Assembly (NCBI RefSeq): GCF_010119615.1 | Contig: NZ_QOVG01000006.1 | Span: 124,001 to 188,000 of the forward strand | DNA: 64,000 nt | Reading direction: 5' to 3' | DNA from: Pseudoxanthomonas gei | GTDB lineage: Bacteria > Pseudomonadota > Gammaproteobacteria > Xanthomonadales > Xanthomonadaceae | Made by a program: the position numbers and the translations under genes | The notes under the pieces: generated by a model | What the model saw: only the letters and a program-made list of their open reading frames with translations | What the model was told of the DNA's origin: nothing | Databases searched by the model: none | In this document: one piece after another, positions 1-64,000 of the stretch | Numbering within the stretch: the first letter of the stretch is position 1 | Layout of the letters: the number at the start of each line of letters is the position of its first letter

Positions 1-1
1 C

Positions 2-1684
2 GCACTGGACGTGGGCAGCTACAAGCTGTCGCCGGATGGCTCGCACCTGGCCTTCAGCGCCGAGACCTTTGTCGACTGCAAGTCCGATTTCGCCTGCACG
101 CAGAAGAAGCTCGACGACACCAAGGCGAAGAAGAGCACCGGTGTAATCCATGACCAGCTGTTCGTACGCCACTGGGATACCTGGGGCGACGGACGCCGTA
201 GCCGGCTGTTCGTCTCCGCGTTGCCGGCCGGCAAGGCCAAGGCCGCCGCCACGGCCGTTTCCCTCACCGACACGCTGGATGGTGACGCGCCTTCCAAGCC
301 GTTCGGGGATGCCAGCGAATACACCTGGGCGCCGGATGGAAAGTCGCTGGTGGCTGGCATTCGCGTGGCGGGCAAGGGCGAGGCCTGGTCCACCAACTTC
401 GACCTCTACCGCCTGTCCGTCGATGGCAGTGCCGCACCGGTCAACCTGACCGCGGCCAACAAGGCCTGGGATATGGGTCCGGTGTTCAGTGAAGACGGCA
501 AGACCCTGTTCTATCGCGCGATGAAGCGCCCGGGTTTCGAAGCCGATCGCTTCGCGCTGATGAGCATGGACGTGGCCAGCGGCCAGGTGCGCGAGCTCGC
601 CGCACACTGGGACCGTTCGGCCGACGGCATCACCTTGTCGGCGGACGGCAAGAGCCTGTACACCACCGCGCAGGACGTCGGCCAGCATCCGCTGTTCAAC
701 GTCGAGATCGCCACCGGCAAGGTCGAGCAGATCGTCGGCGACGGAACCATCGCCGAGTTCGACATCGCCGGCGACACCCTGGCCTTTACCCGCAACACGT
801 TGCAGACCGGCGACCAGTTGTTCACCACGACTACCGTGCCGGGTGCGCCGCTGCGTGCGATCACGGCCAGCACGGGCGAGCGCCTCAAGGACGTGGCGTT
901 CGGTGCAGCCGAGCAGTTCGATTTCAAGGGTGCCGCTGGCGACACCGTCCACGGCTACGTGGTCAAGCCGTGGAACTACGTGGAAGGAAAGAAGTATCCG
1001 GTCGCCTTCCTGATCCACGGCGGGCCGCAGGGCAGCTTCGGCAATGGCTGGAGCTACCGCTGGAATCCGCAGACCTACGCGGGCCAGGGCTATGCGGTGG
1101 TCATGATCGATTTCCACGGTTCCACCGGCTACGGCCAGGACTTCACCGATGCGATCAGCCAGGACTGGGGCGGCAAGCCGCTGGAGGACCTGCGGAAAGG
1201 CTGGGCCGCCGCACAGAAGAAGTACACGTTCCTGGATGGCAAGAACGCCTGCGCGCTGGGCGCCAGCTACGGCGGCTACATGGTCAACTGGATAGCCGGC
1301 AACTGGAACGAACCGTGGAAGTGCCTGGTCAACCACGACGGTGTATTCGATACGCGCTCGATGGCCTACATCACCGAGGAACTCTGGTTCAGCGAATGGG
1401 AGAACGGCGGCACGCCCTACGAGAACCCGAAGGCCTACGAGAAGTTCAACCCGGTCAACCACGTGGCCAAGTGGCGCGTGCCGATGCTGGTGGTGCAGGG
1501 CGGCAAGGACTTCCGGGTTCCCGAGGACCAGGGCCTGTCCGCGTTCACCGCGCTGCAGCGCAAGGGCATCGAGTCGAAGCTTTTGTATTTCCCCGATGAA
1601 AACCACTGGGTGCTGAAGCCGCAGAACAGCGTGTTGTGGCATGACACCGTCAACGGCTGGCTGAAGCAGCACCTGGGGCAGTAA
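2..1684 (+). CDS. S9 family prolyl oligopeptidase-like peptidase, 5' end missing
   Basis: C-terminal part of an S9 (prolyl oligopeptidase / dipeptidyl aminopeptidase) serine peptidase; the frame is open from base 2, so the true start lies before the window. The first ~300 residues contain repeated 'LSPDG / WAPDGKSL / LSADGKSL' blades of a beta-propeller. The last ~260 are an alpha/beta hydrolase with the nucleophile elbow GASYGGYM (catalytic Ser), the Asp region VVQGGKDFRVP and the His in DENHW, all in the expected order. Such enzymes cleave short peptides and are usually exported in this family, but the signal peptide is not visible. The catalytic half is intact. Family assignment is firm; substrate is not. 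Confidence 0.93.
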   Translation, partial: ALDVGSYKLSPDGSHLAFSAETFVDCKSDFACTQKKLDDTKAKKSTGVIHDQLFVRHWDTWGDGRRSRLFVSALPAGKAKAAATAVSLTDTLDGDAPSKPFGDASEYTWAPDGKSLVAGIRVAGKGEAWSTNFDLYRLSVDGSAAPVNLTAANKAWDMGPVFSEDGKTLFYRAMKRPGFEADRFALMSMDVASGQVRELAAHWDRSADGITLSADGKSLYTTAQDVGQHPLFNVEIATGKVEQIVGDGTIAEFDIAGDTLAFTRNTLQTGDQLFTTTTVPGAPLRAITASTGERLKDVAFGAAEQFDFKGAAGDTVHGYVVKPWNYVEGKKYPVAFLIHGGPQGSFGNGWSYRWNPQTYAGQGYAVVMIDFHGSTGYGQDFTDAISQDWGGKPLEDLRKGWAAAQKKYTFLDGKNACALGASYGGYMVNWIAGNWNEPWKCLVNHDGVFDTRSMAYITEELWFSEWENGGTPYENPKAYEKFNPVNHVAKWRVPMLVVQGGKDFRVPEDQGLSAFTALQRKGIESKLLYFPDENHWVLKPQNSVLWHDTVNGWLKQHLGQ

Positions 1685-1804
1685 CCGGCTGCATGGCGCG
1701 CGCTACCGGCCACGCCGGCAGCGCGCGTCTCCATCACTGCGGGAGCCGGAACCATCGCAATCGACAACACGGCGCCTTCGTCCGCGCTGATCACCAACGA
1801 CATC

Positions 1805-3010
1805 GTGCTGTTCGGGCTGATCGCCGCGACCCTGGGCGCAGTGTTCTGGACCGCGTCGCGCGAGACCGGCCCGTGGAAGAAGTTCTACACCTACGTGCCG
1901 GCGCTGCTGCTCTGCTATTTCATTCCAGGCATCTACAACAGCGTGGGCCTGATCGACGGCGCTGCGAGCAAGCTCTACAACCCGGTGGCCAGCCGCGTGC
2001 TGCTGCCGGCGGCGCTGGTGCTGCTGACCCTGACCATCGACCTGAAGGGCGTGCTGAAGCTGGGGCCGAAGCTGCTGGTGATGTATGCCGCTGCATCGAT
2101 CAGCGTGATACTGGGCGCAGTCGTTGCTTTCGCGGTGATGGACTTTCTCCATCCCCAGACCGTTGCCGGCGACACCTGGGGCGGCATGGCGGCGCTGGCC
2201 GGAAGCTGGATCGGCGGCGGCGCCAACATGATGGCCATGCAGGTGGCGTTCGATGTCGACCAGACCACGTTCAGCCAGTTCGTCGTGGTCGACGTCGCGG
2301 TCGGTTATGTGTGGATGGCGGTGTTGATTTTCCTGGCCAACCGCGCGCCGGCAATCGATGCGCGCACGGGTGCCGATACGCGCGCGATCGAAGAGCTGAA
2401 GGAGCGGCTGGCCAGCTTCCAGAAGCGGCATGAACGCGTGACCACGCTGACCGACCTGATGGTCATCCTGGCCATCGCTTTCGGCACGGTCGGCCTGGCG
2501 CATGCGGTCGCGGGCCCTGCATCGACATGGTTCGGCGCGTTTGCATGGGCCAGGCAGGTCAGCCTGCACGAACCCTTCGTCTGGGTCGTCGTGCTGTCCA
2601 CCTTCGTCGGCCTGGGCCTGAGCCTGACGCGTGCGCGCGCGCTGGACGGGGCCGGGGCATCGAAGATCGGCTCCCTGTTCCTGTACATCCTGATCGCCTG
2701 CATCGGCATGCAGATGGACATCGGCAAGCTGGCCGACAGGCCCTGGCTGCTGGCGCTGGGCGTGATCTGGATCCTGGTGCACATCGTCCTGCTGGCGCTG
2801 CTGGCCAGAGTGTTGCGCGTGCCTTTTTTCTATTTCGCAATGGGCTCGCAGAGCAATATCGGCGGCCCCGCGTCGGCGCCGGTGGTCGCCTCGGTATTCC
2901 ATCCCTCGCTGGCCCCGGTCGGCGCGCTGCTGGGCGCGCTGGGCTATGCCACTGGCACGGTAGCGGCGTACGTAGTCGGGATCGTGTTGCGATCCATGGC
3001 CGGCGCCTGA
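1805..3010 (+). CDS. DUF819 family integral membrane protein
   Basis: About 400 residues of hydrophobic helices with the DUF819 pattern: 'GIYNS', 'AGSWIGGGANMMAMQ' near residue 140, and a C-terminal 'SQSNIGGPASAPVVA' re-entrant-like motif. The family resembles bile-acid/sodium-symporter-like transporters; substrate is unknown. The only conventional start found is GTG 1805, which falls inside the first conserved helix. The frame is open back to 1685 and reads sensible protein (A-I-D-N-T-A-P-S-S-A-L-I-T-N-D-I) just before it, so translation probably begins upstream, perhaps at a rare codon such as ATC 1754 behind a GGGAG. The 5' end is therefore uncertain. Downstream it converges on the lipase gene with only 45 bp between stops. 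Confidence 0.85.
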   Translation: MLFGLIAATLGAVFWTASRETGPWKKFYTYVPALLLCYFIPGIYNSVGLIDGAASKLYNPVASRVLLPAALVLLTLTIDLKGVLKLGPKLLVMYAAASISVILGAVVAFAVMDFLHPQTVAGDTWGGMAALAGSWIGGGANMMAMQVAFDVDQTTFSQFVVVDVAVGYVWMAVLIFLANRAPAIDARTGADTRAIEELKERLASFQKRHERVTTLTDLMVILAIAFGTVGLAHAVAGPASTWFGAFAWARQVSLHEPFVWVVVLSTFVGLGLSLTRARALDGAGASKIGSLFLYILIACIGMQMDIGKLADRPWLLALGVIWILVHIVLLALLARVLRVPFFYFAMGSQSNIGGPASAPVVASVFHPSLAPVGALLGALGYATGTVAAYVVGIVLRSMAGA

Positions 3011-3055
3011 GGCCGGCCAAGTACGCGCGGGTTTGAAGCCGCCGGACGCCTGCTT

Positions 3056-4285
3056 CTAGAAGTGGGCGGCGCGGTGTTGGCGGGGGTCCGCAAGCTGCGG
3101 CGCCTGGACCTGCAGTTGCTGATCCTGCGCACGCAACTGCGCCGCGCTGACCTGCGCCGGGGCCTGGCCGGCCTGTTGCGCATCGATCCTGCTGCGCTGG
3201 TGCGCGGGATCCTGCAGGCCGCCCTGCACGGAGAAAATGCCGTGCTCGCGATCCGACACCAGCAGGTGGTCGATGCGCGTCAGGCCGTCCGTACGCGCGC
3301 GCGCGGCGACGCTCGCGGCGGTATTGAAGAAGCGCTCGCCGTCCTCCAGCCCCAGTTGTCCGCGTTGTCCTGCGAGGCCATCGACCGCACTGCGTAGCAA
3401 GCCATTGGATGTGCTGCCGGCATCGCCAATGGTGGCCGGCCCGGCGCCAGGATTGCGCTCGCGTAGCTTCAACTGGGCCAGGTCCTGCGCTTCCATCACG
3501 GCATCGATGAAATGCAGGTCGAGGCGATGCATGAGCATGCGGCCGGGAACCAGGCGCTCGAAGAACGTGAGTGGGTCGGGATCGGGCAATTCGATCCTGT
3601 GGCCGGCCGCATCGGGCATTGCCCATTTCAGGGGAATGCTGTCTTCCTGCAGGTGGGTCAGCAACTCATTCCTGACATGGTAGGTGCGGATCAGGCCCTG
3701 GGCGGCTTCGTGCTTGAGCACGCCGGCATCCATGCCGTAGCGCTCCAGGGTCCGGTCGTGCACGCCGGCCGCGTTGAAGGTCACGGCGGGGACTTCCGTG
3801 ACCATGCTTGCCGCAGCCGCGAGGCCACCACCCAGGGAGTGGCCGGCGAAAATCACGTCCGCGCCGAAAGCGTCCCGCGCTTTCTGCCCCAGGGTGATGG
3901 CGCGACCATACTGCGCGTCCTCCAGGCCAAGCCCCTGGGCGAAATTGTGCTTCCAGTCGCGACCCTCGTCGGTGCCCGCGAACGCCAGCACCACGTGTCC
4001 CTGCACGTCCCGATAGAACGAAGCGTCGAAGCCGCTCTTGGCATCGTGCATGAGCCCCGGATGGATGCCGGCGGCGCGCACCTCATCGTCGCCCATGCGC
4101 GCCCAGCTGCCAGGCAATGGCGCCGCGTTGCCCGCCAGGCCGCGCCGCAGGTCGGTCACCACGTAGTTGTCCTGCAGCAGGCTCGACAGCTCGCGATCGA
4201 TGACGTGGGGTTGCTGGCCTCGCACCTCGCCGGCGAAACCGGTGCCGTGCGTCGGCGGGGAAGAACCGTTCCTTGAATCATCCAT
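3056..4285 (-). CDS. Class-3 lipase with XVIPCD-like C-terminus: probable type IV secretion antibacterial effector
   Basis: 409 aa with no signal peptide. Residues ~85-260 are an alpha/beta-hydrolase lipase: oxyanion region AFAGTDEG (101-108), nucleophile elbow GHSLGG (Ser150) and candidate catalytic His253/His258. Residues ~285-409 match the XVIPCD that docks effectors on VirD4 in Xanthomonas-type T4SS: GLTRIDHLLVS (334-344), GIFSVQG (349-355), DPAHQR (359-364) and a Gln-rich tail. ATG 4285 is chosen over the longer frame (4324) because AAGGA lies 7 nt before it. It follows an ankyrin lipoprotein gene by 77 bp, the order expected for an immunity-effector pair. Predicted role: phospholipid hydrolysis in the envelope of rival bacteria. 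No T4SS structural genes are in the window. The lipase fold is firm; secretion is inferred from motifs. Confidence 0.85.
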   Translation of the reverse strand: MDDSRNGSSPPTHGTGFAGEVRGQQPHVIDRELSSLLQDNYVVTDLRRGLAGNAAPLPGSWARMGDDEVRAAGIHPGLMHDAKSGFDASFYRDVQGHVVLAFAGTDEGRDWKHNFAQGLGLEDAQYGRAITLGQKARDAFGADVIFAGHSLGGGLAAAASMVTEVPAVTFNAAGVHDRTLERYGMDAGVLKHEAAQGLIRTYHVRNELLTHLQEDSIPLKWAMPDAAGHRIELPDPDPLTFFERLVPGRMLMHRLDLHFIDAVMEAQDLAQLKLRERNPGAGPATIGDAGSTSNGLLRSAVDGLAGQRGQLGLEDGERFFNTAASVAARARTDGLTRIDHLLVSDREHGIFSVQGGLQDPAHQRSRIDAQQAGQAPAQVSAAQLRAQDQQLQVQAPQLADPRQHRAAHF

Positions 4286-4362
4286 TCGCAAATCCTTGCG
4301 TGTCGGCCTGGGCCGCCTGGACATGCTTCCGGGCCGCGCAGGTTGCTTCCTGATGGACCTGA

Positions 4363-5118
4363 CTATTGCCGGGGTATCGCGTGCGCAGCCAGCCAGTCAC
4401 GCACTTTCTGGCGCGCCGCCCTGCCGCTGGCATTGAGTCTTGAGTCGGATCCCGCGAACAACGCATCCTGGAACGTCGCTCCCCGCTGGTTTGCCTGCAG
4501 GGGATCGAGGCCGGCCTGCAGCAACTGCAGCACCCGCTCGGCGTCGTTTACATTGGCCGCGACGTGCAGCAGCGAATCGCCCATCGCGTCGGTATGGTGA
4601 AGATCGGCGCCGGCGGCGACCAGCATGTCGAACTGGGGGTTGCGTCGGCTTTCCACCGTGCGGAAAAGTGGTGTCCAGCCCAGCCCCGGGCGTGCGATGT
4701 CGACCGGCGCCTTGTGGGCGATCAAAACGCGCAGGTACTGCGGATCGTCCACCATGGCGGCCATGTGCACCACGGTTTCATCGTCCATGCCGGTCAGGGC
4801 GGGATCCGCACCGGCGTCCAGCAGCGCCGACAACGAGCCAGGTTGCTGGTTCCAGATCGCCCACTCGAGCAGGGTGACATTGTCATCGCCATGCGCAGAC
4901 AGGTCGGCCAAGGAGGCGAGCGCGCGGATGCGGGCCACGTTGCCTTCAGCGACCGCTTCGGCCAGCGGCTTGATCGCCGGCTCATGGAAGGGAAGGGCGG
5001 CGTCCTTGCGTGGTGCGGACATGCTGGTCTGCTCCTTTGCACCGACCGGGTCGGCGGCACATGAAACCATCAGGAGGGAAGTCGCGAGTGCCGCCAAGGC
5101 GGGGGCCTGCTTGCGCAT
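4363..5118 (-). CDS. Ankyrin-repeat lipoprotein, probable immunity protein of the lipase effector
   Basis: 251 aa. A signal peptide ends in a lipobox (LLMVSC, lipidated Cys20; Ala at +2 suggests the outer membrane), so the protein faces the periplasm. Residues ~50-225 hold four to five ankyrin repeats, e.g. LLDAGADPALTG, LIAHKAPVDI, LVAAGADLHHTD, LLQAGLDPLQAN, each preceded by a TLLEWA / TVVHMAA / TPLFRTV / SLLHVAA helix. AAGGA 7 nt upstream supports ATG 5118. It lies directly upstream of, and in the same direction as, the XVIPCD lipase. Cognate periplasmic lipoproteins encoded beside X-T4SS effectors are the usual immunity proteins, so I infer it protects the producer from its own lipase. 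Ankyrin folds bind proteins, which fits. A stand-alone ankyrin lipoprotein is the alternative. Confidence 0.82.
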   Translation of the reverse strand: MRKQAPALAALATSLLMVSCAADPVGAKEQTSMSAPRKDAALPFHEPAIKPLAEAVAEGNVARIRALASLADLSAHGDDNVTLLEWAIWNQQPGSLSALLDAGADPALTGMDDETVVHMAAMVDDPQYLRVLIAHKAPVDIARPGLGWTPLFRTVESRRNPQFDMLVAAGADLHHTDAMGDSLLHVAANVNDAERVLQLLQAGLDPLQANQRGATFQDALFAGSDSRLNASGRAARQKVRDWLAAHAIPRQ

Positions 5119-5188
5119 TGCGGTGTCCTTTCCGGCTGCGTGGCTTGGATCGCGCGACGTGATGTCCCTTGCGACGCACCGATCCTAG

Positions 5189-5210
5189 CACCGGCTTGCC
5201 GGCGCCGGTG
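5189..5210. other. GC-rich inverted repeat upstream of the immunity/effector pair
   Basis: CACCGGC (5189-5195) pairs with GCCGGTG (5204-5210) across an 8-nt loop. There is no T-run, so it is a poor terminator. It sits ~70 bp upstream of the ankyrin lipoprotein start and could be an operator or chance. I see no clear sigma-70 promoter in 5119-5341. Confidence 0.25.
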
Positions 5211-5341
5211 TTCCAATTCCGTTAGCCCTCGCGAATTGTGCAAGCGATCCCGTATCGCACCAGCCAGCAAGGATCGATGCAGTGGAACTCAGGGCCGGGC
5301 GTTGCGCCGCGGCCACTCATGGTCACCTCAACTGCGTGCTT

Positions 5342-5566
5342 TCAGCAGCAGCGAAACCCCTTGCCGCCGCCGAAGCGTGCTTCCTGGCGTTCGCGGAAGA
5401 AGGTCTTGTAGTCCATCGGTTCGCGATCGGGATGCTTTTCCAGCACATGCCGCACGTAGTTGTCGTAATCGGGCACACCACAGCACAGGCGCGCGGTCTG
5501 CACCAGGCGTCGCCATACGCGGCGATGCGCCTGGTACTGGCCAACGGGGACCAGATCGGTTCCCAT
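5342..5566 (-). CDS. ybdD: YbdD/YjiX family small protein (CstA partner)
   Basis: 74 aa; matches the YbdD/YjiX family by size, by the core [17 protein letters not shown] and by the C-terminal block [13 protein letters not shown]. The start ATG 5566 is 7 nt after the cstA stop, so the two genes are co-transcribed and probably translationally coupled. In enterobacteria the same pair occurs as cstA-ybdD and btsT-yjiX, where the small protein accompanies the peptide/pyruvate carrier; its own function is not settled. It ends in a Cys-Cys pair. Confidence 0.9.
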
Positions 5567-5573
5567 CAGCGCT

Positions 5574-7643
5574 TCACAGTCCGACCAACGCGTTGGGATC
5601 GACCTTCACATACGGCGTCTCACGGTCGCTGCGCTGCGGGTTGGCGCGTGCCTTGCGCACGGCGCCTACCGCATAGACCAGCACGCTGAACACAACGAAC
5701 AGGAACAGCGCGGTCAGCACGGTATTGACGTAGCTGTTGGTCGCGATCTGCTGCATCTGCTCGATGCTCTTGGCCGGTGCCACGATCTCGCCCGCATTGA
5801 TGCCGGCGCGGTACTTGGCGGCCTGTGCCAGGAAGCCGACGGCCGGGTTCGAATCGAAGATCTTGATGAAGCCGGCAGTGACGGTGCAGATCAGCAGCCA
5901 GGTGGCTGGCAGGATGGTGACCCAGGCATAGCGGTCGCGCTTCATCTTGAACAGCACCACCGTGCACAGCATCAGCGCGATGCCGGCCAGCATCTGGTTG
6001 GCGATGCCGAACAGCGGCCACAAGGTGTTGATGCCACCCAGCGGATCGACCACGCCCTGGTACAGGAAGTAGCCCCACAAGGCCACGCAACCGGCGGTGG
6101 CGATGACGTTGGCGCCCCAGGATTCGGTGCGGCGCAAGGCTGGCGCAAAGGTGCCCAGCAGGTCCTGCAGCATGAAGCGGCCGGCACGCGTCCCCGCATC
6201 GACCGCGGTCAGGATGAAGAGGGCTTCGAACAGGATCGCGAAGTGGTACCAGAACGCCATGGAGTTCGCGCTTGGCATCACGTTGTGCAGGATGTGCGCG
6301 ATACCCACCGCCAGGGTCGGCGCGCCACCGGCGCGCGAGAGGATGGTCTTCTCGCCAATGTCGGTGGCGGTGGCGGTCAGCATGTCGGGAGTGACGGTGA
6401 AGCCCCATTCGGTGATCTTGGCCGCGGCCGAAACCGCGTCAGTGCCGATCACGGCAGCCGGGCTGTTCATGGCGAAGTAGATGCCCGGCTCGATCACCGA
6501 GGCGGCCACCAGCGCCATGATCGCGACGAACGATTCCATCAGCATGCCGCCATAGCCGATGTAACGGATATGGCCTTCGCTGGCCAGCAGCTTGGGCGTG
6601 GTGCCGGACGAAATGAGTGCATGGAAGCCCGAAACCGCACCGCAGGCGATGGTGATGAACAGGAACGGGAACAGGCCGCCTTTCCAAACCGGACCGGTGC
6701 CGTCGGTGAACTGGGTGAGCGCCGGCATCTTCAGCTCGGGCATCACGATCACGATGCCGATGGCCAGCGCGACGATGGTGCCGATCTTGAGGAAGGTGGA
6801 CAGGTAGTCACGCGGCGCCAGGATCAGCCACACCGGCAGCACCGCGGCGACGAAACCGTAGCCGATCAGCATCCAGGTGATCTGGGTGCCGGTGAAGGTG
6901 AACGCCGGGCCCCAGACGGGATGCGCGCCGACCTTGCCGCCCAGCCAGATGGAGAGCAGCAACAATGCAATGCCGACGATGGAGATCTCGCCGATCCTGC
7001 CGGGGCGGATGTAGCGCATGTACACGCCCATCAACACCGCGATGGGGATGGTGGCCATCACGGTGAACATGCCCCAAGGGCTTTCCGCCAGCGCCTTCAC
7101 CACGATCATCGCCAGCACCGCCAGGATGATGATCATGATCAGGAACGCGCCGAACAGGGCGATGGTGCCGGGAATCCTGCCCATTTCCTCGCGTACCAGG
7201 TCGCCGAGTGAACGCGCGTCGCGGCGGCTTGAGATGAACAGGACCATGAAGTCCTGGACGGCGCCGGCCAGCACCACGCCGGTAATCAGCCACAACATGC
7301 CGGGCAGGTAGCCCATCTGTGCGGCGAGCACCGGTCCGACCAGCGGGCCCGCGCCCGCAATGGCGGCGAAATGGTGCCCGAAGAGCACGTGCTTGTTGGT
7401 GGGGACGAAGTCGAGTCCGTCGTTGCGCAGTACGGCCGGGGTTGCGCGGGTGGGGTCCAGTCCCATCACCTTGTCGGCGATGAACAGGCTGTAGTAGCGA
7501 TACGCCACCAGGTAGATCGAAACCGCCGCGACCACTATCCACAGCGCGTTGATCTGTTCGCCACGACGCAAGGCGACGGTGCCCAGGCAGAACGCGCCGA
7601 GTACGGCGAGCGCGGCCCATGCCAACTTCGAGAAACCCTTCAT
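5574..7643 (-). CDS. cstA: Carbon starvation protein CstA, peptide/pyruvate transporter
   Basis: 689 aa polytopic inner-membrane carrier of the CstA family, which takes up peptides or pyruvate when carbon is limiting. Visible family blocks are the [18 protein letters not shown] segment near residue 80, the following QMGYLPG, and ~16 hydrophobic helices to the C-terminus. The frame opens at 7682, but ATG 7643 is preferred: GGAGG lies 7 nt before it and the protein then begins [16 protein letters not shown]. Followed 7 nt later by ybdD, the standard partner. I see no clear CRP site in the short upstream region. Confidence 0.95.
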
Positions 7644-7784
7644 GCGAACCCCTCCGGTGAACTGCCGGTAGAGTCCTCCCATGCGCGATGGGGGTCAATG
7701 TGTAACGGCGGATTCAGCCTGCAACTTTGGTCTTAATGACCTGCGCGGGACTTTGTGCAGCGCCGCATCGCCAGCCCGCGGGCC

Positions 7785-8786
7785 TCAAAGCCATTTGGCG
7801 CGCTTGAACATGGCATACAGTGCCCCGCAGACCACGGCCACGCCAACGATCAGCACGGGATAGGCATAGGCCTGGTCCAGCTCCGGCATGTGATGGAAGT
7901 TCATGCCGTACCAACTGGCAATCAGGGTAGGCGCGGCCAGCAGCGCCGCCCACGCACCCAGGCGCTTGACCACCTCGCCCTGGCCCAGCGTCACCAGCGA
8001 CAGGTTCACGCTCAAGGCCGTGGTCAACATTTCACGCAGGGTATCCAGAGACTCGTTGACGCGCAGCGCGTGGTCGTGGACGTCGCGGAAGTACAGCCTC
8101 ACTTCCTCGGGGACCAGCGCGCTCTGGGTGCGGCTGAGCTGGGCCAGCACATCCTGCAGGGGACCCACCGCCAGGCGCATCTTGCTCAGTTCGCGCTTCA
8201 GTTCGTACAGCCGCACCACCGTGTCGCGGCTGTAGGTGTCGGCGAAGATCGCCTGCTCCAGCGAATCGGCGGTATCGCGGAACTCGTCGATGATCGGACG
8301 GTAGTTGTCGACGATGAAATCCAGTACCGCGTACAGGCCATACGACGGCCCCAGCACCAGCAGTTCGCGTTCGCGCTCCACCCGTTCACGCACCGGCGCA
8401 TACGACAGCGACGCGCCGTGGCGCACGGTCACCAGATAGCGCGGCCCCACGAACACATGGGTTTCGCCGTAGACGATCTTCTCGTCCACCACCTGCGCGG
8501 TGTGGGTGACCACGAACATGGAATTGCCATAGGCCTCCACCTTGGGCCGCTGGTGCGCGTTCTGCGCATCCTCCACGGCCAGATCGTGCAGGCAGAACTC
8601 TTCCTGCAGTTTCTCCAGTATCTCGTCGGCCGGCTCGTACAGTCCCACCCATACGAAACTGCCATCGTCCTGCGCCAGTACGTCGCTGATCGCATCCAGG
8701 GTGATGTCGTGGCGCTGGCCTTCCTTGTCATAGACGACGCAGTTGATTACGCAGGAGGGAAGCACGGGCTTGTTCAAATAATTCAT
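7785..8786 (-). CDS. corA: CorA family magnesium/cobalt channel
   Basis: 333 aa. A large cytoplasmic N-terminal domain is followed by two C-terminal helices (~272-292 and ~308-327) joined by the selectivity motif YGMNF (G294-M295-N296), diagnostic of CorA. CorA pentamers import Mg2+ (also Co2+/Ni2+) across the inner membrane. The protein ends in the basic tail FKRAKWL, as CorA proteins do. The gene sits 140 bp upstream of cstA in the same direction, probably as a separate transcript. Confidence 0.95.
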   Translation of the reverse strand: MNYLNKPVLPSCVINCVVYDKEGQRHDITLDAISDVLAQDDGSFVWVGLYEPADEILEKLQEEFCLHDLAVEDAQNAHQRPKVEAYGNSMFVVTHTAQVVDEKIVYGETHVFVGPRYLVTVRHGASLSYAPVRERVERERELLVLGPSYGLYAVLDFIVDNYRPIIDEFRDTADSLEQAIFADTYSRDTVVRLYELKRELSKMRLAVGPLQDVLAQLSRTQSALVPEEVRLYFRDVHDHALRVNESLDTLREMLTTALSVNLSLVTLGQGEVVKRLGAWAALLAAPTLIASWYGMNFHHMPELDQAYAYPVLIVGVAVVCGALYAMFKRAKWL

Positions 8787-8857
8787 AGGTGCGAATCGTG
8801 CGCCACCGCGGCCGGCCCGGCAAGCCGCGCGAACTGCGCCGAGCGCACAGCGGGCCT

Positions 8858-10897
8858 TTATCGGGCGACGAAACGGATCGCCTGGCCGCCGCCCGGCGCC
8901 AGCCGCAGGGTCAGCGTGTCGGCACTGGTGACGCTGCGTTCCTCGATCACGATGTCCTGCGGGGCGCGCTTCCAGTCTGCCTTGTCACCATCGCGGTAGA
9001 TCTGCGCCACATACTTTCGCCCAGGTTGCAGGAACGACAGCGGTGCCTGCAGTTCCCGCGCTTCCTCGTCCGACACCGAGCCCAGGTACCAGTCGTCCGA
9101 ATTGCGGTCCTTGCGCACGATGGTCACGTAGTCGCCGACTTCGCCATTGAGCACCCGGGTCTCGTCCCAGTCCACCGGCACGTCCTCGATGAACTTGAAC
9201 GGGCCGGGATTCTTCTCGTAGTTCTCCAGCAGATCGGCGGCCATCTGGATCGGACTGTAGATCACCACGTACAGGGCCAGCTGCTTGGCCCAGGTGGTGG
9301 CCACGCCGTCGGGCGCGCGCGTCTTCATGCCGAAGATGCCGGGCGTGTAGTCCATGGGCCCGGCCAGCAGGCGGGTGAATACCAGGTTGGCCTCGTGTTC
9401 GGGTGGGTTGCCAGGCACGCCCCAGGCGCTGAACTCCATGCCCCTGGCACCTTCCCGCGATATCCAGTTGGGATAGGTGCGGCGAAGGCCGGTGTCCTTG
9501 ATGGGTTCGTGCGGGTTGACGGCGATATGGCGCTTGGCCGCCTCGGTGACCACCTTGAGATGATGACGCGCCATGTCCTGGCCTTCATGCCAGGCGTAAT
9601 GCACCTTGCCGGCCAGGCCCATGACCTTGGCCTGGCCGGCATCGGCGACATAGCCGGTCTTGACCGCGTTGATGCCCAGCCGCTGGTACAGGTCGAAGGC
9701 CGCGTCCATCTGCGATTCATAATGCGCGGCGTTGCCGGAGGTCTCGTGATGGCCGATCAGTCGCACGTTCCTCGACTTCGCGTACGCGGCGAGCTTTTCG
9801 ATATCGAAATCCGGATACGGCTGGGTGAAGCTGAAGTCCTCGCCATTGCCGAACCAGTCGCCATCCCAGCCCACGTTCCAGCCTTCGACCAGCACGCCAC
9901 CGAAGCCGTGCCTGGCAGCGAAGTCGATGTGCTTCATCACGTTTTGATTGGTGGCGCCATGCTTGGGGCCGGACGCCCACGTCTTCCGGTCCAGGTGCAT
10001 TTCCCACCACACCCCCACGTACTTCATCGGCTTGACCCAGGACACATCCCCGAGCGTGTTGGGTTCGTTGAGGTTGAGGATCAGCGACGAAGTCACCAGC
10101 CCGCCGGCATCGTCGGACACCTGCAACGTGCGCCAGGGCGTGTTGAACGGTGCATTGCGCACCACCTTGCCATCGCCGATGCCGGGCGTCAGGTCGGCCC
10201 TGAGCTTGCGGCCTTCGATGCGCGTGAGGTTCATGCCGGCGTAGTCGACCAGCGCGGCCTCATGGATGGACAGGTGCAGGCCGTTGTCGGTGCGCAGGGT
10301 GATGGGGGTCTGCGCATCGCCGACTTCCTGCAGTGGCGTGCGGTGGTAGAGGTATTCCTCGCGGTTCCATTCGCCGGCCGGAATCCACCACGCGGTCGCC
10401 GGCTCGGCGATGTTGAACTCGGTCAGTTCGCTGCCGATCCTCACCTGCTCCAGGCCGGGCTGCTTCGGGAATTCGTAGCGGAAACCCAGGCCGTCGTCAT
10501 AGACGCGGAACACCACGTCGATGCTGCGCTTGGGTGCAGTCTTTTCCTTCAGGGTGACGCGGAGCTCGTTGTAGTGGTTGCGGATGCGGCGGCGCTCGCC
10601 CCAGGGCTGCTCCCAGCTCTGGTCGAAGCTGGACTCCGAATGCCGGGCGATGACGAAGTTGCGTTCGAACTTGGGCACGTCCAGGAAGATGAAGCCAAGT
10701 CGCGAAGGCGTGATGACCGGCTTGCCGCCGCGCAATACAGCGTAACTGGGCCGGCCGTCATTGTCGGTGGTGACTTCCACCGCCAGGCTGCCATCAGGCG
10801 AAGCGATGCCGACCTTCGGTAGGACCGGAGCCGACGGCGCCGCCAGCACCTGGGTGGAAACGCACAGGACGGTCAGCGCGAACAGGCGAAGGAGCAT
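8858..10897 (-). CDS. Glycoside hydrolase family 97, alpha-glucosidase/alpha-galactosidase-like
   Basis: 679 aa with a signal peptide (LLRLFALTVLCVSTQVLAAP). It matches GH97 (SusB-like) end to end: an N-terminal beta-sandwich ('ASPDGSLAVEV', 'RLGFIF'), a central (beta/alpha)8 barrel with VEGWNVGWDGDW (~337-348), and the acidic-residue strands NPHEPIKDTG (~460) and MEFSAWG (~485). A C-terminal sandwich ends the protein. The family releases glucose or galactose from alpha-linked oligosaccharides in the periplasm. ATG 10897 is taken because the signal peptide begins there. It is the last gene of the long minus-strand run. Whether inverting (glucosidase) or retaining (galactosidase) is undecided without alignment. 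Confidence 0.92.
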   Translation of the reverse strand: MLLRLFALTVLCVSTQVLAAPSAPVLPKVGIASPDGSLAVEVTTDNDGRPSYAVLRGGKPVITPSRLGFIFLDVPKFERNFVIARHSESSFDQSWEQPWGERRRIRNHYNELRVTLKEKTAPKRSIDVVFRVYDDGLGFRYEFPKQPGLEQVRIGSELTEFNIAEPATAWWIPAGEWNREEYLYHRTPLQEVGDAQTPITLRTDNGLHLSIHEAALVDYAGMNLTRIEGRKLRADLTPGIGDGKVVRNAPFNTPWRTLQVSDDAGGLVTSSLILNLNEPNTLGDVSWVKPMKYVGVWWEMHLDRKTWASGPKHGATNQNVMKHIDFAARHGFGGVLVEGWNVGWDGDWFGNGEDFSFTQPYPDFDIEKLAAYAKSRNVRLIGHHETSGNAAHYESQMDAAFDLYQRLGINAVKTGYVADAGQAKVMGLAGKVHYAWHEGQDMARHHLKVVTEAAKRHIAVNPHEPIKDTGLRRTYPNWISREGARGMEFSAWGVPGNPPEHEANLVFTRLLAGPMDYTPGIFGMKTRAPDGVATTWAKQLALYVVIYSPIQMAADLLENYEKNPGPFKFIEDVPVDWDETRVLNGEVGDYVTIVRKDRNSDDWYLGSVSDEEARELQAPLSFLQPGRKYVAQIYRDGDKADWKRAPQDIVIEERSVTSADTLTLRLAPGGGQAIRFVAR

Positions 10898-10945
10898 GCG
10901 GGCATCCGGGTAGCGGCAATGAGCCCGCATCCTGCGCCAGTGGAC

Positions 10946-12142
10946 TCACCGCAACAAGCTGGGTCGCCGGCCGAATACGTATGCAAGCGCCGCATGCACC
11001 GGCAGCAGCAGGGCGATCCAGCTCTGGTTGTACTGTAGTGCAAAGGGCAGCCAGTGGATGATCCACGCCACTGCCGCGAGTCCGGCGACGGTCATCAACA
11101 GCCAGCCGAACCACGCTGCAGGACGGCGCCCGCGCAGCAGGGTGACCGCCCCGGGCAGCAGCAGCAGGCACAGCGGATTGAGCAGTAGCAGGTTGCGATT
11201 GGCCCATGCCGCCTGGTGTTCGGTGAAACCCCACAGGAACACCAGCACCGCGCCGCACAGGCCGCACACCAGCCACAACGGCATGGCGAGTGCGGCCAGC
11301 AGTCGCGGCTTGCGTGGCGCCACCAGCACGATGGCCGCGGCAATCGCCAGGCCGGCCAGCAGCCACGGCCACCAGTGCCGCGGCTGCTCGGCTGGTTCCG
11401 GCGAGATGCGGTGCTCGACAAGAACCTGCTCGGCCTGCACCAGCGGGCGCCCCGCCGCGTTCTTTGCCTCGCGCAGGCTGTCGGCCAGGCGCATCGGCAC
11501 GTAGGCCTCTTCCCAGCGCGACATCGGCACATCCGCATACGGCCCCAGGCCGATGTCGAAACCCAGCCACATCCACGGCACCGGCGAGACCAGGCGCACC
11601 GCTTCGCTGCGGAAGGTGTTGCCCCGCGAGCGGCCGACCATCTGCGGCTTCAGCGCCCCGCCCATCGCGGTGTCCAGCGAATCGCGCACCTGGGTGGAAC
11701 AGTTGGAGGTGAAGTAGTCGTAGCGGTAGCGCGCGTTTTCAGGCTTGGCGCGTTCGGCCAGTGCCGCGGCCAGCGAGCGTGCCTGGTCGGCGGGCAGGTC
11801 CAGCCACTGCAGTTTCACCCCGCGCCCGACCTCGCGGTAATAGGAGAGGTCCTGTTGCAGGGGCAGGGCGACCAGGTAGTACTGCATGTCGCCATGGGCG
11901 AAGCGGTCGACGAAGCCGGGCTCGGCCATGTCGAAGAAGCCGAAATTGTACGAGGTCGCCTCACCGGTCTGCGCATCCACCACCACTATTGCGTCGTGGC
12001 CGAAGCGCTCGAAGAAGATCTCGCCGGGCTGCATGGTCATCACGCCGATGCGCGGGGCGGCGGCGGGCGTAGCCGCCCACGCCGCATTGCCAAGCGCAAG
12101 CAACCCCAGGAACAGGGCCGGCAGCAGAAACCGGACCAGCAT
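10946..12142 (-). CDS. DUF4105 domain-containing envelope protein
   Basis: 398 aa. Signal peptide (MLVRFLLPALFLGLLALG...AWA), then a DUF4105/Lnb-N-type periplasmic domain (~25-200) with EIFFERFGHDAIVV, NFGFFD and the conserved YDYFTSNCSTQVRD containing a Cys. Then four to five hydrophobic segments form a C-terminal membrane part. Lnb-type proteins act in lipoprotein N-acylation in some Bacteroidota, but the function in Xanthomonadaceae is unknown and should not be transferred. ATG 12142 is 19 nt after the corC stop, so it belongs to the corC transcript. The GH97 gene follows 48 nt later. Confidence 0.85.
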   Translation of the reverse strand: MLVRFLLPALFLGLLALGNAAWAATPAAAPRIGVMTMQPGEIFFERFGHDAIVVVDAQTGEATSYNFGFFDMAEPGFVDRFAHGDMQYYLVALPLQQDLSYYREVGRGVKLQWLDLPADQARSLAAALAERAKPENARYRYDYFTSNCSTQVRDSLDTAMGGALKPQMVGRSRGNTFRSEAVRLVSPVPWMWLGFDIGLGPYADVPMSRWEEAYVPMRLADSLREAKNAAGRPLVQAEQVLVEHRISPEPAEQPRHWWPWLLAGLAIAAAIVLVAPRKPRLLAALAMPLWLVCGLCGAVLVFLWGFTEHQAAWANRNLLLLNPLCLLLLPGAVTLLRGRRPAAWFGWLLMTVAGLAAVAWIIHWLPFALQYNQSWIALLLPVHAALAYVFGRRPSLLR

Positions 12143-12161
12143 GTGAGCGCGGGCGGACAAC

Positions 12162-13037
<876 letters not shown>

Positions 13038-13097
13038 TGCGTGTTTGCTGGGATGCAGCCCGGGGGGAGGGCGTCGGCGGCAGTCTAGCAGGCCCGC

Positions 13098-13718
13098 TCA
13101 GGGGGCTGCGTCGACGGACGGCGCCGTTGCGGCCGCCGGTTCGGGATCCTCGGCCAGGTCCAGGCTGTAGCTGCAGCCGACCAGGGTCTTGCCCGGATGC
13201 GAGGCCACATTGGAGACATTGAGGACCACCGAGCGGATGAAGGTGACGCCGGCTTCGGCATTGGGTTCCTCGATGCTGACCAGTTCCTTGCCGAACATGG
13301 CCTTGGCCGGCGTGTCGATGGCGGTCTCGAGCTCAAGCTGCTTGGCCAGCGGCCGCGGGTCGGGCAGGTCGAGCAGGCCGATGATGCTGTCGCCGGTGAA
13401 GGCGATATGGTCGGTGGCGTGGCCGAACACCATGATGGGGGTGTTCAACATGAACTCGGTCATGAACAGGTTGGCTTGCGGTAGGGGACGCCAGCCCAGC
13501 GCCACGGCCTGCAGCGGATCGGCCAGCGCCGGCGCCAGGTAGTGGAAATCAGCCAGTTCCTTGCGGCACTCGATCAGGGCCGGCAGGTCGATCCGGGCCA
13601 GGTCGAGCTTTTCCGCATCGACGGCGGTAGTGGCGGCGGGAGTCGACGGAGCTGGCACGGTCTGGGCCAGCGCCGGGAATGGCAGCGACAGCGCCAGGGA
13701 AAGCAGGAGACGGCGCAT
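13098..13718 (-). CDS. Conserved hypothetical exported protein
   Basis: 206 aa, not recognised. A clear signal peptide (MRRLLLSLALSLPFPALAQ) predicts periplasmic export; the mature N-terminus and the C-terminus are Pro/Ala-rich and low in complexity. The folded part (~40-190) has two Cys (CRKELADF; GCSYSLDL) that could form a disulfide. It starts 2 nt after the ybeY stop, so it is co-expressed with ybeY and corC, suggesting a family-specific envelope role. No enzyme motif is visible. Confidence 0.8.
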   Translation of the reverse strand: MRRLLLSLALSLPFPALAQTVPAPSTPAATTAVDAEKLDLARIDLPALIECRKELADFHYLAPALADPLQAVALGWRPLPQANLFMTEFMLNTPIMVFGHATDHIAFTGDSIIGLLDLPDPRPLAKQLELETAIDTPAKAMFGKELVSIEEPNAEAGVTFIRSVVLNVSNVASHPGKTLVGCSYSLDLAEDPEPAAATAPSVDAAP

Positions 13719-13720
13719 GC

Positions 13721-14212
13721 CTAGTCCTCGATGGTGTAGGGGTCGTTGATGCCGAGTTCGGCCAGGATTTCGCGTTCCAGCTGTTCCATTGCTTCGGCCT
13801 CGCGGTCGTCTTCATGGTTCCAGCCCAGCAGGTGCAGGGCGCCGTGCACGGTCAGGTGGGCGTAGTGGGACGCAAGCTTCTTCTTCTGCTCCCTGGCCTC
13901 ACGTGCCACCACCGGTGCGCAGATCACCAGGTCGCCGAGCAGCGGCATCTTGAAGCCCTTCGGCATCTTCACGCCTTCGGCGATTTCCGCCGGAAAGCTC
14001 AGCACGTTGGTGGCGTAGTCCTTGCCGCGGTAATGGCGGTTGAGTGCGCGTCCTTCCTTGGTGTCGACGATGCGCACGGCCAGGTCGGCCTCGCGGATGC
14101 GCCCGTCCAGCGCCGCGGCGACCCACTTGCGGAAGCTGACCGCCGACGGCAGTCCCGCACGCGGCAGGGCGTAGCTGACGGAGACTTCGAGTATCACGGG
14201 ACCCTGGGTCAT
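13721..14212 (-). CDS. ybeY: Endoribonuclease YbeY
   Basis: 163 aa. The zinc motif H-x3-H-x5-H is present as HGALHLLGWNH (His123, His127, His133), with the family block YRGKDYATNVLSFP. YbeY is a metal-dependent RNase involved in 16S rRNA 3'-end maturation and 70S quality control. The frame is open to 14272, but ATG 14212 is preferred because the protein then starts like the family, and the upstream codons are formed by a REP palindrome. The ribosome-binding site is weak. It lies between phoH and corC, as in most Proteobacteria. Confidence 0.95.
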   Translation of the reverse strand: MTQGPVILEVSVSYALPRAGLPSAVSFRKWVAAALDGRIREADLAVRIVDTKEGRALNRHYRGKDYATNVLSFPAEIAEGVKMPKGFKMPLLGDLVICAPVVAREAREQKKKLASHYAHLTVHGALHLLGWNHEDDREAEAMEQLEREILAELGINDPYTIED

Positions 14213-14224
14213 GGTTTGATTTCT

Positions 14225-14300
14225 GTAGAGCCGGGCTTGCCCGGCTGCTGTTGATGGTTCTGGCTGGTTCACGAATAAGCAGCCGGAAAGCCGGCTCTAC
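14225..14300. repeat. Pair of inverted GTAG-type REP palindromes between phoH and ybeY
   Basis: One element reads GTAGAGCCGGGCTTGCCCGG from 14225 (to ~14249); the second, on the opposite strand at 14278-14300, reads GTAGAGCCGGCTTTCCGGCT. Each has a GTAG head and an internal GCCGG/CCGGC stem, and the two face each other across 28 nt. This is the arrangement of the GTAG REP dyads known in Stenotrophomonas. The whole unit can fold into a large hairpin in the phoH-ybeY message. Confidence 0.8.
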
Positions 14301-14317
14301 AAAGAAAGGTCACTGCA

Positions 14318-15301
14318 TCAGATCTGTTCGGCATCGGCATCCTTGCCATCGCGCGCATCGTAAGCCTGCACGATCTTCGCCACCAGCGGATGACGCACTA
14401 CGTCGCGTGAAGTGAAGAAGGTGAAGCTGATTCCTTCCACCCCGCGCAGCACTTCCAGCCCGTCCTTAAGTCCGGACTTGACGTGCTTGGGCAGATCGAT
14501 CTGGGTCAGGTCGCCGGTGACCACCGCGGTGCTGCCATAGCCGATGCGGGTCAGGAACATCTTCATCTGTTCGATGGTGGTGTTCTGCGCCTCGTCCAGG
14601 ATCACGAACGCATCGTTGAGCGTGCGTCCGCGCATATAGGCAAGCGGCGCGATCTCGATGACGTTCTTCTCCAGCAGCTTGATCACCTTTTCCACGCCCA
14701 GCATTTCGTAGAGCGCGTCGTAGAGCGGTCGCAGGTAGGGATCGACTTTCTGGCTCAGGTCGCCCGGCAGGAAACCGAGCTTCTCGCCGGCTTCCACCGC
14801 CGGCCGCACCAGGATCAGGCGTTGCACCCGCGATTCGTTGAGTGCCTCCACCGCGCTGGCCACGGCCAGGAAGGTCTTGCCGGTGCCGGCCGGGCCAATG
14901 CCGAAGTTGATGTCATGGGTGGCGATGGCATGCAGGTAACCGGCCTGGTTGGGGCCGCGCCCGCGCACGGTGCCGCGCTTGACCTTGATGGCGACTTCCT
15001 GCGGCTCGTATCCGCCAGAAGCTACATGGGAGACGTTGGCCTCGTTGAGCCGCAGGTGGATGGCTTCACTGTCGAAAGTCTCCTCGCCGGCCTCCTGGTA
15101 CAGCGCGCGCAGCAGCTTCTCGGTGGCTTTCACTTCCGCAGCAGGGCCGGTGACCTTGAAGATGTTGCCGCGGTTGGCGATTTCCACGCCAAGGCGCAAT
15201 TCGATCTGGCGCAGGTGCGCGTCGAACGGGCCGGCCAGGTTGGCCAGGTGCTCGATGTTCTCGGGTTCAAGCAGGAATTCGCGTTTTTCGGTTGCAGTCA
15301 T
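14318..15301 (-). CDS. phoH: PhoH family ATPase (YbeZ)
   Basis: 327 aa. An N-terminal KH-like region (~20-100: 'HLRQIELRLGVEI', 'GNIFKVTG') is followed by the PhoH NTPase with Walker A GPAGTGKT (136-143) and Walker B-like FVILDEAQN. The Q-T-D-L-T-Q-I-D-L-P block and the FFTSRDVVRHPLV end are also present. PhoH/YbeZ is an RNA-associated ATPase that partners with YbeY. ATG 15301 avoids overlap with the gene before it and leaves 7 nt. The other candidate, ATG 15328, would overlap that gene by 20 nt. Confidence 0.95.
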   Translation of the reverse strand: MTATEKREFLLEPENIEHLANLAGPFDAHLRQIELRLGVEIANRGNIFKVTGPAAEVKATEKLLRALYQEAGEETFDSEAIHLRLNEANVSHVASGGYEPQEVAIKVKRGTVRGRGPNQAGYLHAIATHDINFGIGPAGTGKTFLAVASAVEALNESRVQRLILVRPAVEAGEKLGFLPGDLSQKVDPYLRPLYDALYEMLGVEKVIKLLEKNVIEIAPLAYMRGRTLNDAFVILDEAQNTTIEQMKMFLTRIGYGSTAVVTGDLTQIDLPKHVKSGLKDGLEVLRGVEGISFTFFTSRDVVRHPLVAKIVQAYDARDGKDADAEQI

Positions 15302-15308
15302 GGGTTGC

Positions 15309-15608
15309 TCAGTGCCTGGTCTGGTCATCGGCGTCGTCGACGCGCCATTGGTGGAATACGTAAGCCTCGTCGTCGATCAGTGCGTGATCGAAGTGCGAGG
15401 CGTCGGGCGCGTCCTCGCGTCGGACCTGGCTGGGATCTTCCTGCACCCCCGTGACACGCCAGCCGGCTTCGCGCAGAAATTCGCTGGCGCGGCGAACAGG
15501 ATCCTCGGCCAGTCCGGGGATCTGGTAGCAGAGCACGAAGGCGCCACCGAATTCCTGGAAATCGGGAGTATCGGGAAGGGGTACGGCCTCGAGTACGAAG
15601 ACCCACAA
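15309..15608 (-). CDS. Conserved small hypothetical protein upstream of phoH
   Basis: 99 aa, not recognised. It is acidic and soluble, with no signal peptide or membrane segment; it begins MWVFVLEAVPLP and contains REAGWRVTGVQEDP and DEAYVFHQWRVDD. It ends 7 nt before phoH, so the two are almost certainly one transcript. This coupling, and codon use like its neighbours, is the main evidence that it is a real gene. Confidence 0.65.
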   Translation of the reverse strand: MWVFVLEAVPLPDTPDFQEFGGAFVLCYQIPGLAEDPVRRASEFLREAGWRVTGVQEDPSQVRREDAPDASHFDHALIDDEAYVFHQWRVDDADDQTRH

Positions 15609-15716
15609 CTTTGGGGCGTTCTGGTCGATGGCAAGCGGGCCGCAGTGGGCGGTGCAGGGTATCGCGGGCGGGTGAAGGCGACCAGACGATAACCGTTCGT
15701 CGGCAGCGACTTGCAG

Positions 15717-15736
15717 TTAATTAATTGATGAATTAA
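15717..15736. promoter_or_regulatory. AT-rich dyad just upstream of the tetR gene, candidate operator
   Basis: TTAATT (15717-15722) and AATTAA (15731-15736) form an inverted repeat across 8 nt, in an AT-rich island ending 10 nt before the TetR start in otherwise GC-rich DNA. This is where a self-regulating TetR protein would bind. The internal bases match poorly, so the site is tentative. Confidence 0.4.
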
Positions 15737-15746
15737 ATATTAGTCC

Positions 15747-16448
15747 ATGACCAGCTCTCCGCCTGTTCCCGATACGAACCCCACACCGGCCCCGCACAGA
15801 AAGGCCGCGAAGCGACGCTCGCCCGGCCGCCCGGTGGCCGACTCGCCTGACCTGCGCCTGCAACTGGTGGACGCGGCATTGGCCTGTTTCGTGCGCAAGG
15901 GCATCGCTGCGACCTCCTTGCGCGATATAGCCAGCGAGGCTGGAGTGACGCCGGCACTGCTGCATTACTACTTCGGCGACAAGGAGCAGCTGCAGGCGGA
16001 AGTGATCAGCCGCAAGATCCTTCCTGTGTTCACGGGGTTGCGCGAACCGCTGGTGAAGGCGGGGGACGACATCGCCGCGCTGATCGGGGGCTTTGTCAAC
16101 GGTATCGGCGCCATCGTGGTCGAGCATCCGTGGCTGCCTGCCCTGTGGGTACGCGAGGTGCTTTGCGACGGCGGCGCGCTGCGCGACCTGCTGTTCGAAC
16201 AGCTGGGGCCGCAGCTTCCGCAAATGATGGCTGGCCGCTTCGCCGAGGCCCAGGCAAAGGGACGGATCAATCCTGATCTGGATCCACGCCTGCTGATGGT
16301 TTCACTGGTGGGGCTGACCCTGTTCCCGGCCGCAGGCGCTCCGATCTGGCGGCGCCTGTTCAACGCCGATGACCTCAATTTCGACACCGTGCGCCTGCAT
16401 ACGCTTTCTTTGCTGGATCGCGGATTGGAGCTGGACCGTGAGCAATAG
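15747..16448 (+). CDS. TetR/AcrR family transcriptional regulator
   Basis: 233 aa. A ~25-residue Pro-rich, basic leader precedes the TetR HTH (~38-86) with ALACFVRKGIAATSLRDIA and GVTPALLHYYFGDKEQL, a textbook recognition helix. The rest is an all-helical ligand/dimer domain. It heads a plus-strand cassette with an HlyD-type lipoprotein, an ABC ATPase and an ABC-2 permease; the hlyD start overlaps its stop by 11 nt. It therefore most likely represses this exporter until a toxic ligand binds. Confidence 0.93.
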   Translation: MTSSPPVPDTNPTPAPHRKAAKRRSPGRPVADSPDLRLQLVDAALACFVRKGIAATSLRDIASEAGVTPALLHYYFGDKEQLQAEVISRKILPVFTGLREPLVKAGDDIAALIGGFVNGIGAIVVEHPWLPALWVREVLCDGGALRDLLFEQLGPQLPQMMAGRFAEAQAKGRINPDLDPRLLMVSLVGLTLFPAAGAPIWRRLFNADDLNFDTVRLHTLSLLDRGLELDREQ

Positions 16449-17406
16449 GAAAACGCTTCCTCTGATGCTTCTGTGTGCGCTGGCCTTGTCGGCCTGCCAA
16501 CCGGGCGAATCGCAGGTGCTGGGTACGCTGGAGTGGGACCGGGTCACGCTGCCGGCGCCGGTGGCCGAGAAAATCGTGCGCATGGACGTACGCGAAGGCC
16601 AGCAGGTAGTGGCTGGCGCCCCACTGATGCAACTTGAATTGACCCGGACCCAGTCGCAGCTGGCCGTCGTGCAGGCGCAGGCGCAGCAGAGCCGTGAAGC
16701 GTTGTCCGAACTGGAAGCGGGTCCGCGCAGCGAGGAGATTGCCCAGGCCCGCGCCCAACTTTCGGCTGCGCAGGCGCAGGCCGCCGATGCCGGCGCCTAC
16801 TACGCGCGCCTGCAGCCGCTGGGAAGGCAGAGACTGGTGGCCGCCGCCGACGTGGATCGGGCGCGTGCCGCGGCCGGCAACGCCCAGGCGCAGGTGCGCG
16901 CAGCGCAGTCGGCCCTGCTCGAACTGGAGCGCGGTACGCGCAGCGAGCAGGTCGCGCAGGGGCGATCGGCGGTCGCTGCCGCGGAGGCCCAGGCCTTGGC
17001 CCAGAGCGTCTCGCTGGAAAAGCTCAATGTCGTCGCGCCGCGCGCAGGCCGCGTGGACAGCCTGCCCTACAAGCTGGGCGACCAGGCGCCGGTGGGTTCG
17101 CCGCTGGCGATCCTGCTGGTGGGCGACGCTCCTTACGCACGCGTGTACGTGCCGGAGCCGATGCGCGTGAACGTCAGGGTGGGGCAGATGGCGCGCGTGT
17201 TCGTCGACGGTCGCGAGGCTGCCTTTGACGGCCGCGTGCGCATGATTCGCAGCGAGCCGAGCTTTACGCCGTATTACGCGCTGTCCGGCCGTGATGCGGA
17301 GCGACTGAGCTACCTGGCCGAAATCACCCTGGACAAGGCCGATGCCGACCTGCCCGCCGGGATGCCGGTGCGCGTCGAGTTTGCGGCGACTGCAGATGGA
17401 AAGTAG
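16438..17406 (+). CDS. HlyD-family periplasmic adaptor, predicted lipoprotein
   Basis: 322 aa from GTG 16438, which overlaps the tetR stop and has GGAG upstream. The signal peptide ends in LALSAC, giving lipidated Cys20. Then come a lipoyl-like half (LEWDRVTLPAPVAEKIVRMD...EGQQVVAGAPL), a long Ala/Gln/Glu-rich helical hairpin (~75-190), and the second lipoyl half NVVAPRAGRVDSLPYKLGDQAPVG. A beta-barrel domain (YVPEPMRVNVRVGQMARVFVDG) completes a YbhG/HlyD-like membrane-fusion protein. It links the ABC-2 exporter encoded next to an outer-membrane channel, which is not encoded here. Confidence 0.92.
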   Translation: MSNRKTLPLMLLCALALSACQPGESQVLGTLEWDRVTLPAPVAEKIVRMDVREGQQVVAGAPLMQLELTRTQSQLAVVQAQAQQSREALSELEAGPRSEEIAQARAQLSAAQAQAADAGAYYARLQPLGRQRLVAAADVDRARAAAGNAQAQVRAAQSALLELERGTRSEQVAQGRSAVAAAEAQALAQSVSLEKLNVVAPRAGRVDSLPYKLGDQAPVGSPLAILLVGDAPYARVYVPEPMRVNVRVGQMARVFVDGREAAFDGRVRMIRSEPSFTPYYALSGRDAERLSYLAEITLDKADADLPAGMPVRVEFAATADGK

Positions 17407-17504
17407 TTTCCGTGGTGTTGCTTACGCTTGTCACTGCCGCAAAGGGGGGTGCCCAGCGCCTTCGGCTCGCGGGGTTCGGCTTGGAGCGCATGAGCAAAGT
17501 CACC

Positions 17505-17530
17505 GGGTTTCCGCCTTCGCGGGAATGACG
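17505..17530. repeat. Dispersed palindromic repeat (GTCATTCCCGCGAAGGCGG type)
   Basis: The stretch ends CCTTCGCGGGAATGACG; its complement CGTCATTCCCGCGAAGG is the core of a short repeat found between genes in many Proteobacteria, usually in many copies. Here it lies in the 150-bp gap between the hlyD-like gene and the ABC ATPase gene, inside what is otherwise one transcription unit. Confidence 0.6.
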
Positions 17531-17556
17531 GATGTTTTCTGCCTCGGTTCCACTGC

Positions 17557-18510
17557 ATGATCCCGCACGAATCCAGCGATACGGTCATCCGCGCGCGCGG
17601 GCTGAGCAAACGCTTTGGAGCGATGCAGGCCGTCGATGGCGTGGACCTGAACGTACCGCGTTCCAGCGTGTATGGATTCCTTGGGCCGAACGGTTCCGGG
17701 AAATCCACCACCATCCGCATGCTGTGCGGCCTGCTGACGCCGAGCGCGGGCGAGATCGAGGTGCTGGGCCTGAAGATTCCGCAGCAGGCCGAGGAACTGC
17801 GCAAGCGTATCGGCTACATGACCCAGAAATTCTCGCTGTACGAAGACCTCACGGTGCGCGAGAACCTGGAATTTCTGGCCACCGTGCAAGGGTTGCCGAA
17901 AGACAGGCGCCGTTCGCGCATAGAGGAACTGCTTGGCGCCTACAACCTTGCCGATCGCGCCAGGCAGCTCGCCGGCACGATGAGCGGAGGACAAAAGCAA
18001 CGCCTGGCGCTTGCCGGCGCCATTGTCCACAAGCCGGAGCTGCTGTTCCTGGACGAACCCACCAGCGCGGTCGATCCGGAATCGCGTCGCGATTTCTGGG
18101 AGAAGCTCTTCGACCTGGCCGATGCCGGCACCACCATCCTCGTCTCCACCCATTACATGGACGAAGCGGAGCGCTGCCATCGCATCGCCATCCTCGATAC
18201 CGGACGCCTGGTCGCCGATGGAACGCCTGCAGACCTTACCCACGGCCTGGCCGGCCGCACTATCGGCGTGCGCGCCAGTGAGCCGCGCAAGGCACAGGCC
18301 GCCCTCCACGCCGCGCAGGGCGTAATCAGCGTGGCCCAGGTCGGCAACGACCTGCGCGTGCTGACCGACGCCGCTGCCGGAATGGAATCGCAGCTGCACG
18401 AGTTCCTGCGGTCCAGGGGCATCGCGGCGGACGTGATGCCCATAGAGCCGAACCTGGAGGACGTATTCGTTTCCGCCACCCATTCCGGGCACAAGGCGCA
18501 GGCGGCATGA
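17557..18510 (+). CDS. ABC exporter ATP-binding protein
   Basis: 317 aa. Walker A GPNGSGKST (43-51), Q-loop MTQKFSLYED, signature MSGGQ (142-146), Walker B LLFLDEPT (162-169) and H-loop STHYMDEAERC are all present. The last ~90 residues form the DUF4162-like tail of DrrA/YbhF-type exporters (single NBD). Its stop overlaps the permease start (ATGA). With the HlyD-type protein and the permease it forms an YbhGFSR-like drug or xenobiotic exporter. Confidence 0.95.
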   Translation: MIPHESSDTVIRARGLSKRFGAMQAVDGVDLNVPRSSVYGFLGPNGSGKSTTIRMLCGLLTPSAGEIEVLGLKIPQQAEELRKRIGYMTQKFSLYEDLTVRENLEFLATVQGLPKDRRRSRIEELLGAYNLADRARQLAGTMSGGQKQRLALAGAIVHKPELLFLDEPTSAVDPESRRDFWEKLFDLADAGTTILVSTHYMDEAERCHRIAILDTGRLVADGTPADLTHGLAGRTIGVRASEPRKAQAALHAAQGVISVAQVGNDLRVLTDAAAGMESQLHEFLRSRGIAADVMPIEPNLEDVFVSATHSGHKAQAA

Positions 18511-19592
18511 AGGCGCAACAGATCTTCGCGGTGATGGTGAAGGAGTTGCGGCAGATGGCGCGCGACCGGATGACCGTGGCGATGATGCTCGGCATTCCGA
18601 CACTGCAGCTGCTGCTGTTCGGCTACGCCATCAATCTGGACGTGCGTAACCTGCCTGCGGCGGTCGCCGACCTTTCCGGCACCAGCGGTTCGCGCGCGCT
18701 GACCCAGGATCTGTTCGCTACCGGCGTGATCCGGCCGGTAGCCGGCGTGCGTACGCCCCAGGAGCTGCAGACCCTGCTGCGCAAGGGCGAGATAAAGATC
18801 GGGATCGTGATTCCCTCCGATTTCGAGCGCCGCAGGATCGACGGGCGCGAGGCGTTGCAGGTCATCGTCGACGGCAGCGATACGTCGGTGCAAGCCACCG
18901 CGCGGCAGCTTGCGCAGATGCCCCTGGACGGGCGGGGGCCCAGCCGACTGCAGGGGCAGATCAGCGTGCTGCCGCTGTACAACCCGGAGCGACGTTCGGC
19001 GGTGAACGTGGTGCCGGGGCTGATAGGCGTCATCCTGACCATGACCCTGGTGATGTTCACGGCCATGGCCATCGTGCGCGAAAAAGAGCGCGGAAACCTG
19101 GAGCTGCTGATCACCACCCCTGTGTCCAGTGGCGAATTGATGGTGGGCAAGGTCCTGCCCTATATCGGCGTGGGCCTGGTGCAGACGACGGTGGTGCTGC
19201 TGCTGGGGGTGTGGCTGTTCAAGGTGCCCATCAACGGCAGCCTGTGGGGCGTGTATGGCGCGGCCATGCTGCTGATCGTCGCCAACCTGACCCTGGGCCT
19301 GCTGGTCTCCACGGCGGCCAGCACCCAGTTCCAGGCCATGCAGATGGCGTTCTTCCTGTTCCTGCCCTCAATCCTGCTGTCCGGCTTCATGTTCCCCTTC
19401 GACGGCATGCCCTGGGTGGCGCAATGGATCGCCGAAGTGCTGCCGCTGACCCATTTCGTGCGCCTGATCCGGGGCGTGGTGCTGCGAGGCGCCAGCCTGC
19501 TGGAGTTATGGCCGGACGTGCTGGCCCTGCTCGCCTTCACCGTGGTGATGATGTCGCTGGCGATCCTGCGGTTCCACAAGCGCCTGGATTGA
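18507..19592 (+). CDS. ABC-2 type permease
   Basis: 361 aa. One N-terminal helix (~22-42), a large periplasmic domain (~45-165: 'LPAAVADLSGTSGSRALTQ'), then five helices from ~170 with MAIVREKERGNLELLITTPV, the conserved ABC-2 motif. This is the YhhJ/YbhS/YbhR type, with only one permease gene, so it probably works as a homodimer. It starts within the ATPase stop codon (ATGA). Confidence 0.94.
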   Translation: MKAQQIFAVMVKELRQMARDRMTVAMMLGIPTLQLLLFGYAINLDVRNLPAAVADLSGTSGSRALTQDLFATGVIRPVAGVRTPQELQTLLRKGEIKIGIVIPSDFERRRIDGREALQVIVDGSDTSVQATARQLAQMPLDGRGPSRLQGQISVLPLYNPERRSAVNVVPGLIGVILTMTLVMFTAMAIVREKERGNLELLITTPVSSGELMVGKVLPYIGVGLVQTTVVLLLGVWLFKVPINGSLWGVYGAAMLLIVANLTLGLLVSTAASTQFQAMQMAFFLFLPSILLSGFMFPFDGMPWVAQWIAEVLPLTHFVRLIRGVVLRGASLLELWPDVLALLAFTVVMMSLAILRFHKRLD

Positions 19593-19664
19593 AAACCCAC
19601 TGCCCATGTTTCGTGGAATCCATTGGCGGGAGTCACGCATGCGCCACTGGCGGCGTGGCCGCCA

Positions 19665-21104
19665 TCAGCTGACCAGGAGTTTTCCGCGCAGCGAGTTGGC
19701 CATGACCTCGGTGACTTCCACGTCGACGAACTGGCCGATCAGGCGCGCATTGCCGGGGAAATTGACGTAGCGCATGTTCTCGGTGCGCCCGGTCAGTTCG
19801 GAAGCGTCGCGGGTGCTGTGGCGTTCCACCAGCACGCGTTGCACGCTGCCGAGCATGCCCTGCGAGATGCGGGTGGAATTGGCATTGATCGCGGCCTGCA
19901 GGCGGGCCAGCCGCTGGTGCTTCACCGACTCGGGCGTTTCGTCCTCCAGGTCCGCCGCGGGCGTGCCTGGCCGGCGTGAGTAGATGAAGGAATAGGACTG
20001 GTCGAAGCCCACGTCTTCGATCAGTTTCATGGTCTTGTCGAAATCGGCATCGGTTTCACCCGGGAAGCCGACGATGAAGTCCGAGGAGATCGAGATGTCC
20101 GGCCGCACCGCCCGCAGCTTGCGGATCTTCTGCTTGAACTCCAGCGTGGTGTAGCCGCGTTTCATCGCCGCCAGGATGCGGTCGCTGCCGGCCTGCACCG
20201 GCAGGTGCAGGTAATTGGCCAGTTGCGGCACGTCGCGATAGGCCTCGACCAGCGAGTCGGAGAATTCCAGCGGGTGCGAGGTGGTGAAGCGGATGCGGTC
20301 GACCCCTTCTATTTCAGCCATGGTCCGGATCAGCAATCCCAGGTCAGCCACTTCACCTTCGCCATACGGTCCGCGATAGGCGTTGACGTTCTGGCCCAGG
20401 AGGTTGATCTCGCGCACGCCCTTGCCGGCCAGTTGCGCGATTTCCACCAGCACGTCCTCGAACGGGCGACTGACTTCCTCGCCACGGGTATAAGGCACCA
20501 CGCAGAAGCTGCAGTACTTGCTGCAGCCTTCCATGATCGACACGAAGGCAGCCGGGCCGTCGGCGCGCGGTTCGGGCAGGCGGTCGAACTTCTCGATTTC
20601 GGGAAAGCTTATGTCCACCTGCGGCTGGCCGGATTCGCGTCGGGCGCGGATCAGTTCGGGCAGGCGGTGCAGGGTCTGCGGCCCGAACACCAGATCCACG
20701 TAGGGCGCGCGCTTGACGATGGCGGCGCCTTCCTGGGAGGCGACGCAGCCGCCCACTCCGATCAGGACCGGCTTGCCGTCCTTCTTCAGCGACTTCCAGC
20801 GGCCAAGCTGGCTGAAGACCTTTTCCTGGGCCCGCTCGCGGATGGAGCAGGTATTGATCAGGATGACGTCCGCTTCCTCGGGGTTGTCGGTCAGCTCCAG
20901 CCCGTCTGAATCGGCCAGCACGTCGGCCATCTTGGACGAGTCGTACTCGTTCATCTGGCAGCCGTGGGTCTTGATGAACAACTTGCCCCGGGCAGGCAGT
21001 GGCACGGGTGTTGCTTCTTTCGCGGTAGCTGGCTGTGGGTGTGGAAGCGGCAGCAGCGGCGCGGCGTCTGCGGCAGGCGGGGAGGTGGGGGCGATCCCGG
21101 GCAT
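19665..21104 (-). CDS. miaB: tRNA-2-methylthio-N6-dimethylallyladenosine synthase MiaB
   Basis: 479 aa. The UPF0004 domain carries the auxiliary cluster cysteines C49 ([11 protein letters not shown]), C86 (INTCSIRE) and C120 ([10 protein letters not shown]). The radical-SAM cluster is C194-x3-C198-x2-C201 (CSKYCSFC), and a TRAM domain ends the protein. It adds the methylthio group to i6A37 of tRNAs reading UNN codons. The first ~40 residues are a Pro/Ala-rich extension not usual in the family; no later Met precedes the core, so I keep ATG 21104. Converges on the ABC permease. Confidence 0.97.
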
Positions 21105-21320
21105 GGTGGGTAATCCAGGCGGGTTTTGGCGGAAGAGGCGCCTAGTTTAGCGGGGGGCGCCAAGCCATGCGGCCGCCTTGGCATGCGGCTGGCGTTTGCT
21201 TAGGCAAAGCCGCTACAACCGGCGCGTGCAATGAGAAGTGGGTCACCCTCCGCTTCCTGGAGAAATCCTTTTGTCGCACAAGCACTTGGCAATCACCGGT
21301 TTACTTGGGACACTCCGCGC

Positions 21321-22274
21321 ATGAAGGGGGCTTCTCGAAGATTTGCGCTGCTGGCGCTGGCGGCCATGACGGCTGTGCTGGCATTGCCCGCTGCTGCCGG
21401 CACGCTATACAAGTGCACCGGCGCCGACGGCGTGCCGAGCTATGTCAGCAAGCGCATCGGCGGCTCCAGTTGCCAGGTGATCAGCCGGTATTCGCCTGGC
21501 CGGTCCGGCGGCTCGGCCATGTCCGCGCCCGTCGCTACCCGGGTTTCCTTGCCCGCAACGCCAGTTACCGCCACCGGCATGGCCGGCACGGGTTCGGTCA
21601 TCACCCCAGTGGAATCCTCTTCGGCCAAGGTCGGGAGTACGGCCTCCGCCATGGCCACGACCCCGCCGCGGGCCGGAAATACCCGGCGGGTAGTCAGCGG
21701 GCAGGTCTACTCCTATATCAAGGATGGCGTTCGCCATTACACCAGCACCAAGCCCAGGGGCGCTGGCATGGTCGCGATCGCCAGCGTCCGCACCATCAAG
21801 TACAGCTTCATCGAAACCTGTTTCGCATGCGCCGCCAATCCGGGTGTCAATTTCGGCACCTTGCGCTTGAACACCGCGTCCTACCAGGCCGAGATCGCAG
21901 CCGCGGCCCGCGATTACGGCGTGGACGAGGCCATCGTGCGCGCCATCATCCACGCCGAATCCTCGTTCAATCCCATGGCGCTGTCGCACGCCGGCGCGCA
22001 GGGCCTGATGCAGCTGATGCCGGGCACGGCCCGTCGTTTCGGGGTCACCAATTCCTACGATGCCAGCCAGAACATCCGTGGGGGCGTGCAATACCTGGCC
22101 TTCCTGCTGAAGCGCTTCAATGGAAACCTGACCCTCGCCGCCGCCGGCTACAACGCGGGCGAGGGTGCGGTTGATCGCCATGGCGGCGTGCCGCCGTACC
22201 AGGAAACCCAGCGCTACGTGGTCCGGGTAGGGCAGCTGGCGGACCGTTATCGGGGCGCGGTCGGCGCACGTTGA
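21321..22274 (+). CDS. Soluble lytic murein transglycosylase with DUF4124-like N-terminus
   Basis: 317 aa. Signal peptide (to ~AAAG26), a DUF4124-like module GTLYKCTGADGVPSYVSKR, a Ser/Thr/Pro linker, a second similar module (QVYSYIKDGVRHYTSTK, 128-144), then an SLT domain (~185-310). That domain has the catalytic Glu213 in IHAESSFNP and the family blocks AGAQGLMQLMPGTA and AAAGYNAGEGAV. It cleaves peptidoglycan to 1,6-anhydro-muropeptides in the periplasm. ATG 21321 is chosen because it begins the signal peptide; the longer frame from 21231 adds an unlikely leader. Confidence 0.92.
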   Translation: MKGASRRFALLALAAMTAVLALPAAAGTLYKCTGADGVPSYVSKRIGGSSCQVISRYSPGRSGGSAMSAPVATRVSLPATPVTATGMAGTGSVITPVESSSAKVGSTASAMATTPPRAGNTRRVVSGQVYSYIKDGVRHYTSTKPRGAGMVAIASVRTIKYSFIETCFACAANPGVNFGTLRLNTASYQAEIAAAARDYGVDEAIVRAIIHAESSFNPMALSHAGAQGLMQLMPGTARRFGVTNSYDASQNIRGGVQYLAFLLKRFNGNLTLAAAGYNAGEGAVDRHGGVPPYQETQRYVVRVGQLADRYRGAVGAR

Positions 22275-22291
22275 ACGCCTGCAGGCGTTCA
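22272..22291. terminator. Perfect 20-bp palindrome at the stop codon of the transglycosylase
   Basis: TGAACGCCTGCAGGCGTTCA is self-complementary over all 20 bases and begins with the stop codon itself. As RNA it gives an 8-bp stem with a TGCA loop. There is no T-tract, so it is at best a weak terminator or an mRNA-stabilising hairpin. Confidence 0.4.
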
Positions 22292-22324
22292 GGCACCCAC
22301 AAGTCATTGATTTACCGGCCAACG

Positions 22325-22354
22325 TTGTCGGTTGATTAAGGCTTCCGTTACAAT
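22325..22354 (+). promoter_or_regulatory. Candidate sigma-70 promoter of petABC
   Basis: TTGTCG (22325-22330) and TACAAT (22349-22354) are separated by 18 bp, ~80 bp upstream of petA and downstream of the transglycosylase hairpin. This is the only good -10 hexamer in the gap. Confidence 0.5.
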
Positions 22355-22436
22355 TTCCCATCTTTTGTGGTCCTCGCCCGAGTAACGGCGACGGCTTTGG
22401 CAGCCTTTTGCTACCTAATGTTTTGCGGAGTGCCGG

Positions 22437-23057
22437 ATGGCAAATGATGGGGTCAATGAGCCTGTGAATACGGGCCGACGCCGGTTCCTGACCGCGACCA
22501 CGGCTGTGGTGGGCGCGGTGGGTGCCGGATTTGTAGCAGTACCGTTCATAAAGTCCTGGAATCCCAGTGCAAGGGCCAAGCTGGCCGGTGCGCCGGTGAC
22601 GGCGGATCTGACCGGTTTGCAGGAAGGCCAGCGCCTGGTCTTCGAGTGGCGCGGCCAGCCGATCTGGATCGTCAAGCGTTCCAAGGCGATCCTGGACGCG
22701 TTGCCCACCCTGGACGGGCGCCTGCGCGATCCCGAGTCCACCAACAAGGAACAGCAGCCGGAATACGTGCTGAAGGGCAACCCCGAGTTCCGTTCGGTCA
22801 AGCCGGACATCTCGGTACTGGTTGGCCTGTGCACGCACCTGGGTTGCTCGCCGGAGATGGTCGCGGAGATCAAGCCCGAGCCGTACGACCCGGAATGGAA
22901 GGGCGGCTATTTCTGCCCCTGCCACAAGTCGCGCTTCGACATGTCCGGACGCGTGTTCCAGGGCGTTCCCGCACCCATCAACCTGCTGGTGCCGCCGCAC
23001 TATTACCAGGACGACAACACCATCGTGATTGGTCTCGATCCACAGGGGGCCGCGTAA
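22437..23057 (+). CDS. petA: Ubiquinol-cytochrome c reductase iron-sulfur (Rieske) subunit
   Basis: 206 aa. The N-terminus has a Tat-like GRRRFL followed by one membrane helix (~19-38) that anchors the subunit. The 2Fe-2S ligands are in CTHLGC (132-137) and CPCHKS (160-165), both complete. It oxidises ubiquinol at the Qo site and passes an electron to cytochrome c1. First gene of petABC; petB starts 3 nt after its stop. Confidence 0.97.
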   Translation: MANDGVNEPVNTGRRRFLTATTAVVGAVGAGFVAVPFIKSWNPSARAKLAGAPVTADLTGLQEGQRLVFEWRGQPIWIVKRSKAILDALPTLDGRLRDPESTNKEQQPEYVLKGNPEFRSVKPDISVLVGLCTHLGCSPEMVAEIKPEPYDPEWKGGYFCPCHKSRFDMSGRVFQGVPAPINLLVPPHYYQDDNTIVIGLDPQGAA

Positions 23058-23060
23058 GCC

Positions 23061-24329
23061 ATGGCCAACAACATCATCACCCGCACCGCGGGCAACGTAG
23101 TGGAATGGTTCAACGCGCGAACCCCCGGCCTGTTGCCGGTCTATCGCAAGCACATGACCGAGTACTACGCGCCGAAGAACTTCAATTTCTGGTACTACAT
23201 GGGCTCGCTGGCCATGCTGGTGCTGGTCAACCAGATCGTCACCGGCATCTTCCTGACGATGCACTTCAAGCCGTCGGCGGCCGAAGCCTTTTCGTCGGTC
23301 GAATACATCATGCGCGACGTCGAGTGGGGCTGGCTGATCCGCTACATGCACAGCACCGGCGCCTCGCTGTTCTTCATTGTCGTGTACCTGCACATGTTCC
23401 GCGGCCTGATCTACGGCAGCTACCAGAAACCGCGCGAGCTGGTCTGGATCCTGGGCATGCTGATCTACCTGGTGCTGATGGCCGAAGCCTTCATGGGCTA
23501 CGTGCTGCCGTGGGGCCAGATGTCTTTCTGGGGCGCCAAGGTCATCATCTCGCTGTTCGGCGCCATCCCGGTGATCGGCAATGGGCTGACCGAATGGATC
23601 ATGGGCGACTACCTGCCCGGCGATGCCACCCTCAACCGCTTCTTCGCCCTGCACGTGATTGCACTGCCGCTGGTGTTGCTGTTGCTGGTCGTGCTGCACC
23701 TGGGCGCGTTGCATGAGGTGGGTTCGAACAATCCCGAAGGCGTCGACGTCAAGCATGGTCCCAAGGGCAACCGCTGGTCGCCGACGGCGCCCAAGGACGG
23801 CATTCCCTTCCACCCCTACTACACGGTCAAGGACCTGGTCGGTGTCGGCTTCCTGCTGATCATCGCCGCATTCATCATCTTCTTCATTCCGGCGGTGGGT
23901 GGCTGGTTCCTGGAGCACGACAACTTCACCGAAGCCAACCGGCTGGTGACCCCGGCGCACATCAAGCCGGTCTGGTACTACACGCCTTACTACGCGATGT
24001 TGCGCGTGATTCCGCAGAAGCTGATCGGCGTCATCGTGATGTTCTCCGCCATTGCCGTCCTGTTCCTGGTGCCATGGCTGGACCGCGGCAAGGTCAAGTC
24101 GATCAAGTTCCGCGGCCTGGCCTACAAGATCGCCATTGGAATCTTCGCATTCAGCTTCATCTACCTGGGCAAGATCGGCGCAGGGCCGGGTACCGATCCG
24201 GTCGAGACCATCGTGGGTCGCGTGCTGACCGTGCTGTATTTTGGCTTCTTCATCTTCCTGTGGGTCTACACATACTTTGGTTTCGAGAAAACCAAGCCGG
24301 TGCCGGAACGGGTGACGACGCATGACTAA
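23061..24329 (+). CDS. petB: Cytochrome b of the bc1 complex
   Basis: 422 aa polytopic protein. Conserved parts are WNFWYYMGSLAM-like helix A, helix B with heme-ligand His in RYMHSTGASLFFIVVYLHMF, the GYVLPWGQMSFWGAKVI block and a helix D His pair (FFALHVIALPLVLL). The Qo-site element is present as PVWYYTPYYAML. It carries both b hemes. The stop overlaps the petC start by 8 nt, as expected of a coupled operon. Confidence 0.97.
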   Translation: MANNIITRTAGNVVEWFNARTPGLLPVYRKHMTEYYAPKNFNFWYYMGSLAMLVLVNQIVTGIFLTMHFKPSAAEAFSSVEYIMRDVEWGWLIRYMHSTGASLFFIVVYLHMFRGLIYGSYQKPRELVWILGMLIYLVLMAEAFMGYVLPWGQMSFWGAKVIISLFGAIPVIGNGLTEWIMGDYLPGDATLNRFFALHVIALPLVLLLLVVLHLGALHEVGSNNPEGVDVKHGPKGNRWSPTAPKDGIPFHPYYTVKDLVGVGFLLIIAAFIIFFIPAVGGWFLEHDNFTEANRLVTPAHIKPVWYYTPYYAMLRVIPQKLIGVIVMFSAIAVLFLVPWLDRGKVKSIKFRGLAYKIAIGIFAFSFIYLGKIGAGPGTDPVETIVGRVLTVLYFGFFIFLWVYTYFGFEKTKPVPERVTTHD

Positions 24330-25080
24330 GAACCTGATTTCGCGCAAGCTCGCCGCGCGCCTGGCCGTGTTCCTCGGCGCAATGCTGCTGACACTGTCGG
24401 TGTCCGCGGCCGAAGGTGGCGACACGCTGCAGGCCGGCAACGACCTCAGCGACCGGGCCTCGCTGCAGCGTGGCGCACAGCTGTACATGAACAACTGCTC
24501 CGGCTGCCATTCGCTCAAGTACCTGCGCTATTCGCGCATGGCCGAGGACCTGGGCCTGACCGAGGAAGAGGTGATGACCAACCTCAACTTCACCGGTGCC
24601 AAGTTCGGCGAACAGATCCTGGTGTCCATGCCGCATGATCCGGCCACCAAGTGGTTCGGCAAGATGCCGCCCGACCTGAGCCTGATTGCACGCGTCCGCG
24701 GCAGCGACTGGATCTACACGTACCTGAAGTCGTTCTACCTGGACGAAAGCCGTCCGGTGGGCTGGAACAACAAGCTGTTCCCGAATGCATCCATGCCCAA
24801 TCCGTTGTGGCAGATGCAGGGAATGCAGCACGCGGAACTGAGCGAGCCGGATGCAGTCGGCGAACGCCACGTCGAGGGACTGACGCTGGCACAGCCGGGC
24901 AGCCAGACCCCCGCACAGTTCGACCAGACCGCGCGTGACATCACCAACTTCCTCGAGTATGCCGGCGAACCTGCCGCCCTGAAGCGCCAGAGCATGGGTG
25001 TGTGGGTGATCCTGTTCCTGGTGGCGTTGACTTTCCTGGCCTTCCTGCTCAAGCAGGAATACTGGAAGGACGTCCACTAA
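24322..25080 (+). CDS. petC: Cytochrome c1 of the bc1 complex
   Basis: 252 aa. Signal peptide (to ~SAA30), a c-type heme site CSGCH (59-63), conserved MPPDLSLIARVRGSDWIY, a Met-containing FPNASMPNPLW region as axial-ligand candidate, and a C-terminal anchor helix (~228-245). It receives electrons from the Rieske centre and passes them to a soluble cytochrome. Overlaps petB. Confidence 0.97.
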   Translation: MTKNLISRKLAARLAVFLGAMLLTLSVSAAEGGDTLQAGNDLSDRASLQRGAQLYMNNCSGCHSLKYLRYSRMAEDLGLTEEEVMTNLNFTGAKFGEQILVSMPHDPATKWFGKMPPDLSLIARVRGSDWIYTYLKSFYLDESRPVGWNNKLFPNASMPNPLWQMQGMQHAELSEPDAVGERHVEGLTLAQPGSQTPAQFDQTARDITNFLEYAGEPAALKRQSMGVWVILFLVALTFLAFLLKQEYWKDVH

Positions 25081-25235
25081 GCGGATTTTCCAGCCGATTC
25101 GTGGCGGTGCGCGAATCAATGGGGCGGGCCGGAACACGGCCCGGCTGGAACATTCCTACTCGAGGCCGTGGCGACCGTCAGCAAAGGGCTGCCGGCGTCG
25201 ATGCGACCGGCGGTTCCGGTCGTTCGGAGAGCCAG

Positions 25236-25871
25236 ATGGCTGCGAGTCCTCGTATGCGAAATACCTTGACCCTGTTTTCTTCTGTTGACGACGTGCTTTG
25301 CCATCGCGTGCGACTGGTGCTGGCGGCCAAGGGCGTGACTTACGATCTGGTGCCGGTGGATGCGCAGAATCCGCCTGAAGACCTGATCGACCTCAATCCC
25401 TACCATTCCGTGCCCACGCTGGTGGAGCGCGACCTGGTGCTGTATGCCGCCTCGGTGGTCAGTGAATATCTGGACGAGCGCTACCCGCATCCGCCCTTGA
25501 TGCCGGTCGACCCGTTGTCGCGGGCGCGCCTGCGCCTGGCGATGCTGCGCCTGGAACACGACTGGGTGCCCCAGGTACAGGCCATCCAGATGGGCAACAA
25601 GGCCCAGGCTGAGGCCGGGCGCAAGCGACTGAAGGAACTGCTGACTGCTTCGGTGCCGCTGTTCAAGGCCTACAAGTTCTTCCTGAATCCGGAAATGAGC
25701 CTGGCCGACTGCGCCATGGCGCCAATTATCTGGCGCCTGCCTTCGCTGGACATCCCGCTGCCCAAGGACGGCAAGGCCATCGAGGACTACGGCAACCGCA
25801 TCTTCCGCAATCCCGGGTTCGTGCGCAGCCTGACCGACCAGGAAAAGCGCCTGCGCGAGATCCCGGCCTGA
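25236..25871 (+). CDS. sspA: Stringent starvation protein A (GST-fold regulator)
   Basis: 211 aa with a thioredoxin-like N-terminus (LTLFSSVDDVLCHRVRLVLAAKG) and GST C-domain, including NPYHSVPTLVERDLVLYAA. SspA binds RNA polymerase and acts in stationary-phase and stress regulation; it lacks GST activity in E. coli. The open frame reaches back to 25002 within petC, but ATG 25236 with GGAG 7 nt before it is clearly the start. petABC-sspA-sspB is a common gammaproteobacterial order. Confidence 0.95.
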   Translation: MAASPRMRNTLTLFSSVDDVLCHRVRLVLAAKGVTYDLVPVDAQNPPEDLIDLNPYHSVPTLVERDLVLYAASVVSEYLDERYPHPPLMPVDPLSRARLRLAMLRLEHDWVPQVQAIQMGNKAQAEAGRKRLKELLTASVPLFKAYKFFLNPEMSLADCAMAPIIWRLPSLDIPLPKDGKAIEDYGNRIFRNPGFVRSLTDQEKRLREIPA

Positions 25872-25997
25872 TCAGTCGGGGGTGAAGCGGCGGCGTCGCT
25901 GCTGGAAATGGTGAAGACAAGCACATTGCTTTACCCTTCCCGGGCGGCGCAGCCGGCGACTTCCCGGTTCGCGAAGCGGACGACCTGACCTCAAACG

Positions 25998-26441
25998 ATG
26001 ACCGATGAAACACCACGCATGACCAGCCATCGTCCGTACCTGTTGCGGGCGCTGTCCGAGTGGATTGCCGACAACGACATGACGCCGCACCTGCTGGTCG
26101 ATGCCACGCATGCCGGAGTGCAGGTGCCTCCCAGCTCGGTGAAGGAAGGCAAGGTGGTGCTGAATATCGCCGAGCGCGCGGTGGTGCGGCTGCAGATCGA
26201 CAACAGCTCGGTCAGCTTCAGTGCGCGCTTTGGCGGGGTCAGCTATCCCGTCATGGTGCCGATTTCCGCCGTGCTTGCCATCTACGCGCGGGAAACCGGG
26301 CAGGGCATGGCGCTGCCCGACGAGATTGGTGGTGCCACCACCGGCCCAGGGGATGACGATGAGCCACCTTCGCCCGCAACACCCTCCGACGAAGGCGCGG
26401 GCAGGCCTGCGAAACGCCCGCACCTGCGCGTCGTGAAGTAA
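25998..26441 (+). CDS. sspB: ClpXP adaptor SspB (stringent starvation protein B)
   Basis: 147 aa. The N-terminal SspB domain (~8-105) contains RPYLLRALSEWIADNDMTPH and the VVLNIAERAV and ARFGGVSYPVMVPI strands that cradle the ssrA tag. After a flexible acidic/Pro linker the protein ends PHLRVVK, the ClpX-binding XB motif. It delivers ssrA-tagged proteins to ClpXP. Met8 is an alternative start. Confidence 0.95.
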   Translation: MTDETPRMTSHRPYLLRALSEWIADNDMTPHLLVDATHAGVQVPPSSVKEGKVVLNIAERAVVRLQIDNSSVSFSARFGGVSYPVMVPISAVLAIYARETGQGMALPDEIGGATTGPGDDDEPPSPATPSDEGAGRPAKRPHLRVVK

Positions 26442-26553
26442 TACCGCCCCGCACGCAGGAACGGGCCTTGCCCGCGATGCTTGCGGGCTGCTGCTTCTCT
26501 ACCCAAAGGCATCGTGGGCCGGACCTGGCCCCTAGGACGCTACGACGCACAGC

Positions 26554-26880
26554 TCAGTGCAGGTTGATCGGTGCCACGCTCGGCCTGACCGGTCCGACAA
26601 AGGACACCAGCCGCTCGCCCCGCAGGACCATGCGACCCACATGGCGGTCGACGCCATCGTAGGAGTATTCGAAGCGGAAGTTGCGTTCGAAGCCCAGGCG
26701 ACCATCCTCGCCGCGCCGGACGCGGATGCCCGAGGCGTGCACGGATTCGTCCAGCCACAGCACCTCGGCAGCGGAACACGCATTGCGCCCCAGTTGCTTG
26801 GCGTGTTCGGCAGCCGCGCGCGCGGCGTTCCAGTAGGCGAACAGCGCCGCCCCGGCGATCATCAGGATAATCAGGGTCAT
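26554..26880 (-). CDS. DUF3301 domain-containing protein
   Basis: 108 aa with an N-terminal membrane helix (LIILMIAGAALFAYW) and the DUF3301 core (EHAKQLGRNACSAAEVLWLDESV; FRFEYSYDG.DRHVGRMVL). The family is gammaproteobacterial, and its function is unknown. It starts 6 nt after the nadC stop, so it is the last gene of a Trm112-nadC-DUF3301 transcript. Confidence 0.88.
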   Translation of the reverse strand: MTLIILMIAGAALFAYWNAARAAAEHAKQLGRNACSAAEVLWLDESVHASGIRVRRGEDGRLGFERNFRFEYSYDGVDRHVGRMVLRGERLVSFVGPVRPSVAPINLH

Positions 26881-26886
26881 CGGCGG

Positions 26887-27741
26887 TCAGCGCGGCGCAG
26901 GGCCGAGTTTCAGCGACAGGTCGATGGCGTGCACGTGCTTGGTCAATCCGCCAACCGAGATGAAATCCACGCCGTCCTCGGCGATGCCGCGCAGTGTTTC
27001 CAGGCTGACTCCGCCGGAAACCTCCAGCGGAATGCGCCCGGCGGCGATGCGTACGGCGGCCCGACGCATGGCAACGTCGAAATCGTCGATCAGGATGCGG
27101 TCGCATCCGGCGGCAAGTGCTTCCTCCAACTGCGCCAGGCTTTCCACTTCCACCACCAGCGGCAACGCGGGCTGCGCCTGGCGGGCCGCACGTACGGCGG
27201 CAGTCAGCGAGCCGGCGGCGCGAACATGGTTTTCCTTCAGCATCACCGTATCGAACAGGCCGATGCGGTGGTTGCTGCCGCCACCGCAGCGCACCGCGTA
27301 CTTCTGTGCAAGGCGCAGGCCGGGAAGGGTCTTGCGCGTGTCGAGGATTCGGGTGCCCGTGCCTTCCACAACTTTCACATAGGCGGCAGTCGTGGTTGCC
27401 GTTCCCGAAAGTGTCTGCATGAAGTTGAGGCTGGCCCGTTCCGCGCTGACCAGCGCGCGAGCGCGGCCGGACAGCGTGGCCAGCACGGTGCCCGCCGGCA
27501 CGCGGTCGCCTTCCTGCACGCGCCAGTCGATCACCACCGCAGGATCCAGCGCGCGGTGGCATGCATCGAACCACGGCCGCCCCGCGACCACGGCGTCTTC
27601 CTTGCAGAGGAGGTAGGCAACATCGGCGACGTCAGGCAACAGCGCAGCGGTTACGTCGCCCGTGCCCAGGTCTTCGGCCAGCGCGCGAGCCACGTCATCG
27701 GCAACCACGTGCGCGGGAGGCGGCGAAAGGTCGCGTGGCAT
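26887..27741 (-). CDS. nadC: Carboxylating nicotinate-nucleotide diphosphorylase
   Basis: 284 aa. QPRTase family: GDVTAALLP near the N-terminus, LNFMQTLSGTATTTAAYV, ILDTRKTLPGLR with Arg/Lys quinolinate ligands, the KYAVRCGGGSNHRIGL block, and VEVESLAQLEEAL. It converts quinolinate and PRPP to nicotinate mononucleotide in de novo NAD synthesis. Its ATG overlaps the stop of the preceding Trm112-like gene (TGATG). nadA and nadB are not in the window. Confidence 0.96.
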   Translation of the reverse strand: MPRDLSPPPAHVVADDVARALAEDLGTGDVTAALLPDVADVAYLLCKEDAVVAGRPWFDACHRALDPAVVIDWRVQEGDRVPAGTVLATLSGRARALVSAERASLNFMQTLSGTATTTAAYVKVVEGTGTRILDTRKTLPGLRLAQKYAVRCGGGSNHRIGLFDTVMLKENHVRAAGSLTAAVRAARQAQPALPLVVEVESLAQLEEALAAGCDRILIDDFDVAMRRAAVRIAAGRIPLEVSGGVSLETLRGIAEDGVDFISVGGLTKHVHAIDLSLKLGPAPR

Positions 27742-28007
27742 CAGCCGGGAAATCCTTCCACCTGGGCCGTGGCAATGGCTTCCTCGGCCAGCAGAACCGG
27801 AATTCCATCATCCACCCGATAGATCGTCTTGCGATCGCGGGTCAGCAAGGCCTCACGCAGGGTGTCGGTCTGCGCGGTGTCATCGGCGCGCTTGACCCCG
27901 CCTGCGGCAATGCCCCTATTCAATGCTTCAAGACCCGGCGCATCAAGCAGGGCCAGCGGCTGGCGCGTGACAGGGCAACACAGCAGGTCGAGCAGTTTGC
28001 GGTCCAT
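27741..28007 (-). CDS. Trm112 family protein
   Basis: 88 aa. It begins MDRKLLDLLCCPVTRQPL and has the hydrophobic strand IYRVDDGIPVLL, both typical of Trm112/YcaR proteins. YcaR-type members retain the fold but usually lack the zinc site; here only the first Cys pair is visible. Trm112 proteins activate methyltransferases; the bacterial partner is unclear. ATG 28007 fits the family start; the frame is open to 28118. Overlaps nadC by 1 nt. Confidence 0.88.
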   Translation of the reverse strand: MDRKLLDLLCCPVTRQPLALLDAPGLEALNRGIAAGGVKRADDTAQTDTLREALLTRDRKTIYRVDDGIPVLLAEEAIATAQVEGFPG

Positions 28008-28099
28008 GGGGTCGTCGTCGGGCTTTGAAGATGACCTAGAATAAGCCTTTGCGAACCCAGGCTGTGAATGGCCTGCCCTTTTTTCCAGAGAGGATGGCA

Positions 28100-28627
28100 A
28101 TGACCGCCACAGCCCCAAGCCCGTTGGTCGGCATCGTCATGGGGTCCCGTTCCGACTGGGAAACCATGCAGCACGCCGCGCAGAAGCTCGATGCGCTAGG
28201 TGTTCCCTACGAAGTAAAAGTGGTCTCGGCGCATCGCACACCGGACGTGCTGTTCTCCTATGCACAAAACGCGGCTTCCCGCGGCTTGCGCGCAATCATC
28301 GCCGGTGCCGGTGGCGCCGCGCACCTGCCGGGAATGCTGGCCGCCAAGACCGCCGTGCCGGTGTTAGGCGTGCCGGTGCAGTCCAAAGCCCTCAATGGCA
28401 TGGACTCGTTGCTGTCCATCGTGCAGATGCCCGCGGGCATCCCGGTCGCCACGTTTGCCATTGGCAATGCCGGTGCCGCCAACGCCGCGTTGTTCGCGGC
28501 TGCCCTGCTTGCGCCGGGTCATGCCGGCATCGCCAGCGCACTTGAAGCATTCCGTAGCAGGCAAAGCGACGAGGTGACTGCCAACGATGACCCGCGCCTG
28601 CCGATCGCAAGTTCCGGATCGGCCTGA
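28100..28627 (+). CDS. purE: 5-(carboxyamino)imidazole ribonucleotide mutase
   Basis: 175 aa. Family motifs are [20 protein letters not shown] (catalytic His) and [12 protein letters not shown]. It converts N5-CAIR to CAIR in purine synthesis. ATG 28100 is chosen because GAGAGGA precedes it by 5 nt; ATG 28094 would overlap that site. The stop overlaps the purK start (TGATG). Confidence 0.96.
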
Positions 28628-29766
28628 TGACCACCGTCGGTATTCTGGGCGGCGGGCAGCTGGCCCGCATGCTCGCGCTTTCCGGTGCACCGCTCGGGCT
28701 GCGGTTCCTGGTCATGGACACCGAGGCCGATGCCTGTGCCGGCCAGTGCGCGCCGCTGCTGGTGGGCGACTACCGTGACGAAAGCGCGCTGGCCGAGTTC
28801 GCCTCACGCGTAGACGTGGCCACGTTCGATTTCGAGAACGTACCGGCGGAAAGTGCGGAGTGGCTGGCCGCCCGCGTGCCCGTATTCCCCAACCCGCGTG
28901 CACTGGCACTGGCCCAGGACAGGCTGGTCGAGAAGAACCTGTTTCGCAGCCTGGCCATCCCGGTCGGCGATTACGCCGCGGTTGCCACGCGCGATGAGCT
29001 TGAAACCGAGGTGGCCCGGATCGGCGGCGCCTGCATACTCAAGACGCGCCGCATGGGCTACGACGGCAAGGGTCAGTTCCGGATCAGGTCCGTAGCCGAT
29101 GTGGAAGCAGCCTGGCAGGCGCTCGGTTCCCAGGCAGCTACCGTCGGGTTGATCGTCGAAGCCTTCATCCCGTTCCAGCGCGAGCTCTCGGTGGTGGCGG
29201 TGCGTGGACGCGATGGCGAATTCCGCAGCTGGCCCCTGACCGAGAACTGGCACGTCGACGGTGTGCTGTCGGCAAGCCTTGCGCCGGCGATCGTCGATGA
29301 CGCGCTGGCAGAGCAGGCGTTCGCCCATGCACGTCGCCTCGCCGATGCGCTGGATTACGTGGGCGTGTTCGCGCTGGAGCTTTTCTGCCGCGACGGACAA
29401 TGGCTGGCGAACGAGATGGCCCCGCGGGTCCACAACTCAGGGCACTGGACCATCGAAGGTTCCGAGACGTCGCAGTTCGAGAACCACATCCGCGCGGTGC
29501 TCGGCTTGCCGCTGGGGGACACTCGCATGCTCGGCCATGCCTGCATGCTGAACTGGATTGGCGAGGTCCCCGATCGCACGGCCGTGCTGTCGCAGCCTAC
29601 GGGCCACTGGCACGACTACGGCAAATTGCCGCGTTCAGGGCGCAAGGTCGGACACGCCACGCTGCGCGCCGAAACCACGACCGAACTCGCCACCCAGGTC
29701 GGGCAAGTGGGCGACCTGCTGGCCCGCCAATCGCAGGTTTCGCCTATCGTCCAGGCGTTGCGATAG
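28627..29766 (+). CDS. purK: 5-(carboxyamino)imidazole ribonucleotide synthase
   Basis: 379 aa ATP-grasp enzyme. N-terminal GILGGGQLARMLALSG, ATP-binding RRMGYDGKGQF, VEAFIPFQRELSVV and the ligand stretch LFCRDGQWLANEMAPRVHNSGHWT are all present. It makes N5-CAIR from AIR, ATP and bicarbonate, feeding PurE. Translationally coupled to purE. Confidence 0.97.
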   Translation: MTTVGILGGGQLARMLALSGAPLGLRFLVMDTEADACAGQCAPLLVGDYRDESALAEFASRVDVATFDFENVPAESAEWLAARVPVFPNPRALALAQDRLVEKNLFRSLAIPVGDYAAVATRDELETEVARIGGACILKTRRMGYDGKGQFRIRSVADVEAAWQALGSQAATVGLIVEAFIPFQRELSVVAVRGRDGEFRSWPLTENWHVDGVLSASLAPAIVDDALAEQAFAHARRLADALDYVGVFALELFCRDGQWLANEMAPRVHNSGHWTIEGSETSQFENHIRAVLGLPLGDTRMLGHACMLNWIGEVPDRTAVLSQPTGHWHDYGKLPRSGRKVGHATLRAETTTELATQVGQVGDLLARQSQVSPIVQALR

Positions 29767-29785
29767 CGACGCCGTGCATCCAGGT

Positions 29786-29811
29786 GGAATGGCCGGTTTC
29801 CCGGCCATTCC
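29786..29811. terminator. Bidirectional hairpin terminator after purK
   Basis: GGAATGGCCGG (29786-29796) pairs perfectly with CCGGCCATTCC (29801-29811) over 11 bp with a TTTC loop. It lies between convergent purK and the secreted repeat-protein gene. There is no long T-run, but stem strength and position support termination in both directions. Confidence 0.7.
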
Positions 29812-29822
29812 GTTGCCAGGAC

Positions 29823-30254
29823 TCAGCGGCAGCGACCGTATCGGTCTGGAGAGGCGCCCGGCCCGCCGCGAGCACCGGGAGGATTCTCCCAGTTGGTGCC
29901 GCGTCCGCCGATCGGTCCCGGGGGATTGTTGTCAAAGTCCAGCCAGCAGCGGCGCGCCTGGTTCCATAACCCGTATCTCGGGTGCCAGTAGCCAAAACCG
30001 GGGTTGTAGTAATAGCCATTGCGGCCGGCAGTGAACTTGTAGCGCTTGCCGGCATGGCGATAGTAGCGATAGTCCGGCGAAGTGCCCGGGCCACCCCTCC
30101 AGCCGGGGGGATTTTCCCAGTTGGTGCCCGGGCCGCCCGCGGGGCCGGGCGGGTTGTTGTCGCGGTCATGCCTGGTGTTGCGGGCCAGCGCCGTGCCGCT
30201 GAAAAGCGTAGCCGCCACCAATGTTGAAACCATCAGCCATCGGGAAGTGTTCAT
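29823..30254 (-). CDS. Small secreted Gly/Pro-rich protein with duplicated 30-residue module
   Basis: 143 aa, not recognised. Signal peptide (MNTSRWLMVSTLVAATLFSG..ALA) and GGAG 6 nt before ATG 30254. The mature protein has two near-identical ~30-residue modules (32-61 and 108-137), each starting DNNPPGP and carrying GTNWENPPG and RGGPG. They flank a central aromatic, basic segment (RYKFTAGRNGYYYNPGFGYW). Three Cys occur, two near the C-terminus. The composition suggests an extracellular or surface structural protein; no enzyme motif. A strong terminator separates it from purK. Confidence 0.75.
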   Translation of the reverse strand: MNTSRWLMVSTLVAATLFSGTALARNTRHDRDNNPPGPAGGPGTNWENPPGWRGGPGTSPDYRYYRHAGKRYKFTAGRNGYYYNPGFGYWHPRYGLWNQARRCWLDFDNNPPGPIGGRGTNWENPPGARGGPGASPDRYGRCR

Positions 30255-30410
30255 CGCGTTCTCCTGGTTGGTCGGGTCCTGCGTTTGCGGTAACCCGGCA
30301 GGAGCGAATGCGTTGACACAGGCAACTGGATGGTTTGGTCTGGATTGGGCATCGGGCGTGCCCGGGCTGGGGATGATTCCGTGGATTGACAGCGCGCACC
30401 GGGCCAATGA

Positions 30411-30435
30411 AAAAGCCGGGACATGCCCGGCTTTT
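30411..30435. terminator. Rho-independent terminator of sodB (bidirectional)
   Basis: AAAAGCCGGG (30411-30420) and CCCGGCTTTT (30426-30435) form a 10-bp stem with a 5-nt loop; on the minus strand the stem ends in TTTT. It lies 22 bp past the sodB stop. Confidence 0.85.
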
Positions 30436-30457
30436 CCTGGTTCGCGCCGTGAAGCTA

Positions 30458-31045
30458 TCAGCGCAGGTTGGCGGCCACGAAATCCCAGTTCACCAGCGCC
30501 CAGAACGATTCCACGTACTTCGGCCGCGCATTGCGGTAATCGATGTAGTACGCGTGTTCCCACACGTCGATGGTCAGCAGCGGCTTGTCATCGCCGGTCA
30601 GCGGGGTGGCGGCATTGGAGGTGCTGACCAGGGCCAGCGAGCCATCGGGACGCTGCACCAGCCAACCCCAGCCCGAGCCGAAGGTGCCGATCGCGGTCTT
30701 GGTGAACTCTTCCTTGAACTTGGCGAAATCGCCAAAGGCCTGGTTGATCAGCTCGCCCAGCTTGCCGCCGGGTTCGCCGCCGCCACCGTCAGCGGCCGGC
30801 TTCAGGCCGTTCCAGTAGAAGGTGTGGTTCCAGACCTGTGCGGCATTGTTGAACATGCCGCCCTGCGACTTGCGGATGATCTCTTCCAGCGGCAGATCGG
30901 CGAACTCGGTGCCCTCGATCAGCTTGTTGAGGTTGTCCACGTAGGTCTTGTGGTGCTTGCCGTAATGGAAGTCGATGGTTTCGCCGGAAATGTGCGGTTC
31001 CAGCGCGGTACGGTCGTACGGGAGCGGGGGAAGTTCAATGGCCAT
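30458..31045 (-). CDS. sodB: Superoxide dismutase, Fe type
   Basis: 195 aa. Metal ligands: His in [11 protein letters not shown], His in WNHTFYW, and Asp/His in [11 protein letters not shown]. The blocks [17 protein letters not shown] and FGSGWGWLV point to the iron type. It dismutes superoxide in the cytoplasm. It has its own terminator downstream, so it is probably monocistronic. Confidence 0.96.
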
Positions 31046-31165
31046 GGCTTTTCCTTTTGCAATGCTGGGCAGGGATTGTTCGGCGCGACGGCGGGGCCGT
31101 GCGAAGGCTTACAATGGGAGTCTACCCGACCGCGGTTTGCACGCCGTCAAAGCAGGAGAAGCGCA

Positions 31166-31486
31166 ATGCCGGTGATGGAACGAATCCAGGCCGAACTCGA
31201 CAGCCATCCCATCGTGCTCTTCATGAAAGGCACGCCGGAGTTTCCCATGTGCGGATTCTCCAGCCGCGCCATGCAGGCGCTGACCCTGGCCGGTGCCGGC
31301 AAGGTCCATACCGTCAATGTGCTGGAAGAGCCGGAGATTCGCGCCAACCTGCCGCGCTTCTCCAACTGGCCCACGTTTCCGCAACTCTTCATCCATGGGG
31401 AGTTGATCGGCGGCTGCGACATCACCCTGGAGCTGTTCGAGTCCGGCGAGCTGGAGCGCATCGTTTCAGAGGCGCTGGTTCCGTGA
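31166..31486 (+). CDS. grxD: Monothiol glutaredoxin GrxD
   Basis: 106 aa. The CGFS active site (29-32) is preceded by VLFMKGTPEFPM, followed by the glutathione-binding SNWPTFPQLFIHGELIGGCDI. Monothiol CGFS glutaredoxins carry and transfer 2Fe-2S clusters. ATG 31166 has AGGAG upstream. The SDR gene begins inside its stop (GTGA). Confidence 0.96.
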   Translation: MPVMERIQAELDSHPIVLFMKGTPEFPMCGFSSRAMQALTLAGAGKVHTVNVLEEPEIRANLPRFSNWPTFPQLFIHGELIGGCDITLELFESGELERIVSEALVP

Positions 31487-32229
31487 GCCTGATTGGATTG
31501 CCGACCCGGGAAACCGGGGCGTTGCAGGGGCGGGTGGTCCTTGTCAGTGGCGCGCAGGGTGGCCTGGGCAGCGCGGCGGCACAGGCCTGCGCCAGTGCCG
31601 GGGCCACGGTGGTGCTGCTGGGGCGCAAGCCAGCCAAGTTGAACCGCATCTACGATGCCTGCGCGAAGCTGGGTCCCGAGCCCTTGCTGTATCCGCTGGA
31701 CCTCGAAGGTGCGGCGCCCGACGACTATGCCGAGCTGGCCGATCGGCTGCAGCGTGAGCTGGGACGCCTGGATGGCTTGCTGCACTGCGCGGCCGAGTTT
31801 CGCGGGCTCACCCCGCTGGAGCACACCGACCCGGCGAATTTCGCCCGGGCCGTACACGTCAACCTGACTGCGCCCTGGTGGTTGTCGCAGGCCTGCCTGC
31901 CCTTGCTGAAGCAGTCCAGCGACGCCGCGCTGGTGTTCACCGTGGACGACATGAGTCGGGTAGGGCAGGCCTACTGGGGCGGTTACGGCCTGGCCCAGCA
32001 CGGTCTGGCCGCGATGGTGGGCATGCTGGATGCCGAACTCGCCAATTCCAGCGTGCGCGTGTCGGCGCTGCAGCCCGGTCCAATGCGCACTTCCCTGCGG
32101 GCCAGGGCCTATGCCGATGACAAGGATCCGGAGGCGCGCGACCCGGCCGACTACGCGCAGGCCTGCGTGACGCTGCTCTCGCCGGCCGGCCAATCCCAAC
32201 GCGGCCAGGTCTGGAGCGTGCGCGCGTGA
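31483..32229 (+). CDS. YciK-like short-chain dehydrogenase with altered catalytic residues
   Basis: 248 aa from GTG 31483, overlapping the grxD stop. The Rossmann motif is VSGAQGGLG (21-29), and the sequence aligns with E. coli YciK throughout (LDLEGAAPDDYAELADRL; AVHVNLTAPWWL; LQPGPMRTSLRARAY). The catalytic positions are changed: the YxxxK of SDRs reads YGLAQ (Tyr168, Gln172), and Asp155 stands where the catalytic Ser, 13 residues before the Tyr, is expected. It may bind NAD(P) without being a normal dehydrogenase. Overlaps the marC gene by 4 nt. Confidence 0.88.
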   Translation: MSLIGLPTRETGALQGRVVLVSGAQGGLGSAAAQACASAGATVVLLGRKPAKLNRIYDACAKLGPEPLLYPLDLEGAAPDDYAELADRLQRELGRLDGLLHCAAEFRGLTPLEHTDPANFARAVHVNLTAPWWLSQACLPLLKQSSDAALVFTVDDMSRVGQAYWGGYGLAQHGLAAMVGMLDAELANSSVRVSALQPGPMRTSLRARAYADDKDPEARDPADYAQACVTLLSPAGQSQRGQVWSVRA

Positions 32230-32825
32230 CGATCCTGTCGGCGGCATTGCTGCTGTTCCTGATCCTGGATCCGCTGGGCAACATCCCGGTCTTCCTCAGC
32301 GTGCTCAAGCCCCTGGCGCCGAAACGCCAGCGCATAGTCCTGGCCCGCGAGCTGCTGATCGCGCTCGGTGTGCTGATGGGCTTCCTGTGGGGCGGCAAGT
32401 ACGCGCTGGAACTGATGCACCTGCGCCAGGAATCGGTGCAGATCGCCGGTGGCATCGTGCTGTTCCTGATCGGCATCCGCATGATCTTCCCGCGCCCCGA
32501 AGGCCTGATGGGCGAGCTCCCGGGCGGCGAACCCTTCATCGTCCCGCTGGCCATCCCGCTGGTGGCGGGCCCTTCGGGCATGGCCGCCGTGATGCTGATG
32601 GGCAACGAGGCCGGACGCCTGTGGGACTGGAGCCTGGCCCTGATGATCGCGTGGGGAGCCACCGCGGTGATCCTGTTTTCGGCCACGCTGCTGTATCGCT
32701 GGCTGGGGCGCAGTGCGCTGACCGCTTTGGAGCGCCTCATGGGCATGCTGCTGGTTGCCATCTCCGTGCAGATGTTCCTTGATGGAATAGGCACTTACCT
32801 GAAACTCTCACCGCCCAGTATCTGA
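32226..32825 (+). CDS. MarC family membrane protein
   Basis: 199 aa with six hydrophobic helices. MarC/UPF0056 motifs are FLILDPLGNIPVFLSVLK at the N-terminus, GGIVLFLIGIRMIF, and PLAIPLVAGPSGMAAVML. Sometimes annotated NAAT amino-acid transporter; true substrate unknown. It starts at GTG 32226 inside the SDR stop and forms the third gene of grxD-SDR-marC. Confidence 0.93.
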   Translation: MTILSAALLLFLILDPLGNIPVFLSVLKPLAPKRQRIVLARELLIALGVLMGFLWGGKYALELMHLRQESVQIAGGIVLFLIGIRMIFPRPEGLMGELPGGEPFIVPLAIPLVAGPSGMAAVMLMGNEAGRLWDWSLALMIAWGATAVILFSATLLYRWLGRSALTALERLMGMLLVAISVQMFLDGIGTYLKLSPPSI

Positions 32826-33062
32826 TCGCTTCAGGTTCCGCAGCGAAGTTGCCGGATTTTTGACCATGCTGCAACGCAAAAAGCGGTCATCGGGCGGTCA
32901 CAAATCAGGCCTACCGTGTTAACCTGTTATTAACCTTCGCGGCTTCAGGGCGCAGGCCAAACAGGGACCCCATCACTTCACCGCCAGCACTCCATCCGGA
33001 GTGCCTGCGCTTGCCTTATCCAGTTGTTTTCGCCATCGCCAACCCGCACTGAGGCTTACCAA

Positions 33063-36000
33063 ATGAATCAACCCCGTTTCCGGATGTCCAAGCTCGCCCT
33101 TGGTCTCGTGGTCGCGCTCGCCGCGGCGCCTTCCTTCGCGCAGAGCACCTCGTCCGGTGTGGGCGGCCTGGTCACCGGCAGTGACGGCGCTCCCGTCGCC
33201 GGCGCCGAGGTCACCATCACCCACGTGGAATCGGGCACGGTCAGCCGCGCTACCACTGACGAAAATGGCCGCTACACCGCGCGTGGCCTGCGCGTCGGCG
33301 GTCCGTACACGGTCCTGGTTGTAAAGGCCGGTGCTGGCACCGATTCGGAAGAAAACATCTACCTGGGCCTCAATCAGGTCGGTACGGTCAATGCGACCCT
33401 GGCAGGCGGCGACGTCGCCACCTTGGAAACCGTGACCGCAATCGGCGTGGCCGGTGGCTCGGAAGTGTTCAGCGCCACCAAGATGGGTTCGGGCACCAAC
33501 CTCGACCAGGTCACGATCGAAGCCCTGCCTTCCATCGGCGGCAACATCCAGGACTACATGCGCCTGGACCCGCGCGTCGCCTTCGTCGACCGCGCCTCAG
33601 GCACCATCTCGGCCGGCGGCCAGAACCCGCGTTACAACTCCATCTCCATTGATGGTGTCTCGGCCAGCGATACATTCGGCCTGGAAGGCAACAACATGAC
33701 CACGCGCCGCCAGCCGGTCGCGATGGACGCCATCGAGGCGATCGACATCAAGCTGTCCGGCTACGAAGTCAGCACGCCTTCGGCTTCGGGCGCAACCGTC
33801 AATGCGGTGACCAAGTCGGGTACCAATGAATTCCACGGCTCGGTCTATGGCACCTACCGTGACGGCGACTGGTTCGGCGACAACCCCGAAGGCCAGCCTT
33901 TCGGCGGTTTCACCAAGGAACAGACCTACGGCGTCACCATCGGTGGCCCGGTGGTCAAGGACAAGTTGTTCTTCTTCGCCAACTACGAGAAGTTCGAGCA
34001 GAAAGCCCCGGGTGTCGATCTCAGCACCACTGCGCTGGGCAAGCCCAATGCCGTCATCACCGATGCCGACATCAGCCGCGCGCAGCAGATCGCTGACAGC
34101 TACGGTTTCAATGCCGGTGGACTGGCCAGCAACGGCGATACCAATCTTGAAGAATATGCGTTGAAGCTGGACTGGAACATCAACGACAACCACCGCGCAA
34201 GCCTGCGTTACAGCAAGCTGGTGCAGGACAAGCTGCGCATCCAGGGCATGGCTGCTTCCAGCGTTTCGCTCAGCTCGTACTGGTACCAGCACGAGAAGAC
34301 CGTCGAAAGCTACGTGGCCCAGGTGTTCAGCGACTGGACCGAGAACTTCTCCACCGAGTTCAAGGCCTCCTACCGCGATTACAGCGCCGTCCGCGTCACC
34401 GACAGCACCGCCCCCAGCATCCGTATTTTCTTCGGCGGCAGCCAGGCGTCTCCCAGCGGCGATTCCATCTACCTGGGTACCGAGGCCAACACCCACGGCA
34501 ACACCCTGCTGACCAAGACCTGGGACTACTACGCGGCCGGTACGCTGACCCTCGGCGACCATGACCTGAAGTTCGGCGCCAATTACAGCGACAACGACAT
34601 CTACAACTACTTCGGCGCCAACTCCTATGGCACCTATACGTTCTTCGGCCTGAACAACTTCGCCAACGGTGTGTGGAGCAGCTACAACCTCAGCAAGGAG
34701 ACCTCGCCGGGCTCCATCGCCGCCGAATACGCCAGCACCAACCTCGGCCTGTTCATCCAGGACACCTGGTACGTCAACAACAACCTGACCCTGACCCTGG
34801 GCGTCCGCGGCGACCGTCCTGACGCAAGTCCCGCTCCGCAGTACAACGCGGGCGCGTCGGCCTATTTCGGCTATGACAACAGCGAACTTTTCACTGGCGA
34901 TTTCCTGATCCAGCCGCGCTTCGGCTTCAACTACACCTTCAACAGCGATCGCCCCACCCAGTTGCGTGGTGGCATCGGCCTGTTCCAGGGCGATGCGCCG
35001 CAGGTCTGGATCGGCAACAGCTACAACACCACCGGCCTCAACTACGTCTCCTACAACTACCAGTCCTACAACCCGACCGTTCCGTTCGGTCCGGATGGCC
35101 TGAACCCCACCGTTCCCGCGGGCCCGGGCGTGCTGCCGACCCAGAACGTCAACTTCGTTGCCAACGACTTCGAGCTGCCGTCCATCTGGAAGGCCAACCT
35201 GGCGATCGACCATGAGCTGCCGTGGTACGGCATCGTGGCCTCGGCCGAGTTGCTGCTTACCAACGTCAAGAGCGGCCTGTACTACCAGAGCCTCAACCTG
35301 GGCCCGACACCGGTGCCAGGCGCAGGCCCGGTGGCCAACCTGCTCGGCCCGGATGGTCGTGAGCTGTACTGGAACCCGGCCCGTACCGGCCGCGCGTGGG
35401 CCTCGGGCGATGCACGCTTCGGCCGTGGCGCTGCCTACAACAACGTGTTCCTGATCGACAACACCGACAAGGGCAAGACCAGGCAGTTCACCGTAAGCCT
35501 CGCCAAGCCCTGGACTGCCGACAGCGACTGGTCCTGGAACCTGGGCTACACCTTCACGCGCGCCACCGAAGTCGGCCCGCTGACCAGCTCCACCGCCAGC
35601 TCGGGTTGGGGTTACCAGTACGGCTTCAACATCAATGAAGACGTGGAAACCACCGCGCGCTACGAGATCAGGGACCGCTTCTCGGGCTCCTTGAACTGGA
35701 AGCACAAGTTCTTCGGTGACAACGAAACCAGCGTGGGCCTGGTCTACGAAGGCCGCAGCGGCCGTCCGTACAGCTATGTCTTCGTCAACGACGCCAACGG
35801 CGACACGCGTACCGCCAACGACCTGTTCTACGTGCCCAACGGCCGTGGTGACGTGAAGTTCGGTACGTTGACGGCCGCAGGTGTGTTCACCGCCAACGCC
35901 GCGATGGAAAACAACTTCTTCACCTGGTTGGAGGCCCATCCGGAACTGGCGAAGTACGCAGGCGGCATTGCGCCGACCAACGGCTTCCGCGGCAGCTTCG

Positions 36001-36302
36001 TCAACACCTTCGACGTACGCCTCAGCCAGGAACTGCCCGGCTTCTTCAAGGGCCACAAGTCCGAGATCTGGCTGGACATCCAGAACGTGGGTAATCTGAT
36101 CAACAAGGATTGGGGCCACATCTACGACTACGGCTTCTTCGCCGACGCCCGCGTCGCCACCCTGCAGGGCATCCACGGCGGCAAGTACGTGTACAGCTAC
36201 AGCTTCGCCGACGAGCCGACTGTGGCCAACGGCGATGCCGACGGCTTCGACCAGGGCGTTTCGCAGTGGTCGCTGCAGCTGGGCTTCCGCTACAAGTTCT
36301 GA
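33063..36302 (+). CDS. TonB-dependent receptor, Oar-like
   Basis: 1079 aa outer-membrane protein. Signal peptide (LALGLVVALAAAPSFAQ), a carboxypeptidase-regulatory-like beta-sandwich (~30-100: 'GSDGAPVAGAEVTIT', 'DENGRYTARGLRVGGPY'), a plug domain (~125-250: 'NPRYNSISIDGVSASDTFGL'), and a large barrel ending in the outer-membrane signal LQLGFRYKF. Oar-like receptors are numerous in this family and take up or sense unknown large substrates. ATG 33063 is preferred over 33024. The 237-bp gap upstream contains GTTAACCTGTTATTAACC, a possible regulatory dyad. Followed by a strong terminator. Confidence 0.95.
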   Translation: MNQPRFRMSKLALGLVVALAAAPSFAQSTSSGVGGLVTGSDGAPVAGAEVTITHVESGTVSRATTDENGRYTARGLRVGGPYTVLVVKAGAGTDSEENIYLGLNQVGTVNATLAGGDVATLETVTAIGVAGGSEVFSATKMGSGTNLDQVTIEALPSIGGNIQDYMRLDPRVAFVDRASGTISAGGQNPRYNSISIDGVSASDTFGLEGNNMTTRRQPVAMDAIEAIDIKLSGYEVSTPSASGATVNAVTKSGTNEFHGSVYGTYRDGDWFGDNPEGQPFGGFTKEQTYGVTIGGPVVKDKLFFFANYEKFEQKAPGVDLSTTALGKPNAVITDADISRAQQIADSYGFNAGGLASNGDTNLEEYALKLDWNINDNHRASLRYSKLVQDKLRIQGMAASSVSLSSYWYQHEKTVESYVAQVFSDWTENFSTEFKASYRDYSAVRVTDSTAPSIRIFFGGSQASPSGDSIYLGTEANTHGNTLLTKTWDYYAAGTLTLGDHDLKFGANYSDNDIYNYFGANSYGTYTFFGLNNFANGVWSSYNLSKETSPGSIAAEYASTNLGLFIQDTWYVNNNLTLTLGVRGDRPDASPAPQYNAGASAYFGYDNSELFTGDFLIQPRFGFNYTFNSDRPTQLRGGIGLFQGDAPQVWIGNSYNTTGLNYVSYNYQSYNPTVPFGPDGLNPTVPAGPGVLPTQNVNFVANDFELPSIWKANLAIDHELPWYGIVASAELLLTNVKSGLYYQSLNLGPTPVPGAGPVANLLGPDGRELYWNPARTGRAWASGDARFGRGAAYNNVFLIDNTDKGKTRQFTVSLAKPWTADSDWSWNLGYTFTRATEVGPLTSSTASSGWGYQYGFNINEDVETTARYEIRDRFSGSLNWKHKFFGDNETSVGLVYEGRSGRPYSYVFVNDANGDTRTANDLFYVPNGRGDVKFGTLTAAGVFTANAAMENNFFTWLEAHPELAKYAGGIAPTNGFRGSFVNTFDVRLSQELPGFFKGHKSEIWLDIQNVGNLINKDWGHIYDYGFFADARVATLQGIHGGKYVYSYSFADEPTVANGDADGFDQGVSQWSLQLGFRYKF

Positions 36303-36324
36303 TTTGCTGCAGGTGCTTGACGAG

Positions 36325-36352
36325 AACGGCCGGTATATCCGGCCGTTTTCTT
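36325..36352 (+). terminator. Terminator of the Oar-like receptor gene
   Basis: AACGGCCGG (36325-36333) pairs with CCGGCCGTT (36339-36347) across TATAT and is followed by TTCTTTT. It starts 22 bp after the stop. Confidence 0.85.
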
Positions 36353-36387
36353 TTGTGGGGCGGACTGCGCTACAGTTCCGCCCCACG

Positions 36388-37794
36388 ATGAAGACAAGCA
36401 CGAGCATGGAAATGACCGAAACGGCAACCCGGGCGCTGCCGGTACAGGACGCGCGGATCTATCCGCGTGGTGGGCTGGACGTGCTGTCGCGCGTTGAAGT
36501 GGCGCGGCTCCGCGATGCCTCCAGCGGCGGCATGCACGAATTGCTGCGACGCTGCGCATTGGCGGTATTGACCAGCGGCAGTGCGTCGGACGACCCGCGT
36601 GCGGCCCGCGACCTGTATCCCGACTTCGACATCCAGGTGCTGCAGCAGGACCGCGGCGTGCGCATCGACCTGGCTAATGCGCCGGCCATGGCGTTCGTCG
36701 ACGGTGAAATCATCCGTGGCGTGGCCGAGCTGCTGTTCGCGGTGGTGCGCGACCTGGCGTACACCGCCATCGAGCTGGGCCCCGAGCACGAAGACGAACT
36801 GGTTTCCTCCGCAGGCATCACCAACGCGGTGTTCGGCCTGTTGCGCAACGCACGCATCCTGAAGCCGGCCGATCCCAATCTGGTCGTGTGCTGGGGCGGC
36901 CATTCCATCTCCCGCGAGGAATACATCTACACCAAGCAGGTCGGCTACGAGCTGGGCCTGCGCGACCTGGACATTTGCACCGGCTGTGGCCCGGGCGCTA
37001 TGAAGGGCCCGATGAAGGGCGCCACCATCGCCCACGCCAAGCAGCGCCGCCGCACCACGCGTTACATCGGCATCACCGAGCCGGGCATCATCGCCGCCGA
37101 ATCGCCCAATCCCATCGTCAACCACCTGGTGATCATGCCGGACATCGAGAAGCGTCTCGAAGCGTTCGTGCGTGTCGGCCACGGCATCCTGGTCTTCCCG
37201 GGCGGCGTGGGTACGGCCGAGGAAATCCTTTACCTGCTTGGCATCCTGTTGCGGGAAGAAAACGCCGGCCTGCCGTTCCCGCTGATCCTCACCGGCCCGA
37301 CCATCGCCGCGCCGTATTTCGAACAGATCGACCAGTTCATCCGCCTTACCCTGGGCGAAGCGGCCACGACGCGTTACGAGATCATCACCGGCGATCCCGT
37401 CGCGGTGGCCAAAAACATGACCGCCGGCATCAGGAAGGTGCGCGAGTACCGCATCGCCCACAAGGATTCGTTCTTCTTCAACTGGGCCATCGACGTGCCG
37501 CTCGAATACCAGCAGCCGTTCGTGCCAACGCACGAAGCCATGGCCGCACTGGACCTGCACCACGGACGCCCCGCCCACGCTTTGGCCGCCGACCTGCGCC
37601 GCGCGTTCTCCGGCATCGTCGCCGGCAACGTCAAGGAAGACGGCATGCGCCGCATCGAGGAATTCGGACCTTTCGAGATCCATGGCGACCCCGACATGAT
37701 GCAGGCACTGGATGCCTTGCTGCGCGCGTTCGTCGAACAGCGGCGGATGAAGATTGCGGGGGAATACAGGCCTTGCTATCGCGTGTTGGCGTAG
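36388..37794 (+). CDS. ppnN: Pyrimidine/purine nucleotide 5'-monophosphate nucleosidase PpnN
   Basis: 468 aa, aligning along its length with E. coli PpnN (YgdH). N-terminal DUF4478-type region, central LOG-like Rossmann domain with VCWGGHSISREEY, CTGCGPGAMKGPMKGA, the nucleosidase motif PGGVGTAEE, and C-terminal ALAADLRRAFSGIVAGNVKE. It splits nucleotide monophosphates into base and ribose-5-phosphate; in E. coli it is activated by (p)ppGpp. ATG 36388 is the first Met after the terminator; Met7 or Met9 are possible. The ribosome-binding site is weak. Confidence 0.95.
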   Translation: MKTSTSMEMTETATRALPVQDARIYPRGGLDVLSRVEVARLRDASSGGMHELLRRCALAVLTSGSASDDPRAARDLYPDFDIQVLQQDRGVRIDLANAPAMAFVDGEIIRGVAELLFAVVRDLAYTAIELGPEHEDELVSSAGITNAVFGLLRNARILKPADPNLVVCWGGHSISREEYIYTKQVGYELGLRDLDICTGCGPGAMKGPMKGATIAHAKQRRRTTRYIGITEPGIIAAESPNPIVNHLVIMPDIEKRLEAFVRVGHGILVFPGGVGTAEEILYLLGILLREENAGLPFPLILTGPTIAAPYFEQIDQFIRLTLGEAATTRYEIITGDPVAVAKNMTAGIRKVREYRIAHKDSFFFNWAIDVPLEYQQPFVPTHEAMAALDLHHGRPAHALAADLRRAFSGIVAGNVKEDGMRRIEEFGPFEIHGDPDMMQALDALLRAFVEQRRMKIAGEYRPCYRVLA

Positions 37795-37907
37795 CGCTGC
37801 TGCAGGCTGGGCCACCGCCGTAATTGAGCGCGGCATGCAAGTTGCAGACAGGTCTGCGAGTGGAACTGATGCCGGGTGTATGGAATCCATAGCTCAGGGG
37901 GAATCGG

Positions 37908-38951
37908 ATGGTGACTGGCACGGGGGAACCCTGGGTACCTGACTTCTGCCGGCGACCGAGGGTATTGGTCATGCTGGGGATGGCCGAACTGGTCGTGGTG
38001 GTGGTGGCCTTGTGGCCGGCGGGCAAGGCCGCGCCGACACTGTCCCAATTCGTTTCAGCCAGCGCCCTCTCGTTGTGGATTGCATTGGCCGTCGCGGTGC
38101 TCCTGTGCATGCTGCGCAGGCCATTGTCGCGCCTGCCCCACGCACTGGGCGCGGCAGTCGCGCTGGCGTTGGTTGGTGCAATTGCCTTGTTCGCCGCGGG
38201 AGTGGTGTACGCGCTGTACAACACTCTGGGGACGTCAGCCATGAACGTCGGGTTTTGGCGATTCCTATGCGGAAGCGCGGCGATCGCGGTGTTGATGACG
38301 GCCCTGTTGCTTCGATACTTCTACGTCATTGATCGTTGGTCGGCGCAGGTGAACGCGAATGCGCGTGCCGAAGCAGACGCATTGCAGGCACGGATTCGAC
38401 CGCATTTCCTCTTCAACAGCATGAACCTGATAGCTAGCTTAGTGCGTCGCGACCCCGAAGTGGCCGAACGTGCGGTGCTGGATCTGTCCGACCTTTTCAG
38501 GGCCGCGCTCGGCGTCAACGACGGAGATTCCAGCCTGTTGGAGGAAGTTGAACTCGCCAAGCGCTACCTGTCCATAGAATCGCTGCGCATGGGGCATCGC
38601 TTACAAGTGGAGTGGCGCCTGGGCGATCAGTTGCCGTGGTCGTTGCGCCTGCCCCACCTCATGCTGCAACCTCTGGTGGAAAATGCGGTGCTGCATGGCA
38701 TATCCCGGCTGCCTGAGGGAGGCAAAGTGGACATCGCGATCTGGACCGATGAAGAGAACCTGCACTTCGGCATCGGCAACCCGACACCACCCCCGCAATT
38801 CCCGGGATTGGCGCTACAGCGGGGAACCGGTCATGCCCAGCGCAACATCGCCTATCGATTGAAGTACAAGTTCGGCATGCGCGCCCGGCTGTCGGGCGCT
38901 CCGAGCGACGGTGGATACGAGTGTGAGGTGGTGGTGCCCCTGGATAAATGA
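37908..38951 (+). CDS. LytS/AlgZ(FimS)-family sensor histidine kinase
   Basis: 347 aa. Four membrane helices (~20-38, 47-68, 80-105, 118-138) precede a His_kinase domain of the LytS/YehU/AlgZ type with ARIRPHFLFNSMN (phospho-acceptor His166) and an atypical HATPase with LMLQPLVENAVLHGI. GGGGGAA before ATG 37908 supports the start. No LytTR response regulator lies beside it, so the partner is elsewhere. It sits 121 bp upstream of the minor-pilin operon, the target of the FimS/AlgR pair in Pseudomonas, which suggests it controls that operon. Confidence 0.9.
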   Translation: MVTGTGEPWVPDFCRRPRVLVMLGMAELVVVVVALWPAGKAAPTLSQFVSASALSLWIALAVAVLLCMLRRPLSRLPHALGAAVALALVGAIALFAAGVVYALYNTLGTSAMNVGFWRFLCGSAAIAVLMTALLLRYFYVIDRWSAQVNANARAEADALQARIRPHFLFNSMNLIASLVRRDPEVAERAVLDLSDLFRAALGVNDGDSSLLEEVELAKRYLSIESLRMGHRLQVEWRLGDQLPWSLRLPHLMLQPLVENAVLHGISRLPEGGKVDIAIWTDEENLHFGIGNPTPPPQFPGLALQRGTGHAQRNIAYRLKYKFGMRARLSGAPSDGGYECEVVVPLDK

Positions 38952-39072
38952 GCCGGCGCCCACCGGAATGGCAACGCCTGTCGCTCTATCCCGACCGCCT
39001 ATCCTGAACTGGCTTGCCTGGCACCCGGCCTCGGATAAGGTGCATCCATCCTGGCTGGGGAGCGGATGCTCG

Positions 39073-39621
39073 ATGTCTACGCACCAAATGAAGGGATTCA
39101 CCCTCCTTGAGCTGATGGTCACGATTGCCATCGCGGCTATCCTGCTGACGATCGCCCTTCCAAGCTTCCAAGCCAGCCTGCGCTCCAACCAAGTCGCCAC
39201 AACGACCAATGAATTCCTCGGGGCGATATCCCTGGCGCGCAGCGAGGCGATCCGCGGGACCCAGAGCGCAGGCGTATGCGCGAGCGCGGACGGCGCGACT
39301 TGTGGAGCAGACTGGAACTTGGGCTGGCTGGTGTGGACTGATGTCGGCAATGTCGGCCTGGGCACCCTGGAGGCCACCGACACCATCGTCCGTTATTCGC
39401 AAGGCAGGTCGAAAATGGCGATCAATGCTGGCGGCGTGGGCGCTTTCGTCTTCGATAACCGCGGGCGTATGTCGGCCCGCAATGGCACTGGCGGAGCGAT
39501 GGGAGGAAACCAGGCCGTTGTGATGCAATCGTATGTGTGTCCGGCAGGCAGCAACCTGGTCAGGACCATGAACGTCAACATGACGGGCCAGGTAACGATG
39601 GAACGGAGTGATTGTCCATGA
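39073..39621 (+). CDS. Minor type IV pilin, FimT/FimU (GspH-like)
   Basis: 182 aa. Prepilin site G8|FTLLE with Glu5 (MKGFTLLELMVTIAIAAILL) and a GspH C-domain with SARNGTGG-type loops and a Cys pair. Minor pilins of this type initiate pilus assembly at the tip. ATG 39073 has GGGGAG 11 nt upstream; Met6 (39088) would give an even shorter leader. First of six coupled genes; the stop overlaps the pilV start (ATGATGA). Confidence 0.92.
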   Translation: MSTHQMKGFTLLELMVTIAIAAILLTIALPSFQASLRSNQVATTTNEFLGAISLARSEAIRGTQSAGVCASADGATCGADWNLGWLVWTDVGNVGLGTLEATDTIVRYSQGRSKMAINAGGVGAFVFDNRGRMSARNGTGGAMGGNQAVVMQSYVCPAGSNLVRTMNVNMTGQVTMERSDCP

Positions 39622-40109
39622 TGATCCGCTCAGGCCGAAATATGGCCGGTCGCGGCCGGCAGGCCGGATTCACTCTGATCGAGGTGATGGTGGCCGTATT
39701 GGTAATGGCCGTCGGGCTGCTCGGATTTGCGCTTTTGCAGACGATGAGCGTGCGCTATTCGCAAAGCGCGAATCAGCGGACCCATGCCACCAATCTTGCG
39801 TACGACATGCTCGATCAGATGCGCAGCAACAGGCTCGGTGCCGTTGAGTACCGTAATGCGACATTCACTGGCGGTACCGACACTGCCTGCACACGCGCTA
39901 CTGGCACAGTCACCGTCGCCAGCAACATCACGCGATGGCAGTGCCAGGTCCGCGCCGCGCTTGGTGTCGGATCAAGCGCAACAGTCACCTATGCGGGTGG
40001 AATTGCCACGGTGACCATTGTCTGGGGAGACCAGCGCTGGGAAAGCAATGCTGCCCGCAGGACTGGCGCATATGAGACCGGCACCCTTACCTTGAGTACC
40101 CGCCTGTGA
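39618..40109 (+). CDS. pilV: Minor pilin PilV
   Basis: 163 aa. Prepilin site G17|FTLIE, hydrophobic helix VMVAVLVMAVGLLGFALLQ, then YDMLDQMRSNRLGA, the usual PilV pattern after the helix. One Cys pair in the C-domain. ATG 39618 overlaps the previous stop, and the pilW GTG overlaps its own stop. Confidence 0.93.
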   Translation: MMIRSGRNMAGRGRQAGFTLIEVMVAVLVMAVGLLGFALLQTMSVRYSQSANQRTHATNLAYDMLDQMRSNRLGAVEYRNATFTGGTDTACTRATGTVTVASNITRWQCQVRAALGVGSSATVTYAGGIATVTIVWGDQRWESNAARRTGAYETGTLTLSTRL

Positions 40110-41272
40110 ACCGGATATCGCGCAAACACATCCAGGGCCTTTCGCTAATCGAGTTAATGATCGCGTTGCTGATTGGCTTGATCCTGCTGATAGGCTTGGT
40201 CCAGGTATTCGGTGCTTCCCGCACTGCTTACCAGTTGTCTGAAGGATTGGCGCGTGTCCAGGAGAATGGCCGTTTCGCCATGGATTATCTGCAGCGCGAC
40301 ATCCGCATGGCGGGCCATTATGGTTGTGTCAATGACCAGGCCCGGCTGCAGACCAACGGCGCGCTGATCTCCCACCTGGCAGCAACCGATAATCCGCTCA
40401 ATTTTGCTATCTCGATCCAGGGTTATGAGGCGGCCAATTCCGCGCCGACAAACACCGTCAACGTGGCCGGTGCGACGGCCGGGTTCACGCCGGCGCTTCC
40501 CGCCTACCTGAGCAACCTGAATCCGGCGCCCCGGGTGGGCAGCGACGTTCTCATGTTGCGCTACTTGGGCGCAAACGGAGTGCCCATCATTGGCGTGGCT
40601 GGAAGCCAGGTAACGGTGGATTCCGGAAAGTGGAGCGTGCTCACTGACGAAGGCGTCGCAACCCCGGTGCTCTTTGGTGCTTCCGATTGCTCTTACACGG
40701 ATGTCTTCCAAGGTTCCACGGTGGCACCCGGCACCGGCGTGGTTACGGCGACTGCGAATGGCTTGAATACCACGGCGACCGATTTCAGCGGGCGCTACAC
40801 CGCCAGTCCGGCTGGCCAGTCCATGCTTTACCGTGCCAACGCCGTTGCCTACTACGTAGGGGTCAACAACCGCGGTGTCCCCTCCCTGTATCGAGCGCGT
40901 TTCTCCTCTACTGCAGGCAGCAACGCAATCACCAATATCACTGAAGAGCTGGTGGAAGGCATCGAGAATCTGCAGCTTTTGTATGGGCAGGATGAATCGA
41001 CCGACGTCAACAGCCTGAGTGGCAACATCGGCATGCAGAACACCGCAGCTGTGGTAGATCCGGCCGGTGGCGTTACCAATGCAGCCAGCTGGCGTCGAGT
41101 GGGTCAGGTCCAGGTGGGTTTGCTCGCACGCAGTCCTGATATTTCCAGCGCACCCGCGCCGGTCGACCCTCGTCGTGCCCTGGGGGTGGTTTACACCGTG
41201 CCCGCTGATGGACGCTACCGCAACAGTTATGAAGCAACGATTGCCCTGCGTAATCGTTTGTACGGTCAATGA
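40106..41272 (+). CDS. pilW: Minor pilin PilW
   Basis: 388 aa. Short leader then G11|LSLIELMIALLIGLILLIG; the PilW block GLARVQENGRFAMDYLQRDIRMAGHYGC follows, and the C-terminal half ends YRNSYEATIALRNRL. GTG start within the pilV stop; stop overlaps the pilX start (ATGA). PilW helps form the priming complex with PilV, PilX and FimU. Confidence 0.95.
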   Translation: MNRISRKHIQGLSLIELMIALLIGLILLIGLVQVFGASRTAYQLSEGLARVQENGRFAMDYLQRDIRMAGHYGCVNDQARLQTNGALISHLAATDNPLNFAISIQGYEAANSAPTNTVNVAGATAGFTPALPAYLSNLNPAPRVGSDVLMLRYLGANGVPIIGVAGSQVTVDSGKWSVLTDEGVATPVLFGASDCSYTDVFQGSTVAPGTGVVTATANGLNTTATDFSGRYTASPAGQSMLYRANAVAYYVGVNNRGVPSLYRARFSSTAGSNAITNITEELVEGIENLQLLYGQDESTDVNSLSGNIGMQNTAAVVDPAGGVTNAASWRRVGQVQVGLLARSPDISSAPAPVDPRRALGVVYTVPADGRYRNSYEATIALRNRLYGQ

Positions 41273-41799
41273 AGAAGGCGATTTCCATGCAACACAGGCG
41301 CATAAATCCGCATTCCGCCGCCTCTCAGCGCGGGGCAGTATTGTACGTCGCCTTGATCATGCTGATCCTGATGGCGCTTATCGGCATCGTAGGCATGCAG
41401 GTGGCGGGGCTCCAGGAAAAGATGTCAGCCAACTACCGCAACGTGAATCTGGCCTTCCAGAACAGTGAAGGCAGTGCGCGCATGACAGAGTGCTACATCG
41501 AAGCGCAGGTCAACCGCACAGCCAGCGCGTGCACCGCGGCGCCCATAGAGCAGATCTGCGATACCGGGTTTGATGCCACCAACTGGGCCAAGCAGCGCGC
41601 CATGGACGACGCAGCCGCCGACCGGGTGCTGGTGCGCTCCATTGGCCAGTGCATTTCCGGCGGCGCCAGTCTGGGCATGGGCAGGGAAGCCGAGAAGGGC
41701 GGCGACCCAAACCCGATTTACCAAGTGACAACGTACGCAACCGATTTCGCCAGCAATCCGACGGCCGACGCCGCCATCGACACGATCTTCAGCCCCTGA
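41269..41799 (+). CDS. pilX: Minor pilin PilX
   Basis: 176 aa. SQRGAVLYVALIMLILMALI followed by QVAGLQEKMSANYRNVNLAFQ is the PilX signature. As in other PilX proteins, Glu5 is missing from the mature N-terminus. Four Cys in the C-domain. Coupled to pilW and 10 nt from pilY1. Confidence 0.93.
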   Translation: MKKAISMQHRRINPHSAASQRGAVLYVALIMLILMALIGIVGMQVAGLQEKMSANYRNVNLAFQNSEGSARMTECYIEAQVNRTASACTAAPIEQICDTGFDATNWAKQRAMDDAAADRVLVRSIGQCISGGASLGMGREAEKGGDPNPIYQVTTYATDFASNPTADAAIDTIFSP

Positions 41800-41809
41800 G
41801 AGCTACGCC

Positions 41810-44800
41810 ATGTCATTCCGACGCATTCAGCTCGTTTCCGCCGTCGCCCTCCTGGGTTTGGGAGTAATGGGCTATTACGTTTATTCGGCGTTCGCGGTGC
41901 AAGGGGCCGGCACCCTGGCGCAGGCTCCGTTGAATATCGAAGCCAACATCAAGCCTGCGTTCCTCATGGGGGTGGACAATTCCGGGTCCATGAGCAGCGA
42001 CGAAACGCTGTGCAGGACGGCAGAGGGAAGGTGCTTCTGGAACAACACCACTCGCAGCTTCTTTGATGCGAACGGCGTGGCGCTTGAGTCGGGCACTCAG
42101 TATTCCAAGGTCGTGGATGACGGTGCACCCAGGCCGGACCATTACGGCGCAGCACGCGATCCTGAGTACAACCGCGCTTATTTCAATCCGGCAGTGGATT
42201 ACAAGCCTTGGCAGATGGCAAATGGCTCCTTCGAGACGGATTCTCCGGTCACCGCGGCTGTCGAGGATGTGCGCAATGGTGGAACGACATTCGACTTCAC
42301 CAAGCCACTGCAGAGTACGTTCACCTTCACGGCGGGCATGGTGTTGTACGAGGGAACCAGGTACAACAACAACAACAAGTGCAGCAACTCCCCGGTTCCG
42401 GGCACCGGAAATGCAACCAATAATTGGATCACGCTCACCAGCGACATCACGTTCCCGGCTGGCTCGAACTGCAGTGTTACTTTCGAATACTACCCAGCGG
42501 TGGTCTACCTGAGTACGACGGCCACGCCTCCAGTGGGCTATGACCTGACCAAGCGGGTGCTCATCAAGGCTGCGGGCCCCAAGGGCGCGGACCTTTACAA
42601 GTATGTTTATCTGGCAGGCAATTTCACTACGGGTGGCACAGCTGCGGCGCAGAATTTCGCCAATTGGTGGACCTATCATGGAAACCGCAACCGAGCGATG
42701 ATCGCGGGCATGACCCAGTCGATGGCCGACGTAAAGGATATGCGGGTGGGCTACTTCAAGATCAATCCGGCTCCACCGTCGGGCAATGTCACCATGTACG
42801 ACATGAACACTGACAAGGCCAGTCTGTATACACAGATGCGTTCTTTGGATGCGTCAGGCAACACGCCGCTGCGTAGGGCGGTCCGTTACATGGGCGATCA
42901 GTTCAGGCGCACCGATGCGGGAGCGCCGGTGCAGTTGTCTTGCCAGAAGAATGCAGCCATGCTTTTCACTGACGGCTACACCAACGACAACAATAGTGGT
43001 CTGGTCACTACCGGCGTGGACAACCAGGATGGGGGCTTGGGAACGCCGTTTGCCGACAATCAGTCCAATACCATCGCCGATCTTGCAATGTGGTCGTACA
43101 AGAACAACATCCGCCCGGATATGGGACTTGGCAATGTGCCTGTCCCAGACCAGTGCGCTGGGGCCAATCCCGATCCGCGCCTCGATTGCAACAGGAACCA
43201 GCACGTTAACTTCTACGGAGTAACGCTCGGCGCACGTGGCTCGGTCTATGACGTCAACGCTGCTGCGACCGCCGACCCCTATGCGAATCCACCTGCATGG
43301 GGTGCGACCGGCACCATGAATCTGAACCCGGCGAACGTCGACGATATCTGGCATGCCGCACTTAATACTCGCGGTGAGTACATCAATGCCCAGTCGCCAA
43401 CAGCAATCGTCGATGCGATGCGCAGGATCCTAGCTTCGGTAGGTTCGGGCAACACGCCTTCTGGCAGTATTGGCTTGACTGGCTCCCGAATCGGAGCGGG
43501 ATCGTTTACGGTCGTGCCGCGGTATACCTCGGCCAACAACAGTACCGATTGGTTCAGCACCTTGAGTGGCCAGTCGGCCGCCAGCGATCCGCTAACGAAC
43601 GTGGTGACCTTCACGAGCCTCTGGGAGGTGACGGATCCCGGCAAGATTCCGGCGGCCGCAGCCCGCAACATTGTTTTCGGCAAGACAAACGGTGCCGTAA
43701 AGCCTGCCGCTGCGGTGTTCAATGCGTCGAACGTATCCGCCGCAGATCTATGTGTAGACAGTTTGAAGCGTTGCACGGCCACTGGCGCGAGTGATGGCAT
43801 TACCGGTGTCACGAGCAAATTGAAGGTCACGTTGGCTCAGGCGATAGACTATCTTCGCGGCGACCAGAGTCTGGAGACTTCGACGACGACGCCCCTACGC
43901 AAGCGCACGACACGGCTAGGGGATATCGTGGGTTCCAGCCCGTTGGTCACTTCGCCCATTCTCGACTACGGCTACCGCTCAGTGCGCGACCTGCAGGCCA
44001 ATGGGACCTTCACTTATCCGTACGCCACCAGCTATGCGACGCATATGTCGGCCAAGAAAACTGCGGACAAGCCCATGGTCTACGTGGGCGCTAACGACGG
44101 CATGCTGCATGCATTCGACGGCAAGACAGGCGTTGAATTGTTTGCCTATGCGCCCGCCACCGCTGTTGGCCACATGGGTAACCTGCTGTTCCCGTATAAC
44201 ATCCTTGACAAGAACGCGCAGGTGTTCAAGCACACGTATTACGTGGACGGTCCTTCCACGGTTTCCGACGCTTATATCGGAAGCAGCTGGAAGACCGTGC
44301 TGGTAGGCACTGCAGGCGCCGGTGGTCGTGGCGTGTTCGGCCTTGATGTCACCACTCCGGTCAGTTTCGGTCCCAGCAACGTCCTCTGGGAAGTAAACGA
44401 CCAGGTGACCGCGCTTGATTCGAGCGGAGTGCCGGTCAGGAACAACATCGGTTACGTGCTGGGCAAGCCGGTGATCGTTCCAGTCAAGGTCGGTTCTGTG
44501 GTGTCCTGGAAGGCTATCTTCGGGAATGGCTACAACAGCATCAACCAGGATGCGGTCCTGTTCGTGGTTGATGTCGCCACGGGCGCAGTAACCAAGATCA
44601 AGGCGGAGGAAAGCGCCCGCGCTGCCATCACCAATGGCTTGGGCAACCTGATCGCGGTGGACCGGTTCGTGGGCAGCACCACCACTTCGGGCAGGGACGG
44701 ATATGCCGACACCGTCTATGCCGGCGACCAGAACGGGGCGGTCTGGAAATTCGATCTGCGCAACAATACGGTCCCGGCAGCTCCGCTGTTTGTCGCTACC

Positions 44801-45532
44801 GACGGCACCGGTGCGCGCCAGCCTGTCATGGGTGGCTTCGAGGCCGCGAGTGGTCCCAATGGCGGCGTGATGCTGTACTTCGGCACGGGCAGCTTTTCGT
44901 TCGAGAATGACAAGACCGATAAGCAGATACAGACGCTTTACGGCGTGCTGGATAACGGTGTGGCGATCAGTGGGCGGAGCGCGTTGCAGCAGCAAACCGC
45001 CAGCGCGGACGTCGGAATCAACCGTACGGTCAGTACCAACGTCCTGACTGCGGGCAAACTCGGCTGGTATCTGGATCTCGGAATCACCACCAGCGGTACT
45101 GTCGCCGCCACCGGCGAGCGTTCGGTAGGCTATCCGCGAATAGAAGGGGGCGTCGTGTTTTTCCCTTCCTATGCGCCACTCTCGACTGGCTCATGCTCCG
45201 GGGAAGGGCTTAACAGGATTTATGGATTGAACGCCCTGAGTGGCGGAGCTGCGCTTTCACAGGTTAGCGTAGGGTCGCCCACCGGGCCAAAGCCGGGGAC
45301 TGCCACGGGAGCCATCACCCTGGATACGGGTGGGTCGGCACCGGTGAAAGACGTCGCAGTAATGTCCAATCCCCGCGTCCAGCCGCTCACCTGCGTTCCA
45401 GGCAGTCCTGGTTGTACTGAAGTAGCACCTCCGCCTGGAACACGCTGCACGATGCTGGTGCAAGTGGCGGGGGCGCCACCCATGTACATCCCAAGGCCGT
45501 GCGGGCGACAATCATGGAGACAGGTGCGATGA
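41810..45532 (+). CDS. pilY1: Type IV pilus tip adhesin PilY1/PilC-like
   Basis: 1240 aa. N-terminal signal helix (~9-29), then a von Willebrand A-like domain starting [15 protein letters not shown] with the MIDAS motif D56-x-S58-x-S60, and a second conserved part ([10 protein letters not shown]). From ~680 a PilC beta-propeller follows ([51 protein letters not shown]). It ends in a Pro/Cys-rich tail, [14 protein letters not shown]. PilY1 caps the pilus with the minor pilins and mediates adhesion, surface sensing and twitching control. The stop overlaps the pilE start (ATGA). Confidence 0.95.
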
Positions 45533-45990
45533 GCAATGGAAAAACCGTGGTGCCAACCTATGCGTTGCGCCTGCCAGCACTCGCGGGAAGGGTGCGCGGC
45601 TTCACCTTGATTGAGTTGATGATCGTGGTTGCAGTCGTGGCGATCCTTGCCGCCATTGCCTATCCGTCCTACCAGGATCAGATCCGCAAGTCGCGCCGCG
45701 CCCAGGCCAAGGCGGATATGGTGGAGTACGCAGGATTGGCTGAGCGATTCCACTCCACCAACAACAGTTATGTGGGTTTCACCCTGCCAACCACGGTTTC
45801 CCCGCGAGAAGCCGGAGCGACCACCCATTACAACCTGACGCCCGCCGGCGCGTTCGGCGATGCCAACACGTTCACCATCACTGCGACTCCGGCTGGCGCC
45901 CAGGCGGTGGACCGGTGCGGAACACTAACCCTGACGCAGGCCGGCGTGAAGACCAAAAGTGGCGCGGCGACCCTGTCTGAGTGCTGGTGA
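45529..45990 (+). CDS. pilE: Minor pilin PilE
   Basis: 153 aa. Unusually long 24-residue leader before G24|[20 protein letters not shown], then [20 protein letters not shown], typical of PilE minor pilins, and a C-terminal disulfide loop (RCGTLTL...SECW). Overlaps pilY1 and ends the operon; a strong terminator follows. Confidence 0.94.
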
Positions 45991-46014
45991 GTCTGGACGA
46001 TAGCCCGCTGCGCG

Positions 46015-46047
46015 AAGAAGCCGCCTGCCTGGCGGCTTCTTTTTTTC
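46015..46047 (+). terminator. Rho-independent terminator of the minor-pilin operon
   Basis: AAGAAGCCGCC (46015-46025) pairs with GGCGGCTTCTT (46031-46041) and runs into a long T-tract ending near 46047. It lies 24 bp after the pilE stop. Confidence 0.92.
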
Positions 46048-46321
46048 TTGATGCGAACGGCTCTTGGAATTGGGCCGAGTGCGCTCTCAGGCAGAGCTCG
46101 CAGGCACGCCAGGTCACTGTCTGAATTTTGCTGGCCGCTTCACTGGTCGTGCAGGTTGCGCACGCGTTACATCCGGAAGTAGGCTGCTTGGAAGGGCCAC
46201 GCCGGTCGGACGGCCGCTTCGCAAGCAGACGCCTCCGCTGGCGGCAATGTCTACTATCAGGTCGGCGGTGCCGGTCCAGTGGCCAGCCGTGACGAAGAGC
46301 TGAAGTGCAAGGAATAGATCC
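46048..46321. other. Gap between the pilin operon and mmsA; no convincing gene
   Basis: No open frame here has a ribosome-binding site and recognisable protein. On the plus strand, 46201-46317 encodes a plausible protein end (…NVYYQVGGAGPVASRDEE… then a stop) with no start, because a TAG at 46180 cuts the frame. It may be the decayed end of a small gene or chance. AAGGAA at 46307-46312 is the mmsA ribosome-binding site. Confidence 0.4.
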
Positions 46322-47821
46322 ATGCGCGAAATCGACCATTTCATAAGCGGCCGGAAGATGCCGGGTACCCCGGGACACTACGGGCAGGTCTTCGATCCCA
46401 ACATGGGTGCTGTCCAGGCCCATGTCCCGTTGGCTTCTTCCCGGGAGCTCGACTTGGCCGTCTCCGATGCCGCGCAGGCCCAAAAGGGCTGGGCCCAAAC
46501 CAATCCCCAGCGCCGCGCGCGGGTGATGTTCGAATTCAAACGCCTGCTGGAGGTGCACATGGAGGAACTCGCCCATCTCCTCTCCAGCGAACACGGCAAG
46601 GTGATTGCTGATTCCAAAGGCGACATCCAGCGGGGGTTGGAGGTCATCGAATTCTGCTGCGGCATTCCACATCTGCTGAAGGGCGAGTACACGCAGGGTG
46701 CCGGGCCGGGCATCGATGTGTATTCCGCTCGGCAGCCGCTGGGCGTGGTGGGGGGTATCACCCCGTTCAACTTCCCGGCAATGATCCCGATGTGGATGTT
46801 CGGGCCTGCCATTGCCTGCGGAAACGCCTTCATCCTCAAGCCTTCCGAGCGCGATCCTTCGGTGCCCGTGCGCCTGGCGGAACTGATGATCGAGGCGGGC
46901 CTGCCGCCAGGCGTGTTGAACGTGGTCCATGGCGACAAGGACACGGTGGAAGCCATCCTCCGGCATCCGACCATCAAGGCCGTCAGCTTCGTCGGTTCTT
47001 CCGACATCGCCCAGTCGGTGTACGCATTGGGCGCGCAGCACGGCAAGCGGGTGCAGGCGATGGGTGGCGCCAAGAACCACGGGATCGTGCTTGCTGACGC
47101 TGATCTGGACCAGACAGTCGCCGATCTTGTGGGGGCCGCCTACGGTTCGGCGGGTGAGCGCTGCATGGCCTTGCCGGTGGTCGTGCCGGTCGGCAGGGAA
47201 ACCGCCGAGGCCTTGCGCGAGAAACTGGTCGTTGCCATCAAGGCGCTGCGTATCGGCAACTCGACCGACGACCGGGCGCATTACGGACCACTGATCAACG
47301 CGGCCCACCGCAGCAAGGTCGAGTCCTACCTGCAGATGGGTGTCGACGAGGGCGCCGAGCTGGTGCTGGATGGCCGTGGATTCTCACTGGCTGGCAGCGA
47401 GCAGGGGTTCTTCCTGGGCCCGAGCCTGTTCGACCACGTGACCCCCGAAATGAGGACCTACCGCGAGGAGATCTTCGGACCGGTACTGCAGATCGTGCGT
47501 GCGGAAACCTTCGAGCAAGGGCTTGAGCTCGCGTCCAGGCACCAGTACGGCAACGGCGTGGCCATCTTCACCCGCAATGGCGATGCAGCGCGCGAATTCG
47601 CCGACAGGGTGGAGGTCGGCATGGTCGGCATCAACGTGCCGATCCCGGTGCCGGTGGCCTATCACAGCTTCGGTGGCTGGAAGCGTTCGGGTTTCGGCGA
47701 CCTCAACCAGTACGGCATGGATGGCGTGCGCTTCTACACGCGCACCAAGACCATCACCCAGCGCTGGCCCAAGGGCGGGCCCATATCCGACCAGAGTTTC
47801 GTCATCCCCACGATGCGGTGA
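46322..47821 (+). CDS. mmsA: CoA-acylating methylmalonate-semialdehyde dehydrogenase
   Basis: 499 aa aldehyde dehydrogenase. ITPFNFPAMIPMWMFGPAIA, ILKPSERDPSVP, FVGSSDIAQ and the catalytic YGSAGERCMALPV (Cys ~281) mark the MmsA group, in which Cys is followed by Met. It oxidises methylmalonate semialdehyde to propionyl-CoA in valine and myo-inositol breakdown. No other valine-pathway genes are adjacent. AAGGAA lies 9 nt before ATG 46322. Confidence 0.94.
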   Translation: MREIDHFISGRKMPGTPGHYGQVFDPNMGAVQAHVPLASSRELDLAVSDAAQAQKGWAQTNPQRRARVMFEFKRLLEVHMEELAHLLSSEHGKVIADSKGDIQRGLEVIEFCCGIPHLLKGEYTQGAGPGIDVYSARQPLGVVGGITPFNFPAMIPMWMFGPAIACGNAFILKPSERDPSVPVRLAELMIEAGLPPGVLNVVHGDKDTVEAILRHPTIKAVSFVGSSDIAQSVYALGAQHGKRVQAMGGAKNHGIVLADADLDQTVADLVGAAYGSAGERCMALPVVVPVGRETAEALREKLVVAIKALRIGNSTDDRAHYGPLINAAHRSKVESYLQMGVDEGAELVLDGRGFSLAGSEQGFFLGPSLFDHVTPEMRTYREEIFGPVLQIVRAETFEQGLELASRHQYGNGVAIFTRNGDAAREFADRVEVGMVGINVPIPVPVAYHSFGGWKRSGFGDLNQYGMDGVRFYTRTKTITQRWPKGGPISDQSFVIPTMR

Positions 47822-47920
47822 GCTGCGCAGCGCATGTGGCCGTTGCTCGGGTTGGCATGGGTCATTGAGCCGGGGCGGTAGTGAAGCCGAAGCCGCAACG
47901 TCCCCAGGCTGGAGAGGACA

Positions 47921-47956
47921 AATAAAAAGGGCCTGCGAGTTCATCGCAAGCCCTTC
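47921..47956 (-). terminator. Terminator of the tRNA-Asn gene
   Basis: On the minus strand AAGGGC-TTGCGA pairs with TCGCA-GGCCCTT and is followed by TTTTATTT, 8 nt past the CCA end. Confidence 0.85.
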
Positions 47957-47963
47957 AGTTTAC

Positions 47964-48040
47964 TGGCGCCCGAAGTTGGACTCGAACCAACGACCCCCTG
48001 ATTAACAGTCAAGTGCTCTAACCGGCTGAGCTATTCGGGC
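47964..48040 (-). tRNA. tRNA-Asn (GTT)
   Basis: 77 nt including an encoded CCA. Acceptor GCCCGAA/TTCGGGC with discriminator G, D-arm GCTC/GAGC, anticodon arm CTTGA-CTGTTAA-TCAGG with anticodon GTT, and T-arm GTTGG-TTCGAGT-CCAAC. All stems pair. It is the only product between its promoter (48050-48078) and its terminator. Confidence 0.98.
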
Positions 48041-48049
48041 GGGGCGGCC

Positions 48050-48078
48050 ATTGTATGGGCGGTGCTGCGCTCAGGCAA
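48050..48078 (-). promoter_or_regulatory. Promoter of tRNA-Asn
   Basis: Reading the minus strand: TTGCCT (48078-48073), 17 bp, TACAAT (48055-48050). Ten nt separate the -10 box from the first tRNA base, so transcription starts almost at the mature 5' end. Confidence 0.75.
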
Positions 48079-48148
48079 GGCGGAACCACTTTTTTCCTCC
48101 TATTGACTCATCGTGGATCGCCGTTCAAGCAAGCCGCGCCTTGTCTGT

Positions 48149-48733
48149 TCAGCCTTGGCAGGGACGGTGTCCGCTGGAGGTTTCACTGCGGATTCGCCCT
48201 ACGTTGTTGACTATCACAGTCCCCAACAGCATGTCCTCGCGGCACAGCCGGACGCTGATGTTGCTGCCGGCGCTGCGGCCATCGGGCAGGTATCGCAACT
48301 GCGGCCGGCCACTGGAAGACAGGATGCGCAGCGAGGGATGGATGGGCGCATTCTCATCGCGCAGGATGTCTTCGCGCGCATCGGGACTGCGGTTGCCGTC
48401 GGCGTCGAAGAACATCAGCCAGCCATGGCTCCAGTCCCCATCCTGGCGGCAGCCACCGGCGCGGTCCGAAGGGCAGACGACGGTGGGAATCCGGTAGGTG
48501 ATGGCGGTGATGCGTGCGGAGGCCATGTGGGCGGTAAGCAGGTGCATGGCGGAGGTGACGCGCTGGCGTTCCACCAGGCCCTGGTAGGACGGCACGCCGA
48601 TGACCAGTCCAATACAGGCGATGGCCAGGGTAACCATCAGCTCCAGCAGGCTGAAGCCGGTGCGGGCCCCGCGCCGGACCACCCACGGGGGCGGGGTGAG
48701 GGGGGAAAGAGGGGCGAGGTGCGTCCTGCACAT
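48149..48733 (-). CDS. Orphan GspH/FimT-family pseudopilin
   Basis: 194 aa. A 26-residue leader, prepilin site G26|FSLLE ([20 protein letters not shown]), then a GspH domain ([18 protein letters not shown].., [14 protein letters not shown]). It is related to the FimT at 39073 but lies alone, between tRNA-Asn and divergent uvrB. AGGA 9 nt upstream supports ATG 48733. Orphan FimT proteins in this family have been linked to DNA uptake by type IV pili; that role is inferred here. Confidence 0.9.
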
Positions 48734-48860
48734 GGGCGTTGTCCTGGTCGGCCCTGTCCGGGCATGACCAGATTGCCTTCCAGACCCGGTTCGGGAAATC
48801 GGCCAGTCCCGCACCGTCGGGTAGGAGTTTTACTGACGCGTTCGTAATCCGGGGCGCCGT

Positions 48861-48866
48861 TATACT
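48861..48866 (+). promoter_or_regulatory. Candidate -10 box of uvrB
   Basis: TATACT at 48861-48866, 26 bp before the uvrB ATG, in GTTATACTGG context. I cannot find a good -35 at normal spacing and see no clear LexA box. Confidence 0.4.
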
Positions 48867-48891
48867 GGCTTTTCGCCATTGAACCCCCACC

Positions 48892-50925
<2,034 letters not shown>

Positions 50926-50992
50926 GCCGGTGGGCCCAGGATGCCCGCCGTGCCGATGTGGCCGTGGGCATTTCCGGAAAAGCAGGGCCGGA

Positions 50993-51021
50993 TTCCGCAT
51001 CGCCTGCATGGATGCTATGAT
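50993..51021 (+). promoter_or_regulatory. Candidate promoter of tRNA-Val
   Basis: TATGAT (51016-51021) with a weak TTCCGC 17 bp upstream, followed by a GC-rich discriminator CGCGCCCC, which is typical of stringently controlled stable-RNA promoters. Confidence 0.55.
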
Positions 51022-51055
51022 TCGCGCCCCTGAAAGCTTCACCTCGGGGCATACC

Positions 51056-51130
51056 GGGCGGTTAGCTCAGCGGTAGAGCACTACCTTGACATGGTAGGGG
51101 TCACAGGTTCGAACCCTGTACCGCCCACCA
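51056..51130 (+). tRNA. tRNA-Val (GAC)
   Basis: 75 nt with encoded CCA. Acceptor GGGCGGT/ACCGCCC, D-arm GCTC/GAGC, anticodon arm CTACC-TTGACAT-GGTAG with anticodon GAC, and T-arm ACAGG-TTCGAAC-CCTGT. All stems pair. Confidence 0.98.
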
Positions 51131-51192
51131 ACCGGATCAACGGCTTGCGCCGATCTGGTTGGGCGCGACGGCCGCGCATGCAACAGCCAAGG

Positions 51193-51221
51193 AAAAACCG
51201 CCCGGAAGGCGGTTTTTTTTG
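51193..51221 (+). terminator. Terminator downstream of tRNA-Val
   Basis: AAACCGCC (from 51195) pairs with GGCGGTTT across CGGAA and runs into an eight-T tract. It ends 63 bp before the stop of the convergent reductase gene. Confidence 0.9.
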
Positions 51222-51283
51222 TGTCCGCGAGCGGGTGGCGCAAGGGCCGCCCCCGCAAGGGCGGACCTGCGCTGTCTACCGAA

Positions 51284-52390
51284 TCAGGCGGCCTGTTTGA
51301 GGGCCGGATAATCCAGGTAGCCATGCGCGCCGCCGCCGTAGAAGGTGGCCGGATCGGGCTGGTTGAGCGTGGCGCCTGCGCGGAAGCGTTCCACCAGGTC
51401 AGGATTGGCCAGGTAGGGCCGTCCGAAGGCAACCGCGTCGGCCAGGCCGCTGGCAATCAGTGCTTCGGCCTGCGCTGCCGAATAGCCACCGCAGAAGATC
51501 AGCATGCCGGTGAACTGCTCGCGCAGCTCGCGCCGGAAGGCATCGGTCAGCTTGGGCCCGCCCGCCCAGTCCGGCTCGGCAATGTGCAGGTAGGCAATCC
51601 CGCGCCGGCTGAACTCCCGGGCCAGGTACAGGGCGCTGGCCTCGGCTTCGGCGTCGGCGATGCCGTGGGCCGCGAAATGCGGCGACAGCCGGACCCCGAC
51701 GCGACCGGTTCCCAGCACCGCGATGACCGCATCGACCGCCTCCAGCACGATGCGGGCACGGTTTTCCAGCGAGCCGCCATAGCCGTCCGTACGCAGGTTG
51801 CTGTTGGTCGACAGGAACTGCTGCAGCAGGTAGCCGTTGGCCGCATGCACCTCGACCATGTCGAAACCGGCGCGGTCTGCGCGCGCCGCCGCCTGCGCAT
51901 ATTCGGAAACGATGCCACTGATCTCCGCTGTTTCCAGCGCACGTGGCAGCGCCGTTGGCACATTGGCGGGGGTGCCGTCCGGCTGGACGACGAAACATTT
52001 GGCGCCTTCGGCAATGAGGGCCGACGGTGCGACCGGGGCCGCGCCGTCCGCTTGCAGCAGCGGATGCGAGATGCGTCCCACATGCCAGAGCTGGGCCGCG
52101 ATGCGCCCGCCCCTGGCGTGGACGGCATCGGTGACCAGTTTCCATCCTGCTTCCTGGGCATCGGTGTAGATGCCAGGGGTCCAGGCATAGCCCTGGCCCT
52201 GCTGCGAAATCTGGGTCGCTTCGGACACGATCAGGCCGGCCCCCGCGCGCTGGGCGTAGTACTCGGCGTTCATGCTGCTGGGCACATCGCCCGGTTGGCT
52301 GGCGCGCGATCGGGTGAGCGGTGCCATGACGACACGGTTGGGCAGGGTCAGCGAGCCGGCCTGGACCGGGGAAAGCAGGTGGGGGTGCAT
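51284..52390 (-). CDS. Old-yellow-enzyme family alkene reductase (NemA-like)
   Basis: 368 aa FMN-dependent (beta/alpha)8 barrel. RVVMAPLTRSRA at the N-terminus, YYAQRAGAGLIVSEATQIS, QLWHVGR, the HAANGYLLQQFLS..N.RTDGYGGS signature, and a C-terminal FGRPYLANPDLVERF. It reduces activated alkenes, N-ethylmaleimide-type electrophiles or nitrate esters with NADPH. ATG 52390 has AGGA upstream and a family-type start (LLSPVQAGSLTLPNRVV). The frame is open far upstream but without a ribosome-binding site. Confidence 0.94.
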   Translation of the reverse strand: MHPHLLSPVQAGSLTLPNRVVMAPLTRSRASQPGDVPSSMNAEYYAQRAGAGLIVSEATQISQQGQGYAWTPGIYTDAQEAGWKLVTDAVHARGGRIAAQLWHVGRISHPLLQADGAAPVAPSALIAEGAKCFVVQPDGTPANVPTALPRALETAEISGIVSEYAQAAARADRAGFDMVEVHAANGYLLQQFLSTNSNLRTDGYGGSLENRARIVLEAVDAVIAVLGTGRVGVRLSPHFAAHGIADAEAEASALYLAREFSRRGIAYLHIAEPDWAGGPKLTDAFRRELREQFTGMLIFCGGYSAAQAEALIASGLADAVAFGRPYLANPDLVERFRAGATLNQPDPATFYGGGAHGYLDYPALKQAA

Positions 52391-52636
52391 GGAATGTCCT
52401 GTAGGGGAGGTGCTTGGACACTTGATATGGGGGCGTGTGCCGGCCAGACAATTCACGCGGGCTTTTGCGCGAATGGACCCGGGACCCTTGTATTGGCGGG
52501 TCGTTTCCCGTGTTGCGTGGGGAAGCGGCCTGCATTTGTGACTCCGATAACGGATCGAAGCAGTGATTGCCGTCACTCTTGCGATGGGGAATTGCACGAC
52601 CAGACGACGATTCGTCTGCTGACCGGAGGGGAGTGG

Positions 52637-53125
52637 ATGCAAGTGGGGGATGTTTATTTCAAGACCGAAGCAGGCAAGCAGGAAATCCAGGATCGAGGGC
52701 ACCGGTTGCCGTCATCGCTGCGTTCGCTGCTGTTGATGGTCGACGGGCAACGCGACCAGGCGCAATTGCGCGAAATGATGGCCGGCCTGCATGCGCCCGA
52801 GGACGGGCTGGAGCAGTTGGTCGTCCTGGGTCTGGTGAAACGCACCGAACCGGTGACGGCGCCGGCCCTGGGACCTCTGCCCGGTGCGGTGACCTTGCCG
52901 GCCGACTTCGGCCGCTACCGGCGCCTGTACGAGATCGTGACCGATACTGTGCGCAGGCACCTGGGACTGAAAGGGTATTTCGTGCAGTTGAAGGTGGAGA
53001 AGTGCCCGGACGTGGACTCGCTCCTGGCCCTGCTTCCTGAAATCGCCACCGCGCTTACCAAGGCCAAGGACCATGCGTTTGCCAGCGAATGGCTGGTACG
53101 CACGCGGGCCGAGGTGCAGGCCTGA
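52637..53125 (+). CDS. Conserved hypothetical protein
   Basis: 162 aa, not recognised. Ideal GGAGGGGAG sits before ATG 52637. No signal peptide or membrane segment. The N-terminal half (KTEAGKQEIQDRGHRLPSSLRSLLLMVDG; LREMMAGL; DGLEQLVVLGLVKR) looks like a winged-helix fold, followed by a Pro/Ala linker and a helical C-terminus (DTVRRHLGLKGYFVQLKVEKCPDVDSL). It is divergent from the reductase gene across 246 bp. Similar 'MVDG.R' N-domains occur in small regulators of this family, so a regulatory role is possible. Confidence 0.75.
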   Translation: MQVGDVYFKTEAGKQEIQDRGHRLPSSLRSLLLMVDGQRDQAQLREMMAGLHAPEDGLEQLVVLGLVKRTEPVTAPALGPLPGAVTLPADFGRYRRLYEIVTDTVRRHLGLKGYFVQLKVEKCPDVDSLLALLPEIATALTKAKDHAFASEWLVRTRAEVQA

Positions 53126-53178
53126 CTTGCCATCCAGGCACGGCATTGCGCCGTGCCCGTTTCTCGCCTGCCCGTGCC

Positions 53179-53787
53179 TCAGACGCCTTCGGCGGTCATC
53201 GCCGCGGCCACGCCAGGGTCGGCGTGCATACGCGCAAAGAAGCGTTCCAGGTTGTGCAGTCCTGACAGATCCACTTGCGTGCCCTTGGCCCAGCGCAGGG
53301 TGACGAACAGGTAAGGGTCGGCGATTGATCGGTCGCCGGTCAGCCAGTCCTTGCCCTGCAGCTGCGCGTCGAGTCGTTCGAACAGGCCACGCAGTTTGGT
53401 GCGCGCGTTGTCCTTGGTCGCCTGGATCATCGCTTCGTCGCCCAGGTAACGCGTCGAACCGAAGATGGGATGGAAGGCAGGGTGCAGGTCGGCGTTGAGG
53501 AAGGCCAGCCAGCGATTGATCTCGGCACGGCTCTTCGGGCTGCCGTCGCCGCCCAGGCCGGATTTGGGGAACGAGTCGGCCAGGTAATTGAGGATCGCCG
53601 CGTTCTGCGTGAGGACCCAGCCATCCACCTCGAGCACGGGTACTGCACCGGCCGGATTGAGCTTCAGGTATTCAGCGGTCTTCATGCTGTCGGCGTCCAT
53701 GACCTGCAGGTCGAATGGCTTGCCGATCCAGCGCAGGGCGATGTGGTCGGCCATCGAGCACGCGCCAGGCTTGGTGTAGAGCTTCAT
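53179..53787 (-). CDS. Glutathione S-transferase family protein
   Basis: 202 aa. Beta-class-like N-terminus MKLYTKPGACSMADHIALRW with a Cys in the active-site loop, the glutathione-binding LNPAGAVPVLEVDGWVLTQNAAIL (cis-Pro and Gln-Asn), and a helical C-domain with LTGDRSIADPYLFVTL. ATG 53787 is preferred since GGAG lies 9 nt before it; ATG 53796 is too close. Confidence 0.94.
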   Translation of the reverse strand: MKLYTKPGACSMADHIALRWIGKPFDLQVMDADSMKTAEYLKLNPAGAVPVLEVDGWVLTQNAAILNYLADSFPKSGLGGDGSPKSRAEINRWLAFLNADLHPAFHPIFGSTRYLGDEAMIQATKDNARTKLRGLFERLDAQLQGKDWLTGDRSIADPYLFVTLRWAKGTQVDLSGLHNLERFFARMHADPGVAAAMTAEGV

Positions 53788-53880
53788 GCGGATCATCTCC
53801 AGGGAAATAGGGGGGAATGTTCCCGATCCATGACTGGATTGTCGATGCCGCGCAGGTAACGCGGCGTTAGGCCGTGGCCG

Positions 53881-54339
53881 TCATGAAGGGCGCGGCTTGA
53901 GCTTCTGCACCCGCAGGAAGGTGTGGTCGCCGATCTGCGCCACCTGGTAGGCATTGCGCCAGCTCGGGCTGGCGATGTTGTGGGCCATGAAGTGGCTGGC
54001 GCCCGGCACGATCTCCTTGCGCTGGCCAACCGGCAATGCCCAGTTGCGCTCGGCGCCCAGGGCCACGTTGATCGAGGCGGCCCAGGCTTCCGGGTTCTGC
54101 AGGCGGGTGCCCGGTGCCACGATGGTGGGGGCGAACTGCTTGCGGGCAGTGACTACCTCGCACATCGAGTCGCCCCACAACCCGCTGTCGAGGCGGCGCA
54201 GGGCGACCTCGGCCACGGCCTGCTGGCCGCGCAGGGTCTGGTCGCGGGCTTCCAGGTAAACGGTGGTGCTGAGGCAGAGAGAATCAGCGGCCGGTTGCGG
54301 CAGCATGTTGGAAAGCCAGAGGATCCAGGCCAGTTTCAT
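53881..54339 (-). CDS. SleB-like cell wall hydrolase (Hydrolase_2)
   Basis: 152 aa with a short signal-like N-terminus (MKLAWILWLSNMLPQPAA). The SleB catalytic fold spans ~20-145: LSTTVYLEARDQTLRGQQAVAEVALRRL, with Glu30 as the likely catalytic acid. KQFAP, the ASHFM block and GDHTFLRV follow. It probably cleaves peptidoglycan in the periplasm. The family is best known from spore cortex lysis but is common in Gram-negatives, where its use is unclear. Confidence 0.85.
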   Translation of the reverse strand: MKLAWILWLSNMLPQPAADSLCLSTTVYLEARDQTLRGQQAVAEVALRRLDSGLWGDSMCEVVTARKQFAPTIVAPGTRLQNPEAWAASINVALGAERNWALPVGQRKEIVPGASHFMAHNIASPSWRNAYQVAQIGDHTFLRVQKLKPRPS

Positions 54340-54875
54340 TCAGGGAACTCCTTGCTCCGTCTTGGCAGCGTCCACGCGCCCTCCATCGGGAGGATGCGTT
54401 TTGGATAGACACGGCGTCAGGGCGTCATGGGGAGGCAGCTACTCCGACGAGCTGCCCGAGGCCGGCCAGAAGGTGGGATCAGGGCCGGGATGGCCTGCCA
54501 GTTGAAACGGGGGCGGGCCGAAAAGTTGGCGCAAGGTAAGGGCCGAATACCCAACGTCACCTGAACCAGGAAGCTTGACAATCATGCTAAGTGATTGATT
54601 GCAAATGGAGTCTTTACTCTGGATGGGTTCGGTCCGGGCTGGGCCTGTCGCACAGGCCGTGTCCGGACCGGCACCGGAGAGTTGGCTGCGTAAGGCTCGG
54701 CGGGCGGGTTCCGGGCCCTCCCTGGGCAGCACGGAAATGCCGGTCAAGGCAGGCGCCTGCCTGGCCGATTGCCCTGCAGGAGCGTGTCTAAAGGCGAGCG
54801 AGTCGCGAAGCCTGGAATTGGCCGCTGACCCTGCTGTCGATCGGTGCCGGGCGCCTGGCGACTCCCTTGGTTTCT
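54340..54875. other. Non-coding stretch upstream of the tandem array
   Basis: No gene supported. Open frames on both strands lack family features and good starts. TTGACA occurs at ~54576 on the plus strand in a locally AT-rich patch (to ~54620), which could be a promoter pointing into the repeat array, but no clear -10 box follows. Confidence 0.4.
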
Positions 54876-55083
54876 GCTGCTCCGGAAAGACGATCTGCGG
54901 CTCAGGAAGAGCAAATTGCTGCTACGGAACACCGAATTGCTGTTCGGGAATAGCAATGTGCTGTTCCCGAAGACCGATTTGCTGTTCCGGAATACCGATT
55001 TGCTCTTCCGGAAGAGCGATTTGCTGTTCGGGAAGAGCAATTTGCTGTTCCCGAAAGCCGATTTGCTGTTCGGGAAAGCAAAA
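54876..55083. repeat. 21-bp imperfect palindromic tandem repeat, about ten units
   Basis: Units start at 54876, 54897, 54918, 54939, 54960, 54981, 55002, 55023, 55044 and 55065 (the last partial), each exactly 21 bp. The consensus is close to GCTGTTCCGGAAGAGCGATT with a final T. Each unit is nearly self-complementary (GCTnTTC...GAAnAGC). The period is a multiple of three, so every frame reads as a seven-residue repeat (e.g. LLFGKSN on plus, SSRTANR-like on minus). It lies just past the fadH stop. A variable-number repeat locus; no protein is convincingly encoded. Confidence 0.9.
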
Positions 55084-55137
55084 AAGCTTCATCGCCGACT
55101 TTCGATGCCCAGCCGAACGCGGCCTGGGACGACGCGT

Positions 55138-57859
<2,722 letters not shown>

Positions 57860-57919
57860 GCGCGGATTCCAGGGCGGACGCCGAGTCTATCGGCTGCCCG
57901 CCGCGCATGGCTGCGACAC

Positions 57920-58939
57920 TCAGTCCCAGCCGGCCAGCACCAGTTTGCCGACGGTGGTGCCCGACTCCAGGCGACGGTGCATTTCGCGCAGGTTGGCTGC
58001 ATTGATGGCGCCCAGCGTTTGGGTGTGGGTCGTGCGCAGTTCGCCGGCATCGATGAGGCTCGCGACCCGGTTGAGCAGCCGGTGCTGTTCGATCATGTCC
58101 GGCGTCTGGAAGCGCGCCCGCGCGAACATCATCTCCCAGTGGATGCCCACGCTCTTGGCCTTGTAGGGGTCGCCGATCTTCAGCAGCCCGCTGGGCTCGA
58201 CGATCAGGCCCACATGTCCCAGGGGCGCGATGATTTCGCCGATGACTTCCCAGTAGCGGTCGGTGTCGGCCAGGTTGAGGACCGCATCGACCTGCCTGTA
58301 GCCCAGAGCCTCGAGTTGGGTGGCAAGCGGCTGGCGATGGTCGATGACGTGGTGCGCACCCATTTCCTTGCACCAGGCCATGGTTTCGCCGCGGGAAGCG
58401 GTGGCGATGACGGTGAAACCCGCATGCCTGGCCAGCTGGATCGCGATCGAACCCACGCCGCCGGCGCCGGCGATGATCAGAAGGGTGCGTGTATTGCCTT
58501 CCATATCCACGGAAAACGGCATGCGGTCGAACAACAGCTCCCATGCCGTGATGGTGGTCAGCGGCAACGCGGCGGCCTGCGCGAACTCCAGCGTCGCCGG
58601 CTTGCGGCCCACGACGCGCTCGTCGACCAGGTGGAACTGTGCGTTGGTGCCGCTGCGGGTGACGTCGCCCGCGTAATAGACCTCGTCCCCCGGCTGGAAC
58701 AGGGTGACATGCTCGCCAACGGCTTCGACCACGCCGGCCGCGTCGTAGCCCAGCACCTTCGGCTGGGCTTCGACCTGCGGCTTGGGCGAACGGATCTTGG
58801 TGTCGACGGGATTGACCGAGATGGCTTCCACACGCACCAGCAGGTCGAACCCGCTGGCCACGGGTCGGGGCAGTTCCACGTCCTGCAATGATTGCGGATC
58901 GTCGATGGGCAGGTAGCGGGTCAGGGCGACGGCTTTCAT
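57920..58939 (-). CDS. Zinc-independent medium-chain alcohol dehydrogenase / quinone-reductase-like
   Basis: 339 aa MDR superfamily. GroES-like N-domain (VEAISVNPVDTKIRSP, LGYDAAGVVEAVGEHV, GDEVYYAGD), Rossmann motif IIAGAGGVGSIAIQLA, and conserved NPVDTK near residue 40. No structural or catalytic zinc Cys/His set is seen, which places it with zinc-binding-dehydrogenase-family quinone/enone reductases (YogA-like). AAGGAG 7 nt before ATG 58939. It starts 15 nt after the aldo/keto reductase stop. Confidence 0.92.
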   Translation of the reverse strand: MKAVALTRYLPIDDPQSLQDVELPRPVASGFDLLVRVEAISVNPVDTKIRSPKPQVEAQPKVLGYDAAGVVEAVGEHVTLFQPGDEVYYAGDVTRSGTNAQFHLVDERVVGRKPATLEFAQAAALPLTTITAWELLFDRMPFSVDMEGNTRTLLIIAGAGGVGSIAIQLARHAGFTVIATASRGETMAWCKEMGAHHVIDHRQPLATQLEALGYRQVDAVLNLADTDRYWEVIGEIIAPLGHVGLIVEPSGLLKIGDPYKAKSVGIHWEMMFARARFQTPDMIEQHRLLNRVASLIDAGELRTTHTQTLGAINAANLREMHRRLESGTTVGKLVLAGWD

Positions 58940-58954
58940 GTGCAACTCCTTGGT

Positions 58955-59980
58955 TCAGACCGGCGAAGGATTGCGTTCGGCGAAACCGCGCTGGTGCCAG
59001 TACGGGTAGGGCGGCGTGGTCGCGCTGGCCTCATCCAGTGCCTTGACCTGTCCGGCGCTGAGCGACCAGCCCACCGCGCCAAGGTTCTGGCGCAGCTGTT
59101 CCTCATTGCGCGCGCCGATGATCACCGAGGACACGGTGGGACGCTGCAGCAGCCAGTTCAGGGCGATCTGCGGAATGCTCTTCCCGGTTTCGGCGGCGAC
59201 CCGGTCCAGCGCGTCGACGACCTTGTACAGGCGCTCCTGTTCCACCGGCGGACCGAATTCGGCCGTGTCGTGCAGGCGGCTGGTTTCCGGCAGCGGCTGG
59301 CCGCGGCGGATCTTGCCGGTAAGCCTTCCCCAGCCGAGCGGACTCCACACCACCGCGCCCACACCCTGGTCCAGGCCCAGCGGCATCAGTTCTTCCTCGT
59401 AGTCGCGGCCGATCAGCGAGTAATAGGTCTGGTTGGCGACATAGCGCGACCAGCCGTGGCGTTCGGAGACCGAGAGCGACTTCATCAGGTGCCAGCCGGA
59501 GAAGTTGGAAACGCCGAGGTAGCGGATCTTGCCGGCCCGCACCAGGTCATCCAGCGTGGACAGGGTTTCTTCCACCGGCGTCCTGGCATCGAAGCCGTGC
59601 AGCTGGAACAGGTCGATGTAATCGGTGCCCAGGCGCATCAGCGCCGCTTCGACCGCGTTGACCAGGTGGAAGCGCGACGAGCCGACATTGTTGGGGCCGT
59701 CATCGAAGCGGAAGGTGGCCTTGGTGGAGATCAGCACCTGGTCTCGGCGGCCCTTGATGGCCGCGCCCAGGATCGATTCCGAGGCGCCACCGGAATAGAT
59801 GTCGGCACTGTCGAACAGGTTCAGGCCGGCGTCCAGGCAGATATCGACCAGGCGCTTTGCCTCGCTGACGTCGGTATTGCCCCAGGCACTGAACAGCTTG
59901 CCCTGGCCGCCAAAGGTGCCGGTGCCAAAACTCAACGCGGGGACCTTGAAACCTGAGCGGCCGAGGTGACGGTATTCCAT
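58955..59980 (-). CDS. Aldo/keto reductase
   Basis: 341 aa (alpha/beta)8 barrel. FGTGTFGGQG, NLFDSADIYSGGASE with catalytic Asp/Tyr, the catalytic Lys in ISTKATF, IDLFQLHGFD with His, and the NADPH block SVIIGARNEEQLRQNL. It reduces aldehydes or ketones with NADPH. ATG 59980 fits the family start (MEYRHLGRSGFKVPALSFG), with AAGGA upstream. It lies 32 bp after the MFS gene. Confidence 0.95.
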   Translation of the reverse strand: MEYRHLGRSGFKVPALSFGTGTFGGQGKLFSAWGNTDVSEAKRLVDICLDAGLNLFDSADIYSGGASESILGAAIKGRRDQVLISTKATFRFDDGPNNVGSSRFHLVNAVEAALMRLGTDYIDLFQLHGFDARTPVEETLSTLDDLVRAGKIRYLGVSNFSGWHLMKSLSVSERHGWSRYVANQTYYSLIGRDYEEELMPLGLDQGVGAVVWSPLGWGRLTGKIRRGQPLPETSRLHDTAEFGPPVEQERLYKVVDALDRVAAETGKSIPQIALNWLLQRPTVSSVIIGARNEEQLRQNLGAVGWSLSAGQVKALDEASATTPPYPYWHQRGFAERNPSPV

Positions 59981-60012
59981 GAGGTGTATTCCTTGGGGGA
60001 AGGGAGGGAAGG

Positions 60013-61239
60013 TTAGGCAGAGTGGGTCTGTTCGATCAACACGGGCGGGTGACCGCGACGCTCGAGCGCAATCGCCCACAGCGCCACCATCAATGCGGAC
60101 AGCGGCACCAGCGCCGCAACCCATGGCAGGGCTTCAAGGCCGGGTCCATGCATGATCACCACGCCACCCAGCCACGCGCCGAACGCGTTGCCCAGGTTGA
60201 AGGCGCCGATATTCAGGCTCGAGGCCAGGCTTTGCGCGCCGCTGGCCTTCTGCAGCACCCACAGCTGCAGCGGCGAAACAGTGGCGAACGCCGTCGCGCC
60301 CAGCAGCCCGACGAACAGCACCATGGCCCATTGGCTGTGCAGCACGAAGGTCATCAGGCCCATCACCAGGGCCAACGCGGACAGCGTTCCCAGCAGGGCA
60401 GGCAGCAGGCGGCGGTCAGCGAATTTTCCGCCCAGCAGGTTGCCCACGATCATTCCCACGCCGAACACCAGCAGGATGGGCGACACGGCGGCCTCGGCGA
60501 ACCCTGCCACTTGCGTCAACAGCGGCTGGATATAGGTGTAGACGGTGAACATGCCGCCGAAACCCAGCACCGTCATCAGCAACCCCAGCAACACCTGCGG
60601 GCGCGCAACGGCCTTCAGCTCGTCCCCAAACGCCATGGGTGCGGCATCGCCACGGTCTTTCGGCACCAGCGTCGCGATGACTACGGTGGCCACGACGCCG
60701 ATCGCGGTCACCGCCCAGAACGTTGCGCGCCAGCCATGATGCAGGCCCAGCCAGGCGCCCGCGGGCACGCCGAGCAGGGTGGCCACGGTCAGGCCGGTGA
60801 ACATGATGGAAATCGCCGAGGCCTTGCGATCTTCCGCAACCAGGCCGGTCGCCACCACCGCGCCAACCCCGAAAAAGGTGCCGTGGGCCAGCGAGGTGAC
60901 CACCCGGGCGATCATCAGCACCGTGTAACTGGGCGCCAGTGCACAGGCCAGGTTGCCCAGGGTGAAGATGATCATCAGCGCAACCAGCACCGCCTTGCGG
61001 GGCATGCGACGGGTGGCGGCGGTCAGCAGCGGCGCGCCGACGAACACGCCCAGTGCGTAGCCGGAGATCAACAGTCCGGCCGCGGCGATGCTGACCTGCA
61101 GGTCGGCGGCTACCTGCATCAGCAGGCCCATGATCACGAATTCGGTCGTGCCGATGCCGAAGGCGCCGGCCGTCAGCGCATACAGGGCAATGGGGAAGCG
61201 TCTGCGACCGGCGGGAACGGTGGAAGTGGTGGTGTTCAA
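60013..61239 (-). CDS. MFS transporter, DHA1 (AraJ-like) family
   Basis: 408 aa, 12 helices. Typical AraJ/YdeA-like start (FPIALYALTAGAFGIGTTEFVIMGLL), SGYALGVFVGAPLLTA, the A-motif-like RRMPRKAVLV, and motif C-like VTSLAHGTFFGVGA. It probably exports a small organic compound. First gene of the minus-strand block and divergent from a LysR gene over 97 bp containing inverted repeats. Confidence 0.93.
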   Translation of the reverse strand: MNTTTSTVPAGRRRFPIALYALTAGAFGIGTTEFVIMGLLMQVAADLQVSIAAAGLLISGYALGVFVGAPLLTAATRRMPRKAVLVALMIIFTLGNLACALAPSYTVLMIARVVTSLAHGTFFGVGAVVATGLVAEDRKASAISIMFTGLTVATLLGVPAGAWLGLHHGWRATFWAVTAIGVVATVVIATLVPKDRGDAAPMAFGDELKAVARPQVLLGLLMTVLGFGGMFTVYTYIQPLLTQVAGFAEAAVSPILLVFGVGMIVGNLLGGKFADRRLLPALLGTLSALALVMGLMTFVLHSQWAMVLFVGLLGATAFATVSPLQLWVLQKASGAQSLASSLNIGAFNLGNAFGAWLGGVVIMHGPGLEALPWVAALVPLSALMVALWAIALERRGHPPVLIEQTHSA

Positions 61240-61301
61240 GATAAGGACCCGGATTTCCGAAGGCCGCCAGCTTGGGACTTCCGCGCAATATTAAAAACGG
61301 C

Positions 61302-61338
61302 GATTATGGCTAATCAATTTCAACGGATTATTGATAAT
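61302..61338. promoter_or_regulatory. Two inverted repeats between the MFS and lysR genes
   Basis: GATTA-TGGC-TAATC (61302-61315) is a perfect dyad and ATTAT-TG-ATAAT (61327-61338) a second, overlapping the lysR start. Both lie in the AT-rich part of a divergent promoter region, the usual place for LysR-type binding sites. Confidence 0.5.
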
Positions 61339-62254
61339 GGATCGGGTAGGCGATCTCGCCCTGTTCCTTCGGGTCCTGGATCTGGGCTCCATAACAGCAG
61401 CGGCCCGCAGCCTGGATCTGTCGGTGGCCGTGGCCAGCCAGCGACTGAAGCGGCTGGAGCGTGACCTCGGCGTGCGCCTGCTGCATCGGACCACCCGCCG
61501 CCTGCATCCCACTCCCGAAGGCGCGGCCCTGGCGCAGCAGGGCCGGGTGCTGGTCGAAGACCTGGAAGCGCTGGGTTCGGGGCTGCGCGAGACCGGCACC
61601 GAAATCGCAGGGACTCTCAGGGTCACGCTGTCGGCCTCTTTTGGTCGCCAGTACATCTCGCCACTGCTGCCGCAGTTCCTGGCCATGCATCCCAAGCTGC
61701 GCATCAGCGTGCACCTGAGTGACCAGGTCGTGGACCTGGTCAGCGAAGGATTCGACCTGGCGATCCGCATTGGCGCTCTGGAAGATTCGGGCCTGGTGGC
61801 CAGGCAGATCGCGCCCAACCGGCGGGTGCTGTGCGCCTCACCCGATTACCTGCGGCGGCGCGGCGCGCCAGAGCTGCCCCGGGATCTGGTGCAGCACGAT
61901 TGCCTGCTGCTGTTCGGCAGTGCCGGTCGCCAGGATGTATGGCGCCTGCAGGATCGGCATGGCGAGGAACACGCAATCCGCGTGCAGGGCAGGTTCGAAA
62001 GCAACTACGGCGAACTGCTGCGTGATGCCTCGGTGGCGGGCGAGGGCATTGCCATCCATTCGCTATGGCACGTGGCCGAAGACCTGCGTGCCGGACGCCT
62101 GCAGGTCGTGCTGCCTGATTGCAGGCTCGCCACGACCGCCATCAGCGCGGTGATGCCGCAGCGAAGGCTGGTGCCGCCACGGGTGGGGGCATTCGTCGAT
62201 TTCCTGGTGCTGCAGTTCGGTGACGCGCCCTGGGAGCGCGGCCTGGCCCCCTGA
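61337..62254 (+). CDS. LysR family transcriptional regulator
   Basis: 305 aa. N-terminal winged HTH (~8-66: 'LFLRVLDLGSITAAARSLDLS', 'SQRLKRLERDLGVRLLHRTTRR') and a CrgA-like effector domain (GTLRVTLSASFGRQYISPLLPQFL; GFDLAIRIGALEDSGLVARQI). ATG 61337 is used; a TTG at 61331 is less likely. Divergent to the MFS-AKR-ADH genes, which it likely regulates. The DODA gene converges on it with 3 bp between stops. Confidence 0.94.
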   Translation: MDRVGDLALFLRVLDLGSITAAARSLDLSVAVASQRLKRLERDLGVRLLHRTTRRLHPTPEGAALAQQGRVLVEDLEALGSGLRETGTEIAGTLRVTLSASFGRQYISPLLPQFLAMHPKLRISVHLSDQVVDLVSEGFDLAIRIGALEDSGLVARQIAPNRRVLCASPDYLRRRGAPELPRDLVQHDCLLLFGSAGRQDVWRLQDRHGEEHAIRVQGRFESNYGELLRDASVAGEGIAIHSLWHVAEDLRAGRLQVVLPDCRLATTAISAVMPQRRLVPPRVGAFVDFLVLQFGDAPWERGLAP

Positions 62255-62257
62255 GCC

Positions 62258-63052
62258 TCAGGCAGCCTGTCCGAAGGCAAACGCATCCATCGCCATGCCA
62301 CCCATCTGCACCGCGTGGTGCAGCCGCGTGGCCACGGCATCGGGGCCGCCTGCACCAAGCGCTATGTAGAGCGGATACAGATGTTCGGTGCTGGGATGGT
62401 TGCGGCGCGCTTCCGGCAGCGCGAGCCAGTCCAGGGCGCCTTGCAGGTCGCCTGCCAGCAGTTTCGCACTGAGTGCGTCGGTGAAGGCCTCTACCCACGG
62501 GTAGAGGGGGGCATCCCCGTTCTGCCAGTCAAGCTCACGCAGGTTGTGGGAATAGCCGCCGGAACCAATGACCAGTACGCCGTCCTCGCGCAGCGGCGCC
62601 AGGGCGCGCCCCAGTTGGTAGTGCCAGGTCGCACTCTGGGACGGATTCACCGACAGGGCCACGACCGGAACGTCCGCCCCCGGGTACATGCGCCGCAGCG
62701 GCACCCAGGTGCCATGGTCGATCCCCGTGCGGTCATCGACGCGGGCGTCGAAGCCGGCCTGGATCAGCCGCGAGGCGATTTCCCCGGCCAGCACCGGTGC
62801 CCCATGGGCGGGGTACTGGATCTCGTACAGGGGCCTGGGGAAGCCGCCGAAATCATGGATGGTTTCCGGCGCCAGGTTCGACGTCACGGTCGGCTCGCGG
62901 GCCATGAAGTGCGCCGATGCCACCACCACCGCTCGCGGGCGTGGCAGCGAGGTGCCCAAGGCGTCCAGGAAGCGTGCCGTGGGCGAATCCTCCAGGGCCA
63001 TCATCGGGGAGCCGTGGGACAGGAACAGCGAAGGCAGCGGTTTGGTTTCCAT
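62258..63052 (-). CDS. DODA-type extradiol dioxygenase (YgiD-like)
   Basis: 264 aa LigB-fold enzyme. Metal-ligand His residues lie in FLSHGSPM (His13), SAHFM and SGGYSHNLREL; DHGTWVPLRRMYP is also typical. Related YgiD proteins open the ring of 4,5-DOPA, though the natural substrate is unclear. ATG 63052 gives the family start METKPLPSLFLSHGSP. Convergent with lysR. Confidence 0.93.
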   Translation of the reverse strand: METKPLPSLFLSHGSPMMALEDSPTARFLDALGTSLPRPRAVVVASAHFMAREPTVTSNLAPETIHDFGGFPRPLYEIQYPAHGAPVLAGEIASRLIQAGFDARVDDRTGIDHGTWVPLRRMYPGADVPVVALSVNPSQSATWHYQLGRALAPLREDGVLVIGSGGYSHNLRELDWQNGDAPLYPWVEAFTDALSAKLLAGDLQGALDWLALPEARRNHPSTEHLYPLYIALGAGGPDAVATRLHHAVQMGGMAMDAFAFGQAA

Positions 63053-63873
63053 GCAACAAAGGTCGGGCCAGGAATCTGTCATCCAAGCGTTGGCGGCGGG
63101 TCGGTGTGTTGCATGCGTGCACGTTCAACCAAGCCTGGACCGATGCGGAAGAAAGGCGCGCTGTGGCTGCCAGGACCCGTAAGGTTCCCGCTCCGGATCT
63201 CCCAGGAGTCATGAACTGCGTTCCGCCGTTCGCCCCCAGCCTTACAAGTGATGGTCGACATCGGCGGTCAGGTGGTGGACCACAGGATCGACCCTCCTGG
63301 CGCCGTGAAAACGCGTGTGATGCTCTGCCAGAGCTGGCGGGGTTCTTGTTGCCGGCTCTCTGCACGAACGGAACCCGTACCGCCTGCTCCGCCATCGGCG
63401 CGAATCCGTTGGCTGCAATTCAAGGACATCTGGCCGGCAACCATGATCCCGACAAGCGGTACATAGGTTGGTCGGTGAAGTCGTCTTCGTGCCAGCACCG
63501 CAGCACGCGGGCGCCCGAAAGCGCCTGGGAAGCCATTTGCTTGGCCTTTGGTCAAAGGCGACTGGACGTTGGCCACACAGCTGTCAGCCCCGCCATCCCC
63601 AGCTCCCGCGCGCCATGGCTGCCCCCCGCGACGGCGCCCAACATGGCAGGCGACGCATTCATGAACATGTACCGTGCAGCCTGATATGAGATAGTGCGCC
63701 CTGTTGGCCGGGACCTGACTTGTTACGGTACCGTTAACACGGCCTTCACGTGGACGCGCATAACCTTGCCTGGATGGCGTGCAGACATGGCCGTCTGAAC
63801 TACTAATAAAGCTGGACCCGTAGCGAAGTACTCCGGTTTCTCTAACATCTGATTTCTTTTTAAGGAGCTGCAA
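63053..63873. other. Long intergenic region before the OmpA-like gene
   Basis: 820 bp without a supported gene. Open frames on both strands from ~63270 to ~63690 have no recognisable domain or ribosome-binding site. A near-palindrome GTTACGGTACCGTTAAC lies at 63722-63738, ~135 bp before the next start, and AAGGAG at 63862-63867 serves the OmpA-like gene. It may hold a long 5' leader, a small RNA or a decayed gene. Confidence 0.45.
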
Positions 63874-64000
63874 ATGAATAAGAAAATTCTCTGTGCCGCA
63901 ATGCTGGCCGGTCTGAGCTGGGCGCAGGCCGCTTCCGCTCAGGAGTTCGACGACCGTTGGTACCTGACGGGCGCGGTTGGCTACAACATGCAGGACAATG
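63874..64000 (+). CDS. OmpA-like outer-membrane protein, 3' end missing
   Basis: First 42 residues only; the gene runs off the window. Signal peptide MNKKILCAAMLAGLSWAQAASAQ, then EFDDRWYLTGAVGYNMQDN, which looks like the first beta-strand of an OmpA-type eight-stranded barrel (the 'DDRWYLTG..G' start seen in Xanthomonadaceae OmpA proteins). AAGGAG lies 6 nt before ATG. Identification is from this short stretch. Confidence 0.75.
   Translation, partial: MNKKILCAAMLAGLSWAQAASAQEFDDRWYLTGAVGYNMQDN

Follow-up and report, generated by a model that had tools for sequence, protein, structure and literature searches.

A lipase with an XVIPCD tail and its ankyrin-repeat neighbour in Pseudoxanthomonas gei: a probable orphan effector/immunity pair of an X-T4SS

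The lipase gene and its ankyrin neighbour

The window analysed here comprises 64,000 nt of the Pseudoxanthomonas gei contig NZ_QOVG01000006.1 (positions 124,001 to 188,000; contig C47 in our numbering). It contains a gene for a lipase and, on the same strand and separated from the lipase start by 77 nt, an upstream gene for an ankyrin-repeat protein. The following features were assigned, in window positions:

3056..4285 (-): effector of 409 aa, alpha/beta-hydrolase lipase plus XVIPCD, candidate X-Tfe (ORF, Pfam)
3440..4213 (-): lipase domain, residues 25-282
3827..3844 (-): nucleophile elbow GHSLGG, residues 148-153, with Ser150 (alignment, Tle6 match)
3131..3415 (-): XVIPCD secretion-signal domain, residues 291-385 (PF20410; matches to 7mu9 and to 7r6s of Stenotrophomonas)
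3059..3130 (-): Gln-rich C-terminal tail, residues 386-409 (translation)
4363..5118 (-): ankyrin-repeat lipoprotein of 251 aa, candidate immunity protein, X-Tfi (PF12796 with E 3.6e-12, lipobox LMVSC, position)
5059..5118 (-): signal peptide of the ankyrin protein, lipobox ending at Cys20 (translation, by eye)
5020..5022 (-): internal ATG (Met33), from which a cytosolic form without signal peptide is predicted to start (AAAGGAG at 5038-5032)

The lipase start at 4285 is preceded by a ribosome-site-like AAGGA (4297-4293, minus strand), and an in-frame ATG at 4324 would give a longer ORF. The original prediction, made from the letters of this DNA, had pointed to the GHSLGG core, to C-terminal motifs and to a Gln-rich tail. 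All of these are present in the translation, where GLTRIDHLLVS (334-344), GIFSVQG (349-355) and DPAHQR (359-364) precede the tail. According to PMC6536674, XVIPCDs typically have such a Gln-rich region at the C-terminus. The proposed alignment of the C-terminal domain to XVIPCD was likewise obtained. PF20410 (X-Tfes_XVIPCD) matched residues 291-385 with 64.2 bits (cut-off 24.9, E 1.8e-17), and the solved XVIPCD 7mu9 matched the C-terminus with E 9.2e-9 from the single sequence and 4e-17 from the family profile. Since the PF20410 score is far above the cut-off and none of 14 control genomes gave a match, the assignment is more than chance. The NCBIfam model for the Smlt3024 effector matched the tail alone, far below its cut-off.

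The enzymatic part was recognized less readily. PF11187 (Mbeg1-like/DUF2974) passed narrowly over residues 78-193 (22.8 bits, cut-off 21.1), and PF01764 (Lipase_3) stayed below its cut-off (17.7 versus 22 bits). Ser150 is kept in all 121 aligned proteins, the query included. We infer Ser150-Glu207-His258 as the catalytic triad, with phospholipid cleavage as the predicted activity; Glu207 lies in a stretch of the predicted model (residues 207-221) with pLDDT under 50.

The ankyrin gene occupies the place directly upstream of an effector gene in which an immunity gene is expected and is therefore a candidate for this role. Its closest named relative, at 93% identity, comes from a Pseudoxanthomonas MAG. 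The match of the ankyrin protein to 7ubz_A (Tli) is unspecific, as other ankyrins and DARPins score higher. The two genes likely form an operon. Upstream of the pair lies cstA on the same strand, and downstream a DUF819 gene in the opposite direction. A terminator-like match at 4742-4730 is within chance.

A T4SS gene cluster on another contig

The assembly consists of 3.43 Mb in 50 contigs. Contig C33 carries a 12-gene virB1-11/virD4 cluster of about 17 kb on its minus strand, in the order virD4, virB7, virB8, virB9, virB10, virB11, virB1, virB2, virB3, virB4, virB5, virB6, and the T4SS cluster looks complete. All twelve class A T4SS subunits are encoded in the genome, with VirB5 called from a sub-threshold match plus position, and VirB1, VirB7 and VirB11 from general family plus position. 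At the position of virB7, a protein of 140 aa is encoded whose residues 52-130 match PF10671 (TcpQ) with 28.3 bits (cut-off 27); this match may correspond to the C-terminal N0 domain expected of VirB7 in an X-T4SS.

virB6 is followed by a pair of DUF4189 genes, a gene that no Pfam model matched and a gene for an XVIPCD effector. The unmatched gene is located at the usual immunity place beside this effector, and the DUF4189 genes (L008:8190-8711 and L008:8873-9373) separate virB6 from the vir-linked effector pair. Genome-wide, five XVIPCD matches, one VirB4 and one VirD4, encoded at C33:270773-272575, were found. On contig C5, a TonB_C-domain protein (L011:3920-4945) is encoded upstream of another XVIPCD protein, at the expected place of an immunity gene.

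The original prediction had assumed an orphan locus used in trans and had made the absence of a T4SS from the genome a reason to abandon the idea. With the T4SS genes on C33 this objection falls away. Because a T4SS is encoded elsewhere in the genome, the window lipase can be an orphan served in trans by the C33 machine. Such an arrangement is usual for X-T4SS; in X. citri, according to PMC6536674, only one effector gene lies inside the vir locus.

Relatives, gene order and phylogeny

The XVIPCD-lipase family is widespread in Xanthomonadaceae. Relatives of the lipase numbered 601 among 7996 scored candidates at E <= 0.001; the best 120 of these align over 86-100% of the query and are 54-91% identical to it. 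Some lipase match was present in 87 of the 198 genomes of the source organism's family. A close VirD4 (E <= 1e-150) was found in 36 of 37 genomes with a close lipase (E <= 1e-70) and in 38 of 161 genomes without one; as all of these genomes are related to each other, a p-value for this association should be read with caution. The 38 genomes with VirD4 and without close lipase argue against the lipase being a constant component of the T4SS. Conversely, in genome G074 a close relative of the lipase (query residues 14-403) occurs without a VirD4 or VirB4 match in an assembly rated 100% complete; hence, such lipase genes can exist without a T4SS.

The case of G074 would suit a lipase with a housekeeping or secreted role, or an effector that is decaying and out of use. 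The pair in the window also lies apart from the vir cluster, and a simple scan found no promoter-like site near it. Against this reading, no signal peptide was seen in the lipase by eye, its reading frame is open, with the catalytic residues and the XVIPCD both intact and conserved, and the T4SS cluster of the genome looks complete. We therefore regard it as very unlikely.

For the analysis of gene neighbourhoods, a locus scan with the single lipase protein returned no loci, and the best 80 matches were taken from a scan with the lipase alignment as query. The neighbour table has 108 fetched loci (L014-L121), with counts inflated by duplicates between collections; XVIPCD was scored with a profile built from tails of this lipase family plus three effectors from the window's genome. 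An in-frame XVIPCD is attached to the lipase in 50 of the 108 loci, and in 49 of these 50 an ankyrin gene lies upstream on the same strand. This gene is close to the lipase throughout, except in L065 (1.6 kb away). Among the 58 loci without XVIPCD, the ankyrin gene was found downstream in 34, in some cases 0.8-1.1 kb from the lipase match, upstream in eight, and not at all in 16. The eight consist of the tail variants L026, L028, L029, L055 and L059, and of L066, L078 and L117.

The lipases of L026, L028, L029/L055 and L059 are close relatives that have a short Gln-rich tail instead of the XVIPCD core. The genomes of L026, L028 and L029 (G065, G160 and G141, respectively) keep a close VirD4. 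Such tails may be a truncated export signal, or an intermediate on the way to XVIPCD-less effectors. In L066 from X. axonopodis, the lipase and ankyrin matches are both in pieces.

T6SS parts were detected in three of ten Pfam-scanned relatives without XVIPCD: a VgrG-lipase (L075), a DUF2345-lipase (L074) and a PAAR-lipase (L121). L075 carries both VgrG and DUF2345, the latter presumably being a VgrG part. The VgrG- and PAAR-lipase fusions L075 and L121 could suggest that the window lipase is itself a T6SS effector of the Tle6 kind, and its closest solved relative is indeed the T6SS effector Tle6. However, Pfam found no PAAR, VgrG or DUF2345 part in the window lipase, which has an XVIPCD instead, and the genome gave no match to TssC/VipB, the one T6SS sheath gene searched. 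On the latter ground T6SS delivery was rejected; a T6SS effector is highly improbable here.

A tree of the lipase domain was computed from 74 rows (the window lipase, L014 and 72 of L043-L121). L066 was absent from it, and the Yersinia loci L080, L081, L082, L084, L091 and L093 were kept in the neighbour table and left out of the tree and of the residue comparison below. The XVIPCD lipases form one group with two tail-less rows inside it. The branch that unites them has moderate support (93/70), and the three changes of the XVIPCD label on the tree can be read as one gain and two losses.

A model for the lipase/ankyrin pair and the two forms of the antidote

Judged from what the sequences display, namely the domains, the T4SS gene cluster, the synteny and the conserved internal start, the locus is in all probability (about 0.88) an orphan effector/immunity pair of a bacteria-killing X-T4SS with a dual-form ankyrin antidote. 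In such a system, the VirD4 of the C33 T4SS would recognise the XVIPCD of the lipase, and the T4SS would inject the lipase into neighbouring Gram-negative cells. There, Ser150-Glu207-His258 is predicted to cut membrane phospholipids and thereby to kill the injected cell. The ankyrin protein would bind and block the lipase. It would probably be made in two forms, a lipoprotein of the periplasm translated from the first ATG and a cytosolic protein translated from the internal ATG (Met33), so that the producer would be protected in both compartments.

The internal start was followed through the ankyrin proteins of 54 loci (L039, L065 and L066 were left out), of which seven were dropped as identical, leaving 47 distinct proteins. 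A Shine-Dalgarno-like site precedes the Met at the Met33 place in 44 of the 47 (exceptions: L056, L057 and L059), compared with 7 of 168 Met codons further down the same proteins; the 47 are mutually related, and the 44 are not independent cases. In L030, L032, L038, L042 and L058 no in-frame signal peptide was seen by eye ahead of the conserved internal start, which suggests that the cytosolic antidote is perhaps the sole product there.

Cytosolic forms of immunity proteins have precedents. For X-Tfi lipoproteins, the possibility of alternative downstream starts was raised in 2019 (PMC6536674), and X. citri is shielded from its own effector by a cytosolic X-Tfi (PMC10933484). The Tli protein of Tle6 likewise has a cytosolic form that originates from internal starts (PMC11470151).

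Comparison with known X-T4SS effectors

As an X-T4SS effector, the lipase is ordinary and its architecture is already known. A figure legend of Sgro et al. 2019 (PMC6536674) has DUF2974 and Lipase_3 among the X-Tfe domains, and the effectors with these domains combine a C-terminal XVIPCD with a DUF2974-type lipase, as does the window lipase. The same paper expects lipase X-Tfes to act in the cytosol and in the periplasm. It places the immunity gene usually upstream and describes the immunity proteins as lipoproteins with potential downstream starts, which is also the arrangement predicted for the window pair. Compared with the X-Tfes as that paper presents them, the window pair differs in nothing basic. 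The original prediction that this protein is an X-T4SS effector is thus upheld for the protein and for the machine. It had given no strand and had passed over the upstream gene for the likely antidote. It also overrated the novelty: the suggestion of a new lipase effector subgroup is not supported, given the 2019 listing of DUF2974 and the 601 relatives among the 7996 candidates. The word 'ankyrin' is absent from the main text of PMC6536674, which accordingly draws no link between ankyrin proteins and immunity, and literature searches among open-licence papers revealed no connection of ankyrin immunity proteins with X-T4SS effectors; in two of the papers retrieved, the word is confined to the reference list.

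TfcA of Stenotrophomonas maltophilia (RS14245, smlt2990) is by its description in PMC8262851 a comparable case, a putative lipase secreted by the X-type T4SS and, as reported there, sufficient to kill from the periplasm. The tfcA gene is located close to the virB locus (PMC6759196), whereas the window lipase gene and the vir cluster are on different contigs. The XVIPCD of XAC2885 was placed at residues 271-395 (PMC6759196), which by position alone would fit the Xanthomonas members of the window lipase family.

Comparison with Tle6/Tli

The lipase and the ankyrin protein each match one chain of the same solved complex, that of Tle6 and Tli from the T6SS of Enterobacter cloacae (PMC11470151; PDB 9cys, 7ubz). 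The lipase domain is homologous to the E. cloacae Tle, with lipase fold and catalytic triad common to both and Ser150 aligned to Tle6 Ser341 in the numbering of PMC11470151; the Foldseek match is modest (TM-score 0.40 by query and 0.57 by target, rmsd 6.3). In both systems the partner is an ankyrin-repeat lipoprotein with a cytosolic form from an internal start, predicted in the case of the window pair. The systems differ in delivery, by a T6SS for Tle6/Tli and by XVIPCD and T4SS as predicted for the window lipase. They also differ in gene order, with the ankyrin gene upstream in the window pair and downstream in most T6SS-like relatives among the fetched loci.

Active Tle6 of Enterobacter requires the cytosolic form of Tli, and according to PMC11470151 its Arg180 and Lys461 must be joined by a methylglyoxal crosslink that is assisted by Glu458 and formed solely with Tli bound. 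The two crosslinked residues are absent from the window lipase. At the C-terminus of the structural alignment, in agreement with the anchor provided by the catalytic-His motif, Lys461 corresponds to Gln271 and Glu458 to Asp268. None of the 121 XVIPCD-family proteins has Lys at position 271 (gap in four), compared with 15 of 29 relatives without XVIPCD that have an aligned catalytic His (31 loci were compared; L097 and L103 lack the aligned His). At the Glu458 position, 100 of the 121 proteins have Asp and 7 have Glu, hence this part of the crosslink site is kept. The structural alignment starts at Tle6 residue 203 and includes no counterpart of the helix that carries Arg180. In a hand alignment, which is less sure here than at the C-terminus, the nearest equivalent of Arg180 is residue 16, with Arg in 1 of 121. 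A glycation crosslink in the window lipase is unsupported at the residue level. Because of the missing Lys and Arg and the alignment that begins past Arg180, these sequences suggest that the T4SS branch in all likelihood makes no use of the Tle6 crosslink.

The likeness to Tle6/Tli raises the idea that the cytosolic ankyrin protein also arms the lipase before export, without a glycation crosslink; this would extend the effector/immunity reading rather than replace it. The match to both chains of one complex, the need of Tle6 for cytosolic Tli, the wide conservation of the internal start and the five loci without in-frame signal peptide would all agree with such an activator. Nevertheless, the residues of the crosslink are missing, and plain self-protection, as reported for the X. 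citri X-Tfi, also explains a cytosolic immunity form, so that we consider an arming role unlikely. It is equally doubtful that the T4SS lipase and its ankyrin partner constitute a T4SS-borne, crosslink-free Tle6/Tli branch in which the cytosolic antidote is obligatory for maturation. If this were true, a T4SS weapon would depend on its antidote for arming, and in the literature covered such a role of an antidote is described for T6SS Tle6 alone.

The effector/immunity pair proposed here thus places the T4SS lipase beside its T6SS relative. One lipase/ankyrin module appears to be coupled to two unrelated injection machines. Compared with the T6SS version, the T4SS version has the gene order reversed, keeps the dual-start antidote and lacks the crosslink residues. 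It therefore offers a natural test of whether activation depends on the crosslink.
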